Shown here piece after piece: positions 1-64,000 of a stretch of 64,000 bases of DNA. The stretch comes from Multifurca ochricompacta. Lineage: Eukaryota > Basidiomycota > Agaricomycetes > Russulales > Russulaceae. Location: positions 1 to 64,000 of the forward strand of contig WTXG01000022.1 of the NCBI GenBank assembly GCA_022496185.1, in the 5' to 3' direction. The notes beneath the pieces are model-generated. The model had not been told where the DNA came from. It searched no databases and saw only the letters and a program-made list of their open reading frames with translations. Within the stretch, counting starts at the first letter, position 1. Each line of letters begins with the position of its first letter. The translations under genes and the position numbers were made by a program.

Positions 1-126
1 TAGAGTACAGCCTCTTTGACTTTGACTCTTCCCACATAACTCCAAGAGACCCCTTGGTCTCTTATCTGATACACGAACAAATGCTGTCACACAAGTTGTG
101 TGGAACGTCCCGCACCGGACGTAACA
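1..126 (+). repeat. 3' end of the Gypsy 5' LTR
   Basis: These 126 bases match positions 6342-6467 with only a few differences (for example cccacataac versus cccgcataac) and end in CGTAACA, the same terminus as the 3' LTR. The rest of the LTR lies left of the window. Confidence 0.92.
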
Positions 127-148
127 TCAAGTCGAGTCTCCTCCCAAC

Positions 149-1661
149 GTGGCTTCTTCCAGCCAAAGTCAGACCTTGTTTAAAGAAGAGCTCATCGAAC
201 GCAGAGACGAGAATAATCTTTCACAACAGACACTTGGCTCTGCCGTCTGGAAAGACTTGAATCCGAGTTTGGATACTACGTCTATCACGACGGAAGATAC
301 CAACCAGTAGAATACGATGACGAAAAGAGAGTCTGGTATCGTATCCGATACTCGGAAAGTAAGCATTCGTGGGTCACTACCGCTCCGCCCCACCGGAATT
401 TGGGCTTGGACCGTGGAGAGAAAACCCACCCGCGATTGTCACCGACTCAGAACCAGAAGAATACATTGACGAAAGTAGTGAAGACGCACCAGCATTAGCA
501 TTGTCTATGCCTCTGGTTGCACCAGCAGTCGCCACGATCAGAGCACCTGCCTTGACAACTCCTCAGATATCAATACAATCCACCAACACCATCACCCCAT
601 TCTACCAAATATGTCGACCATCACTGCCCAGCTCCCTGACCCGCTCCGCCCCCGCCTCCACCTCCTCCTGCTATCCCAAACATCCCTCCACCATCAGGAC
701 GTCTCTCAGGGATTCTGCCTCAGACCTTCACGGGAGATCGCTCCCAAAGCAAGAAGTTTATGCTGGAGTTCACCACATTTAAGAACTTCAATCATGACGT
801 TGCCCAAATCGTCAACCCTTTTCAACGCACCAACCTCTTTCTCTCACTTATCAGGGGTGACGCAGTTGACGATTGGACAATGGAACAGCTTGAGTGGCTG
901 AATGAGCAGGTAGAGAGTGGCCGCCGCACTACCAGTGAAAGCCTTTGGGAAACCATAGCCCAGAGGTTCAAGGATGCGTTTACTGATGGGCAAGCAAAGC
1001 AGAAGGCGGCTAGGGAACTGAAGTCCCTGCGAATGGAGAAAGGAGAGCTTGATGCCTATGTGGCAAAGTTCCGAAGCCTGGCAAACCGAGCAGGCTATGA
1101 TACAGACAAAGAAGCAACCTTGGACCTCTTCTCCCAAGGATTGCCGAACCCGCTCGTCAAGAATATTATCCAGTTTCACCACCTGCATGACTGGGACGAG
1201 TGGGTTGACGCTGCCCGACAACAGCAGCAGGACTATCTGGACTTCCAAACTCGATTTGGAGTCGACACAAAGAAAGGAAAGACTCAAGAGCAGTGGAAGA
1301 CAGCGTTTGGGGTTAAACCAACGCATGCCACCCAAAGAGATCCCAATGCTATGGACACCTCAGCAGACAGGATCAAGGCAAGGGCCACGCTCACCGAGGA
1401 TGAACGACAGACATTGATGAAGGAAGGGCGTGTTTCCGCTGTAAAGGACAAGGACATATGTCCCGAGACTGTCCAAAGAAGGGGGTACGAGTCGCAGAAG
1501 CTACCACCACACCTGTGGCCCCCGTGCGCAACAACCCGCCTGCCGTAGACAAACGAACCAAAGAAGAAAAAGCCCAAGACATCTGGGCAAGTATGATGAA
1601 AGAGAGTGAGGAAGTGCGGGCCATCCTTGTCGAGAAGGCATTCGCAAAGAAGGATTTTTGA
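149..1661 (+). pseudogene. gag: Gypsy gag, frameshifted (capsid plus CCHC zinc knuckle)
   Basis: The Gag coding sequence is spread over three frames. Capsid-like sequence runs at 760-1430 in one frame. A CCHC knuckle (CFRC, then H and C at the spacing C-x2-C-x4-H-x4-C, about 1431-1472) lies in another frame that continues to 1661. The likely start codon reads GTG at 149, followed by a short Ser/Gln-rich N-terminus. Gag packages the element RNA, and the knuckle binds nucleic acid. At least two single-base shifts separate the parts, one just before the knuckle at about 1421-1430, so no full-length Gag can be made from this copy. Confidence 0.8.
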
Positions 1662-2852
1662 TAAGCTCTACCCCATCGGCCTGGGCACGAGCACTCCATG
1701 TTACCTCTGTGTATACTAGTCGATTCAAATCTTTGAAAATACCAGTTCATTTCGAGACTACGCAGAGGACGGCCGACCGAGACATCTTAGTGGACTCTGG
1801 AGCTACAGATAACTTCATCAGTCCACGAATGGTTAAAACCTTAGGACTTGGGGTGCAGGCACTTCCCACAGAAAAGAATATCTGGAATATTGACGGGACA
1901 GCCAATCGCACTGGAAAGATCACACACTATACCAACCTGAATGTCCAAGTTGGGGAAATAACGAAAGTTATCCGTTTCCTGATCACCAACTTGGGAGATG
2001 AAGACCTTATCTTGGGATATCCATGGCTTGCTGCATTCGAACCCAAGATCAATTGGACAGACGCGACAATGGACAAAGAGTCCTACCCCACTATCATTGC
2101 GTCAATCGGATATGACTATGCAGTCAGGCATAGGGAAATAAAGGCTACGGACACAAGCAAGGAAGACCTAGGTCACTGCTATGTAACCAAGGCATCAGAA
2201 CTAGCCCAGAAGGCAATACAGGGGCAGACAGAGAAGACTTACAACGACATAGTACCGCATGTCTACCATCGGCATTGGAAGGTGTTCTCCGAAGAAGAGT
2301 CACAGCGATTTCCACCCTCCAGACCATGGGACCATGCCATAGATCTACTCCCTGACACGCCGGCAGCAATAGATTGCAAAATTTACCCTCTGTCCCAGTC
2401 TGAACAAGCAGCCTTAACAGAATTCCTCGAAGAGCATTTGGCAAAGGGATATATTCGCCCATCCAAGTCACAGTATGCCTCACCCTTCTTCTTCATCAAA
2501 AAAGAAGGACGGCAAGCTACGACCAGTCCAGGACTATCGGCGAATCAATGCTCACACTGTGAAAAACGCCTACCCTCTGCCACTTATCTCTGAACTCATT
2601 GACACCATGAGGGATAAGTCCCTCTTCTCCAAAATGGATGTACAATGGGGTTACAACAATGTCAGGATCAAAGATGGCGACCAGTGTAAGGCCGCATTCA
2701 AGACAAATCAAGGGCTGTTTGAACCAAATGTCATGTTCTTTGGCCTTACTAATTCACCGGCAACATTCCAATCCATGATGAATCACATCTTCCGCGACCT
2801 TATTCTCACCAGTGAAGTGGTGGTTTACATGGATGACATTTTAGTAGCCACC
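1658..2852 (+). pseudogene. pol: Gypsy pol: aspartic protease and truncated reverse transcriptase
   Basis: The retroviral-type protease has its catalytic LVDSGATDNF at about 1789-1818, and reverse transcriptase follows. The frame changes near the A-run at about 2500 (from the frame of 1658 to that of 2475), which implies a one-base indel. The RT catalytic YMDD box is present at about 2827-2838, and the sequence breaks off four codons later at 2852, exactly where an inverted LTR begins. The RT thumb, the whole RNase H and the N-terminal zinc part of integrase are missing. The remnant cannot reverse-transcribe. Confidence 0.88.
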
Positions 2853-3427
2853 TGTTATGTCCAGTGCGGGACGTTCCACACGACTTGTGTGACAGCGTGA
2901 TACAGGGGTTCGGATAAGAAACCAATAAGGTCTCTTGGAGTGAAGTGTGACGAGTCAAAGTCAAAGAGGCTGTACTCTAAGACGATGGTAAGCGGAAAGT
3001 GCCAGAAGCACTTGAGACAGACAGTTGTTTCAAGAGGACAAGTCCAGAAGACTAGCACTGATGTATTCAATAAGTCGAGTCTAAGGTCTACCCGGGTAGC
3101 TATAGCGGACTTATATACGTAAGGCAGTGGGTGTCTACGAGATAAAGATATGGAGTCAAGTGGGCCCAAATATCTGAAAGCGGAGGGCATAAAGCCTGGC
3201 TTCTACTGATAGGGATTAAGTAAATGTCCGGTTGTATGATAAGGAGATAAGTGATAAGCAAGGAAGCAAGTAGGTAAACATGAACAAGCAAACGAGTCAC
3301 GGGGATGGATGAAGGGCATGTGATGGATCCCACGATGGAGACGTGATCTGGTAGTGAAGCATGGGCGGCAGGGAGGGGTTATCGTTGGGCAAGAAAAAGA
3401 ATATGGGAAGAGACGGGGTTCGTAACA
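2853..3427 (-). repeat. Inverted solo LTR of the same Gypsy family inside pol
   Basis: This is the reverse complement of the 5877-6467 LTR: it starts TGTTATGTCCAGTGCGGGACG and ends TTCGTAACA, and it shares the TATA-bearing middle (gacttatatacgtaa in reverse). It replaces the pol segment between RT YMDD and the integrase CxxC. The flanks (ccacc left, gatgt right) do not match, so this is not a simple insertion. About 1.2-1.5 kb of pol was lost with it (inferred from what a full pol should contain). Confidence 0.9.
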
Positions 3428-4572
3428 GATGTGCAGCATGTCAAGCGAACAAAGTCAACACACACCCGAAAATCCCACCAGTATACCCCATCACTCCTAT
3501 CTCGTCAACCCCCTTCCAGACTATCGCCATGGACTTCATAGTCAAACTACCCAAGTCACAGGGTTTCGACACTATCCTCACAATCACTGACCACAATTGT
3601 TCCAAGGCGGCCTTGTTTATTCCCTGCAATGAAGCTATTACAGCCGAAGGAGTGGCAAAGCTCTATCTGAACCATGTATACCGCCACTATGGACTTCCTA
3701 GAAAGATTATAACCAACCGAGACATGCAATTCACCTCGGCCTTCGCTAAAGCCCTGTGCAAAACATTAGACATTACACAGAATATCTCAACGGCTTACCA
3801 TCCACAGACAGACGGGCAGTCTGAGCGAACAAACCAATGGTTAGAACAATACCTTCGGTTTTGGTGCAACGCCCGACAAGATGACTGGGCAGAATGGTTA
3901 TCAACTGCGGAGTTTGCTCACAACTCATGGCCCAACGGGACAACAAAAGCCACCCCATTTTCCCTTATCATGGGCTGGACTCCACGTACCACATGGGCCG
4001 ATAAACCCATTAATGTCCCCTCAGTAACCCAGCGGATAAGCCAATGGAAACAGTTACAGCAATCCGCCAATGAAAACCTGGTAAAGGCACAGCAACTTAT
4101 GGCAGCAGGGCTGAGTACATTCACACCTTATCAGACCAATGATTGGGTATGGCTGGAGGGACGAAACATTCACACCTCACACCCCTCGGCCAAACTAGCA
4201 CCCCGACGCCGTGGACCCTTCCAGATCACACGGAAGCTGTCAGATGTGTCCTACGAGCTGCAATTGCCGCTAAAATGGAAGATCCACCCCATCTTCCATG
4301 CCAAGCTTCTGACCCCGTATAAGGAAACCTCCATGCATGGAGGGAACTTCCCAAGACCCCCACCTGACCTTATCGACGGGGAAGAGGAGTGGGAAGTAGA
4401 ACGCGTTCTAGACTTGAAGCGACAAGGCTGAGGGCGCAAGCTGTATTACCTGATCAAGTGGAAAGGATTTCCAGCCTCTGACAACTCGTGGGAGCCAGCC
4501 GGGGATATCTTTGCCCCGGACCTTATCTCGGAGTTCCATGCCCGACACCCAGAAGCGCCCAAGAACAGTTAA
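3428..4572 (+). pseudogene. pol: Gypsy integrase core and C-terminal chromodomain, one nonsense codon
   Basis: The sequence begins with the CxxC half of the integrase zinc-binding HHCC (CAACQANK). The DDE core follows (AMDF, TNRD, then DGQSERTNQ carrying the Glu), then a C-terminal SH3-like region (ending near FHAKLL) and a chromodomain (EVERVLDLK..LIKWKGF..SWEP). Integrase inserts the cDNA, and chromodomains direct integration toward chromatin with particular histone marks. A TGA at 4429-4431 interrupts the chromodomain where CGA (Arg) is expected, a CpG transition. Downstream coding resumes in the same frame and ends at TAA 4570-4572. The N-terminal HH half is missing because of the inverted LTR upstream. 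Confidence 0.92.
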
Positions 4573-4649
4573 AAGGAGACAACCCAGAACCCTGTCTAGT
4601 TCCCCAGTACATGCTCTCCCAGCAACGTTCTAACACCATCCAATCTATC

Positions 4650-5845
4650 ATGTCTTTTGTCGCTGCCAACGCTGCCGTCGATGCCTTCACGGCCACCACC
4701 GTAGTTGTCGAGAACTTCCCATCTGCTCATCCTTCTACACGCCCTTCCTCCCCTATCGATTACGAAGCCGCCGAGGCCCGAGTCAAAAACCAATCCCCCA
4801 ACCCCAATGACGACTTCGACCACTGTGAGGAACCCCACCCAAATGACCTCTTGGGGATGGAGTTGGATGACGAAGTTCCAGAATTCCCGTTTTTCGTCAA
4901 CAACCCAAACTCATCCATGTATTACCCTCTCGAGATCACCATGGCCGATGGAAAGGTCACCATAGCTAAGTACATCTTCTATACCAATGGAGGGATGGAC
5001 GTGGCGGATGCATGAAGAAGAACGGTCCAGTCTATGGGGCCCCGGTCTACTTGGAAGAAAGGTACACAGGGCGTCTCCACCATACAATGAGCGATGAGCA
5101 GCTCGGACACCTAGCTGCCAATGACTCCCGAGCCTTCGCAATCGATGAAGTCCTGAATGACATGCGCCTTCCGCGTCTCAAAGCCGAGGTGATGAGACTG
5201 CAGAAGAACCTGACATTGCGCACGACACTCAACAAGCAGTATAAAGAACATGCAAAGATGATGACACGACTGACGAGTGGGATGTTCCAGGTGGAACAGG
5301 AATTGGTGGAGATCAGGAAGAGGTTGGAAAAGGGAGATGCGTATCAAACTATCGCCGAAAGGTACGCTGACACGTATGCACGACCCCTCCCCCCACGATC
5401 TTTGGGGGCCCTCCCACGCTGCTGCCAAACCGGTTCGAGATGCCGCGGATGCATGAGAACCCCGAGGAGAGACATGTTGGCGTGCAACAGCAAGTATCAC
5501 ATCAGTTGGAACTGTCCCCTCAACCGCAAGTGGTGCCGTCACTGCCGCAGCAATCAGCATTGGAGCAGGTTCTGTATCTTCCGTCGCGTTGGCGTCGCCC
5601 TGACCATCATCAACCCTTCCGGATGGTGTGGCAAGTGCCTTCACCACAACTCGGGACATCGCAAGCTGGACTGCCCTGTCCATGACCTCTGCTACTCATG
5701 TGGGCAGCGTGGCCCTTACGGGTTCCTCTGCGCTCATCAATGTCCCCAGGATTCAGACAAAGAAAATTACTCCCTGGATGATCGTAATGTAGCCGATGAC
5801 TATCTAGACCTGGTGCAGGATGATGATGGTACGAGTCGCTTCTAG
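4650..5845 (+). pseudogene. Gypsy accessory ORF: acidic N-terminus, coiled coil, Cys/His-rich tail
   Basis: A second gene lies after pol in the same orientation. Part one (ATG 4650 to TGA 5015, 121 codons) is Ala/Thr/Pro-rich, then acidic. Part two (ATG 5012-5845, 277 aa) overlaps it by ATGA. Its first half is predicted helical (Leu/Glu/Lys/Arg-rich, about residues 45-120), and its C-terminal half has about 20 Cys with His in zinc-ribbon or knuckle-like spacings (for example WCRHC, WCGKCLHH, CYSCGQRG), ending in an acidic tail. The protein sense runs smoothly across the overlap, so the two parts may be one ORF split by a one-base deletion, although coupled re-initiation is possible. I do not recognise a named domain. 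A nucleic-acid-binding, Gag-like or nucleocapsid-like role is a guess from the Cys/His spacing. Confidence 0.7.
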
Positions 5846-5876
5846 CTGGGTCTGCTAGAACCAGAAGAGGGGGTGA

Positions 5877-6467
5877 TGTTACGACCCCTGCCTAGCAACC
5901 CGATTTTCTTCACGCTCCCCAATGACGACCCTTCTCTTCCACCCACTCTCCACTTCTTGATTACGTCCCCTTCCTGGGACCCATCACGTGCCCTGCTCCC
6001 TTCCCCGTGACCGCCTTTGACCTTGTTGACATTACTGTACTCATGTTTGGCCTCCTTATCTCTTATCCGTTATCTCTTATCTCTAAGACCGGACACTTAC
6101 TTAATTCCCTATCAGAAGCTAGGCTTTACGCCCTCCGCTTTCGTATATTTGGGCCCACATGATTCTGTCTTATCTTATCTTTAGACGCTCATTCAATTAC
6201 GTATATAAGTCCACTGTAGCTACCTTGTAGACCTCAGACTCGACTTATTGAATACATCGGTGCTTGTCTTCTGGACTTCCCTTTGAACGCTCTGACTCAA
6301 TCATCTCAAGTACTTCTGGTACTTTCCGCTCAACATCGTCTTAGAGTACAGCCTCTTTGACTTTGACTCTTCCCGCATAACTCCAAGAGACCCCTTGGTC
6401 TCTTATCTGATACACAAACAAACGCTGTCACACAAGTCGTGTGGAACGTCCCGCACCGGACGTAACA
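5877..6467 (+). repeat. Gypsy 3' LTR (591 bp)
   Basis: The LTR runs from TGTTACGACC to CGGACGTAACA. It carries a TATA-like box (gtatataag, about 6200) and stretches rich in cttatct. Its last 126 bp match 1-126. A reverse-oriented copy is at 51081-51668 and a rearranged one at 2853-3427. Confidence 0.93.
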
Positions 6468-7814
6468 CCTCAATGCGCACACGCGCACTTCACTTCCTAT
6501 CGACATCTGGCATCATCGCATGGGGCACATGTCATACGATGCCCTGAAGCGATACCATGAATCTGTAAAAGGTATAACTCTCGATGCTCCGATCAGTCAT
6601 GATCAGTTGCCGTGTTCCGGGTGCGAACTCAGGAAACAGTCGCGACTTCCCTTCAAGTCTTCTCACAAGCAATCAGACCGGCTACTTCAAATCATACACA
6701 GCGATCTGGCCAGGCTGATGCAAGTCCAATCCATTCAAGGCGCACTTTATATTGCAACGTTTATCGATGACTACTCCAGGCATGGAGTGGTGTACTTCCT
6801 AAAGAGTAAGGATCAGTGTGCAGCCGCTTTCAAGAAGTTCCTGGCCTGGGCAGAGACCCAGACTTCGGAAAAACTGCACACGCTACACTCTGACCAGGGA
6901 GGGGAGTATTTGTCAGGCGCTCTTCGATCAGTATTGGATGAGAAGGGAATCGAGCACAAGTTAATGATGCCGGGTTCACCACAACAAAATGGGATAGCCG
7001 AGCAATGGAACAGGACGATCCTTGACAAGGCGCGCTCGATGTTACATGGCGCCGGATTGTCCCTCGGCTTCTGGGAGTTGGCAGTGGATACTGCTGTGCA
7101 TACTTACAACAGGACTCCCACCCACACGATAGGTTGGCGCACACCGCATGAGCTCTGGAGTGCTGGTCACACTCCAGACATTTCATACTTCCGGGTCTTT
7201 GGATGCAAGGCATATGTACACGTGCCTGAGGACAAATGCAGGAAGCTCAATCCGAGATCGATCGAGGCTACGTTTGTCGGGTATGAACCGGGTTCAAAGG
7301 GTTACTGGTTATGGAATAAGAGTACCCGAGCGGTCATCATGTCTTGCGACGTGATCTTTGATGAGTGTTCCTTTCCATTTCAGGATAGTGGTGAGCCGTC
7401 CACTAGTTCTGAGAACCCCATGGCCCTTGAGGGGCCCCTGGCAGTTTCATTTCCTATGACAGTCTCTACACAGGGACTAGGGGAGGTCCGTCCACCAAGG
7501 ACACCTTCCCCTGATGCTACACAATGCGCACAAGTTTCCATTCCTGTCACTCCACCTTCTTGCGCTGCACTGCAAGAACCTCCACCCCGTGCACCACGAA
7601 ACCGGACTTTCTGGGTTCAGCAGACTGGTGACCCTGCTTCACAGGTTGTGCCCCCTCGGAGACTGCGAGAGAACCCTCGCAGAAATCCACGGTACTTCGG
7701 TGAAGACAATGCCGAGTTGGATGATCAAGGGCACCTGGGTGAACAGGCTTTGCTAGCAGCAGCCACTTATCATGACCCACTAACGTATCGGGAAGCGATG
7801 AAATCAGAGTTTGC
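6468..7814 (+). pseudogene. pol: Copia A GAG-pre-integrase, integrase and linker
   Basis: The sequence opens in the HxxxH..CxxC zinc region (IWHHRMGHMS then CSGCELRKQS). The DDE integrase core follows (HSDLA, FIDDYSRHG, HSDQGGEY, SPQQNGIAEQWNR), then the GKAYVH..FVGYEPGSKGY C-terminal region and a Pro/Ser-rich linker with RRLRENPRRNPRYFGEDN, ending EAMKSEFA where element B is inserted. The local frame is open for about 1.3 kb. Translation as it stands would run into the LTR of B and stop at 7858-7860. Confidence 0.9.
7810..7814. repeat. Left target-site duplication of Copia B (tttgc)
   Basis: TTTGC here is repeated at 13079-13083 immediately after the right LTR of B. A 5-bp duplication is the Copia integrase signature. 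Confidence 0.96.
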
Positions 7815-8222
7815 TGTTGATTTGAGCAGCAGCGAGTTAGATAAGCGCTACCTAGTTTAGTAGCAATAATTCAGTTTAGTTGGTTAAAACTGATAATATT
7901 ATGTTTACCTAGTTTAGTAGCAATAACTGTGTGATGTAATGCATTAACTAAGTAAGGTAAGAGATAAGATAAGTAATACTCACTTCAGTTTAGTTGGTTA
8001 AAACTGAAGTGACAAGTACACGAAGGGATGTCCTTAAATACTAAAAGAGAGTGTAATCCTAGTTTGTAGAACAATACTATCTAAGTCCATTGTCCTACAG
8101 TCACAAGAGAGAATAAAGAGCGTTTGTGGATTGTCCTTTATCAATCAGTCAAAGCACGCCACAAGTGTGCATGGTGGTAATGCCACTCGGGTTGATCCGG
8201 TGGCTTTGGGTCCGTCTCAACA
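7815..8222 (-). repeat. Copia B 3' LTR (408 bp)
   Basis: The ends are TGTTGA..CTCAACA. Within it are a TATA-like box (minus TATTTAAGGA, 8031-8040), hairpin H1 at 7981-8011 and shorter repeats of the same loop near 7870-7892. Confidence 0.95.
7981..8011 (-). promoter_or_regulatory. LTR hairpin H1 downstream of the TATA box (Copia B)
   Basis: CACTTCAGTTT and AAACTGAAGTG form an 11-bp perfect inverted repeat around a short AGTTGGTTA loop. A shorter copy with the same loop lies about 100 bp away at 7870-7892. The right LTR has the identical hairpin at 12837-12867. Confidence 0.7.
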
Positions 8223-8249
8223 TTCCCCTGTGATTAAGACAATCCCAGA

Positions 8250-9782
8250 TCAGAGTAAACCTAATCTGGTGACAAAATCAGTAAGCTGCACGTGAGCGTG
8301 CGGCTTAGTAAAACCATCAGCAAGCATGTCATTGGTCGGCGTCCTGATAAGAGTGATGAAGCCTTTTTCGACATATTCGTGGATTGCATGATACTTGATG
8401 GAGATATGTTTTGATTGTCTCCCGGTCACGGGATTGAGCGCCAAGTCGACAGCGCCTTTGTTGTTGCCATGTAAGGGAATCGGATCGGAAACGTCGTAGC
8501 CGATCTCCGAGAGGAAACTGCGGTACCAGGTGGCTTGGTTGGCCACGTCGGCCATCGCCATGTATTCGGCGTGTGTGGTGCTTTGAGCCACTGTCTTCTG
8601 CTTGCGTGATGTCCAAGAGATAGCGGCATTGGCAAGAAGGAAAACGTAGCCCGAGGTGGAATGGTAGTCGTCTGCATCATCTCCAAGACTAGAGTCTGAG
8701 TAGCCAACAAGGCCATCTCTGCGCGTTCCATCGTAGTGAAGCCGAAGGTCTGCTGTACCTTTGAGGTAGGCGAGAACGTACTTGGCAAGACGGAGGTGTT
8801 GGGGTGAAGGGTTTGCGGCATACTGAGCTAGCCGCGCGACTGCAAAAGAAATGTCTGGGCGAGTCCCAATTTGCACGTACAGGAGACTGCCTATGATCTG
8901 CTGGTATTGCTTGATTTCAGAGGGTGTTGCCTGCGCAGTGTGCTTTACCAGGTGTGCCTCAGCACCAGCGGGAAGTGGAGTGCGTGCGGGGTTTGCATCT
9001 GCCATCCCAAAGCATTCAACAATCTCTAAGATGTACCTTGATTGGTCAATGTCCAAGCGTTTGAGTGAACGATTGTGAGTGATCCGGACTCCGAGATAAG
9101 AGTCAATTTCGCCTAAGTCTGTCATATCATAGCACTTAGATAATGTGGACTTGATCTTGGTTATCTCTTGGGCAGAGTTGCCTAGAAGTGTGATGTCATC
9201 GACATAGAGGATGATAATTACTGTACCCTCCCCGTCTTGGCGATGAAACATGTAAACTCCTGCATCAGAGTAGGTGCGCGTGAAGCCGAGCTCCAATAGA
9301 ACTCCATGGAATTGTAAGTTCCATGTGCGTGAGGCTTGCTTGAGGCCGTAAATTGCCTTTTTGAGGAGACAAACCTTGTTCTCCTGGCTGGAGCTGATGA
9401 AACCTTGTGGTTGCTCCATATAGATCTCTTCATCCAGTAACCCGTTAAGGAATGCCGACTTGACGTCCATTTGATGGATCTCCCAATCCTCTAGCGCGGC
9501 CAATGCTAGCAAGAGTCTCAACGACTCAAACCGGGCAACTGGTGAGAAGGTTTCATCGTAATCAATCCCCTGTATCTGTGTAAATCCCTTAGCTACCAAA
9601 CGCGCGCGAAAGCGTCCATCGGCTTTGCGCTTGAATACCCATTTAGATTTGACAGGTTTCTGGCCCACAGGTAAATCGACCAAGGTCCAGGTGCCGTTCT
9701 TGGCAAGCGCGTCGATCTCATATTGACAGGCATCTTGCCATTCATCGGCGAACTCCGAGTTCATAGCCTCCCTAAAAGTCAA
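8250..9782 (-). CDS. pol: Copia B reverse transcriptase and RNase H
   Basis: This open frame of 510 codons covers the RVT_2-type reverse transcriptase (WVFKRKADG..RLVAKGFTQ, MDVKSAFLNG, catalytic LYVDDITLLG) and Copia RNase H (YSDSSLGDD, SWTSRKQKTVAQSTTHAEY, DNKGAVDLALNP). It copies element RNA into cDNA and removes the RNA template. It is part of a larger gag-pol polyprotein whose upstream section is in another frame (boundary near 9780), so the isolated ORF has no genuine start codon. Catalytic residues are intact. It ends 28 bp from the 3' LTR. Confidence 0.93.
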   Translation of the reverse strand: MTFREAMNSEFADEWQDACQYEIDALAKNGTWTLVDLPVGQKPVKSKWVFKRKADGRFRARLVAKGFTQIQGIDYDETFSPVARFESLRLLLALAALEDWEIHQMDVKSAFLNGLLDEEIYMEQPQGFISSSQENKVCLLKKAIYGLKQASRTWNLQFHGVLLELGFTRTYSDAGVYMFHRQDGEGTVIIILYVDDITLLGNSAQEITKIKSTLSKCYDMTDLGEIDSYLGVRITHNRSLKRLDIDQSRYILEIVECFGMADANPARTPLPAGAEAHLVKHTAQATPSEIKQYQQIIGSLLYVQIGTRPDISFAVARLAQYAANPSPQHLRLAKYVLAYLKGTADLRLHYDGTRRDGLVGYSDSSLGDDADDYHSTSGYVFLLANAAISWTSRKQKTVAQSTTHAEYMAMADVANQATWYRSFLSEIGYDVSDPIPLHGNNKGAVDLALNPVTGRQSKHISIKYHAIHEYVEKGFITLIRTPTNDMLADGFTKPHAHVQLTDFVTRLGLL

Positions 9783-11338
9783 CGGATCGTGATAAGCGGC
9801 AGCTGCGAGAAGTGCCGTGTGACCCAGTCTCCGTTTGCATCAAGTGCGGCATTGTCCTCATTGTAGTAACGAGGGTTTGCTGAGGGTTTGGCCGCAGCCG
9901 CAGGAGATCCTCCGAGGTGGAGTCTGCGCAATGTCGGGACCAGAGAATACGGGAAGTGGGTGCATAAGTGGGGGAAGCGTCTAAGACTTCGGGTTCAGGA
10001 CCTGAAAGGCGTTGTGGGGTAGCTGGTGGAGATGGTGTCCTTGGCGGAGCGGCCACTCCAGAAGCGATTGCTGGGATAGCGGAGGATGTGGGGACAGTGA
10101 CGGCCAGTGGTCCTTCAAGGACCGGGGGTTGTGTGGGCGAGGCAGATGGCTGGCTGCTCTCCTGAAAAGGAAAGGAACTCTCGTTGAATGCTACATTGCA
10201 TGACAGAGCTATTGATTGGGTATGTCGATTCCAGAACCGGTAACCCTTAGAACCCGGCTCATACCCTACAAGCATCATCTCGACCGATCGCGGATTGAGT
10301 TTCTTACGCTTGTTCTCAGGCACGTGTACATATGCCTTACAGCCAAAGACTGGAAATATGAGACATCCGGAGCGTGACCACCACTCCAGAGCTCATGTGG
10401 GTGCGCCAACCTATCGTTCTGCTGGGAGTCCTATTGTAAGTGTGAACGGCAGTATCCACTGCCAGCTCCCAGAAGCCGAGGGACAAGCCAGCGCCATGTA
10501 GCATCGCCTGCACTTTGTCCATGATGGTTCAATTCCATTGCTCAGCTATGCCGTTTTGTTGCGGCGAACCTGGCATCTTAGCTTATGTTCGATCCCCTTT
10601 TGGTCCAGTACAGTTCTCACGGCGCCTGATAAGAACTCCCCCCCGCGGTCAGAATGCAGCGAAGCAGTTCTCAGTCGTCTGGGTCTCAGCCCAGGAGAGG
10701 AACTTTTTGAACGCGGCGGCAAGCTGATCTTTGCTTCGGAGAAAGTACACTACCCCATGTCTGGAATAGTCATCGACAAACGTTGGATGTAAAGTGCGCC
10801 TTGGAGAGACTGTTTCTGCATCGGGCCGGCTAGATCGCTGTGAACGATTTGTAGACGCCAATCCGAGCGCTTGTGAGAGACCGAAAAGGGTAGCCGCGAC
10901 TGTTTCCCAAATTCACACCGGGACATGGGACTGGTCGGAGACGATCGAAGCATCAAGCGAGATTCCTTTTACGGAAGAATGATACCGTTTGAGGGGTTGT
11001 AAGACATGTGCCCCATATGGCGATGCCAAAGGTCGATAGGATGAGACATGTGCGTGTGCGTGTGCGCGTGAAGGGTGGAGATGGAGGCATCCAGCCAATA
11101 GAGGTTGTCCTCCAGGTACCCTTGCACGATTTTCTGGTTTTGTACCATAATAGTAAAAACTTATCAGTGAATGAGATCTGAGCACCCCTTTGTGCAAGAG
11201 CGCACGTAGAGATGAAGCGCGTCCGAACATCTGGAATGTGAAGAACATTATTCAGGGTAACCTCAGAATCTCGACTCCCAAGAGTGGTTTTGAAGACCAC
11301 CTTCCTGACACCGATTTGTTTGACGTTGGAGTTGTCGC
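9780..11338 (-). pseudogene. pol: Copia B GAG-pre-integrase and integrase, frameshifted
   Basis: Recognisable pieces are scattered over three frames: a pre-integrase zinc region (about 10900-11250, with FGIAIWG and RCEFGKQSRLPF), the integrase core (SDLAGPMQ, FVDDYSRHG, GLSLGFWELAVDTAVHTYNRTP) and a C-terminal region (KLNPRSVEMMLVGYEPGSKGY at about 10240-10300) followed by the Pro/Ser linker. At least three frame changes are needed to read through, so this section is non-functional. Confidence 0.85.
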
Positions 11339-12280
11339 CTAGGCGACAGTCCCGTTCATGGGTGCATACTCTGTGAAGTCAGATCGGTGCGGGGTTATGT
11401 GATGCGTTGCGCCGGAGTCCATCATCCAGCGAGATCGGGCGGCAGCATACAAGGAAATGCGGATATCATTAGTGTCATCGGTAACTTCTACAATAGATGC
11501 CGATGTTGTGGCTAGATGTGTGTTAACTGCCTTGTTTTGCCCCGACTCCACTGCCTTTTTGTCCTCCTCATCCTTCTTCTTCTTCCTGCACTCGGAAATC
11601 CGATGCCCCTTTTTCTGACAGTAGAAGCATTTTGTAGCCTTCTTGTCTTTGTTATCAGGCTTTTTGACGGGCGCGGACTTGTTGAGTGCGGTGGAGGAAC
11701 CGGACCGTCAACCTTCCTCATTTATGATACACTCTTGTATGGTTAGTGGGGAAAGGTCCGCCAGTGCTCCGGTAGCTAAGATGGTAGACGCGACCGCCGA
11801 GTATGAGTCCGGCAGCGCCTTGATGAGGATGAAGCAAAATTGGAGATCTGAAATCTCCATCTCATTATTTTTGAGAGTAACGCGTGCATCGTTTAACTTC
11901 TGCAACTGAGGAAGCATGGGAGACAAGTCGTTGAGCGCGGTGCTAGTGAGCGTGACCCATGTGTTGAACGCGGACATAGATCCGATGCCTCCGTATACTT
12001 TCTTGAGCTGGTCCCACTTGTCCTTGCAGGTGGCATATAATTTGTTGTCCAAGACGGTCTGCCAGACATCCTTCTGAGTGTAAAGTTCAAGGATGCCTTG
12101 GAGAACACCTTCCAAGGTGTTCCAGTCGGCTGAGGGTGTGCTGGGCTTGTCTTTGGTTAGATGATCTTGGACGCCGTTCATTTGGAACAGGGCCATCATG
12201 CATGATGACCAAGTGGACCAGTTAGATCCGTCAAGGACCTCGATCGCGGCAGAAGGGGGAAAGGAAAAAGAGGGGGCCAT
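11339..12280 (-). pseudogene. gag: Copia B gag and protease, frameshifted
   Basis: Gag starts at ATG 12280 (MAPSFSFPPSAAIEVLDGSN) and is open to 11708. A frame change leads into a CCHC knuckle (CFYCQKKGH..C, about 11600-11640) and a protease with WMMDSGATHH (about 11405-11435). The Gag N-terminus matches the UBN2/retrotran_gag type of Copia. The shift at about 11710 separates capsid from knuckle. Confidence 0.88.
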
Positions 12281-12648
12281 AGTGCTGCTTAGTAATTTGC
12301 CAATCTGGGTGAGCGGAGCAGTTAGACCCAGATAGTGAAGATCCGATCGATCTCTGATGTATCAACTGTGCGCCCTGAATCCACTAAGGATCCAGCCTCT
12401 CGGTCCGTCAAAGGGCCCAAGAGAGTACTCACATGTGCTTCAGCGTCGCCATGCTCCATTGCATGGCTCGTGGGAAGCCCTGATTAGGGGCCCAGTCTAC
12501 ATCAGTCCACCAGTTCCAGGGACTGGGGAGATGAGATCGTGATAGACATGGAACAGAGGCTCGCCTTTTGAGTGAGAGAAAAAACAGTGCGTGTATAGGG
12601 GAAGGGAGCTTGTGTAATCTTGGGTGGATCTTCTTCTGGATTAGATTA

Positions 12649-12670
12649 GATACGGCCAGGGCCCATAACC
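12649..12670 (-). other. Copia B primer-binding region
   Basis: Directly inside the 5' LTR the minus strand reads GGTTATGGGCCCTGGCCGTA. The same 20 bases lie next to the 5' LTR of Copia D (61867-61886), which marks them as the conserved primer-binding site. The tRNA used cannot be named from sequence alone. Confidence 0.75.
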
Positions 12671-13078
12671 TGTCGATTTGAGCAGCAGCGAGTTAGATAA
12701 GCACTACCTAGTTTAGTAGCGATAATTCAGTTTAGTTGGTTAAAACTGATAATATTATGTTTACCTAGTTTAGTAGCGATAACTGTGTGATGTAACGCAT
12801 TAACTAAGTAAGGTAAGAGATAAGATAAGTAATACTCACTTCAGTTTAGTTGGTTAAAACTGAAGTGACAAGTACATGAAGGGATGTCCTTAAATACTAA
12901 AAGAGAGTGTAATCCTAGTTTGTAGAACAATACTATCTAAGTCCATTGTCCTACAGTCACAAGAGAGAATAAAGAGCGTTTGTGGATTGTCCTTTATCAA
13001 TCAGTCAAAGCACGCCACAAGCGTGCATGGCAGTAATGCCACTCGGGTTGATCCGGTGGCTTTGGGTCTGTCTCAACA
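12671..13078 (-). repeat. Copia B 5' LTR (408 bp)
   Basis: This is the partner of 7815-8222 at a constant offset of 4856. It differs at ten positions, all in CpG/TpG/CpA context. It ends at 13078, followed by the TSD TTTGC at 13079-13083. Confidence 0.96.
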
Positions 13079-14590
13079 TTTGCAGGTGACTGGCAAGAAG
13101 CATGCCAATATGAGATGGACGCACTAGCCAAGAATGGGACGTGGACCCTAGTGGACTTACCAGCGGACCGTAAGGCTGTCAAGTCTAAGTGGGTATTCAA
13201 GCGCAAAGCCGATGGTCGCTTTCGCGCGTGCTTGGTAGCGAAGGGTTTCACTCAGATTCAGGGAATTGATTACGATGAGACATTCTCTCCAGTAGCTCGG
13301 TTCAAGTCCTTGCAACTCTTGCTAGTGTTGGCCACGCTAGAGGATTGGGAGGTCCATCAGATGGATGTCAAGTCGGCATTCCTCAATGGGCTACTGGATG
13401 AGGTAATTTACATGGAGCAACCACTGGGTTTCGTCGAATCAGGTCAGGAGAACAAGGTATGCCTACTCAAAAAGGCAATTTACAGTCTCAAACAAGCCTC
13501 GCGCACATGGAACTTGCAATTCCATGGAGTCCTTTTGGAGCTTGGCTTCACGCGCACGCATTCCGATGCAGGAGTTTACATGTGTCGTCGCCAAGAAGGG
13601 GAGGGACTAATCATTATCATCCTCTATGTCGACAACATCACCATCTTAGGCAACTCTCTCGATGAAGTCAACCGGATCAAAGGTATCTTATCTCGGCGCT
13701 ATGAAATGACTGATCTAGGCGAGATCAACTCTTATCTCGGAGTTTGGATCACCCATGACAGATCGGCCAGGCGTTTGGAGATCAACCAATCCCGGTACAT
13801 CTCAGAGATTGTAGGACGCTTTGGCATGGCGGACGCTAACCCCACCTGCACGCCTCTTCCTGCTGGGGCTGAGGTCCATTTGGTAAAGTACACCAGTCAG
13901 GCTACTCAAGCAGAAATAACACATTTTCAACAAATTATTGGGAGCCTACTGTATGTGCAAATTGGGACCCGCCCAGACATTTCCTTCACTGTAGTGCGCC
14001 TTGCGCAGTATGCAGCAAACCCTTCCCCGCAACATCTATGACTTGCCAAGTACGTACTGGCTTATCTAAACAGTACAGCTGACCTACGGCTATGCTACGA
14101 TGGAGCGCACGGGACCGGTCTCGTCAGTTATTCGGACTCCAGCCTTGGAGACAATGCCAATGACTTTCATTCAACCTCGGGCTATGTCTTCCTCCTTGCT
14201 GACTCAGCGATCTCATGGACTTTGCATAAGCAAAAGACCGTGGCCCAAAGTACCACTCATGCCGAATACATGGCACTCACCAAGGCGGCAAATCAAGCCG
14301 CGTGGTACCAGAGCATCTTTTCTGAACTAGGCTATGAAGTCTCTGACCCAATTCCCCTACACAGCGATAACAAGGGCACAGTGGACTTAGCACTCAATCC
14401 TGTGACTGGCAGACGCTCAAAACACATCCTGATCAAATTTCACGCTATCCACGAATATGTTGAGCAAGGCTTTATTGAACTCATCAGAACACCCACTGCA
14501 GACATGCTCGCTGACGGATTTACAAAGCCACACGTGCAAGCGAAACTTGTGGACTTCGTCTCTGGATTAGGACTAATAGGATTGTCTTAA
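13079..14590 (+). pseudogene. pol: Copia A reverse transcriptase and RNase H, inactive
   Basis: This is the continuation of the 6468-7814 frame. RT motifs are present (WVFKRKADG, MDVKSAFLNG, GLKQASRTW-like), but the catalytic box reads YVDN at 13625-13636 instead of YVDD, losing one metal-binding Asp by a CpG-context G to A change. A TGA at 14039-14041 replaces a CGA-type Arg codon at the RT/RNase H junction. RNase H (SYSDSSLGD, QKTVAQSTTHAEY, DNKGTVDLALNP) then runs to the stop at 14588-14590. The mutations make A non-autonomous. Confidence 0.92.
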
Positions 14591-14601
14591 TCATGGGGGG
14601 A

Positions 14602-15012
14602 TGTTGAGCCGGTAACGGATCAGAGTTGGCCAGACCGGATCAGAGGTGACCGGAGTTGCTGGTGCAAGATGGAGTTAAGTGGACATTGTAATATACCTAC
14701 TGACATTCCACTTGTTTACTATGATTACTTATGATTAAAGATACAATCCTTTATGACCATAGCACAGCACACTCTTTACAGTATTTAAGGACATTATTTC
14801 TGTAGTGTACACTTCAGTTTTGACCATTCACAACTGAAGTGAGTATTTACTTAGATTATCTTTACCGCATGTATAGCTAACATTACTCGAGTAGTTATCT
14901 TGCTACCCGTTTAGGTAAAGACTAATTAATATAGCAGTTTTGACCATTCACAACTGAATTATCTTGCTACCCGTTTAGGTAGCGCTTATCTAACCTCAGC
15001 TGCATTTCCACA
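14602..15012 (+). repeat. Copia A 3' LTR (about 411 bp)
   Basis: The LTR starts TGTTGAGCCGG right after the polypurine tract. The end at 15012 (..CATTTCCACA) is placed by alignment with the 408-bp LTR of B. It has a TATA-like tatttaagg (14782-14790), then two copies each of two hairpins: H1 at 14810-14841 and 14935-14956, H2 (gctacccgtttaggta) at 14902-14917 and 14966-14983. Confidence 0.85.
14810..14841 (+). promoter_or_regulatory. LTR hairpin H1 (Copia A)
   Basis: CACTTCAGTT..AACTGAAGTG is a 10-bp stem with loop TTGACCATTCAC. The same loop returns in a truncated hairpin at 14935-14956. It begins about 28 bp after the start of the TATA-like box, so the transcription start probably falls in or just before the stem. 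Confidence 0.7.
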
Positions 15013-15714
15013 TCCTCCCACACTGATATGACTCCTGTGGGGCTGCCCCACATGATTATGCTTCTGATAAGGCTTATCCTTATCATGGACTATATTTGAC
15101 ATCTTATCTGCTATTGGATGATAAGGACTCTGACCCTGTTCCTGATTAGCTACAAACCAGATCCCCATACAGTATATAAGACCCTGTAGACAGTTTGTAC
15201 ACCCCTAGATTTGACCTCTTGTACCTTCAGCCTAGAGGTCTTGAACCCCAATACATCAGAAACCTTTTCCCTTCCTTTGCGCCTTTGAGATCCCTGCAGG
15301 GAACCCCATTGCCAGAGGCAATGGGTGTGTACCCTTCCCTTTGAACCCCTTTACTGTCTCCTAGGGCTCCAGTGTGCTCAGTGTGTTTCTGGCACAGTGA
15401 CTGGGCCCTGTCCCCACTTAACAGCCTTAGGGGATTAGCTCCCTCTGGCTGACTCATCCCGTCTCTCTCTGTGCTTGGTTATAGCACCAACCCTTAATCT
15501 GTTCTGAAGCTAGACAGTAGCCTGGAGCCTAGCCTTACCAAGCTAGGCTCCTGGCTGAGGCAATGGACCTGCATTGACCCGTGCACGTTGCACACAGAGT
15601 GCCCTGCTGAGTGTAACAGAAATGCACAGAAATGCAAAGATTGGTTACACTTGTATAAAATTGAAACCAGAATAATAAAATAAAAATGGAGTAATAAATT
15701 ATCTTAATCTTATG
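15013..15714. other. No gene; probable decayed LTR sequence
   Basis: There is no convincing ORF. A TATA box (gtatataag, about 15171-15179) is followed by a 7-bp inverted repeat (GACCTCT..AGAGGTC, about 15211-15241) in the same arrangement as the Copia LTR hairpins. This suggests an old LTR of another family, but its ends are not identifiable. Confidence 0.4.
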
Positions 15715-16003
15715 TGTTGACATGGAATGTGTCTGGAGATGCTTCAGGCATCTAAGCTTCAGTATTAGCTGAGTGATTAGATTAGATTAGATCTCGGAGT
15801 CTCAGACTTTTTATGTTATCTTTATTACATTTCTTTCACATGTTACTCAGCAGCTTACTGATTCACTTAGTAATCATAGTTCACATGTGATTCTCCTTTG
15901 GCCAATGGCCTTTATCCCTCTTGCTTATTGTCCAGCACTTGTGGACTTATTCCCAGTGTGCACAGACCATCCCTTGGGGTATATAAGGGTGTCTGTTTCA
16001 TCT

Positions 16004-16041
16004 CTTACACTTCAGAGTTATCTTCACCTCTGAAGTGTAAG
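16004..16041 (+). promoter_or_regulatory. LTR hairpin H1, 14-bp perfect stem (family C)
   Basis: CTTACACTTCAGAG pairs perfectly with CTCTGAAGTGTAAG around the loop TTATCTTCAC. The stem starts 24 bp after the start of the TATA box. A shorter copy with the same loop (AGAGTTATCTTCACCTCT) lies at about 16127-16144. Confidence 0.75.
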
Positions 16042-16202
16042 TCCCTTCTACTATACTTCTCTTTTACCTTTAACTAACCATCTCTTGTAGATTACTTGTC
16101 TTTCTAGGTGTGTAGTATAGTAATATAGAGTTATCTTCACCTCTGAAGTATTACTTGTCTTTCTAGCTTTACACACTAACTGCACAGTCAGTTACTGCAC
16201 AC

Positions 16203-16647
16203 TAGTGATGTTCTGGCCCAGCTTGGCCCAAAAGCCGCGGCTTTGGCTCAGCCTGAGGCGGCTCTGGCTTGGCCCAAGCTGCGGCTTTTGGCAGAGAAAA
16301 TTTTATGACATATAACTAGTAGTTATAGTTCAGCTAATCCAAATCTGACTTGGTGTGTTATGTATTGCAAAGCTATTTCGAAGAAAAAGTTTGAAATGCC
16401 GCGATAAGCATGATCACATGACCCAAATCAACCACTTTGTGATCAGATTTCTACTGATTTTGACGATTGCTATTGCACTTGTATGTGCTGTTGAAAGCTG
16501 CGGCCTGAGCCAGTGGCTTTGGCTTTTAGTTTCTCTGAGCCAGGCCAAAGCCCTTGCTAGGCCATCACAATGGCCTGGCTTGGCCTGGCCCAAACAGGCC
16601 TGGCTTGGCCCAGCTTCCGGCTTTGAGCCGGGCCAGGCACATCACTA
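16203..16647 (+). mobile_element. hAT-type MITE, copy 1 (445 bp)
   Basis: The ends are TAGTGATGTTCTGGCC and GGCCAGGCACATCACTA (imperfect terminal inverted repeats). It is flanked by a perfect 8-bp duplication ctgcacac (16195-16202 and 16648-16655). An 8-bp TSD with T/CA-type short TIRs indicates the hAT superfamily. The subterminal regions are GC-rich and built of GGCTTGGCC / GCCGCGGC repeats, while the middle is AT-rich. It encodes no transposase. Confidence 0.93.
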
Positions 16648-16674
16648 CTGCACACATCATGACTGTTTAATACA

Positions 16675-16759
16675 ACCCACCAGGTATGTGGTCAGGGTAC
16701 ATGCAGGTACAGGTTGGGGTCACATCTTCATACCCCTCATGTGACCCCTACCTGCAGAC
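16675..16759. other. Left remnant of an older repeat interrupted by the hAT element
   Basis: This stretch is rich in caggtac/ggtgtac units. It resembles 22930-23060 on the far side of the hAT element, so both may belong to one earlier transposon split by the insertion. No ORF is present. Confidence 0.35.
16752..16759. repeat. Left TSD of the hAT transposon (ctgcagac)
   Basis: The eight bases are identical to 22196-22203 directly after the right end of the element. Confidence 0.95.
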
Positions 16760-17964
16760 TAGGGCTGCACGCCATCCGTTTGACGGTGATGGCCGTCTAT
16801 TTGACGGTGAGGGACGGGTACGGCTGACCCGTAGACCTACCGTTTTTGGTACTCACCGGATCGCTTACGGTACGGTATGGGTACAGTACGGCCGTTTTAC
16901 GGTATATGGTAGTAGACGGTATTACTAAAGAAAATAAAGTTGAGCTAGGTAGCATGAGCAAGAAGCTAAAAGCAATAAAGAAATGGATAGGTGTATTCTT
17001 GGGGCTATTCTACACCCTTTTTATGTAGTTTATGAGTACAATACCCAACAATCAACTTTACCAGTCATAATCTGAAACTCATAGAGGGACTTCAAGTGTT
17101 GTCTTTGCTTCCATGAGCGCGAGTAGTGTAAATAGGGCATACTGGAACATGAACTCCCTCAATAAATGTAATTGTAGATACATTATCACAAAAGAGACGT
17201 CAGAGAAGCAATATCAAAACATGCCCCAAAAGGGTATGGAAACAGGCATGGCACAGGCTTGTACCTAGATGCTATAATACTATTATCTATCTCACCTTGT
17301 TAGCTTATAGACTTAGATGCTTGTGGTAATGCGATAGCAACTGCTTTATCTATAGCAGCTATACAGTGGTTTTATATACAATTTAGATGTATTATATTGC
17401 TACTAAATTAGCGTTATCTCGCTTGTTTATGAATGTGATTTGATCACATAATCGATCTGAGATGTATATACTCAATATCTAATTAATGACGCGTTTTTGA
17501 TCTCATCAATTATGCTATCTATCTATCTATACGCGATCACAATTATGTTGGACTGCTATCCCAGTACATGCGAGCATACCTCCATCTGGACTCTGGCAGA
17601 CCAAAATGATGAGATTATAGATGCAAAATAAGACAAGTGGGAATGTGCAAGAGGGTTTTAGAAGTGTAGCATAAATTGTATAAAAACCTCTAAGTTCAAT
17701 AGGAGTCCTTTTAAAATATTATGAAGTCGCGCTTGTATACAAGCGAAAATGACGGAGAAATGAGAAGTCGTACAATAACACAATAGCATAACGGGAGTCT
17801 GTAGAATGTAATGCAAGTCAATCAACAATTGAATCTTCGGATACAAGTTATTTTCCTCAAGCGGTGACCAGAGAATTAAGCAGGTGCAATTTGAGCGCAT
17901 TGTATGGCATCACAAAACCAATTTACATTAAGGCATAAATGAAACATCTAGACTAATTGACAGC

Positions 17965-20900
17965 TCAACGGCCCAGTGAAGTATCAGCTTGCATGCGTGC
18001 AAGATGCAACCGCTTCTTGACAAGCATCAGTGTACGGATGGTATTCGCATTGAGACTAGCGCGACGGAGGGAGATCATGTCGCGTCCACCAGAGAATATT
18101 CTCTCAACGGCAACAGCAGAACCTATGTCAGGTTCGGTCCATTAATAAGAAGAAGATTATTATTAAGTTTAAATTACTCACCAGGAATGCATAGAATGTC
18201 ACGCGCCAAATGAAGGAGGTTTGGGAACTGCGCGCGTCGACCCATCCACCAATGAATTGGATTACAAGTGTCGAAATCTTCAGCAGGGAGTTTGAAATAT
18301 TCTTCAGTTCATTGGTAGAGCTCTTCTCTTTTCTGCGATACCGAGCAGTGAAGGATTTCTGAGGAGGTGATCCCAAAATCGGCAGTGATGTGACAGGCAA
18401 AGATGATGCTGAAGATGATGTATGATCATCTGCCTTCACATAATTTCTATTGAAATAATCGAAGAGACTTGACTTAGAATGTTCAAGGTGATCTGAGAGT
18501 GCTGGATCGTCATCATAGTCCACCCTCATGCCCTTGTATGAGATTCGCGGATCAAGCACTAGTGAGATATACAGTTAGTGAGTAACCAATTTAATAATCA
18601 TTGACGCACATGCAGCCCAAGTGTAGAAGGGAGATGCGTCATACTGGTAGTAATAATCGCTAAGCTTCCGGTGTGCATCTGTGAGACCGAGTTTGATTCT
18701 AGGCGATGCCGAGCCAGGAAGGTCACGAAGAGTATTTCTAATATCATCTTGCAAGCCTCGAAATATGGCATGTGTCATTGAAAGCATTGGAATTTTTGTG
18801 GCAGACATCTCAGTAGTAGCAGCTCGAAATGATTTCAGCCAAGATGTCACAAGAGCAATGGATTCCCAGTCACTGTTACTGAGTTCAAGGGCATGGAGGT
18901 CCTTGTTTCGAGAAACATAAGAGTGATAGTTTTGCGATAATCAAGGGCACGCCCTATAACATGCCAGTCAGAAACCTCATACAAATAACCATGATAACTT
19001 ACGAAGCATTTGATGCGTTGACGACCATCGGGTTCTCACATCAAGAATGAGTATATGTGGTGCAGTGCAATCACCTAACATCCTGCCTCCTTCAAGTTGC
19101 ACAAACTGAATTTCACGAGCCCAAGATTGACGACGTTGGGGGCTTGAACGGACAGCCTTGATTATTTTCCGAAGCTGACCAGAATGTTACAGTTTAGTTG
19201 GTGAAGAACAGACCCATTACTTACCCTTTCAATAGCAGGCAGTGCACTGTCAGCTGCATCGACATCAGCTGTATAAGTATCTGTGTCTGGTATGTCTATG
19301 ACACTCTCATCGTCCTCACTATCACCCGCTGCGTCATTGTCATGTTCACGCGAGAGTGGAATTGTAACGTTGTCTTGGTAGTTGCCGCTACGCATGGTGG
19401 CTTTTTTCCCTTCAGCCTTTGAGATCGCCCCAATTCCTTCGAGAAGCTCACATTTAAAGATTAGATATGATGACAGTAATAAATATAATTTTATGTAATA
19501 CCTTGATCGCAGCCAAGTGGATGGTATGTGGCATGCAACGCAACTGTGCATCTTGCGCCAAGAATGGTACCCCCGTTGTCGACATCGCCACTCCAGTGAT
19601 TTAACTAGAGTGTTGTTATTGCTAGCATTATCCATTACAAGGGCAATAATCTGCAAATGGATTAGAAACACATTTCTAGGCTGAGGATGGGAAACTCACC
19701 TTTCCAATGAGACCGTATAACTCTAGTGTTGCCCAAACCGCCTCTGCCATATTCTCTCCTGAATGCTCCCCAGTAAGCTCTTGGAAGTCAATCAGCAACT
19801 CCTCTGGAAGGGGATGATAAGATTATGCCAGTTGAATGAGGGGAAGAGCACGAACCAAGTTGCCCATCATTGGTTACATAGTGTGCAACAATCGCCAAAA
19901 ACGCGTACTGATTGCTCGATGTCCATGCATCCAGTGACAAGCACACCTTCCCCTCGAGATTCTGCTCATATGGATAAATATGTGGTATGAAGAAAATAAG
20001 ATAATACTTACTGAGAACATTTTGTGAATGCCTTCAATTGTTTCCTCACCCATCTTCACAACACGCCGCTTGATCCCATCGCGTTTCAGAATATTCAATG
20101 GACCACCATTGTGGTGTGTAAAATTCATCATCTTGATGAATTCAGGTTTCTCAACCTCATCAAACGGCTGGTCGCAGGCAAGATCCACTCAGTGAGGAGC
20201 CGTTCAAATGTTTCTTGATCCCATGGAACCTGACCATTGCTTCGTGACATCCAAATGTTTGAGAAGTTAACATTACTTACAGTGGCACGGGCTTTCTGGT
20301 CTTCAAAGGCTTTCTTGATGTTTTCAGATGACTTACCAAGCTTTCTTATGTATTCAGCTTCAGTGCGTCCATCGAGTTGCTTTTTTCCAGATGCGATAGC
20401 AATCTCGTCAGGTGTTGGGGGCTCGTCACGATTCTTAAGGATGTAGTAGAGTTGATACATCGGCCTAACATGGACTCGGAGATTATTTATGAGTACTAAG
20501 GGAAGCATCATCCATCAGGAATGATAAGCAAAAAAATGATGAGAAACGCACCACTTAGATTAGATTTCATTGTCTTCTTAATCGTACAAATCCTATGAGC
20601 GCCATGAAGGCAACGATAGTGGACATCGCCATCTTCTCCTGGGGTATTGTATGGCCCTTGGTGATGACCTCATAGAATAGATATATTGGACTCCTTTTTA
20701 TATTTCCAGTCATCTATAAAAACCCACAATGAGACAATAATGTGAGAAACGCAAGGCAAAACTTGCCTTTTTGGGGTGAGGGATTTCGAATGAGCTTGTT
20801 GGAATGACGCTGGTATGCGTTGCTGCAGTCCGGTGGGGGGTATCTTCATCTTCAATCTCCTCAACCTCGACAGAACAAGTCCTCGCCTTCTTCGTTGGGG

Positions 20901-21475
20901 GTGTGGGCATCGGGTTCGTCTTTATCTTTGATTTCAGGATGCGCGCATGGCCCTTTTTGTTGCTGACCTCTGGTATGGTTTTTGAGGGTAACATATCAGC
21001 TAGCTACAAATTGTTAATTCACCTGACCATGGAATCACATTAAGATATCTCATACCTCTTCATTACTTATTTCCATGGCATTGCTAGGATCATCTGATCC
21101 ATCCTCAGCAGAAGAAGCGCTAAAATCAGCATCATCTACATCACTATTGACATCATTCATGACAGCTTGCTTGTGCTTCACAGAGGTCTTGTGTTTGAGA
21201 GAATGTGCGAGGCGCCGGTGGGATGATTGTACAGGATTCCCAAACTCATCAAGCTTCTCCACAGCAATAGCTGCGGCTAATCGTGTACCTGCAGTGGTTT
21301 GGACTGGACGAGAGCGTTGACCTGGAAGGATAAGTATTTCATAGCTGCACTCAAATTTCACTTGAATGAACTATTTACTACCTTGGTTTATGTGAGAACA
21401 TGGTCGAATAGGTTTGGGAGTTTTTGATGCATCAAGCTGTTGACCTTCTGGTCCTTGGGCGGGCTGATCTGTCAT
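17965..21475 (-). pseudogene. hAT transposase, multi-exon, frameshifted near the C-terminus
   Basis: The gene cuts and pastes the element by a DDE mechanism. Exon 1 runs from ATG 21475 to 21382 (donor GTAGTA) and exon 2 from 21321 to 21056. Further pieces follow: a basic, acidic-patch N-terminus, a BED-like Cys/His region (VHYRCLHGAHRICTIKK, about 20570-20660), the core (ILKRDGIKRRV, SLDAWTS, ALVMDNASNNNTL with Cys/His-rich sequence) and the hATC dimerisation domain (about 17965-18215, with SAVAVERIFSGGRDMISLRR). An intron (18135-18188, GTGAGT..AG) splits hATC. The frame changes near 18300 and again near 18238, so the product is broken. Internal exon ends are only partly resolved. Confidence 0.82.
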
Positions 21476-21759
21476 GGTAAGGCAAAGTTGTAAGACTCCA
21501 CCACATGGATAGAGGATCTATTTATTGCATCTTGGGGCCTCCTTAACGCAGCGATCTCACCACAGTCAACAGAAAATTGATCATTGTCCTTGTTCTTTGG
21601 ATTAAATCATAATAACAGTAGCTTCATGAAAAATGGAAGCGTACCGGCTGTTGAGATGGGCCACTAGCAACTGGATTGTCAGGGCTCCTGATCTAATGAT
21701 TATGATAAGATAATCTAAAGTGCGTCAGATAGTTGATTCAGAGACATTGCACACACAAC

Positions 21760-21980
21760 ACATTCCTTCTTTCTTGTCACATTTAAATAACTATATTTAT
21801 TCTACTTAATGTCATGCTCCTCTGAGCAGTATAAAAGGTTGCTACTCTGTAAGCATTCACTTCAGTTTTGACCACATAAACTGAACTGAGTACTAGTTAG
21901 TTTATCTTATCTCTTGTCTTTACTATATTTAGCTAACACTTATCTGCTATCTAAATAGGTAAAGATTCTATATTGGGGGA
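21760..21980 (+). repeat. Copia LTR relic inside the hAT element
   Basis: It contains a TATA-like gtataaaagg, then cacttcagttttgaccacataaactgaactg (a decayed H1 hairpin) and tctaaataggtaaagatt, resembling the middle to the 3' part of the Copia A LTR. It lies between the transposase start and the right terminus. The boundaries are uncertain. Confidence 0.6.
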
Positions 21981-22195
21981 GTTTTGGTGGCTTAATTACA
22001 AGATTAAAGCTCATTTATTCAATGCCGTCTATGCCGTCTAATGCCATCTACGGCTGTTTTTTGACAGGTTTGGATGGTGTTTGCCATACCCGTAACCGTC
22101 CGTCTCGATTATTGACTTGAGCTGGTATGGTACGGGTATGGCACCATACTACGGCACCGTCATACCGTAGGGTACGGGTACGGCGCGCAGCCCTA

Positions 22196-22203
22196 CTGCA
22201 GAC
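22196..22203. repeat. Right TSD of the hAT transposon (ctgcagac)
   Basis: This is the perfect match of 16752-16759. Confidence 0.95.
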
Positions 22204-23070
22204 ACCCAACCCTTACCCACCAGAGTGGGTAAGCTGAAATTGGAAGGGCAGCAATGAGGGTGGCAATGCATGTAGCATTGCACCAGCCACAGAAAAACTA
22301 TACAGTACATGTATTGTAGATACTGTATACAGACCCAGTGGTCCCATTGCATACAACTTAGGCTCTTCTATGTTTGGGAGCTTGGATGAAGGCAGGTTAT
22401 GTAGAGACTGCTGATTTAAAGTATGCAGCATTAGTGATGTGCCTGGCCTGGCTCAGAGAAACTAAAAGCCAAAGCCACCGGCTCAGGCCACAGCTTTCAA
22501 CAGCACATACAAGTGCAATAGCAATCATCAAAATCAGTAGAAATCTGATCACAAAGTGGTTGATTTGGGTCACGTGATCATGTTTATCACAGCATTTCAA
22601 ACTTTTTCTTTGATATAGCTTTGCAATACGTAACACACTAAGTCAGATTTGGATTAGCTGAACTATAACTACTAGTTATATGTCATAAAATTTTCTCTGC
22701 CAAAAGCCGCGGCTTGGGCCAAGCCATCTGTGGCGGCTTTGGCTCGGCCCAGACTTCAGGAAAGCTGGAGCCACCTCAGGCTGAGCCAAAGCCACAGCTT
22801 TTGGGCCAAGCCAGGCTGGAACATCACTATGCAGCATCTCAACCTGATACCAAAAACAATGAAGAATGGCCAGATGATGAATGGATTATAGCTTAAGTAG
22901 TACAATGTTATTCTAGGCTATCAGACTTGAAATGTAAATATCTACCCTTACCCACAGGTATACAACCCATGGTGTACCCATACCCTTGGTGTAAGGGTCC
23001 AGGTACATACAGGTACAGGTACAGGTCCATGTGTTTTTACCCATGGGTTACCTGTGGTGAACACTACTCT
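22204..23070. other. Repeat-derived DNA with a subterminal caggtac array
   Basis: Apart from the MITE at 22432-22829 no gene is visible. 22930-23060 is built of acccatggtgtaccc and (caggta)n units similar to those left of the hAT element and at 46670-46760, probably the ends of other, older DNA transposons. Confidence 0.4.
22432..22829 (-). mobile_element. hAT-type MITE, copy 3 (398 bp)
   Basis: This is the same family as 16203-16647 in reverse. Its ends are TAGTGATGTGCCTGGCC and ..CTGGAACATCACTA, with a perfect 8-bp TSD tgcagcat (22424-22431 and 22830-22837). Confidence 0.93.
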
Positions 23071-23304
23071 GGTGGGGGAGAGTAAGGTGACTTGTCCTTT
23101 ACTGTTAAAGTGGGAAGTGGGCCCTCACGAGCCTGCATCCCTGCCCCCCTTTTAAAACATTTTCCTTCAGGTTTTTATTTTGGTAGTGTAACCTCTATCC
23201 TAACCACTGTCTGTCTGTTCATTCTCCAGTAGTTACTATGTTCCCTGCAGTAGCCACACAATTTAGAACTAGTCCTTACAAGCACATAATAAAGTCGAAT
23301 TCAA

Positions 23305-23461
23305 AAAAAACAAGTCCTACAGTTTCCTCATCCTCATCCTCATCCACTTCAACTATCTCCACATCTGACAGCGTCACCTCTTCATCATCGACATCAACCA
23401 CATCAACTTTTTCCTTCTCACCCTCTACTTCGCCTTTGACATCATCTTTAACAACAACACA
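23305..23461 (+). pseudogene. Displaced copy of a Ser/Thr-rich exon fragment
   Basis: The sequence matches 27093-27338 of the membrane-protein gene downstream (acagtttcctcatcctc.., ccacatctgacagcgtcacctcttcatcat, ttctcaccctctacttcgcctttgacatcatc) with an internal deletion of roughly 90 bp. The upstream motif ttcattctccagta is also shared (23219 and 27026). No TM exon follows, so this is a fragment rather than a gene. Confidence 0.75.
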
Positions 23462-23572
23462 TTACTACCGTCATCTCGTTAGATACTAATCAGGGAAAAC
23501 GATTAGAAAAAAAAAAAAGAAATGTATGTATGTATGTTGTCCATCGTTAGTATCATGTCCAACTACCCGTCA

Positions 23573-23609
23573 GTTCAGTCAGTTCAGTTCAGTTCAGTTC
23601 AGTTCAGTC
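23573..23609. repeat. (AGTTC)n short tandem repeat
   Basis: About seven imperfect copies of cagtt/agttc lie just downstream of the aspartic protease stop codon. Confidence 0.85.
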
Positions 23610-23625
23610 CTGAACCTGTAGTAAA

Positions 23626-25732
23626 CTAACTCCCGCGAGGTGAAGCAGAAGACAATGAAGAAGAGGGATGATGGGCATAGCGAGCTCCGGTGTTGTTGAA
23701 ACCCGCCGTTCCGGCGTGCTGCTCCTGCATCTGCATCTGCATCGGCATCTGCATCTGCGTATCCCCCGTCGGCGCCGGTGCCGACAAATGACGATACGCC
23801 CTCTGTCGACTTCTTCTCATAACGAGCGACACGATGATGCTGAGTACGATAACGCCACCAGCGATAGAGGAACCGACAAGGATGGGTACCTTGTGTCTCT
23901 CATAGAAACCTTTCACGCCAGGAGCTAGTTTCTTTCGAGCCTCGACGAACTCTGCGTGCGCGGTCTTCGCGTCCGTCAAGGAGAGGAACTGCATGTAAGG
24001 AAGGTCCGTTGAGTTCGAATTCGAGTTTGAGGTTGAGGTACTACTGCTGCCATTGGTCGTGCTCGACGAGTTCCCAGAGTCGACCAAATTGCCGTAATGG
24101 ACGAGAACGTAAGCGTTGGTCACTAAAATAAGAAAAACGAACAAAAATAAATATTTGTTTTTAGGCCAAAGCCCCCCTGAAAAGAAGGGCGGGGGATAGA
24201 AGGGAGATCGTAAACTTACGGAATGCCTCGCCAAGAATCATGTCGTATGTCGGGTCATTTGCACCTGGGATCTTTGGTTGGAACTTTTCGAGATGCACCC
24301 AAAAGAGCACCCAAAAAAAAAAAAGAAAAGGTAGAGTCAATTTCAGGACACATATCAATACCACTGCTACCCCCGAAACGTACCGCACCAAAACAGATCG
24401 TCTTGTTATTATCTTCGATAAACACCCTGCTGGAATCGAGAGGGTGGACGGGATATAGTTGCCCACCGAGCGAAATGGTCACGTTCGGCGCCTGATCACA
24501 GTCAAACGTCCAAACTTCCCCACCCAAGGCTGTGATATTTTCCAGCTTCGCCCCCTTCAGACCCGAATAGATCTCGCTTGCGGCATCACTGTCACACCCT
24601 TCGTCTTCAAAAAAAAAAACAAAAAAAAAAGTGAAAAAAGCCCATTGACTCACTGTGGCAACTGAGCCAGCGTAAAGCCCGTGTCGACGAGTGAGACCAG
24701 CGTCTCGTTGTGGGTGATATTACTCTTCAGCTTGATTGGCCCATTTGGACCGATTATCCCATTGGGGTCCAGGGAAATCAACCAATGTTGATAAAACGCA
24801 AACCCATCGGGGAGCAAGAAAATCTCGACCTTGGGCTGATTCGTCACGTTTTGATACTGAGGCAGAACCGAACCGAGTGTCAACTCTCCCGTGTTCTTCT
24901 GGTCACCGACGGTCAAAATGTGTCGGCCGAGCTGAAAAGTGAAAAATTGCGGCGTGGAAGGGTATTCACGGAAGATCCGATCGAAAGGAGAGTCTGCCGA
25001 GGACTGGTTGCCCAAGGCAGCATAAACGAGCGACGCTGAATTGGGACCAAGCCCAATTAATCCCCTGCCCGCCTGATCGGGATCGTCCGAGGCAACCTCC
25101 ACTGTTTGGACAAAAAATCAGTTCAAGTAGGTGCGACGACGATAAATATATATATATCGAAAGGAACATCACTTACTGAATGCTTGTTCTGGAATAGTGT
25201 AGCCAAGGATATTGAGCTCAGCTTTTTTCACAGGGCCTTATGGGAAGGTGATGTTGAGAGTGGTATGAGATAGCCATGATGTCGACGATGAGGACACGTA
25301 CCCTGGTCTGCGCCTATTGCGAATACGATTGAGGTATTGACGCCCGTGTCGGTTGCGTTGTGCACTGGACCCGTAACCAAGAGATCCCAGCTAGAAGATT
25401 ACATGTATTTACAGCAGGTAAGCAGACAACAACAACAACGCGGCGGGTTGGGAGGGGGGGAGGGAGGGAGTCGTTGTCGTTGACAGTAGAGAAATGAAAT
25501 ATGGAGCTAACCTGCCCGTGTCAACAATAACAAAGTATGGTTGCCCCCCCAAAGTGATGTTGATGTAGTAGTTTCCACGACTAAAGTCCAGCGCCGACGC
25601 GCCAGTGGTATCGCGTGCGGAAAGGCTCGGCGAGTATACAGAACGAGAGCCAATATCAGAACGAGGAGCAGTTAGCCCTTGAGTGAAGGGGAGGAGGGCT
25701 GCCAATAGGGCAAACGATCTATAGAGGAGCAT
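23626..25732 (-). CDS. A1-family aspartic protease with C-terminal membrane anchor
   Basis: This is a pepsin-like secreted endopeptidase. There are seven exons: 25732-25512, 25390-25302, 25236-25177, 25101-24654, 24588-24384, 24271-24220 and 24122-23626. All phases close, giving 523 aa. A signal peptide (MLLYRSFALLAALLPFTQG) precedes a short propeptide. The catalytic Asp residues lie in VDTGS (Asp71) and VDTGF (Asp263), and the first triad is split by intron 1. A Ser/Asn/Thr-rich stalk (about 376-398) leads to one TM helix (about 437-459) followed by basic residues and a Gln/Met-repeat cytosolic tail. Like yapsins it should act at the cell surface, but here the anchor is a TM helix rather than GPI. 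ATG 25732 is chosen because it opens the signal peptide. Confidence 0.93.
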
Positions 25733-27034
25733 GGTCAAAAGAGACGGTGGCAGAACTGACTGCTCGCCATCAGCGGATGAGGTTCGTATTTATTGAGAGA
25801 TAGAAGGGGCCAATTAGAAATTGCTGTGCGCATATCACATACATACAAAAAAAAAAAAGCCCAGACGGGGATTATGGCGTGGCCAACATGAGTACAAATG
25901 ACACACGAATGAACCAAAAAAAGGGGGGATAGAACACCAAGATCGCTGTACCAAGATCGCCTGGGATTTAATCGCGGGGTCAAGTCATCAGGCATTGCCG
26001 ACAACCCCGTCTGTGTGCCCCTGGCAGCAGCAACGCCTTGGCCACCGCAAAAAACAAGTGTCGTACAATGTCCCTCTATAATTTCTTTATTTTTATATTT
26101 TTGGTTCATTTTGCACATTTGAGACCCATAGATTCATTGAGGGAGGGGGGGGGTTGCGGGTTGTGGTCACCAAAAATAAAACTCCATAACATATTCACTT
26201 TGATCGGTTGGTTGGTTGGTTGGTTGGTTGGTTGGTATGAGATCGGAAGGCGTGTAAGCGACACAGCAGTCGCTAAACTCCTATGCGGGTGCCTCGGGGT
26301 TTCGTTCGGTGTTGACAGCAGCACAAGTACTCGATAATTGCGGTTGTGAAAGTCGTCAACTTCCAGCACGTCACAATAACGGTTCACCAAGACTGTCGAT
26401 GGAATGAAAAACACAAGTTTGAGAAGGTGAATTTGCCCCGGCCCCGGCTCATAATGGCTCTGGGGTTTAGGGTTTAGGTTTAAAGGGAAGGTGTCCACAG
26501 CCCAGCCGACTTTGCCCTGATGTCTGAAAGACCACCGCGAGTGGATGGATCGTAATGTGGTGTGCACATATGTCGGATGTTGCATCAAACAGGTAACGCT
26601 TTTCTTTCTTTCTTTTGTTTGTAAACTTGTCGAGTTATGGACTGTGGTGGCGAAACTGGGGAGGCCACGTGGGGTGGGTAAATGCGGTGTGTGTGAGTGT
26701 GAGCATGAGTTGTAAGTGACGAGAGGCGTTTACTCACCGCTCACCGCCGCACAGCTTCACCAAGGGTTCCCTTTAAACAACGATCCTCACCTCGTCGTAT
26801 AATATTATGAACACGATCATATAGTTCAAGTTCAAGCGCCAATGCGTATATTCAACTTTCAAAGACAATTGTCCAGTACTTCTTCTAGTTTGGGCTTGCA
26901 ACCCACTATTTCATTTTCACTTTCACTTTCATCTTCATTTTCTTTGTCTCCAACTTTATCGACTGTACTTTCCTCTTCATCCAACAGCGCCTCGTCCGTG
27001 TCCAGGTGCGCATAATTATAATCATTCATTCTCC
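25733..27034. other. Intergenic region, no gene seen
   Basis: This is the upstream region of the aspartic protease and of the plus-strand membrane-protein gene. It holds A-runs, a (GGTT)7 repeat at 26208-26235 and two TTTAGGG units at about 26463-26478. The 26859-27050 open frame on the minus strand is low-complexity and not convincing. Confidence 0.5.
26208..26235. repeat. (GGTT)7 microsatellite
   Basis: Seven tandem ggtt units are present. Confidence 0.9.
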
Positions 27035-28614
27035 AGTACGTCCATGACAATCAAACTACCAGAAACAGTGTTACCTCTTTCACGCAGCCAACAACAACAA
27101 GTCATACAGTTTCCTCATCCTCATCTTCATCCTCATCCACTTTAACCACCTCCACATCTGACAGCGTCACCTCTTCATCATCTGACACTTTATCATCATC
27201 ATCATCATCACCATCATCCTCTCTTCAGCCCTCTACATCTCTTTTTACCTCATCAACGCTCCCTTCTACGACATCAACGACATCAACCTTTTCCTTCTCA
27301 CCCTCTACTTCGCCTTTGACATCATCTTCAACAACAACACCCCCAGCGGTTTCTTTCTCTCCACTTTCACGTCCACCTTTGTCACTAATATCAATGGAAG
27401 TCCCTCAACGGCAAGTCTTTTCCTACTCTACCTCTGCCTCTCTCTACGCCTACGCGCTCCTATTCATATATATTTAATTCTCGTGCGCCACACATCATGG
27501 TCCCGCGGTCATTGACCGGAGGCGCTTCCCATTCATCAATCAAACGTCACTTACATATATTGATATATGAGATTCGCTTACGTCTTTTTCCCTCTCCCAG
27601 ATTGCCACCCCTATCGTCACATCCTTACGCGCCCCTGCCCCGTTCCATGCTTCGGCACGCACCTCCGTCATCGCAGGATCCGCTATTGGAGGTCTCGCGC
27701 TATTCATCATTGGCCTCACCACCCTCTTCGTCTTGCGACGGCGTGTACAGCAACAGCAATACTGGGCGCTTACCCATAAGCGGCTCCCCTCCCGCGCAAC
27801 TTTCCTCGCAGGTGAGGACATGGACTTGCCGCAACCCAGTCCGCCTTTTGCCTATTCGGACAACGACGACCCATTCGCGACCGGTAGTAGCTCACGTTAT
27901 ATCAGTGCCGTCGGCAGCCGCGCGTCGTCGTCTTACCCTCCCTCAGTTCACGTGAGATCGTCTTCGCCATCATCCCCACCACGACTTTTACGCGTGCGCG
28001 CGTCCGAATCGGGTTCGATCTTCCATGAGAGCGTGTGGCCGCCACCTTCAACCGGTTCACAGTTGATAGACCCGCTCACGTCACCCTCACAGAGCGTGGA
28101 ACTCGGTCGGATTGTTGATGACGTGATGGGACCTTCGCGAGCGGCTAGTATGCGCGAAACTTCTATGACGGGTACCGGCGTCGGGACCGACGCCACTGAT
28201 GATGATGACGATGATGATGACGATGATGATCGTAGTGGTGGTGGTGGTAGTGGACGGTTGTCGCACGCGCGACATGGTTCGTATGCGTCTGAGACAGGTC
28301 CGCTCCTTGGTAACGCCCGTGACGGTGGTGTACCTTCTCCACTGACCCTCACGCTTGCGAACCCGGACGAGACTCCATTGCCCTCTCCACAGAGCGTATA
28401 CAGTTCAGAATCTACACAAGAGCAACAAGAGATGTCCACATCCACGCTTACACATCCACAGACGTCCCCTTCACCACAGCGACAGACATGGACACCAACA
28501 CCACCACCGTTGCCAACTTCTCCTCAGCCACAGCCACAGCCTTTGCGTTGGTTGAGTCGCTCGCCCAATCCTTCTCCGAAACAATCACCATTAAATCGCG
28601 CACAGGGACTGTAA
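27035..28614 (+). CDS. Ser/Thr-rich single-pass membrane protein (mucin-like), 5' end unresolved
   Basis: The 3' exon (27601-28614, acceptor ctctcccag) is firm. It encodes a TM helix (SVIAGSAIGGLALFIIGL) with a short RRR stop-transfer, then a long cytosolic tail rich in Ser/Pro, with an Asp11 run and a C-terminal Pro/Gln/Thr section. Upstream, an in-frame Ser/Thr-rich stretch from about 27035 to 27414 would be the O-glycosylated ectodomain. The two lie in the same frame, and the intron between them has no strong GT donor in the right phase. I found no signal-peptide exon. The overall design resembles fungal wall-stress or mucin sensors, but no defining domain is visible. The N-terminal part may be damaged or use unusual splice sites. 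Confidence 0.6.
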
Positions 28615-30152
28615 GGCCCCGTAAAACGTAAAAGCTCCCTAACGCCCTTTTCTTTTTTTTTTCTTTTTTTCCTGTTCTTATTTTTATGGTACTTTGACAC
28701 GGACACTATTTTTTTTTTGCAAATAAAACGAATAAAAAAAAAAGAAAAACGATGATAGGGTGAAGGGATTATTGGACAATTGGACAAAAAATCCTTCCCC
28801 CTCCTCCTCCCCCCCCTCTCTCCTTCCCTTCCACTTCTTGTTACCAACAAATAATTATATATATATAATCATAATCATATCAACAACATCCATTTACTTT
28901 TTTTTTTATTCTTTTTCTTTATCTCTCTTAAAACTCATGCAATAACACTTTACACACGGACAACGCAATGATATTGAACAATGTTTTTTTTTTTTTTTGT
29001 ATTCTTTTTTTCTTTCGTAGTGCGCCTTTTTGAGGGGCTTTGGCTTTTTTTTTTTTTTTGGGGGGGTTCACAATCTCTGGCCCCACCCACCAACGCCTTG
29101 TAACAAACAGTGCTACTATTAGTTTTGTCTCGATGATTTTTTTTTTTTTTTTGAGTGAGAGAGAGAGAGAACAACGACCTGCAACTTTTTTTTTTTTTTT
29201 TGGTTGTTGTTGTTTCGTAGTCGGTTTTTATTTTATTTTTTCATTTCATTTCAATTTCCTCTTGGTTTTATTTGGGGTTGAGTGTGACATCTATCCCATC
29301 ATAATCTAATCTATATCAATTAATTTGGGGGGGAGGGAAGGAGAGAGAAAGGGGTTGTTGGTGGACGACTTCCCTCTTTCCTTTACACCCCTTCACCAAA
29401 AAATATTAAAAAATAAAAAATATTGAGGTTTGGATTAAAAAAAAACACCCATGTTTGTTGAATTCCCCACACTTAACTAACCAACAGCAACCACCACTTG
29501 CACAAATGTGCCAATCAAAAAATAAATTTGATTATCTCTCTCTCTTTCTCTTCTCATCACACACACACACACGCACGCACACACACGGCGTGACATAACG
29601 AGTTCTGGGGGAAGGGGGGGGGAGGGGGGAGAAGGAACAACAAAAAACGATGGGGCATATACGGTTTCTAAAAAAGAAAAAAAAAGATTTCCGCCCCTGC
29701 GAGGGAAAGAGATTTAAAAGAAAAAAAAAAGGAATAATAAAACGATCGAAAGAAAAGAAAAAAAAGGATCGGTTCATATGGATATACATACTAATTAAAA
29801 GGAACGTTGTGGAGAGCAAGGGCAGAAAAAGAAAAAAAAAAACAAATAATAAAAAACAAAACGTAGTAAGCGAGGCAAGCAAGCAAACATGATGATGATG
29901 GGTGAAAAAAAACGAGGCCTTTCTTTGCATGGGTTTCAGAAAAAAAAAAAGTCTATATGCGATACCCAAGCAAGGAATTAGCACATCGATCAGTTAAAAG
30001 AAAAAAAAAAAAAAAAAAAAGGTCACTCTTCATCATTCCTCTCAATCCAACGAGTAACAGTTTTGTTTAAGAAAAAAAAGAAAGGAAAGGGAGGGAAAGA
30101 GGGAGGGGGAAAAGAAAAAAAAAACCCAACCACCAACCACCAACTCCATCCA
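28615..30152. other. Intergenic region between convergent genes, homopolymer-rich
   Basis: No gene is visible. There are long T and A runs (for example 28984-28999, 29047-29060, 30001-30020), a (CA)n at 29560-29585 and a purine-rich tract at 29690-30120. It holds the 3' ends of both flanking genes. Confidence 0.6.
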
Positions 30153-32005
30153 TCATCGAGGTTCATTCCCATTCCCAGGGATGGAATCGTAACTCGGTGG
30201 GACCTCCTGCGCACGCGGCACAACCGGCTCAACCTCTGGAATTCGACCTCCATCCAGATGTTGAATTACCTCCCCATCATCTTCCTCCAACGCACTCGCA
30301 AGTCCAAGTCCACCACCCTGTCCACGCTGACGTTGTACCTCACGTTCCTTGGCCGACATCGGGCGATATGGTTGCGCAACTGGGAAGCCTGGAATAAGCC
30401 CAGCTCCACTACCACCACCGTGTGAGCTTGACGCCGGGTAAGCTGAGGTGCTGTCACTGGAAGTAGGAGCATAATGAGAACCAGAGGTCGTCGTGGCTGC
30501 GCCTGCATCAAGTAGGCTCCCGGCCAGGAGCCCCTGACTGTCCCCATATTGACGCATGCTGCCGTCACCTCCGTTCGAACTAGGCACTCCTGTGCTTGGG
30601 CCAGAGCGACCGGAGGGTGAACCTATTGCACCTGGCTCATAACTGTACGGCGTAACCTCGGCGCCCGCGAGATCCGTGTGTCCCGCATGGCGAATGACTC
30701 GATCTGGGTCAAAGTTGCCGTCAAAGTCGTCACGGCGTCGATTGCGTCGCCAGAAGAACAACCCTATGATCAGAATGGCGAGCAGACCACCAATACCACC
30801 TACAACGCCACCCACGATGGCACCAGTATTGCTGCTGCCACCTCCGGATTTGGAAACCGAAGTTGGCGTGATAATGATGGTTGACTGAATAGTGGTAGTG
30901 ACTACTTGGCCATTGGGTTCAGTTGAACTGAGGAAGGGGAAAAAAAAAAAAAAAAAAGTCAACAAGACGGAGGATAATCGAAGGGTATGACTACATACAC
31001 GAGTAGAGACGTATACACAGAAGTCGATGAGGTCGAGACAGGCGCTTGGGAAGTCGAGATCGAACCAGAAGAGCTGAATGATGTCGTGGTGGACGTAGGC
31101 AAAGTTGCAATCGATGACGAGCCTGGCGCTGGGGTATTCGGCTGCTGTGTTGATGAGGTAGACTGGTCAGGAGGGTTTGAGGTTGAGATGGTCGAAGAGG
31201 GCGAAGATGAGGGGGGGGTTGATGAAGGCGTTGGCGTGACAGAGGTCGGCGGTGGTGCCACCGAGCTCACGGGGATCGAAGCTGAAAAATGAAACAAGGC
31301 ATGGTCAGCTCTCGCTTGATAAAATCAACAGATAGAGGACCAGAAGTAGGTGGGGGAAGTGACGAAGGAGCGGGGGTAGATGAGACATGTGCTATAGAAG
31401 ATGACGAGATAGATGAGATAGAAGAAGATGTGGGTAAGGATGATGACGAAGGAGAAGGGGAAGTAGATGAAGCACCTGGAGAAGATGGCGGAGGGGGTGG
31501 GGATGAGACAGGCCCCGCACCGGTGGAAGGTGCAGAGGACATGGTTGATTGTTAAAAACGAGAGAAGGAAAGGAAGGAAAAGTGAACGAGGAAGGTGAAG
31601 ATAGGAAGTAGGAGTAGGAAATGAGAGCACAGGAAAAAAATGTGGTTGGACCAAAGAAGGGATAGCGCAAGCGCGAGACGACGGCTGTCAACAAAATGGT
31701 GCGGGGAGCAAATGGGGGAGTTGGAAGAAAAGGAAAGAGGAGGTACGGAAGGGCTTGGTAAGGGAATATGGGTCAGAGTGGAGGTGAAGTTACGTCCACG
31801 TTCACGTTCACGTTCATCAAGTAAGTAGCGAGCAAGAGCAGGGGAGGGGACGACGAATAGGGAGGGTCGGAAGCACTACCCGATCAATGGGTTTGACAAG
31901 AAAGGGAGGACGCTACCCCGTTGCCGATAAGAGGGAGAGGAAATGAGAAGAGATGACTCACTATCAGACTGTCGTTTCTTTAGTTCCATCAGCGCCGGTA
32001 AGAAA
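30153..32005 (-). CDS. Ser/Thr/Pro-rich single-pass membrane protein with a PPSY motif
   Basis: The last exon (30927-30153) is clear. It has a TM helix (GAIVGGVVGGIGGLLAILII) followed by FFWRRNRRRDD, then a cytosolic tail with Gly/Ser-rich parts and, near the end, VPPSYDSIPG, a PPxY element that in known systems binds WW-domain ubiquitin ligases. The preceding exon (about 31275-30999, donor GTATGT) and one more (31542 downward) encode a Ser/Thr/Pro ectodomain. A candidate first exon starts at ATG 31993 (MELKKRQSD) before a GTGAGT donor. No signal peptide was recognised, so the 5' half is provisional. It converges on the similar gene at 27035-28614. Confidence 0.65.
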
Positions 32006-34792
32006 AAACGGTGCAAAGTTGGTGGCGGTGGTGGTAAACGAGAAAGAGTGGAAGACTGAGTGACTGAGCGTGCGTGCGTGACTTGTCAATCAATCAAGCC
32101 TACAAAGTGCCGGCGGTGCCCCTTGCCCTTTTCCCCCTTTGCCCCTTCCCCCCCCTTGTTCTCTTCTCTTCTCACGTCCCTCTCTCGCCCTCGCCCCCTT
32201 CAACCAACCAACACGTGCTAAGGCTAAGGTCAGGCGTCAGGCTAAAAGGTATAAATCTAATTTAATTTAATTTTATAAAAAAATTAAAAACTCCGTCCCG
32301 TCCCGTCCTCTCCTCTCCTCTTCTTCCTCTCCTCTCCTAACAACCCCTCTCTCCTTCCCCAATATTTGATTGTTGAATGGTGTATGTGTATATTACTGTA
32401 CTATCGGGTTAAAGTCACCGATACTCGGTACTTGCTATCTAACCTGTCAAATGGGGTAACACACATGTATGCCTCGAGGCCTGCCTACAAGCATTGCATC
32501 CATCGCCCATCATCATCACATTTCCGCACCGCACCGAGTTAAATTCACACGGCTAGGCACTGTAGGTCAATCAAAGTCAGGTCAAGTCAAGTGTACTGTA
32601 TGAGCGTGCCTACCTTGTGACTGGTTCGTTCCTTTTTTCTTTTCTTTCTTTTTTCGTCTCTTGTGGCGCGCGCCAAGTCGAGTCGGCCATTTAATGCCGC
32701 ATGCCGCGGAGATCTTTTTCAAATTCATGCCGTTTCGGCAGTACCAATTAGGTATTCAATCAACGCTCTCCTGTCGATCTAACTTTCCTTTCCTTCACCT
32801 TCACTTCTTCACCTTCTTTCTTTCGCCCATCGATCGAAGCGAGAACGAACAAACACAAACAACACCACACACCATACACCCCCTCCACAATTAATCCGAT
32901 CCTAAAGATCCAAGACAGGCGTGTAATTTACCGTTTCTGGCTTTTGAGTTTTTCTTTGGTCATAGAAGAGGTGCCCACGCCCCACACTAGCATATAGCAT
33001 ATGGAGAGATAAAAGAGCATGTGAAACCCTTCCCTCCCCCTCTATGTTTTGCTTAGTTAGAGATATCACTTACTCGCGGTCGGTGGACCGTCTCACCCTC
33101 TCACGTTCGAATCTAAACCAACCTTCCCATCAACTGCGGCGCCCGTATGCACCGGTCAAAAATAAAATAAGGGCTTCAGCACGACCTCGACTCTCTCTTT
33201 TCTCTCAGAGTCTGAACCCAATCTTTCCTTCCTTCCATTGTTTTATTAAAGCCAAGTGGCAGTAAAATTCATCTCCTAAAGGCGGGCACTCAGTTTCTCT
33301 CGTTCTTCTTTCTTCTCTTTGACACCCAAGCCGTCCCTTTTTCATTTTCATATTTTAATGTATCATGTATCCCGCTAGCGCGCGTTAATGGTTAACGCCC
33401 AGTTGTTTTTTTTTTTTTTTTTTTCATCCTGTCTGTGCGTCTGTCAGTTGTCTGTGCCTGAGCTCATCGCCGCCACACCGCCAAGGGGTTGACTTGCTTG
33501 AAGTTAAAGCCAAAAAATAAAAAAAAGCCACTAACAAATCATCCATCAAAACAACAGCCTCCATTTGAATTCTCCATATTATATATAAAAAGTTGATCTG
33601 GTGGCCCACCAACCAGTCAGTCAGTCATCGCATCCCGTCAAGTCCCAATCACATCAACAAATCAACGTCACACGTCGGAGAGAAAAAAAAAAAAAAGGAG
33701 GCAGGTGGGCGGGATGTGTGTGGGGGCGTTTTGTTTCATGTGTGTCCATCCGTCCAACGACGGGTCCGGGTCCGGGTCATTATTGACAAAATTGACAAAA
33801 CCTGATTTTCATTCCATTTTCATTCAATCATTCTATTCAATCATATCATTCATTTCACGTTCATTTGTCCGCTTTCCATTTCTACACACACTTACTTATT
33901 CCATTTTTTTGCAACACTCATAAAAAAAGTGCAAGCAAGCATGACTTGGCCTGGCTTGGCTTGGCTTGGCATTTGATATCTCCCTTTGCTTTGAGTAAAG
34001 AGTTCCCGAAAAAAATTAAGAATAATAATCCTAACGTGTGTATATTCAAGCTTGCTTGCGACAATTAAGTTGCCCTGCGATGTTTTTGTTGTTTGTCGCT
34101 CTCTCTCTCTCTCTCTCTCTTTCCGATGTGAACACCAAAAAAAAAAGATCCTTACCTACTTCGGATCATATGCATGCAAGGCATTCGCCCGTCGATCCGT
34201 CGATCCGTCGGTCAGTCCGTCGGTCACTCTGGAGTGTGTGGTGTCATGACGTGCCCATGCCCACGCACGAAGAATAGAAATAGAATGGCGGCTACATATA
34301 TTATGCGTCCCGCGCTCAAACACACACGCGCAAAACACACACAATCGGGTTCAATCGGGGCCAAGGCCAAAAAGACTATTCAGATTTCAGATCAGAGAGA
34401 GAAAGAGAGGATGGAGGGGGGGGAAGGACCGGACCGGACTGGAGAGAAAAAAAGAAAAAAAGGGGAGTAGATGGATGGATGATCAATAATCAGCTTTGTT
34501 CCCGCCGCCGCCGCCGCTTCTCCGGTTTTTATTTTTTAAAGGAATTCCTCATGGAACACCTCATGGAACAAACACGGAATAAGACCTTTTTGAGTGAGTG
34601 AGACTTCACAACATTGCCGGTGTGAGCGGGTCCTCCCCCCTTGAGTTGGACGTGGTGGTGGTAGTGGTTTATGACATGTGGGTGCGTCGTGCACACCATA
34701 AGCGGACAACGAGGCGGCAATGATTGAATGAATTGAATTTAGATCAGATCTAGTCGCGTCATCCATCGTTTCACTTGTCACATCTGTCACGT
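32006..34792. other. Intergenic, microsatellite-rich, no gene seen
   Basis: This region holds pyrimidine tracts, (CT)n at 34099-34121, T and A runs, gtcgatccgtcgatccgtcggtcagtccgtc units (34193-34222) and (CCG)n at 34501-34516. None of its short ORFs has protein-like composition or splice context. Confidence 0.5.
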
Positions 34793-36660
34793 CTGTTATC
34801 TAACTGTTTAGATCTTCTCTCAGAAATTTCCTGGCCTGGCTGAATCACTAGTGGCACTTCTCTTCCTCTTCCTTACTCTTCCCCCTTCCTTTCCATTGGG
34901 CGTGGCGTTGACACTAAGCAGAAAGTAACGCCTCAATTCTTGTATGCACGGGTCAAACAACAACTGAGGCCTCGGACTAACTGAATTGAACTTGAACTGA
35001 ACTCCTTATTCGAGATATAATCAAACATGAGACGATGAAACGATCAAAAAAAGAAGATAGATAAGGGCCAGTGAGGCCAGAAAGCAATTTGGGCCGTCTG
35101 TGGTTAGCCTAGCCCCTCCCCCCCCCCCCCCCCCTCGTTCTCGCGTCGGCGTCGGAAATCGGAAAGAAAACGGTCACCGGCTATGACCCCAGAATAAGGG
35201 CAGGGTTCGGAAGGATATAGTAGGATATATCATATTTTGTTACAAATCCCGACCGGAGTGGAGTGAGGAGGTTTGTGAGGTGAGGTTGAACGTGATTTCT
35301 GGCTTGCCCTAACTACTCACATACATATCTGGATTGTTGTTGCCCCAAAATTCCGGAATTTCGTCTCATACATCGTTCGGTCGGACGACGACTTGCATAC
35401 ACCACACACGCAACGCACACCGGTCCGGTCATTGATCAGCGAAAATCATTGTTTGAATATTGAATTGTTGATATAAACGCGCACACGCGCTCTCTCTTCC
35501 CCCCCTCAAAGGTGGACGGACTGAATGGAGGTAGAAAGGGTAATTCTGCATATGTAACGTACGTGCACATATGATGAACACACACGAATGAAGAGAAGAA
35601 CGAAAAACTCTACCCTTTGGCGGCGCGCGTGCGAGAGGGATGGAGTAGAGGAGAATCATTATTCTACCGTTATTGGACATGAAAAAATAATACATGGAGG
35701 ATGTCGAACGGACACACGACACTCGTATATACAACCACCGTTGCACAACCGAAATCATGTTCCAGGGCGCCGTGATCCGACCGTACACGGATAGTTAGTA
35801 GTGGGGCCAAGGCCAGGAAGGCAAACGGAACCCTGGATGGATCAGTCAGTCATCCTCCCCTGTCTCGATTGACACCACCAGCCAGCGTTAGATTTTTGGA
35901 GAGTCGGAGCGCTGTAATTTGATGATCGACAATTCGGGTAACGTGACTCACGTGACATGTGTACTTGGCCCCCTCCCCCAACCAACTTTACTCGACGGCG
36001 ACTGTTTCTTTGGTTCAAACAAGCAAAATTCTTTACTCGCCTGCATGTGATTTTTTTTTTCTTCGTCTTTGAATTGAAGGGTCAAGAGCATTGGAAGAGG
36101 ACCCCGACGTGCCCATACCACCCTGAACATCCATCCATCAAGGCGAAGAAGAAGAAGAAGAAGAAGAAGATTTCAACGCAAGCCCAAGGTCTATATTTCA
36201 ATATCGAGGCGGAGTTTCGACTCCAACTACGAAAGGAAATCGAAGAGTAGACATCTTAGTAGTAGCTTATACGAAACATATTTTTGTTAATCTTGAAACA
36301 CTTCCCTTCTCCAGTGGTGCAACCTGTTCATATCGAAGGTTGTCCAAGGGTTTAATTGATATAGATAGAGCTCGGACGAAGATTCGAGTGGCGTCTCCAC
36401 CTTCACTCTCTAGGCCTCTTCGCTGGTTTGTTATTAAAGACGTACACTCAATCATCATCATTGCCACCATATCATCACCATCATACCATGTCAACCCACG
36501 CAAGGGAAAACTGGCCTCCCGCCGTGAATAATACAAGAAGAAAGGAATAATCACAAGCCTCTCCACAATGGCATGATAGATGAAGCATGAAGATCGTCCT
36601 CCGTTGCATGGGGCTTTATTTACGTCGATGAAGTAGGTGAGGCGAATATCATCCCGAATC
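34793..36660. repeat. Segmental duplication, copy 1
   Basis: Block 34793-35960 matches 44367-45385, and block 36365-36660 matches 46965-47265, in the same order and orientation. Shared landmarks are tgacactaagcagaa.., cggtcaccggctatgaccccagaataagg, gagtcggagcgctgtaatttgat and caagggaaaactggcctccc. Divergence is moderate with many small indels. It includes a poly-C run (35107-35125) and (AAG)n (36143-36171). No ORF is conserved between the copies. Confidence 0.85.
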
Positions 36661-37081
36661 GATAAACACAGCTTTGGGTGAGGTCTTGAAAAAAAAAAGG
36701 AAAACCATAGTAAATGACCGGGTCTTGGGCTTGAGATTTAGTTCTCTTCCACCGCAACCTAGCAAAATGATGGTTTTTTTTTTTTTTCAAAAGGAGTCTA
36801 TGTATATTGGCCCCATGCAATTTCAAAAACGCTCACGCTGCTGTAATGTTCATTCGATTTTGCAATTCTTACCCCACCTCACTCCATAATGGAGTGAGAA
36901 GAAGATGAAAAAAAGATGTAGACTGTCCAAATTTTCCTCGTCTATCCCCATGCTCCTATTTCCAAAAAAAAAATTACAAGTATACGAAACCCAAAGTCTG
37001 GCCCAATTTCTCTGCTTTTTTCTATGAGCAGTACACGCAATTGGCCGCAACCCTTCCTTCCCCCCCCCCCCCTCTAAGCCA

Positions 37082-38303
37082 TCATCCATCCAGAAGAGCG
37101 TCGCGTAAAAACACCGTGGCCTCATCAACAACCCACCAAAGGTCTCTTCAGCACTGCGCTTGAGGTCGAACGAGTGGTCAAAACCGTCCAAAATATGCAA
37201 CGTCGACTTCACCCCAGCATCCAGCAAGCGTGAGTGTATCACTCGAGAACTATCTGTAAGCACAGCGGTGTCTTCGGATCCGTGGATGAGAAACACAGGT
37301 GGCCATTCGGGGGTGACCCATAGTTGTGGGAAAATCGCGCGTTCCGAAACGGGCAAGGCGTTGAAAAATCGCGCGTCTTTCGTTGATATCTCTGTGTCCT
37401 CATCTTCATCTTTGGTGGGGAGCAATTCACGCAGGGTTTCGCTGATCGAGGGTTCGTGTAAGCCGGTCCAGTAATCTAGGTATGTGCCGAATTGCAACCA
37501 CAGTTGCGCAAGCACGTGACGCGGATTCGATGGTAAACCAGCCTTCGCAGATTCTCGCCCAAAGAACGTGGGTTTAGATTGTGCGATCGGCGGGAGGGTC
37601 GTAGTTGCCGGGTAAAGGAACGCGGAGTACTCTGCGGGATCCAGGAGTTCGCGGCCCAAAAAAAAGGGCTCGTTTTTTGGTGCGAGCAAATGGGGAGACT
37701 GTAGAAAAAATAAAAATAAAAAGTACGTTTATTTTATTTTATTTTCAGATATTTGTTGTGTGAATCCGTTGTTGCGCGGGGCAGTACTCACGAATACGTC
37801 CCCCCCTAAGCCGTAGATTGATAGCACGGCCAGCGGTTTTGGCTTGGCATGAACGGCGGCGAGAAATGCGCACATCCCACCCGCGCTAGAGCCAGCGACG
37901 GCCAAGCGCGTTCCATCAATCGGTGTGGTGCCCAACAGAGGCGTTTTGGCAAGGTACGCGAACAAGTCCACAACGTCTTCAAGGACGTCATGTCCCGTTC
38001 CGGGAGGCATCAAACGATAATCTGCAGAGATAAATGCGAGACCGGTTGCGGTTGTGCGCCCTGGAGCAAAAAAAATAAACAAACAAACAAAAAAACTGTA
38101 AGAAGGGGAGAGGACAGACTGCAGAGCCATATAGGAAGCCAGCTCGAGCGATCGCCCACAGTCATACCACCACCGTGAAAGAAGACGACTGCTGGGACGG
38201 GTCGGTAAGAGGTGGTGCCAGTTGGTGGTGGATAAACATCAATGTATAGTGTCAATTCGCCAACTTGCTTGTAAGCAATGGTGGTAGGGGTCACCTCTGC
38301 CAT
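37082..38303 (-). CDS. Alpha/beta-hydrolase (HSL/arylacetamide-deacetylase type), 3' frameshift
   Basis: This is a predicted esterase or lipase. Exons are 38303-38168, 38060-37792 and 37698 downward, and phases close. The oxyanion motif HGGG (residues 43-46) spans the first intron. The nucleophile lies in GSSAG (Ser104), and the catalytic Asp (HGSED, Asp278) and His (FDHSF, His310) are in exon 3, as in the abhydrolase_3/HSL family. There is no signal peptide, so it is probably cytosolic. Near 37130-37140 the frame no longer fits the family. A one-base shift would give a short, typical C-terminus ending at TGA 37082-37084, whereas the unshifted frame runs on through unrelated sequence to 36850 (417 aa). 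Confidence 0.87.
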
Positions 38304-39728
38304 TGTGGGTATCGTTGTTGGGGAAGAAGGAGGAAACGTAGATAGGGCCGTCTTACTACCCCAGACCAGAAATGGAGATGGGGTTTACCGTAATGTAAGT
38401 AGCCATGGGCCAGCGAGCGCGGAGATACATGAGGGTTGAGTTTGGACCGCGAGAACGAGATGAGAACGAGACGAGGACTTCTCTGTATAGGGTGTCGAGA
38501 CGGGCCGGTGGCAACCGGATCAACATTCACAAAATTCAATGATTTTCTGACAGTTGCATCTATAGTGTTTAAGGGGAAACAGTTTTAACCAACAACTGAC
38601 CATGATGATGATGCAGGCTAACTTATGGACTCTAGTTATTTATTGGCAAGAGTTTCATACCCACCTGTGTTATGACCCCAGGCTTGCTGTTGAACTTACC
38701 TTTTCGTTACTTATCCTTGCTTGTATCATAGGATGGTGATTCCCTCCTTTGTTCAGGTTGAGGATGGGACAAGGCAAATTAAGATCATGTGAGAGGGAAC
38801 AGATATGTTTGTATGGACAAGCTTAGCTCTGACTGATTTTTGTTGAGGTATAACCTACAACCTACTCTTTCACATACTTTAAGTACAAGAACTGGTCGCG
38901 ACTTGAACTAGACCTTAAGTCTAGTTTTCTGGTTCTTACTAGATCTAGATACTCGCGAATCAATCCCCTTTCGTCTCGTGCACCACGATCAGCGAACAAC
39001 TCATTGTTCGCCTTCGAACTGACTTTGACCCGACACGCCACGCTGTGCATGACGATTATATCTAGCCACTCATCCAATCCTTCAACCCAGTATTCTATGT
39101 AAGTGGAGACACTATCCTTCTGCCCAACCCAAGTGGTGGTGTAATAGAATGAGCGATAAAAGGAAAGCTTAAAAGAGCAAGGACAAAAGAACAGATGTAG
39201 CAGACACAGTGTCAGGAGAATGTGTGGTTGTGGCGCGGCAAAGGTTGTGGATTCGAGACAAGACAATAGAGAAGTAAATGAAAGCAAGAGGGAAAGGGGG
39301 CGAGTATTGAGAAGATGGGAGATGCCGAGCGCGCCGAGCTACCTGTACAGGAGTATTCCAACCGGGGGGTAGAAGCAGAAGAACGGGAGATGGTTCTGGT
39401 GTGTATCGGAACAGCAAAAAAAAATGAAATCCTGAGAGTCTTCTTCGTCCAGCAGGTCCCCAGGTGGTGATCGTGTGTATACTGGCAGTGAAAGAGTAAC
39501 CAGCCCTTTCTCCGGGCCAAAGTGAGCACGCACAAGGGGTGATTACGGTCATCTGGGGAGGTTCTTGATGGCCCAGGCGTAAACACGGTGGTCGCACGGG
39601 TAACTATCCTGACACTTGACACTAATCAAACAATGGTCGGAATTTGGCAAGTGTCGCGTCGCGTCTTTGGCCACATGAATTGTGGAAGCACATTATTCTC
39701 ACGGGTCACGGGTCCAGAGTTCATATAT
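38304..39728. other. Intergenic region with one uncertain coding fragment
   Basis: No defined gene is seen. On the minus strand 38862-39130 encodes about 88 residues of protein-like, charged sequence (VGQKDSVSTYIEYWVEGLD.. to ..LKYVKE) after a possible splice acceptor. It has no recognisable domain and may be a remnant of a gene. Confidence 0.3.
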
Positions 39729-39736
39729 TATAAAAG
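39729..39736 (+). promoter_or_regulatory. TATA box of the Crinkler-like kinase gene
   Basis: TATAAAAG lies 72 bp before the chosen ATG (39801). An upstream in-frame ATG at 39753 is only about 24 bp from the TATA box and would lie at or before the transcription start, which supports 39801 as the start codon. Confidence 0.6.
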
Positions 39737-39800
39737 CTCCGTGTCGTGTTAGTTGCAAGTTAACCTATCTCAACTCTCTCAACAAACGACCGAAACGACC

Positions 39801-42617
39801 ATGACCACAGCACTCACCCTTTTTTGTCTGGCTGTCGATATCAAAAAGGCTCCTATTGGGGACATCTTCAAGGTTATAGTACAATCGGATGACGATGCAA
39901 TAGACCTCAAAGATGCCATCAAGCTCAAGAAGGCTCCAGAGTTCGACCACTTCGCAGCAGATCGACTAACTGTCTGGAAGTTATTGAAACCCCTGCACAT
40001 CAGGAGTTTAGAAGATCAGGGTTCTTTCGATGCAACCATCCAAAGCATCAAGTTACCTGACCCAAAATCTAAACAAGCGTTCGATGGAAATGGTGCTGTT
40101 CAACTCCTTCGCTCTGCCGAGAAGCTCTCCGGATACTGGGAAAAACTTCCAAAGAGGGGCCATCTGCATACCGTCATTCAGGTGCCATGTAAGTCTCGAT
40201 TGTTACTGGATTGCCGCACGTATTTAACAATAATCCAGCTGCCGCACCATCCAATTTGCCAGGTAATTTCTCAGTCACCTTGGTCTCATCGGCACATTCG
40301 CTTACAGGCGCCCTACTTGCCTTGCACCCACAGAATATCCCGTTTTAGAGGTCCTCTCTGGAAAATCCCGTGGACCACCCCCCTTCGCCGATGAGATCAC
40401 ATTCACTATCCCCGCGGCAAAGCGTATCCATAGCCTCCATAACAGCGATATTAGTAAGGATGAAGTCGAAGTTGCGACAGATACCCCTTCCTTTGTTGAT
40501 GATTTCCGGACGTCATTGAATCGTCAACGCGTGATCTCACCTAATGTGAGTGCGATCACAATTTCCCGTGATTCACCTTGCTGAGTTCACTTTTTATATA
40601 GGCGACAGGGTCATCGATGCTAAGAGGATATCTCGGAGATTCGTTTGATACGTATTTTCGGGATGGAACAAATTCTGACGATCCTCCAACGGTGAGGAAC
40701 AGCGAAATGGGAGTGTACTCCCATATCCTCTCTAGCTCGGAAATCCTAGCGGCGCAAAACTTTGGACATCAGAAAGAGGAGCACATTTCCACCGCTTTCC
40801 TGTACGATGTTGCGGGTGAATTTAGACGGCTGTTAAGGTCAACGGGTAAAGCTGATTTGTGAGTTGTGATTCACGTAGGGCTTCTTTGGGATGTTGTCTG
40901 ATTTTATTTGATAGTAGGACCGATTGGCCTTTCCCGCTGCTTGCTCAGCCTCGGGATGAACATGGAGAACTACGACGGTACCACCCAAGGAGCGACTTTC
41001 GTCTAGATGTCAGGGGCTTTCCGCATTGTATTATGGAAGTGACCTCGCATGAAGGTGGTTCGTCGAACGATCAACCAGACCAGAATCGGATGATTTTGCA
41101 AGGGTCGTGCCTTGCGAGACTTGGGAAAAAGCTGTGCGACGCGTTTAAACCCGATTCCGACCCGGTTGTCATCACGGCAATATTCATTGATAAGGATTTA
41201 ATTGCTCACGAATATCTGATGTATCAGCCTCCCTTGGAAGCAAAGAAGGTAAGAAAAGCAAATTGAGGATGCGTTGTGTGATTGACATATGGGATTTGTT
41301 AGGTGTTATACCACGAGAAGACTTTCAAACTTACTGATCCAATGGAAGCATTTAAATTCGTTTTCCAGTTGTACAACCTGCTGTCAAGAGTAATCGAGGA
41401 TAATGCAAGGCTGGATTGGCCCACATTATCGCTGGTTTTGCAATTGGCGGACTACATTTCTTACGATGACTATCCTTCATTGACAACTGACAAGGGAAAT
41501 GGCAGCAAAAGTCGCGCAGGTGGTTCTAAGGGAACAAAGGGGGATACAAAGCAGCCAGAAACCATCTTTGAAGAGAAATTAATGCGGCAGACTCTTGAAC
41601 ATGCTGGGTACCAGATCACGCAGCAAGAGGACGAGCGGGTGGTCGCTCAGGTGCGCGTCCCTTTATTACTTTTCATGACTTGCAGCTCACGACTTGGATT
41701 ATAGCTCACGTCGAGAATGCGCACGGCGAGCTCATCCGATGGCGCCCCGGTTGTGTTAAAACTCCTGGATGACGACACTGACAATGATGGCATGGACGAG
41801 CTGAAGATCTTGCGATACCTCAGCAGGTTCAAGGTTCCATCAAATCACGCCATCGAACTTCATGGCGTTGTCGACCTGACCATCGGAAAGGCGATCGCAT
41901 TGCCGTGGAGGACTCCCCTTGTCGATTATCTCCAGTCGCAGCATCCACTTTTATCAGCGGAGTCGTTGCAGAGGCAGCTCCTGGAGGGTGTCGCGTTTCT
42001 GCATGAGCACAAAATCGCTCATCTGGACCTGAAGCCGGACAATGTGGTGATTGACAGTGAAAGGGATCGATATTGTCCGCGACTGTCGATTATTGACTTT
42101 GGGTTGTCTGTCGTCGTCGAGGACGAAGAAACGATGATCGAAGGGTATTGCGGGACTCGAAGATGGACTGCGCCGGAGGTTGGAACATCGGATGACTCGG
42201 ATACGAAGTACAGCCCTATCCTTGCTGACCGGTGGGCTTGTGGACGAATGCTTGGTTATCTCGAGGCGCAAGTCCCAAATCAGAATGTTCTGGATGGTGA
42301 TGACAGTTGGGGAATCTTAGGCAGGCTATGGAAACAGTTATTGAACTCAGATCCGAGATCACGGCCTTCTCTTTCGGTGGTGTTGGACGAATATCAACGG
42401 TATCAAAGGGACAGGATGGTTGAACGTGGCGGAGGGGAGGACGACAGTGACGCGGTACAGAAGCGGATTGGTTTTAATTGGTACGTCTACGTTTTTCTGC
42501 GGCGCCAATGGCATGTCTGAACATGGTGACAGTGCGGACGATATTGTGAATGAGCCGAATTTATCAAGAATCGAAATAGATGATGGGTTTATCGGTCATT
42601 GGATCGCGTGCTCTTAG
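39801..42617 (+). CDS. Crinkler-like modular protein: ubiquitin-like header, REase-like region, protein kinase
   Basis: Eight exons: 39801-40188, 40239-40262, 40334-40545, 40602-40858, 40915-41248, 41303-41650, 41705-42480 and 42533-42617. All phases close to 807 aa. Residues 1-130 match the Crinkler (CRN) header: LTLFCLAV, then LKDAIKLKKAPEFDHFAADR, LTVWKL and a final HTVIQVP. Residues about 294-405 hold FRLDVRGFPHCIMEVTS, which resembles the D..ExK core of restriction-endonuclease folds, with Thr in place of Lys. Residues 522-780 are a kinase with VVLK (Lys540), HLDLKPDN (Asp629), DFG (Asp652) and APE (677-679), so it is probably active. CRN proteins are known as effectors in oomycetes and occur in many fungi. 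There is no signal peptide. A Ser/Gly/Lys linker (about 465-485) separates the last two parts. Confidence 0.88.
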
Positions 42618-42791
42618 CTGCGGGTGGCGGCAGTCCACGAGAGGGTACTTACCTGTGTCTTTACATTTTTTCGTTTTCTTTCACGATCGAGGCTGTGTTG
42701 AGGAAAGCTGGGCAGCAGGATATAGGATAAGATGATAACTCGTCGCGTTTGTAATTTCATATAGACCAGGTAGCAAGTTACATAAGTGTTA

Positions 42792-43219
42792 ATGGCTATT
42801 GTTTGCAACAAATCGTCATCTGACAATATTGCCTCGAGAAAGATGGTCTGTTTATCTCATATGCTTATCATTATATCATTAACTCGATGTAGAGTGAAGG
42901 TTATGTCAAAGGGTATGCGGTCGATTGGGAGAAGATCAAAAGCTTTCTCAATACCACAGATGACGCGGACCCTCGAATCGGCGACGTAATAGTTCAAATC
43001 CTGGACTTTGTCGGCAAGGGTAAATATTGGACATGCTGGGCTCGGCCCATTGAACCGCCTGGCCAATCTTCAGTCATTGTCATCTCTTTTGGTCATGGCT
43101 CCTTCGACAATGACTTGGAGAAGTTGAAAAAACGAGAGTTTACGCCTCCGATGTATCTGGAAGAGTTAGCGGTGCCTCTTCTGTCCGGTCCAGATGTTTT
43201 TGAGTTTGTGAGCTGGTGA
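42792..43219 (+). CDS. Small two-exon protein of unknown function
   Basis: This is a candidate gene directly downstream of the Crinkler-like kinase, on the same strand. Exon 1 is 42792-42845 (18 codons), followed by a 47-bp intron (GTCTGT..ATTAACTCGATGTAG), and exon 2 is 42893-43219, giving 126 aa. Exon 2 has a protein-like, non-repetitive composition with several Trp (GYAVDWEKIKSF, KYWTCWARP, ending FEFVSW). There is no TM helix, signal peptide or known domain. The GTCTGT donor is weak, so the first exon is uncertain. It could also be the surviving end of a larger gene. Confidence 0.5.
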
Positions 43220-44366
43220 TAAAGGTGTGTATCCCTCTGTTTCTTCTGAAAGCCGCCATAACAAGATTCATCATCTTTGTGCACGACCAGGATTTCGTGT
43301 ATATTGAATCAGAATGTAGTGTAAAGCTTTTGGTACTGTAGTCATGAAAAGGCGGACTTGGAGTTATGTGACGACGAGTTGAGTGTGGGACAAGCGAAGA
43401 GTGAGGGTGGCTACAGTTTAACATTCGGCGCCTGGTGCGTCAAATGGTATCCAGACGGATGGCGTCATCATCGTCGCTCTTTACCATCAGCCTCCAGCTC
43501 TCTCCACTCTCCACTCTTCTCGCTCTCCATTAAGCACAGCCATCCTTCTTTGTCTTGAACCACCACCATCAAGCTTGAGCCTTGCTGTACAGTAAGGCCC
43601 AAGGCAGGGCAGGGTAGCAGGCCGGCCTGTCGCTGGCGGTGACAGTAAGGAATGTCAAGGGGAAACAAAAGAAACCAGACCACTTACCAGAGGCCCGGCT
43701 CCCCAGTCAGCCTATCCCAGCTCTTGAGGTCGCTGCTCTGAAATAGGCCTGAAGGTGGCCCGAGTCCGAAGGAGGGTGGTGGCAAAGGAGATGTTGCCAA
43801 AGATGTCAGGCCCGGTGAGGTGGCCAGGAAGAGTGTCTGTTACGAAACGCCTGTTAGACAACTCACTATGATAGCTTTTGATTCTTTTCCTCCATTCGAG
43901 TCCCCCTCTCTCATGTTCTAGACTGCAGGAAGGCAGCGCCCTCAACGCAATTCCCCTTTTTTTGGTCTCTGTTGCTTTCTCATGACGTCGTGTACCTTTA
44001 AACATATAAGTACAGCAGGAATCCAGCTCAAAGACGCCAGTCTTGAGCTTTTGTATTTTACTTGGCTTAGGACCCAGAAATCTTATTTGTTCCTTTTTTG
44101 CTTCACAATTGTGTCGCAACTGTCTCATTACCCGAACTACTGGACTTTCAGAACGATTGAGCCAAGAACGTAACAGTGTCAATGCCCACTTCCACACGGG
44201 CAGCCACGTAGCATGGGCAGGAGAGAACGAGATGAGAAAAGGTGGCCCGGGTGAGGTTATCGCAGGAAGCGGTCTGGGGTAGGGTGGGATGGAACTGCTC
44301 GCGATGAAGCCATGGCTGGTGGCAAGCGAACAAACCTGCGAGGATCCCCTGTATCTAGATATCTGC
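43220..44366. other. Intergenic, no gene supported
   Basis: Several overlapping short frames exist on both strands (for example 43712-44197 minus), but none shows domain motifs or consistent splice signals. Confidence 0.4.
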
Positions 44367-45625
44367 TCTGTTATCTGCTGTTTAGATCTTCTTTCATAAA
44401 TTTCCTGGCTGAATTGCTCTCACTCTTCCTAACTCTTCCTCCTTCCTTTCCATTGGTGTGGCATTGACACTAAGCAGAACGGAACGCCTCAATTCCTGTA
44501 TGCACGGGTCAAATAATTATTGAGGTTCAGACTGACTGAATTGAACTGAATTGAACTCCTTATTCAATAATAATCAAAGCATGAGACGATCAAACGATCA
44601 AAAAAGAAGATAAGGGCCAGTGAGGCAAGAAAGCAATTTGGGCCATCTGTGGTTAGCCTAGCCTCCCCTCGTTCTTCTCGTGTCGTCGTCGGAAAGAAAA
44701 CGGTCACCGGCTATGACCCCAGAATAAGGGCGGGGTTCGGAAGGGCAGTAGGATATATCGAATTTGGTACAAGTCTTGACCGGAGTGAGGTTGTGAGGTT
44801 GAACGTGATTTCTGGGTTTTCTGGGAGACTCATACCTTGATTGTGTTGCCCAAATTCCGAATTTCGTCTCATCGTCGCATACACTACAACACACACACAC
44901 GCACACCGGTGTGGTCATTGATCAACGAAATCATGCCTTAATTTCCCCCTCCCCCCCACCCCCTTGATAAATGTGCGCGCTCTCTCTCTCTCAAAGGTGG
45001 ACTGGTGATAACGCATGGAGGTAGAAAGGGTAATTTTGCACATAGTATGTGCACATATGATGGACACACATGAAAGAAGAGAAGAACAAAAACTCTACCC
45101 TTGGCAGCGTGCATGCAAGAGGGATGGAGTAGGAGAATCATTATCTACTGTCCTCATTGGACAGATGGAAAAAATACTACATGGAGGTTGTCGAACGGAC
45201 ACACACACACATTCTCACACATTCTCTTTCGTTTCATATATACAACCACCGTGCATGCATGGTGGTGGGGCCAGGCCAGGGAGGTAAAGGAACCTGGATG
45301 GATCACCCGTATCCGGTAACTCTCACCTCCGAGTCGGAGCGCTGTAATTTGATCGACAATTCGGGTAATGTAACTCACGTGACAAGCGACTGTTACGATT
45401 TCGTGTCAGGTGACTCTTTCTGCAATAACATATGTATACTCCTTTCTTTTCTTTCTATCTTCCACTCCATCATCTCCACATTTAAGCATTAACATACAAG
45501 GCTTATTGTAATGCCTCAGTGTGGGGCATTGACATGATGTGTGTAGTTGTTGTTTGTGTAGCTTCACAATCAATGAGTTATGCACTGTTCTATAGGTGTG
45601 CCTGAAGCCTAGTAATGGCACACTG

Positions 45626-46105
45626 TGTTGAACACAGAAGATGTTCAGTGATGCTTCAGGCATCAGGTGATTAGATTAGCTACTTTGTAGATTAGATTAG
45701 ATACCAGAGTTTTGGACTCTTTACATTATCATTATTACTTTCTTTCTCGTGCTCCGCAGTAGCTGACTGATGCACCATGTAACATGTGATTTCTGTAATA
45801 GCCAATGGCTTTTCTCCCTCATGTTTATTGTTTGGACTTTGTCTGGCACCTGTGGACTTATTCCCAGTGTGCACAGACCATCCCTTGGGTATATAAGGGT
45901 GTCTGTTTCATTCTCTACACTTCAGAGTTTTCTTCACCTCTGAAGTGTAAGTCCTTTCTACTCTACTTACTACTTTACCTTCAACTAACCGTCTCTTGTA
46001 GATAACTTGTTTCTAGGTGTGTAGTATAGTAATAGAGTTTTCTTCACCTCTGAAGTATAACTTGTTTCTAGCTTAACTTGCTAACAACACACAGTCAGTA
46101 TGCTG
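45626..46105 (+). repeat. Copia family-C LTR (C2), solo
   Basis: It starts TGTTGAACACAG. The same layout as C1 is present: aatggctttt.., cttattcccagtgtgcacagacc, tatataagg, then hairpin TACACTTCAGAG..CTCTGAAGTGTA at 45916-45949 and a second copy of the loop (agttttcttcacct) near 46037. The right end is approximate, and no coding sequence adjoins it. Confidence 0.75.
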
Positions 46106-46190
46106 TGCCTCATGCCTGTTCAACACACTGTACATGGGTGGACTGGTTGTGGCTAGGGCACAACACACAGAAACCACCTTGTAGACCTAA

Positions 46191-46264
46191 GGCTGTGTAG
46201 CTCAGTGGTTAGAGTACTGGACCCAGCTTGTCTGGGGGTCTTGGGTTCAATCCCCAACATGTCT
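46191..46264 (+). ncRNA. tRNA-like sequence, possible SINE head
   Basis: A pol III A box (TAGCTCAGTGGTTA, 46198-46211) and B box (GGTTCAATCCC, 46244-46254) are spaced as in a tRNA. The T arm (TTGGG TTCAATC CCCAA) and D stem (GCTC/GAGT) fold, but the acceptor and anticodon stems are poor. So this is a tRNA-derived element rather than a working tRNA gene. It lies inside the transposon-filled gap of segmental copy 2. Confidence 0.5.
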
Positions 46265-46369
46265 ATGCTTTTCCTGAGATTGAATGTCCCTCAATTGGGG
46301 TGCTGAAACCTCAACATAAGTTGAGTAATTCTAAGTTGATGCCAGAAGCACCAGAGGTTGTACTATTGA

Positions 46370-46560
46370 TAAGTCAGGGTTTTTCCCAGAAGACAAAGCA
46401 CTGATGTATTCAATAAGTCAAATCTGAGGCATACAGACTAGCTACAGATGTCTTATATACATACAAAGGTGAGTCTAGACTAAGTTGAGGCCTCAGATGA
46501 GTCATACAATCAAGTCAAATATGGTACAAGGAGACAGAGTGGAAGTGGATTGTATTAAGA
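46370..46560 (-). repeat. Diverged Gypsy LTR relic
   Basis: agaagacaaagcactgatgtattcaataagtc and the following ctagctacagatgtcttatatacat match the reverse LTRs at 2853-3427 and 51081-51668 at reduced identity. The ends are not recognisable. Confidence 0.55.
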
Positions 46561-46659
46561 CAGGACATCCTTTGATTGGATGAAAGGACTAAGGACACAA
46601 TAATAAAAGTGATATAATAGTTGTGAAATGTGAAGCAAAGAAAATGAGACAGTGAGTGG

Positions 46660-46900
46660 CACAGGTGACCCATCAACCCATGGGTCTGTGGGTAAGAATA
46701 CCTGCAAATATGGGTATGGGTTGTGTCCTGTGTACCCATGGGTTACCCATGCAGATCCCTAGCTAGATTAAACAAACACATTAAACAAATGCATTATTGT
46801 GATTTGATCACATGTCAGATCTTAGCTGAATGCATTTTTGACTTGTGTTATCTATGTGCAATCATAGTCATGTTGAACTGCTATCCCGGAACCTCTGTAC
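46660..46900. other. hAT-like transposon remnants
   Basis: 46670-46761 is an array of acccatgggt units ending ..GGGTTACCCATGCAGATCCCTA, which looks like a hAT right terminus (TAGGG.. in reverse). 46795-46890 (tgtgatttgatcacatgt, then gttgaactgctatccc) matches non-coding parts of the hAT element at 17434-17565. Confidence 0.45.
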
Positions 46901-47423
46901 CACACTCAACAGAATTTGCTGTTGTTTACTTTACATCACGTGATCCGGCACAATGTGTTGGGGCACTCGGCGTCTCCACCTAGGCCTCTTCGCTGGTCCT
47001 GGTCATTAAAGACGCACACTCAATCATCATCATCGTTAACCATCGCCACCATATCATCACCATCATACCACGTCATCCCATGCAAGGGAAAACTGGCCTC
47101 CCCCCGTGGATAGAAGAAAGGAATAATCACAAGCCTCTCGCCTCTCCACAATGGCATGTTGGTTGTTGATGTTCATGATAGATGAAGAATGAGGATCGTC
47201 GTCCGTCTCAACCACTTGCATGGGGCTTCATTACGTCGATGAGGTAGGTGAGGCGAATCATCATCATCATTATGGACCTTTATATCATACCACACCCCCT
47301 CAAGCAACAAAAATGGAAGGGACAGAATGTAGGATGTACAAAATCTTCATCTAGGAAGACTATGTATACATTAAAATTCACTGCAGTGGGAGGGCCGTCA
47401 AGACATTAAAATGTGCGTTTCCT

Positions 47424-49510
47424 CAGAAAATGAGGCTCTCAAGCTTTCTCGTGGATTTCCTCCGAGCGAAAATCGCTTAGCTTTTCGTCATCATGAGGTG
47501 TACTGTCTGATGAGTTGTCTTCAAAGGCAACACCTTGTGCTTCAAACTCCGCCCCGTGGTTTCTACAAATTAATTAATTATTAATCCACATCGAAACGAT
47601 GAAAGCAAGACGCACTCTGGACCGATGATGGTGAGAAAGAGTATGTAAGCAGCTACGGTACCAATGAGGATACCCTGTACCCGAGCATAATCGGGCACGA
47701 TAATGCGCTTGCCGTTCTTGATGATCGTAGTCTTCAAGTGATCACCACCAGTCGCTTCAATCTGTGAAGACGCGGATGATATCATCTATTCAGAAGGGGG
47801 CGTCGAATGTCCAAAGCCAAAGTCAGTCGACGATCAGCACATGCAGGAGGCTCTTTAACATACGTTTCCGAGCTGGTAAGTAACACCAGGGAAAGTCGCA
47901 CGGAAACCGGGAGGGCTCATCTCAGCGAGTTGGATGGGGATGACACCCCACGCGCCTTGCACACCAAATTGCAACCAGAAAGCGCCTGCGGAAAGCCCAC
48001 CAAATCCTTTGGGAAGGATCCAAAGTGGGATAAAGGCGCCAGCGATCAAAACGAAGATGATGATTGTGAGACGGCGACCGATAAATTGCGACACGGAACC
48101 GGCAATCGCGCCACCGCTGTGACCAGGGAGACAAAGTGACACAATCATGAGTAAGCAAACGTGCAAACGGGGTTATATCGGACGCACGCGATAGCACCAC
48201 AGTTCCCGATGATAGTGGCGACAGTGGAATGGTAACTATCAAATCCTTTGGTGGTCTGGAGGTAGGTGGGGTACAGGTCCTGAGAACCGTGTGAGAGGAA
48301 GTTAAAGCCTAGTCAGGGACGGATTTGGATAAGCTATCGCGCTCGGACTATCTCGCATATTACGTTCACGTACCCGTCATCAGAAGAACGGCGTAGATAC
48401 AGAGAAGCCAGTGCTTCTTGAGCATCGCACCGGCTTGATTAATAAATACACGGGTCTTCTTCTCAGTAGAGGTGCCCTTTTCGCGCTCCAGGGCTTTCGC
48501 ACGCAGGAAGACCTCGCTCTCCGGGACGAGTGCACGAATGAAAGCGGCAAAGGCAGAAATACCAGAAGCGGCCCAGAAGAGGGTGCGCCATGTTGTGGAT
48601 GTGTGAGGGACGAGTCGGAGGTTCATGCAAGCGGCGAAGAGGTAGCCACAAGCGTATCCTTGTTGGAGAATACCGGATGCAAAACCACGGGCTTCGACAG
48701 GGAGATTTTCGAGTGCGGTCGATGAGGCAAGACCCCAAACGCCACCCATGGCAACGCCGAACAAGGAGCGCAGAGCAAGGAACTGGCTGAAGGTATTCAC
48801 AAACCCAGAACCGAGCTCGAGCACGGCACAGAAGAGCAAGTTGATGACGAGAGGCCACTTTCGTCCATAGCGGTCAGAGAGGATACCAAAGACAACCTAG
48901 GGTGACGATAACAAGGGAAACATCAGTTCCATGTCTAAACACGACACGACACGTGGGCGGTGGGGAGGAGTGCCAAGGTGATGATGGTCGGTCATGGGCA
49001 CAGGAACACTAATTAAGGGAATGATGCACGTGACTGAGAAGCACTTACAGCGCCAACGGATCGGAACAAAAGAGTCAACGTGATGGCCTGGGTCTGGAAG
49101 AGCCATCAATCAAATACTATTCAATACACAAGTCGTGATGCGCGGGCCAGGAAGGAGGGGAAGGAGAAGGGGAGGGGGGGGGGGAGGGGGAGGCAACATA
49201 CGATGCTAGAAGCCTTGTCCTTGTGAAACTGTTTTTGGAGGCGAGTGACACTGAGCGACACACTAAAAAAGTCGATCGCATCACAAGTCCAGGCAAGCCA
49301 TCTGAAAACACCGTATCGTGATGAGTAAGGAATTCCAATTCTATTTTTTGAGAAGTAAACCGGGGGGGGGCCGAAATGTTCAACGTACCCAGAGAAGAAT
49401 TGCGCCCACTGGACCCACGTGAGAGAGCGTAGGACCTGGAGGAGTGGCCTGCGGTTCTCGTCGCGAGCTTCGCGACGTGGGATGAGATTGCGGATGAAGT
49501 AGGGCGCCAT
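47424..49510 (-). CDS. JEN-family monocarboxylate (lactate/pyruvate-type) proton symporter, MFS
   Basis: This is a plasma-membrane importer of carboxylates such as lactate. Eight exons: 49510-49389, 49301-49202, 49087-49049, 48896-48374, 48308-48188, 48116-47864, 47785-47616 and 47562-47424. All phases close to 488 aa. Exon 5 carries NFLSHGSQDLYPT (residues 264-276), an exact fit to the JEN signature N-x-x-S/T-H-x-S/T-Q-D-x-x-x-T. MFS motif A (GILSDRYGRK) follows TM2, and about 12 hydrophobic helices are visible. The N-terminal (MAPYFIRNLIPRREARDENR) and acidic C-terminal tails are cytosolic. In ascomycete relatives JEN transport is glucose-repressed, which cannot be judged here. The substrate is inferred from the family. 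Confidence 0.94.
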
Positions 49511-50239
49511 CTGAGGGAGGGGATGGATGCGAGCGCGGGAAGGAGAAAGGGTTGGGCCGCTGGAGGTAGTCAGGGCAGGGAGAACATGCTGACTTATATA
49601 TGTTTTAGCCTTTGGTTTTAAATTTTATAAAAAAAAAAAGGTCCGTCAGGGCAGGCGGGTGAATTATTTGTTTTCTGTTTTCTTTTGATGTCTTCTTTTT
49701 TTTTTATCATGTTCAAGGTATGTTGACCGCGGGGATAGAGATACATTAATGACCTCACTCGCCCATGCAATTCGATGAGTGTGCCAACTGAACTGGGCTT
49801 AGTCCCTGGGGAGTAGAAGGAAGGGAGGGGAGGGGGAGGGGGAGGGGGAGGGGGAGGGGGAGGAGTGAAGGGAGAAGAATGGGATATGGAGGGGGACTCA
49901 AGATAACCCACTACGGTAAGATCTGTCGGCCAAATTGTTTGTTTGAGGGGAAAGTATTAGGATCATGGGTCATGTGCAATTTGACAGCGGGTGAAAGTGA
50001 AGAAAATGATCAGGTCAGGCACGCAACCGTGTGAGTGCGAGAATCGGTAGTTAATTTATTAAGTAAATATATTATATTTACACAACTCACTGAGAGTGCA
50101 CATCACCCATCTAATAAATAATTGATCAAGTTGATGTTTTTTCATATAAAAGTGAATAGAATATTTAAGAATGAGTGTGAGCGCGAGTGTATATGAGTGT
50201 ATGTATGCATGCGTGTGTGAGCGTGAGTATCTTTTTTTA
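49511..50239. other. Upstream region of the JEN-type gene, no gene seen
   Basis: It contains poly-A runs and a G-rich hexanucleotide array (49827-49863). No supported ORF is present. Confidence 0.5.
49827..49863 (+). repeat. (GGGGGA)6 array with G-quadruplex potential
   Basis: Six tandem gggggа-type units give at least four G5 runs one base apart on the plus strand, about 320 bp upstream of the transporter ATG. The plus strand is the template strand for that gene. Confidence 0.8.
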
Positions 50240-50640
50240 TTTATTTTAAATTCGACTATATTACGCGCTGGCAAGGACATGTCCCAAATTGTGTGGCCAC
50301 TACTGTGTACATAGTAATTACTAAGGGATGAACAACAAAACCTAGAGGAAAAAATGTAAAGTAAAAGGCCCCTATAGAACAGGTATGGTGCAGCCTACAC
50401 TAGATACTACATTACTGCTAGCTATCTCACCTTTGTTTTATTTAGAGACTTTAGATACAGTCATTTAATCTGATAGCAACTACTTTATCTATAGCAGTTT
50501 ATACAGTAGTTTATATACAATTTAATGTACTATATTGGCTACTTAATTATATGAGTGTGTTATCTCATTATTGATGTGATTTGATCACATGTCCAATCTG
50601 TAGGAAAATGAAAGGCTATAGGCTGTATTTCCATATAGGA
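50240..50640. repeat. hAT element relic (non-coding part)
   Basis: It is collinear with 17240-17470 of the hAT transposon (ctatagcag..tatacagt..tttatatacaattta, then gtgatttgatcacat). No termini or transposase are present. Confidence 0.65.
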
Positions 50641-50734
50641 AAAGAACTAAGTAGATAGAAACTATCCTAGCTAGGTTGTATTTATGTATGTTCTAATGTC
50701 CACATCCACAACACAATCTTTTGTGTATGTGCTT

Positions 50735-51843
50735 TGTCAAACAATCATGCTGCTGGTTATACTGACTGCAGTTAGTAGTGTGTTAGGCTAGAACAAAGAC
50801 AAGTGCTTCAGAGGTTAGAAGAACTCTACATTGTACTATACTACTGACCTAGAACAAAGACAAGTCTATATACAAGGTTAGTCTAGAGGTAGTAGGAAGT
50901 AAAGTAGAAGGAACTTATGCTTCAGAGGTTAGAAGAACTCTGAAGTGTAAGAGATGAAACAGACACCCTTATATACCCATGGGGGCCAGGGGAAATGGTC
51001 TGTGTGCACTGGGAATAAGTCCACAAGTGCCAGACAATAAACAAAGAGGGATAAAGGCCATTGGCCAAAGAGATATCATGTGTTATGTCTGGTGTGGGAT
51101 GTTCCACACGACTTGTGTGACGACGTTTCGTTCAAGTTCGGATAAGAAACCAATAAGGCTTCTTGGAGTAGAGTAGGGTGAGTCAAAGTCACAGGGGCCG
51201 TTCCCTAAGACAATGTTGAGCAGAAAGGTATCAGAAATACTGAGACGGTCAAGTCAGAGATTCAAAGGGATGTCCAGAAGACAAGCACCGATGTATTCAA
51301 TAAGTCGAGTCTGAAGCTTACAATGTAGCTAAGGCGGACTTATATATGTAATCAGGTGGGTGTCTATAGATAAGCTATCTTGGAGTCAAGTGGGTCCAAA
51401 TATCCGAAAGCACAGGGTGTAAAGCCAGGCTTCTGATAGGAAATTAAGTAAGTGTCCAGTCATAGAGATAAGAAGATAAGAAGATAAGAAAGGTAAACAT
51501 AAGCAGACAGTATATATACAAGTCCAAACAGCAGTCACAGGGATGGAAGTAATGCATGTGAGGGATCCCAGGAGGGGGATGTGATGAGGAAATGGAGCGT
51601 TGGTGGCTGAGTGGGGTCCCTGTTGGGGAGGGTAAAGAAAATAGGGCTGCTGGGCCCTGGTTGTAACATCACGTGCTTACTGTGCATTACTAAGTACATC
51701 ACTAATCAGCTGAGTAAGGTGAGAAAGAAATGTAATAAAGATATTGTAAAAAGTCCGAAACTCTGGAACCTAATCTAATCTTATCTACAGCTAAAGCAAT
51801 CCTTAGATGCCTGAAGCATCTCCAGACACATCCTGTGTCAACA
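50735..51843 (-). repeat. Copia E 3' LTR, split by a Gypsy solo LTR
   Basis: The plus strand begins TGTCAAACAATC and ends GTGTCAACA (minus TGTTGACAC..TTTGACA). Without the inserted 588 bp it is about 516 bp. It has a TATA box (minus tatataagg, about 50968-50976) and an H1 hairpin at 50914-50951. It belongs with family C. Confidence 0.88.
51081..51668 (-). repeat. Solo Gypsy LTR (588 bp) inside the Copia E 3' LTR
   Basis: It has the same family as 5877-6467, reversed: TGTTATGTCTGG..TTGTAACA. Flanks tcatg (51076-51080) and tcacg (51669-51673) are a 5-bp TSD with one CpG to TpG difference. Confidence 0.92.
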
Positions 51844-52147
51844 TCCCTCCATGGTGAAGGCATTGATCATAGATTGGAAATGAGTTGAATGAGCACACTG
51901 CTGTTCACAATTGAACAAACATGTCACCAGCCAGCAATGTTGAGAATGAGTTGATGAGAAGTGCGGGGTTTGTGAGCTTTGTGTGCAAGTTGTAGATTCG
52001 CTTATGCAGGCTGAAATGCCTGACATATTTGAATGCCTACTTCTGGCATGCTCACACCACTTGTGTCACTCTCAAGGTCGAGAATATACTCATGTTGCAT
52101 GGTGGGAAAGTGAAACTGGTGTACAAGGTCTCCAGATTCCAGCTCCT
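51844..52147 (-). other. Copia E 3' untranslated region and polypurine tract
   Basis: About 300 bp separate the end of RNase H from the LTR. The minus strand next to the LTR reads ccatggaggga, a polypurine tract. The same arrangement is seen in element F (63326-63588). Confidence 0.65.
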
Positions 52148-54039
52148 TCATTCCAGCACTAGTCCAAATCCAGTTACCATAAGATCAAAAGATGATCTAG
52201 GCAGAGACTTTGTAAGGCCATCTGCTAGCATCTCTCCAGTGGGAGTTCACACCAAGTCTATCTGGTGTGATTCTACATACTCCCTAATGGCATGGTACTT
52301 TATTGGTATGTGCTTTGATTGCCTTCCTGTGACAGGGTTTAATGCAAGATCTACTGCACCCTTATTGTCACAATGCAGTTGTATGGGTGAATTGACTTCA
52401 TATCCCAATTCCTGCATGAAAGTCCTATACCATGCTGCCTGATTTGAAGCCTCAGCAAGGCTCATGTACTCAGCTTCTGTGGTGGACTGTGCTACTGTCT
52501 TCTGCTTCCTGGAACACCAGCTAATGGCTCCATTAGCAAGGAAAAAGACATAGCCTGAGGTGGAGTGGCAGTCCTCTTGATCTCCCCATGAGGAATCCGC
52601 AAAGCCATGAAGGCCTACTTCACCATTCCCTCCAGAATAGCACAACTTATAGTCTTTTGTAGCATTTAGATAGGCTAAGACATACTTTGCTAGTCACATG
52701 TGCTGCTGGGAAGGGTTGGAAGCAAATTGACTAAGGTGTGCAACAGCAAAACTAATGTCAGGTCTGCTTCCAATCTGCACCCAAAGCAGAGACCCCATTA
52801 ACTGCTGATACCTCTTAATGTCAGAGGTAGATGCCTGGTCTTCAAATTTGACCAAATGAACATCCGCGCCAGAGGGTAGAGGAGTATATACTGGGTTGGA
52901 ATCCCCCATTCCAAACCTCTCAACTATAGAGGATACATAGGCTGTCTGGTCTATATCCAGTGTCTTGTTAGGACAATCCCTGGTGATGTTAACTCCAAGG
53001 TAGGACTGGATTTCGCCAAGATTGGTCATCTCATATCGGCTAGATAGAGAGTCCTTCAGCCATTGAATCTTCTTAGTGGAGGACCCAAGTATAGTGATGT
53101 CATCAACATATAAAATGATGAAAAGTGAACCATCCCCCTCTTGGTGATGATACACATATACTCCTGCATCAGAGTACGTCCGAGTAAAGCTCAGTTCATT
53201 GAGAACTGCATGGAATTGCAAGTTCCATGCTCAGGAAGCTTGTTTGAGGCCATACAGAGCCTTCTGCAGCCTACAAACTTTGGACTCTTGTCCAGCAACG
53301 ACAAAACCGACAGGTTGCTCCATATAGATCTCCTCATCCAGATTGCCATGTAGGAATGCCAATTTGACATCCATCTGGTGGATTTCCCAATCCTCAAGTG
53401 CAGCCAATGCTAATAATAGTCTAAGAGACTCAAATCTGGTGACTGGGGAGAAAGTTTCATCGAAGTCCACCCCCTCTATTTGGGTGAACCCTTTTGCTAC
53501 AAGCCTAGCATGAAAGTGTCCATCTGCTTTTAATTTAAAGACCCATTTGGACTTTACAGCCTTTCTACCTTCTGGAAGGTCTTCAAGGTGCCACACTTTA
53601 AGTTTTTCTAAGGCATCAATTTCATATTGACATGCCTCAAGCCAATCACTGGCATTATCAGACTCCATTGCTTCTTTAAAAGTAAGAGGATCCCTATAGG
53701 GGGATCCTGCAGCATTGAGTAGATCCATCTGACCAAGTCTGGAAGAACCCTGCACAAACTCTGCATTATCCTTGTTGTAGAAGTGAGGATTCAGATGACG
53801 ATTGCGATTGGGATGTGCAGTATCCAAGTCTAAATCATCTTGGATTGCCCTATCTCGTCATTCAGAGTGTGGACTTGTCCTCTGAAAATTAGGTTGAGGA
53901 ACTCTGCCTGCAATTCTTTCTGATTTTCTAATTGCATGGGTTCTTTTGGGAGGGGAGGATGGTTCCATGACTTGTGATGGAGGGGTCTGATATATGGTCT
54001 GAGGGTGTGTGGTGTCTACATTACGTGTGGGTGTGGTAG
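52148..54039 (-). pseudogene. pol: Copia E reverse transcriptase and RNase H, several nonsense codons
   Basis: RT motifs WVFKLKADG, RLVAKGFTQIEG, MDVKLAFLHG and catalytic LYVDDITILG are followed by RNase H (CHSTSGYVFFL, SWCSRKQKTVAQSTTEAEY, DNKGAVDLALNP). TGA codons at 53858-53860, 53231-53233, 52694-52696 and 52247-52249 sit where relatives have Arg (CGA), while the frame continues unchanged on both sides. The catalytic Asp pair is intact. Confidence 0.9.
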
Positions 54040-54047
54040 GCTGTGGT

Positions 54048-54461
54048 TAGTGATGTTCCGGCCCGGCTTGGCCCAAAAGCCGCGGCTTTGGCTCAGCCTG
54101 AGGCAGCTCTGGCTTTCCTGAAGTCTGGGCCGAGCCAAAGCCGCCACAGACGGCTTGGCCCTGGCCCGGCTTGGCCCAAGCCGCGGCTTTTGACAGAGAA
54201 AATTTTATGACATATAACTAGTAGTTATAGTTCAGCTAATCCAAATCTGACTTGGTGTGTTACGTATTGCAAAGCTATATCAAAGAAAAAGTTTGAAATG
54301 CCGTGATAAACATGATCACGTGACCCAAATCAACCACTTTGTGATAAGATTTCTACTGATTTTGACGATTGCTAATGCATTTGTATGTGCTGTTGAAAGC
54401 CGCGGCCTGAGCCGGCGGCTTTGGCTTTTAGTTTCTCTGAGCTGGGCCAGGCACATCACTA
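54048..54461 (+). mobile_element. hAT-type MITE, copy 2 (414 bp)
   Basis: Its ends are TAGTGATGTTCCGGCC and GGCCAGGCACATCACTA, with a perfect 8-bp TSD gctgtggt (54040-54047 and 54462-54469). It interrupts the integrase-RT linker of Copia E, so it moved after E inserted. Confidence 0.95.
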
Positions 54462-55107
54462 GCTGTGGTGGTAATTGAGGAGGTATGATGTCCTCCTGTT
54501 CCTCTTCTAGGTCTTCCTCATCTTGAGGAGCCTCAGGAACATGTGTAGCAGTTGCTGGTGGTGGTTGGACATTTCCACCAGGTATAGTAAATGAGCCACC
54601 TTCTGTAGGTTGCTCTATAGGTTTATCTGCTCTGCTGTCCTTCACAGAGCGGGATGGGAAGGATCTCTCATCAAATGTAACATCTTGTGAAGAGATGAGA
54701 GACTGGGTACAACTATCCCAAAGTGTATAGCCCTTGGAAGTGGGCTCATACCCGACAAAGACAGCTTCCCTAGCTTTGGGATCTAATTTACGCTGCTTGC
54801 CCTCTGGAACATGATAAAAGGCTTTGCAACCAAAGACCTTGAAATACGAGACATCTGGTTTGTTCCCAACCAGAAGCTCAAGCAGAGTCTTCCACTTATT
54901 AGAACGGATGGGAGTTCTGTTATAAATATGACATGCTGTCTCAACAGCACACTCCCAGAAACCAGGAGACAGGCCAGCATTGTGCAGCATGCTAGTGCCT
55001 TTTTCCATAATGGTTCTATTAAATCTCTCAGCCCTTCCATTCTGTTGTGGACTATACAGCATCGTAAGTTTATGCTCTATGCCATAATCTTCAAGCATTG
55101 CCTTCAG

Positions 55108-55740
55108 TGTGACGGTTTGCGAAGTTTTTGTGACACAGGTTGTCACGAGAATGTGACGTTTTTCGAGTCGCGCGTGCATGCGCATTTCGGTTTCGGTTTC
55201 TCTGATCTCTGCCCCTGAGTCATGTGACTAGGGGCTAGCATTCTTCTCATTTGATTGTTTAAGTGCACACCACACTTGCGCTACAGAGGGTGCAACCCCT
55301 CTTACTAATTCTCATCTCAGCTCAGGGCCTAACCCCTGGAGCATATGGTTACTTAGATACTTACTGGAACCTTCTAGTTAGCTTACATTTACTGATTGTG
55401 CCTCACTCAAGATGTACTTAAGCTACTAGATTTACTGAGACAGACCTTAAGTCTGTTCTCTTGTACCTAATACAGGTGTATTCGACTTCACAAAGACCCC
55501 CTTGAACTCCCTAAGTAGCAGCTTGGAGAGCCTTCTTCCCCAGTGACTTTAGCAGGGCTGATTGCCACTGCTCTCGACTCGTTTCCTGCACGTGCCCCCT
55601 CCATAACGTCGTGGGCACCTGAAACTTTGACCTGGACTGGGCCTTCTATAGTAGCCCTTGAATCTTGAGTGTGCTCCGCATCTTGAGAGCTCTTGACCCC
55701 TTGAAACACGATCAGACGCAGCAGACACCTGGCTGTGACA
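55108..55740. repeat. Solo LTR of a second Gypsy-like family (633 bp)
   Basis: It begins TGTGACGGTTTG and ends GGCTGTGACA, flanked by the perfect 5-bp TSD ttcag (55103-55107 and 55741-55745) inside the Copia E integrase. It shares nothing obvious with the Gypsy LTR at 5877-6467. Its orientation is not determined, and it contains no coding sequence. Confidence 0.9.
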
Positions 55741-57042
55741 TTCAGTGCCTTGTTCACATACTTGCCACCACGATCTGTATGAAGACACTTGATTTTATGA
55801 TTAAATTTATTTTCTAGTAGTGTCTTCAGTTTATTAAAAACTGGTGTGAACAGATCTTTGGACTTCATTGGAACAATTAAAGTGTATCTGCTAAAATCGT
55901 CCAAGAAGGTGGCAAAGTATAGATTCCCTTGTATTGAACTGCACTGCAAGGGACCTATGAGATCACTATGAAGGATCTCAAGGGGGGCTGATGTGTGCTT
56001 TGAAGATGGGGGAAATGGAAGATGATGGGACTTGCCCATTTCACAGCCATAACACAGCTTGTCTTCCACTTGGCTATTATTAATTTTGAGGCCTTTAACC
56101 GCCTCAGGAGCATATCTCTTTAGGGCTTCTTTAGACATGTGGCCCATTCTTTGATGCCAGATTTCAAGTGAGGCAGATGCAGATGTATGGATACTATTTA
56201 GGACATGTTTGCCTAGTACCCAATACAATTTGCCAAACTTCCATGCTTCTGCTATAATATTATCGCCATATTTAATTGTTGCCTTCTTATTATCAAAGAA
56301 CACAGTTGCCCCTTTTTCTACTAGGGCACTGGTGGAGAGTATTTTATGTCCTCCAGGCATGTGGAGCACATTGCTCAATTCCAGATCAAAACCTTGATCA
56401 GTCCTGATGATCACAGTACCAACTCCATTTGTTTTGACTATGGAGTTGTCACCTAGTGATACTTCATGGGTGGTGTCAACTTTATACATATCAAAGTCTT
56501 CAAGGTTTGGACTGAAATGGGCTGTTGCTCCACTATCAAGCATCCAATAATCTGAGTTGATATCCAGATTATGGGTGTGAACATAAAGGCGAATGCAAGG
56601 TGCTTCTTGCACCTCCTCTATTTTGCCACTACTGTTAACTACAGTGGCTATAGTATGTACATGCTGGGCCTCAGCCCTCTTCTTGTTCCCTGCCTTGCCT
56701 TTCTTGGCATTCTCCAGGTCCTTCTTCTTCTTTGTGCAAGCATTGGACTTGTGTCCAGGCTTTTGGCAATAGAAGCAGACCACCCCTTGTGAACCAGGTG
56801 ACTTTCCTCATTAAGGAACCTCTGCACAAGGTCCTGAGGGGAGAGTTGCTCTGGATCACCAGAGGCCAGTATAGAGCCGGCAATGGCACTGTAGGAGTCT
56901 GGGAGAGCCTTCAACAATATGAAGCTCATCTGGAGGTCATTGACCTCCATCCCATTCTCCCTAAGGGTACTCCTGGCATCCAGAACTCTTTGTAATTGAG
57001 TTCTGAATGTCTGTCCTTCATCAAGATGGAAGGACACCAGGG

Positions 57043-57047
57043 CAAGC
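57043..57047. repeat. Left TSD of Copia D (caagc)
   Basis: It is identical to 62292-62296 after the right LTR. Confidence 0.93.
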
Positions 57048-57452
57048 TAAAGAACGCAGCCTGAGGTTAGATAATCCAAACTACCTAGAATGGTAGTTGT
57101 AATTCAGTTATGATGGTCAGAACTGACAATATATTAGTCTTTACCTAGAATGGTAGTTGTAACTAGTATGTGTTAGCTACATAGGTAAAGATAAGATAAC
57201 AAAATACTCACTTCAGTTATGATGGTCAGAACTGAAGTGAACTGTACAGTAAAAGCGTCCTTTAAATACTGTAAACGAGTGTGCTTATAGTAACCAAGAT
57301 TCAGAAGGATTGTGTCTAATCAAGTAAGGTATCAAACTATTCACAGGAAGGTGAAACGCAGTCCGTGTGCTACTGCACAACACACAACTCGCTTGTTAGT
57401 ACCACACACTTAGCGATTGATCCGACCTGGCCATATTGATCCATTTCTGACA
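57048..57452 (-). repeat. Copia D 3' LTR (405 bp)
   Basis: The minus-strand ends are TGTCAGAAATGG and GCGTTCTTTA. Hairpin H1 (CACTTCAGTTATGATGGTCAGAACTGAAGTG in two arms) lies at 57209-57239, a short copy with the same loop at about 57091-57112, and two copies of ctagaatggtag at about 57061 and 57145. Confidence 0.94.
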
Positions 57453-57479
57453 TCCCCCCGTGATTGAGACAATCCTGGA

Positions 57480-59408
57480 TTAGATAAGTCCTAGTCCAGT
57501 GACGAAGTCTTGGAGTTGCATATGCGCATGTGGTTTTGTGAATCCATCAGCTAGCATTTCTCCAGTGGGTGTCCTAATTAGATCGATGTGTCCCTGTTCA
57601 ACGTATTCGCGAATGGTGTGGAATTTGATAGCAATATGTTTGGATCTTCGCCCGGTCACGGGGTTGAGAGCCAAGTCCACTGCCCCTTTGTTATCGCCAT
57701 GTAAGGGAATCGGATCTGTAACATCGTAGCCGAGTTCCGAGAGGAAGCTCTGGTACCAAGTGGCTTGATTTGCCGCTTTGGCAAGTGCCATGTACTCTGC
57801 ATGAGTGGTGCTTTGGGCGACGGTCTTCTGCTTACGTGAGGTCCAAGAAATGGATGAGTCAGCGAGTAAAAAGACGTAGCCCAAGGTGGAATGGTGATCG
57901 TCGGCGTGGTCCCCAAGACTAGAGTCTGAGTAGCCGACAAGTCCCTCTCCGCGCACTCCATCGTAGCGAAGCCTAAGGTTGGCTGTGCTTCTTAGATAAG
58001 CCAGCACATATTTGGCAAGTCGCAGGTGTTGCGGCGAAGGATTTGCTGCATACTGCGCAAGACGCGCTACAGCGAAAGATATGTCAGGGCGAGTCCCAAT
58101 TTGCACATACAGAAGGCTCCCAATAATTTGTTGATAATAAGTGATTTCTGTTTGAGTAGCCTGTTCAGTGTGCTTTACCAGATGGACATCTGCCCCAGCA
58201 GGGAGTGGTGTGCGTGCAGGGTTCGCATCCACCATCCCAAAGCGTGCAACGATCTCTCCAATGTACCGTGATTGATCAATTTCCAGACGCTTGATAGATC
58301 TGTTGCGTGTGATCTGGACTCCAAGATATGAGTTGATCTCACCTAGATCTGTCATTTCATAGCGCTTAGATAAGATCCCCTTGATCCGGTTAACCTCCTT
58401 GAGAGTATCGCCTAAGATAGTGATGTCGTCGACATAGAGGATTATAATTGCTGTACCCTCCCCATCATGGCGACGACGCACGTATACCCCGGCATCAGAG
58501 AAAGTGCACGTGAAGCCAAGCTCCAATAGAACTCCATGGAATTGCAAGTTCCATGTGCGTGAGGCTTGTTTGAGTCCGTAAATTGCCTTTTTCAGTAGGC
58601 ATACCTTATTCGGCTGGCCTGATGTGATGAAACCCTCCAGTTGCTCCATGTAAATTTCCTCATCCAGTAGTCCGTTCAGGAACGCTGACTTGACGTCCAT
58701 TTGATGGATCTCCCAATCCTCTAGCGCGGCCAACGCTAGCAGTAGTCTCAAAGACTCGAACCGGGCTACTGGAGAAAATGTTTCATCATAATCAATACCT
58801 TGAATTTGCGTGAATCCCTTAGCAACTAAGCGTGCGTGAAAGCATCCATCGGCTTTGTGCTTGAAAACCCACTTGGACTTCACAGCCTTCCGATTGGCTG
58901 GTAAGTCCACCAGTGTCCAAGTTCCATTCTTGGCTAGTGCGTCCATTTCATATTGGCACGCGTCCTGCCAGTTGCTAGCATAGTCTGACTTCATCGCCTC
59001 TTGATATGTGAGCAGATCACTATAAGCAGCCGCTGCAAGCAGAGCACGATGCCCGAGTCGCCCATCCTCACCTAACTCGGCATTATCATCGCCAAAGTAG
59101 CGTGGATTCCTGCGAGGATTCTCTCGCAGTCTCCAGGGGGCACGTCCTCCAAAGTGGGGACAATGGTCGCTGAGTCCGGAGAAACCGGTTGTGCGGCGCG
59201 CGGGGCGGGGGCTCTTGCATTGCGGGGCGTGAAGGCGGGGTAGCCCAGACTGTATTACCAGAACTTGGGGTTTGTGTGGCAACAGGGGATGGCGTCCTTG
59301 GCGGATCGACCTCCCCTTGAGTTTGCGTAGGGACAGCCATAGGGAATGTAACGGCCAGTGGCCCCTCCAGGGCCTTAGGTTGATCAGAACGAATGGACGG
59401 CTCACCAT
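57480..59408 (-). CDS. pol: Copia D reverse transcriptase and RNase H
   Basis: An open frame of 642 codons. The first 90 or so are a Pro-rich linker reading out of frame with the integrase, then RRNPRYFGDDN, RT (WVFKHKADG, MDVKSAFLNG, catalytic LYVDDITILG) and RNase H (YSDSSLGDHADDHHST, SWTSRKQKTVAQSTTHAEY, DNKGAVDLALNP), ending 28 bp from the LTR. All catalytic Asp/Glu residues are present. Expression would need the upstream gag-pol frame, which is broken. Confidence 0.93.
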   Translation of the reverse strand: MVSRPFVLINLRPWRGHWPLHSLWLSLRKLKGRSIRQGRHPLLPHKPQVLVIQSGLPRLHAPQCKSPRPARRTTGFSGLSDHCPHFGGRAPWRLRENPRRNPRYFGDDNAELGEDGRLGHRALLAAAAYSDLLTYQEAMKSDYASNWQDACQYEMDALAKNGTWTLVDLPANRKAVKSKWVFKHKADGCFHARLVAKGFTQIQGIDYDETFSPVARFESLRLLLALAALEDWEIHQMDVKSAFLNGLLDEEIYMEQLEGFITSGQPNKVCLLKKAIYGLKQASRTWNLQFHGVLLELGFTCTFSDAGVYVRRRHDGEGTAIIILYVDDITILGDTLKEVNRIKGILSKRYEMTDLGEINSYLGVQITRNRSIKRLEIDQSRYIGEIVARFGMVDANPARTPLPAGADVHLVKHTEQATQTEITYYQQIIGSLLYVQIGTRPDISFAVARLAQYAANPSPQHLRLAKYVLAYLRSTANLRLRYDGVRGEGLVGYSDSSLGDHADDHHSTLGYVFLLADSSISWTSRKQKTVAQSTTHAEYMALAKAANQATWYQSFLSELGYDVTDPIPLHGDNKGAVDLALNPVTGRRSKHIAIKFHTIREYVEQGHIDLIRTPTGEMLADGFTKPHAHMQLQDFVTGLGLI

Positions 59409-60420
59409 TGTCCTGAAATGGGAAGGAGCGTTCGTCGAATGTCATGTCGCGCGACAGGATGACTGCTCGGGTACTCTTGTTCCATAGCCGGTAACCCTTA
59501 GAACCCGGCTCATACCCAACAAGCGTCATCTCGATTGATCTCGGATCGAGCTTTCTTCGCTTGTTCTCAGGCACATGAACATATGCTTGCATCTGAAGAC
59601 GCGGAAATAGGAGACGTCTGGAGTGTGACCAGCACTCCAGAGCTCGTGAGGCGTGCGCCAACCTATAGTTCGGGTGGGAGTTCTGTTGTAAGTATGAACA
59701 GCAGTGCCACTGCCAACTCCCAGAAGCCAAGGGACAGGCCAGCGCTGTGTAGCATAGAGCACGCCTTGTCCATGATGGTCCTGTTCCATCTCTCGGCTAT
59801 GCCGTTTTGTTGCGGCAATCCTGGCATCGTCAACTTATGCTGATCCCCCGTTTGTCCAGTACAGCTCTAAGCACACCTGACATGTACTCCCCCCCGCGAT
59901 CTGAGTGCAAGGCTAGCATTTTTTCCAATGATTGAGTCTCAGCCCAAGCTAGGAATTTCCGAAATGCTGTTGCACACTGATCTTTGGATCTGAGGAAGTA
60001 GACCACACCATGTCTAGAGTAGTCATCGATAAATGTTGCAATGTAGAGCACGCCTTGAATAGACTGAACCTGCATCGGGCCGGCCAGATCGCTGTGAACG
60101 ACCTGTAGCCGCCGGTCCGATCGCTTGTGAGAGGACTTGAAGGGGAGTGCGTGTGTTCCCGAGCTCGCACCCGGGGCATGGCGACTGATGTTGATCGATC
60201 GGAGCATCCAATGATATCCCCTTGACGGATTCATGATACCGCTTGAGGGCGTTGTATGACATATGCCCCATGCGGCATGCCAGATGTCGATAGGTTGCGA
60301 CGTTTGAGCGTGTGCATTGAGTCCAGCCATGGAGGCATCCAGCCAGTATAGGTTGTCCTCCAAGTAACCCTGCGCTACCGTCCAGTCTCGGACTGAGATC
60401 GTAAAATTTTATCTGTGAAG
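59409..60420 (-). pseudogene. pol: Copia D integrase region, frameshifted
   Basis: A pre-integrase zinc region (60270-60150), integrase core (HSDLAGPMQ, FIDDYSRHG, HSDRGGEYMSG in the frame 60363-59830), then SPQQNG-like and TYNRTPTRTIGWRTPHEL in another frame, and KLDPRSIEMTLVGYEPGSKGY in a third. At least three one-base shifts separate these blocks. Confidence 0.88.
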
Positions 60421-60564
60421 AGATTGAGCCCCCTTCTGAGCAAGTGCACGCGTAGAAATGAAACGCGTCGTAACGTCTGGTATGTGCAGCACGTTGCTCA
60501 AGGTGATCTCAGAACCTCTACTACCTGCAGTGGTCTTGAATACCACAGTCCCAACCCCAATTTG

Positions 60565-61522
60565 TCACACATTCGAGTTATCTCCCAGGCGTACAATGCC
60601 AGCCGCCGGAGTATACTGAATGAAGTCAGACCGATTTGGGGTGATATGATGCGTTGTGCCGGAATCCATCATCCAACGTGATCGCACAGCCGAGTAAAGG
60701 GAAACGCGGAGATCGTCATTGTCATCGCCTATCTCTACGATAGACGCTGTCTGAACTGCTAAGTGCGCATTAACGGCCTTGTTACTGGCCTGCGCGGTCT
60801 CCAATCCCTTCTTCTCCTCCAGATCCTTTTTCTTCTTCCAGCACTCTACTGCCTTGTGCCCTTTCTTCTGACAATAGAAACATTTGGTATTCTTCTTGTC
60901 ATGCTTTTGTTTGATGGGCGCGGCTTTGTTGAGTGAGGCGGAACCACCAGATCGACGACCTTCCTCATTCAGAATCCGCTCTTGGATAGTCTGAGGGGTA
61001 AGATCCTTCGGCGATCCGGATGCTAGTATGGTGGATGCGACGGCGGAGTACGATTCGGGTAGTGCTTTGATCAGGATGAAACTAAACTGGAGATCTGAAA
61101 TCTCCATCTCGTTGTTTTTCAGTGTGACGCGGGCATCATTAGTTTCTGCAATTGCGGGAGCATGGGGGAGGACTCGTCCAGCGCGGTGCCGGTGAGGGCA
61201 GACCAAGTGTTGAATGCGACATGGATCCGACTCCCCCATAGATGCGTTTGAGCTCGTCCCATTTAGCTTTACATGTGACAAACTTAGTATCGTCTGCCAC
61301 GGCTGTCCAGACATCCTTCTGAGCATAGAGCTCGAGGATTGCTAAGAGAACCCCTTCAGTAGCCTCCCATCAGCAGGAGGGCTAGCAGGCTTGTCTTCAA
61401 GCAGGTGGTTCCAGACGCCATTCAAACGGAACAGAGCCATCATTCGCGCTGACCAGACTGGCCAGTTCGATCCATCTAGGATCTCGATTGCAGCAGAGGT
61501 GGGAAAGTAATGCAGGTGCCAT
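60565..61522 (-). pseudogene. gag: Copia D gag and protease, frameshifted
   Basis: The Gag start is ATG 61522 (MAPA), with an early shift into the AIEILDGSNWPVWSA frame. The second half (NDARVTLKNNEMEISDLQ..) runs on through a CCHC knuckle (CFYCQKKGHKAVEC, about 60870-60911) to protease (WMMDSGTTHH, about 60650-60680), where the usual SGA is SGT. Several indels occur between 61120 and 61380. Confidence 0.88.
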
Positions 61523-61886
61523 GGTGCGTGTAAGCGACGATTTCCAATCTGGGTAGAGGAGCTGTCAGACCCAGATCGTGAAGACCGATCAAGTCCCGAT
61601 GTATCCAACTGTTCGCTCTGAACCGCAAAGGGTCCAGTCCCGATTAGGGATTGCTCACACGTGCTTCAGCGTCGCCACGCTCCATCGCACGGCTCGCGCG
61701 AAGCCCGGTGAGGGGCCCAGTCTACACCGATCCACTGGTTCCAGGGACCAGGGAATAGGACTACAAAAGAACAGAGGCTTGCCTTATCGGGAGATGCAAA
61801 AATGCGTGAATTACTGAGTAAGGAAGCTTGTGTATGAAATTCGATCTTCTTCTGGATTAATTCAGTTACGGCCAGGGCCCATAACC

Positions 61887-62291
61887 TAAAGAACGCAGCC
61901 TGAGGTTAGATAATCCAAACTACCTAGAATGGTAGTTGTAATTCAGTTATGATGGTCAGAACTGACAATATATTAGTCTTTACCTAGAATGGTAGTTGTA
62001 ACTAGTATGCGTTAGCTACATAGGTAAAGATAAGATAACAAAATACTCACTTCAGTTATGATGGTCAGAACTGAAGTGAACTGTACAGTAAAAGCGTCCT
62101 TTAAATACTGTAAACGAGTGTGCTTATAGTAACCAAGATTCAGAAGGATTGTGTCTAATCAAGTAAGGTATCAAACTATTCACAGGAAGGTGAAACGCAG
62201 TCCGCGTGCTACTGCACAACACACAACTCGCTTGTTAGTACCACACACTTAGCGATTGATCCGACCTGGCCATATTGATCCATTTCCGACA
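61887..62291 (-). repeat. Copia D 5' LTR (405 bp)
   Basis: This is the partner of 57048-57452 at offset 4839, with three differences (57171/62010, 57366/62205, 57448/62287), each T versus C before G. Confidence 0.95.
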
Positions 62292-62296
62292 CAAGC

Positions 62297-62677
62297 CACA
62301 AATTGTATGTGGCCATGCTACCTACAGAGCCATAAAGCCACTCCAACTTATTATACTTCTGCTAAGAGAAGGATAATTGGCATCAGAAGCTACTTGGGAG
62401 TAGACTTCTTGGGTAACATTAAGAAAGAGGAGCCCAATAAGCATTTCCTCTTCCACCATCCATTCCCTAAGGATGGGGTCAATAACCTCTTTTGCATCTT
62501 CTCCTTTTCCTCCTTGTCCTCTGGGAGGAGGGGCATGTCAGGGTAGGGTGTAACGATGTGCCTCCTGAGCCCATTCATCCTCAAAAGGGCGTTAAAATTG
62601 GCAGACCAGACCTGCCAGTTCGAGCCATCAAGGCACTCCATCTTGGAGGAGGGAGGGAAGACAATTGAGGATGGCAT
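62297..62677 (-). pseudogene. gag: Copia E gag N-terminus, cut off by element D
   Basis: It starts at ATG 62677 (MPSSIVFPPSSKMECLDGSN), has the Trp-rich UBN2-like start NWQVWSANFNALLRMNG and, after a frame change, reaches YGSVGSMATYNLW at 62297-62340, where D is inserted. The rest of this Gag is at 56800-57047. Confidence 0.88.
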
Positions 62678-62815
62678 TTTGAGATGTTATATAAGTGTTC
62701 CTGGTTCCAAGGAGCAGTTAGAACCAGTGCCCAGGTCTCGCTTAAGAGTGCCACCCCATACTGTGGCACTATGCTTCAGAACCTAAGAAGGTCCTGCCTC
62801 TGTTGTGCGACTTTC

Positions 62816-63325
62816 TGTCAAACAATCATGCTGCTGGTTATACTGACTGTGGTTAGTAGCGTGTTAGGCTAGAAAGACAAGTATACTTCAGAGGATGAAG
62901 AAACTCTATATTAACTATACTACTGACCTAGAAAGACAAGTATCTACAAGAGACATTAGTCAAAGGAAAGTAGAAAGTATAGTATGACTTACACTTCAGA
63001 GGATGAAGAAACTCTGAAGTGGAAGAGACAAAACAGACACCCTTAAATACCCATGGGGGCCAGGGGAAATGGTCTGTGCGCACTGGGAATAAGTCCACAA
63101 GTGCCGGACAATAAACAAAGAGGGCTAAAGGCCATTGGCCAAGGAGATATCACATGCTTACTGTGCATTACTAAGTCCATCACTAATCAGCTGAGTAAGG
63201 TGAGAAAGAAATGTAATAAAGATAACATAAAAAGTCCGATACTCCGAAATCTAATCTAATCTAATCTACAGCTGAAGCGAACCTTAGATGCCTGAAGCAT
63301 CTCCTAGACATGTCCTGTGTCAACA
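62816..63325 (-). repeat. Family-C LTR shared by Copia elements E and F
   Basis: This 510-bp LTR runs TGTCAAACAATC..GTGTCAACA on the plus strand. On its left is the untranslated leader and gag start of E. On its right are the polypurine tract and 3' part of F, so it serves as the 5' LTR of E and the 3' LTR of F. Hairpin H1 is at 62988-63025. Confidence 0.8.
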
Positions 63326-64000
63326 TCCCTCCATGGTGAAGGCATCGATCATTAAGATGGAATGAATTGAATGAGCACACTGCTGTTCACAATTGAATGA
63401 ACATATCACCAGCCAGAGATCCAACTTCTCTAACTCTTTGTGAGTTTTGCATATGAGTTGTAGATTCGCTTATGCAAGTCTACACACCTCTTGCGTCACT
63501 CTCGAGGTCGAGAACATGCTCATGTGGCATGGTGGGAAAGTGAAACTGGTGAACAAAGTCTCCAGATTCCAGCTCTTTCATTCCAGCACTAGTCCAAACC
63601 AGTTACCATGTGATCAAAAGATGATCTAGGCAGAGACTTTGTAAGGCCATCTGCTAGCATCTCTCCAGTGGGAGTTTGCACCAAGTCTATCTGGTGTGAT
63701 TCTACATATTCCCTAATGGCATGGTACTTTATTGGTATGTGCTTTGATCGCCTTCCTGTGACAGGGTTTAATGCAAGATCTACTGCACCCTTATTGTCAC
63801 AATGCAGTTGTATGGGTGAACTAACTTCATATCCCAACTCCTGCATGAACGTCCTATACCACGCAGCCTGATTTGAAGCCTCTGCAAGGCTCATGTACTC
63901 GGCTTCTGTGGTGGACTGTGCTACTGTCTTTTGTTTCCTGGAACACCAGCTAATGGCTCCATTAGCAAGGAAAAAGACGTAGCCTGAGGTGGAGTGGCAG
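63326..64000 (-). mobile_element. Copia element F, 3' end, continuing beyond the window
   Basis: From the right edge: RNase H (CHSTSGYVFFL, SWCSRKQKTVAQSTTEAEYMSLAE, DNKGAVDLALNP, TPTGEMLADGLTK) open to the stop near 63589, then about 260 bp of 3' untranslated sequence and a polypurine tract next to the LTR at 63325. It is close to E but lacks the TGA that E has at the matching position (F reads CAA there). Confidence 0.88.

Follow-up and report, generated by a model that had tools for sequence, protein, structure and literature searches.

A nested Copia element and its terminal repeats

The window analyzed here, the first 64,000 nucleotides of contig WTXG01000022.1 of Multifurca ochricompacta (GCA_022496185.1), contains one Copia element inserted inside another, a second Copia element with paired repeats (family C), and a third-family repeat pair at the contig start (Table 1). 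The nested element is a Ty1/Copia retrotransposon: it encodes an RVT_2 reverse transcriptase and a copia gag (PF07727, PF14223, PF25597), its long terminal repeats (LTRs) have TG...CA ends, and it is flanked by a 5-bp target-site duplication (TSD). The LTRs of the family-C element differ by 3 CpG transitions and 0 other changes, and its TSD, CAAGC, was read by eye.

Table 1. Coordinates of repeat features in the window
Feature	Position	Strand	Remarks
LTR, lower-coordinate copy, Copia element	7815..8222	-	408 bases; 10 differences to partner, all CpG
LTR, higher-coordinate copy, same element	12671..13078	-	partner of 7815..8222
Target-site duplication TTTGC, left	7810..7814	.	flanks Copia element 7815-13078
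Target-site duplication TTTGC, right	13079..13083	.	flanks Copia element 7815-13078
ORF, Copia-type reverse transcriptase (RVT_2)	8250..9839	-	Pfam PF07727, E 1.1e-80
ORF, SH3-like domain of retroviral polymerase	9772..10392	-	PF25597, E 4.5e-25
ORF, copia-type gag	11708..12361	-	PF14223, E 3.2e-12
Host Copia element, left part (integrase core, SH3)	6466..7814	+	PF00665 and PF25597 in ORF 6466-7860
Host Copia element, right part (reverse transcriptase)	13084..14041	+	PF07727, E 1.1e-75, ORF 13052-14041
LTR, second Copia element (family C)	57048..57452	-	ends set by hand
Partner LTR, second Copia element (family C)	61887..62291	-	ends set by hand
LTR-like repeat, contig start, third family	1..126	.	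4 CpG transitions vs 6342-6467
Partner of contig-start repeat, third family	6342..6467	.	no non-CpG change vs 1-126

A sequence-only reading of this DNA had described the differences between the LTRs of the nested element as ten CpG transitions with no indel and no other type of substitution, and re-comparison at offset 4856 confirms that description. The sites are 7818, 7847, 7865, 7922, 7940, 8021, 8166, 8175, 8176 and 8213, with their +4856 partners, and each is CG in one LTR and TG or CA in the other, except for 8175-8176, where TG faces CA, that is, two changes within one dinucleotide. Fourteen CpG dinucleotides can be inferred for the pair, nine of which have changed. Were any base mutable, all ten changes would land on CpG bases with a probability of 4e-13; were C or G alone mutable, the probability would be 6e-9. 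Both figures treat as independent ten changes of which 8175 and 8176 share a dinucleotide. Because the TTTGC duplication marks a single insertion, the ten differences post-date integration. Related copies support CG as the ancestral state at the nine changed dinucleotides, including the one proposed earlier for 8175-8176: of the 11 further copies in the alignment, 5 to 10 have CG in each LTR, gaps being counted within the 11, with the weakest support at position 13069 (CG in 5 copies, TG in 6).

LTR pairs elsewhere in the genome

The same reading held that an abundance of non-CpG differences between LTRs elsewhere in the genome would speak against it. In the part of the genome sampled here, 27 insertions with a TSD, drawn from two Copia families and counting both of those in the window, carry 112 CpG transitions and 3 other substitutions (2 transitions and 1 transversion) over 10,837 columns. 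The CpG excess is ~580-fold per base, with a 95% interval (194-2,871) that is wide because only 3 non-CpG events enter it; relative to other C:G transitions the interval is 83-2,559. Between the LTRs of an insertion the losses show no significant imbalance (46 vs 66 in all; heterogeneity p 0.13). Some individual pairs are lopsided (1/7, 1/6 and 4/0).

Pairs were sought with a CpG-free piece of LTR at up to 3 mismatches, so that very diverged pairs are unsampled. For family B, 17 pairs on the same strand and contig, up to about 20 kb apart, were examined, and three without a TSD were excluded (L024, 7 CpG/0 other; L034/35, 4/0; L033/42, 2/2). For family C, 17 pairs, the window's included, were taken at spacings of about 4.8-9.4 kb from among the matches listed of 146 sites; same-contig pairs on C39 and C61 at such spacings, and more widely spaced ones on C20, C257 and C7, were left out. 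Three of the family-C pairs were excluded for want of a TSD (L069/70, 8 CpG/25 other; L071/72, 11/18; L073/74, 3/1), and L067/68 (3/0) because it is the L065/66 insertion again, on a different contig. Outside the 27 stand two third-family pairs whose TSDs are not assessable, L075/76 (8/0) and the window's 1/6342 (4/0). Manual trimming or manual TSD reading was used for four of the 27 insertions (L016, L018, L045/46 and window 57037), and the TSDs of L051/52 and L065/66 are located to within a base or two.

Timing and sequence context of the CpG losses

Among 12 aligned copies, variants at private non-CpG LTR columns are present in both LTRs at 15 of 17 columns, while private CpG losses are confined to one LTR at 22 of 25. 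Private non-CpG variants common to both LTRs pre-date insertion; the CpG changes arose after integration. The LTR pair thus separates changes of the replication stage (non-CpG, mostly in both LTRs) from chromosomal ones (CpG, mostly in one), giving a clean readout of host action on integrated elements. When entire copies are counted, pre-insertion variants and all, there are 262 private changes at CpG and 84 elsewhere, a CpG excess of only about 18-fold per base by our own arithmetic. Copies with more of one kind also tend to have more of the other (r 0.83), so that non-CpG change is not wholly independent of age or lineage depth. Individual copies have lost from 3% to 48% of their CpGs, LTRs and interior being similar, with scatter.

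These losses have the form expected of methylated-CpG decay, in that they yield TpG or CpA on both strands (124 and 138 private losses, respectively), ignore wider context, and halt there. Private losses per CG at risk are.039,.045,.038 and.039 after A, C, G and T, respectively (p 0.76), with no TpCpG preference. Just 1 of 1,049 lost CpGs is now TpA, which implies that mutation of a site ends once the CpG is gone. Of the private non-CpG changes, 4 of 10 C>T precede A and 4 of 18 G>A follow T. Strand clustering of losses is absent from all 8 copies tested. One copy, L022, shows strand alternation above expectation (z 2.98). The CpG observed/expected ratio is 0.14 in repeats at 52-54 kb, as opposed to about 1.0 at 24-30 and 34-38 kb, and falls as low as 0.06-0.34 in other repeats.

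Gene loci, methyltransferases and repair genes

At three gene loci, each found on two contigs and taken as alleles, CpG accounts for 34 of 121 differences, a 2.6-fold excess, and the CpG share differs from that of the LTRs with a Fisher p of 5e-32. CpG transitions are not similarly enriched at these loci, and in this respect the pattern is that of RIP, with C:G to T:A change in repeats and single-copy DNA largely spared, as judged from three gene loci only. A further contig comparison (L077/L078; CpG 76/215 differences) was dropped as a gene control, being CpG-poor repeat DNA.

A profile search of the genome finds both DNMT1-RFD and DNMT5, the CpG methyltransferases that methylated-CpG decay would call for. 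The five PF00145 matches comprise DNMT5, DNMT1 (two exons) and DNMT2 on two contigs; no RID/Masc1 homologue is among them, in an exon-wise search of a kind that can miss genes. For DNMT5 both methylase and SNF2 pieces were found, with a match at 1.9e-121 to PDB 7r76 (entry listed as Rad8), which we take to be Cryptococcus DNMT5. This DNMT1-RFD/DNMT5 set (reviewed in PMC13297926), together with the 7r76 match, points to a basidiomycete. A protein search with a DNMT5 piece matched 344 proteins at E <= 0.001, the best 120 of them carrying no name other than 'hypothetical protein'. Repair genes were also sought. The PF03167 profile returned no match in the genome, a negative that is not trustworthy because three partial UNG matches, all on one contig and below the family cut-off, subsequently came up with TIGR00628; MUG/TDG-like sequences gave four partial matches on two contigs, likewise below cut-off. 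Given these matches, a loss of T:G repair does not readily suggest itself as the cause of the pattern.

Discussion

We consider it probable that CpGs of the integrated elements are methylated by DNMT1-RFD and/or DNMT5 and subsequently converted to T. The two LTRs would be identical on insertion; after integration their CpGs would be methylated as a form of transposon silencing; and methylated CpGs would then pass singly to TpG or CpA, on both strands and with no other sequence preference. Both the methylation of these CpGs and the identity of the conversion as deamination of 5-methylcytosine are inferred. The original proposal, CpG methylation with deamination or else a CpG-restricted RIP-like process, draws support from the LTR tally and from the methyltransferases that the genome encodes. 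In human DNA the excess at methylated CpGs is roughly tenfold (PMC5586376). A tenfold excess of this kind, which does not strictly define such decay, is not what is seen here, the lower bounds being 194-fold and 83-fold, and passive deamination alone may therefore not suffice. Inefficient T:G repair, long spells without replication or deamination assisted by an enzyme may add to the excess.

The size of that excess, which even at its lower bounds (194-fold per base, 83-fold relative to other C:G transitions) exceeds what ordinary methylated-CpG decay would lead one to expect, is also an argument for a possible, though clearly less likely, explanation: an active repeat-directed CpG mutator, RIP-like without RID, working in a sexual or mitotic stage through a DNMT1-class or DNMT5 enzyme. 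The elevation of only 2.6-fold at the gene loci fits it as well, and there are precedents in the dim2-dependent mitotic mutator of CpA in Zymoseptoria repeats (PMC8016269) and in the 15-fold higher mutation rate of methylated transposons there (PMC8497519). On the other hand, RID is missing from the five PF00145 matches, losses show neither strand clustering (L022 alternating instead) nor significant unevenness between LTRs, TpCpG preference is absent, and a kingdom-wide survey describes a preference for CpA as common to RIP-like defences, and their activity as limited to few clades (PMC12543289). Taken further, a RID-less basidiomycete might direct a mutator exclusively against the CpGs of its integrated repeats, probably via DNMT1-RFD/DNMT5 or a coupled deaminase; such an activity would spare gene CpGs, push CpG mutation to a hundred or more times the background, and do at CpG what the dim2-dependent mutator does at CpA. 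The excess being so large, passive decay and active CpG mutation in basidiomycetes could be told apart by measurement.

Some base callers are misled by CpG-methylated motifs, and repeats in an assembly may be unpolishable, which might suggest a base-calling or consensus artefact. We regard this as very unlikely: one insertion, found on both C270 and C412, has the identical three CpG differences in each contig, with 0 substitutions between contigs over 480 and 481 columns and one indel; an artefact should affect both LTRs of a copy equally; and the CpG depletion of other repeats lies far beyond scattered errors. Still less probable is that recombination or gene conversion brought together LTRs of different copies with inherited differences. 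Many CpG losses are indeed common to several copies, and the TSD-less pairs include mixed elements (L069/70, L071/72, L033/42), but the window element and the other 26 counted insertions have TSDs (four hand-trimmed or hand-read), and inherited LTR-column variation is mostly non-CpG and in both LTRs. Least credible of all is canonical RID-type RIP at CpA or Microbotryum-type RIP at TpCpG, since the C:G to T:A changes, for all that they lie in repeats, occur on both strands irrespective of the base before them and hardly ever yield TpA, with neither the CpA preference of Neurospora-type RIP (private non-CpG changes included) nor a T before the mutated CpG.

The near-exclusive confinement of LTR differences to CpG points, as we prefer to read it, to chemical marking of the elements as what makes them decay. 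It also bears on dating, which the sequence-only reading expected to be distorted: total LTR divergence is 115/10,837 as against 3/10,185 at non-CpG sites, a ratio of about 36, so that naive LTR dating, with CpG sites kept, makes the elements on average about 36 times too old. Our literature search on LTR dating and CpG found no paper with four of its five terms, and PMC7403608 makes no mention of CpG, methylation or transitions.

CpG-biased decay of basidiomycete transposons is already published; the near-exclusive CpG pattern is unusually clean. In Ganoderma sinense, also an agaricomycete, transposons undergo C:G to T:A change with CpG preferred, and almost all affected transposons are methylated; there, however, the RIP-like mutation was named RIP from copy-vs-copy comparison, with CpA as second preference (PMC4457147), whereas here comparison within LTR pairs singles out what changed after insertion, and there is hardly any non-CpG change. 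Microbotryum, Melampsora and Puccinia share a CpG-only C>T transposon bias and a Masc2-like DNMT1, with RID reported as not found, but Microbotryum has a TpCpG bias (as quoted in PMC4352252), unlike the flat context here, and the rust signals are weak, in 10% of copies (PMC4352252). For Rhizoctonia solani AG8, another agaricomycete, CpG to TpG change is described, and CpG without TpCpG is expected, yet genes and repeats are equally affected and CpG makes up about 40% of C>T (PMC4014442), as opposed to gene loci enriched only 2.6-fold here. Zymoseptoria tritici has methyltransferase-linked C>T change in repeats, but at CpA rather than CpG and with a Dim2 from another DNMT1 branch (PMC8016269, PMC8497519). 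Finally, CpG transitions in human DNA are likewise ascribed to deamination of methylated cytosine, at about an order of magnitude (PMC5586376) as compared with the 194-2,871 per base found in these LTRs.

Divergence between the LTRs of Copia insertions

Position-by-position comparison of the two 408-base LTRs of the window element recovers exactly the ten differing sites of the sequence-only reading, which had held every one to be a CpG transition, with no indels: all ten are, and there are none. Even when C and G bases alone are counted, the probability that ten changes would all fall on CpG bases is 6e-9; 9 of the 14 CpG dinucleotides inferred for the pair are altered. The element sits inside another Copia element that lies on the plus strand, and the two resemble each other in inverted orientation.

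Repeat features and CpG content of the window
Feature	Position	Strand	Description
Window element, LTRs (family B)	7815-8222; 12671-13078	minus	Flanks both TTTGC (target-site duplication, TSD)
Window element, interior		minus	Copia-type gag and reverse transcriptase
LTR-like pair, family C	57048-57452; 61887-62291
LTR-like pair, third family (contig-start repeat)	1-126; 6342-6467
Diverged repeat with a CpG majority	16266-16547		10 CpG changes, 6 others
CpG-depleted region	52-54 kb		CpG observed/expected 0.14
Regions without CpG depletion	24-30 kb; 34-38 kb		CpG observed/expected ~1.0

Nearly the same restriction to CpG holds in other Copia LTR pairs of the genome (53.8 Mb, 605 contigs). Seventeen LTR pairs each of families B and C were examined, the window's own pairs counted in, and these comprise 14 and 13 distinct TSD-bearing insertions, respectively. 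Over 10,837 columns, these 27 insertions show 112 CpG transitions as against three other substitutions (two transitions and one transversion), together with three indel events; family B contributes 77 CpG and 3 other substitutions, and family C 35 CpG substitutions and no others. Per base, CpG positions (652, versus 10,185 others) thus change ~583 times as fast as the rest (95% interval 194-2,871), and 306 times as fast (83-2,559) as other C:G bases undergo transitions. Seven of the 27 carry no or one substitution and eight reach, or come close to, a count of at least six CpG changes, with the window element, at ten, among the three most altered. Left out of this set are pair-like cases whose TSD is lacking or untestable (CpG/other changes 7/0, 4/0, 8/0, 4/0 and 3/1) and pairs of mixed origin (8/25, 11/18 and 2/2).

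A CpG-free piece of the family-B LTR matches 66 genome sites with at most three mismatches. Of these, 24 pair up at 4-5 kb and most others have no partner at that distance, which, given a search piece free of CpG, suggests many solo LTRs (two were checked with their flanks, on contigs C35 and C63). In two copies, L016 (C13) and L024 (C593), one LTR each aligns only to LTR bases 1-79 and 170-408, so that about the same internal stretch is absent from both; a repeated motif flanks this stretch, and recurrent slippage is our guess as to its loss.

Assembly, gene loci and timing

One would not expect identical CpG differences to arise twice through random consensus errors, and one family-C insertion, present on two contigs (C270 and C412), has the same three in both. 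These copies differ by no substitution over 480 and 481 columns, and by one indel. Upstream, the contigs are near-identical for ~2.4 kb (six differences) before switching sharply to several percent divergence, and therefore are not one sequence assembled twice. The switch itself is a recombination, conversion or duplication boundary within repeat DNA.

Nor is the LTR pattern the substitution spectrum of three gene loci, each found on two contigs and treated as single-copy alleles. Here, 34 of 121 differing sites (16,754 columns) are CpG transitions, and CpG bases change only 2.6 times (1.7-3.9) as often as others. Gene loci on the contig pairs C290/C536, C2/C249 and C595/C236 share 98-99% identity, so both haplotypes appear to be represented in parts of the assembly.

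Private variants, those in one copy only, provide an internal control. A variant common to both LTRs of a copy was already there at insertion, while one in a single LTR arose afterward. Among 12 aligned family-B copies, 15 of 17 private non-CpG LTR columns have the variant in both LTRs (usually two columns per variant, hence ~eight events), whereas 22 of 25 private CpG columns have it in one only. Non-CpG change in family B is thus mainly pre-insertion, and CpG change post-insertion. Whole copies, in which the two periods are mixed, carry 262 private CpG changes and 84 others, an excess of ~18-fold per base by arithmetic with 379 CpG columns; the two counts correlate across copies (r 0.83), older or more distant copies having more of both. 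In more diverged window repeat pairs, the two LTR-like pairs aside, non-CpG changes outnumber CpG changes in six of seven comparisons, as expected after CpGs are exhausted.

Mechanism

The best-supported account is that CpGs of integrated elements would be methylated, as we infer, and then converted to T. An exon-wise DNA_methylase search returns five matches: DNMT5, with methylase and SNF2 pieces (PDB 7r76, E 1.9e-121); DNMT1, in two exons, with a replication-foci domain; and DNMT2, on two contigs, assigned by PDB matches on C290, to which contig C536 is 99.1% identical. This is the set reported for Basidiomycota in one review (PMC13297926). RID/Masc1 was not found among the five, in a search that can miss genes. 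Partial matches to UNG and MUG/TDG-like genes are present.

Private CpG losses yield TpG and CpA about alike (124 and 138) and do not favor any particular base before the CpG (p 0.76). TpA stands at only 1 of 1,049 lost CpGs, such that a site is nearly safe after its CpG is gone. Loss ranges from 3% to 48% per copy and is similar in LTRs and interior, with scatter and LTR samples of merely 12-15 sites.

Human CpG decay is put at about an order of magnitude in excess (PMC5586376), and the Multifurca LTR excess is far larger. Time-driven deamination in rarely dividing mycelium may account for this, as may inefficient T:G repair in silent chromatin. Alternatively, an enzyme-assisted, repeat-directed process may be at work, toward which the size of the excess leans. 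There is precedent in a dim2-carrying strain of Zymoseptoria, where methylated regions are reported to hold >95% of mutations, although with CpA as the site of >98% of C-to-T changes (PMC8016269). Leaning toward the passive reading, on the other hand, are two negatives: none of eight copies given runs tests shows significant clustering by strand, and the two LTRs of an insertion do not differ significantly in their losses (46 vs 66 in total, p 0.13, with single pairs lopsided). In one of the eight, L022, loss strand alternates along the element beyond chance (z 2.98).

Comparison with other fungi

A narrow literature search, which is no proof of absence, found nothing on CpG-distorted LTR dating. 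CpG-biased C-to-T change is published for transposons of Ganoderma (PMC4457147) and of Microbotryum and rusts (PMC4352252), and for Rhizoctonia (PMC4014442). These cases contrast with the RIP-like defenses described in a kingdom-wide survey as CpA-preferring and limited to few clades (PMC12543289). The Multifurca case belongs to this published CpG-biased kind of basidiomycete transposon change. It differs in that the LTR pairs isolate post-insertion change, with CpG accounting for 112 of 115 substitutions, and in that TpCpG bias is absent and gene loci are little enriched.
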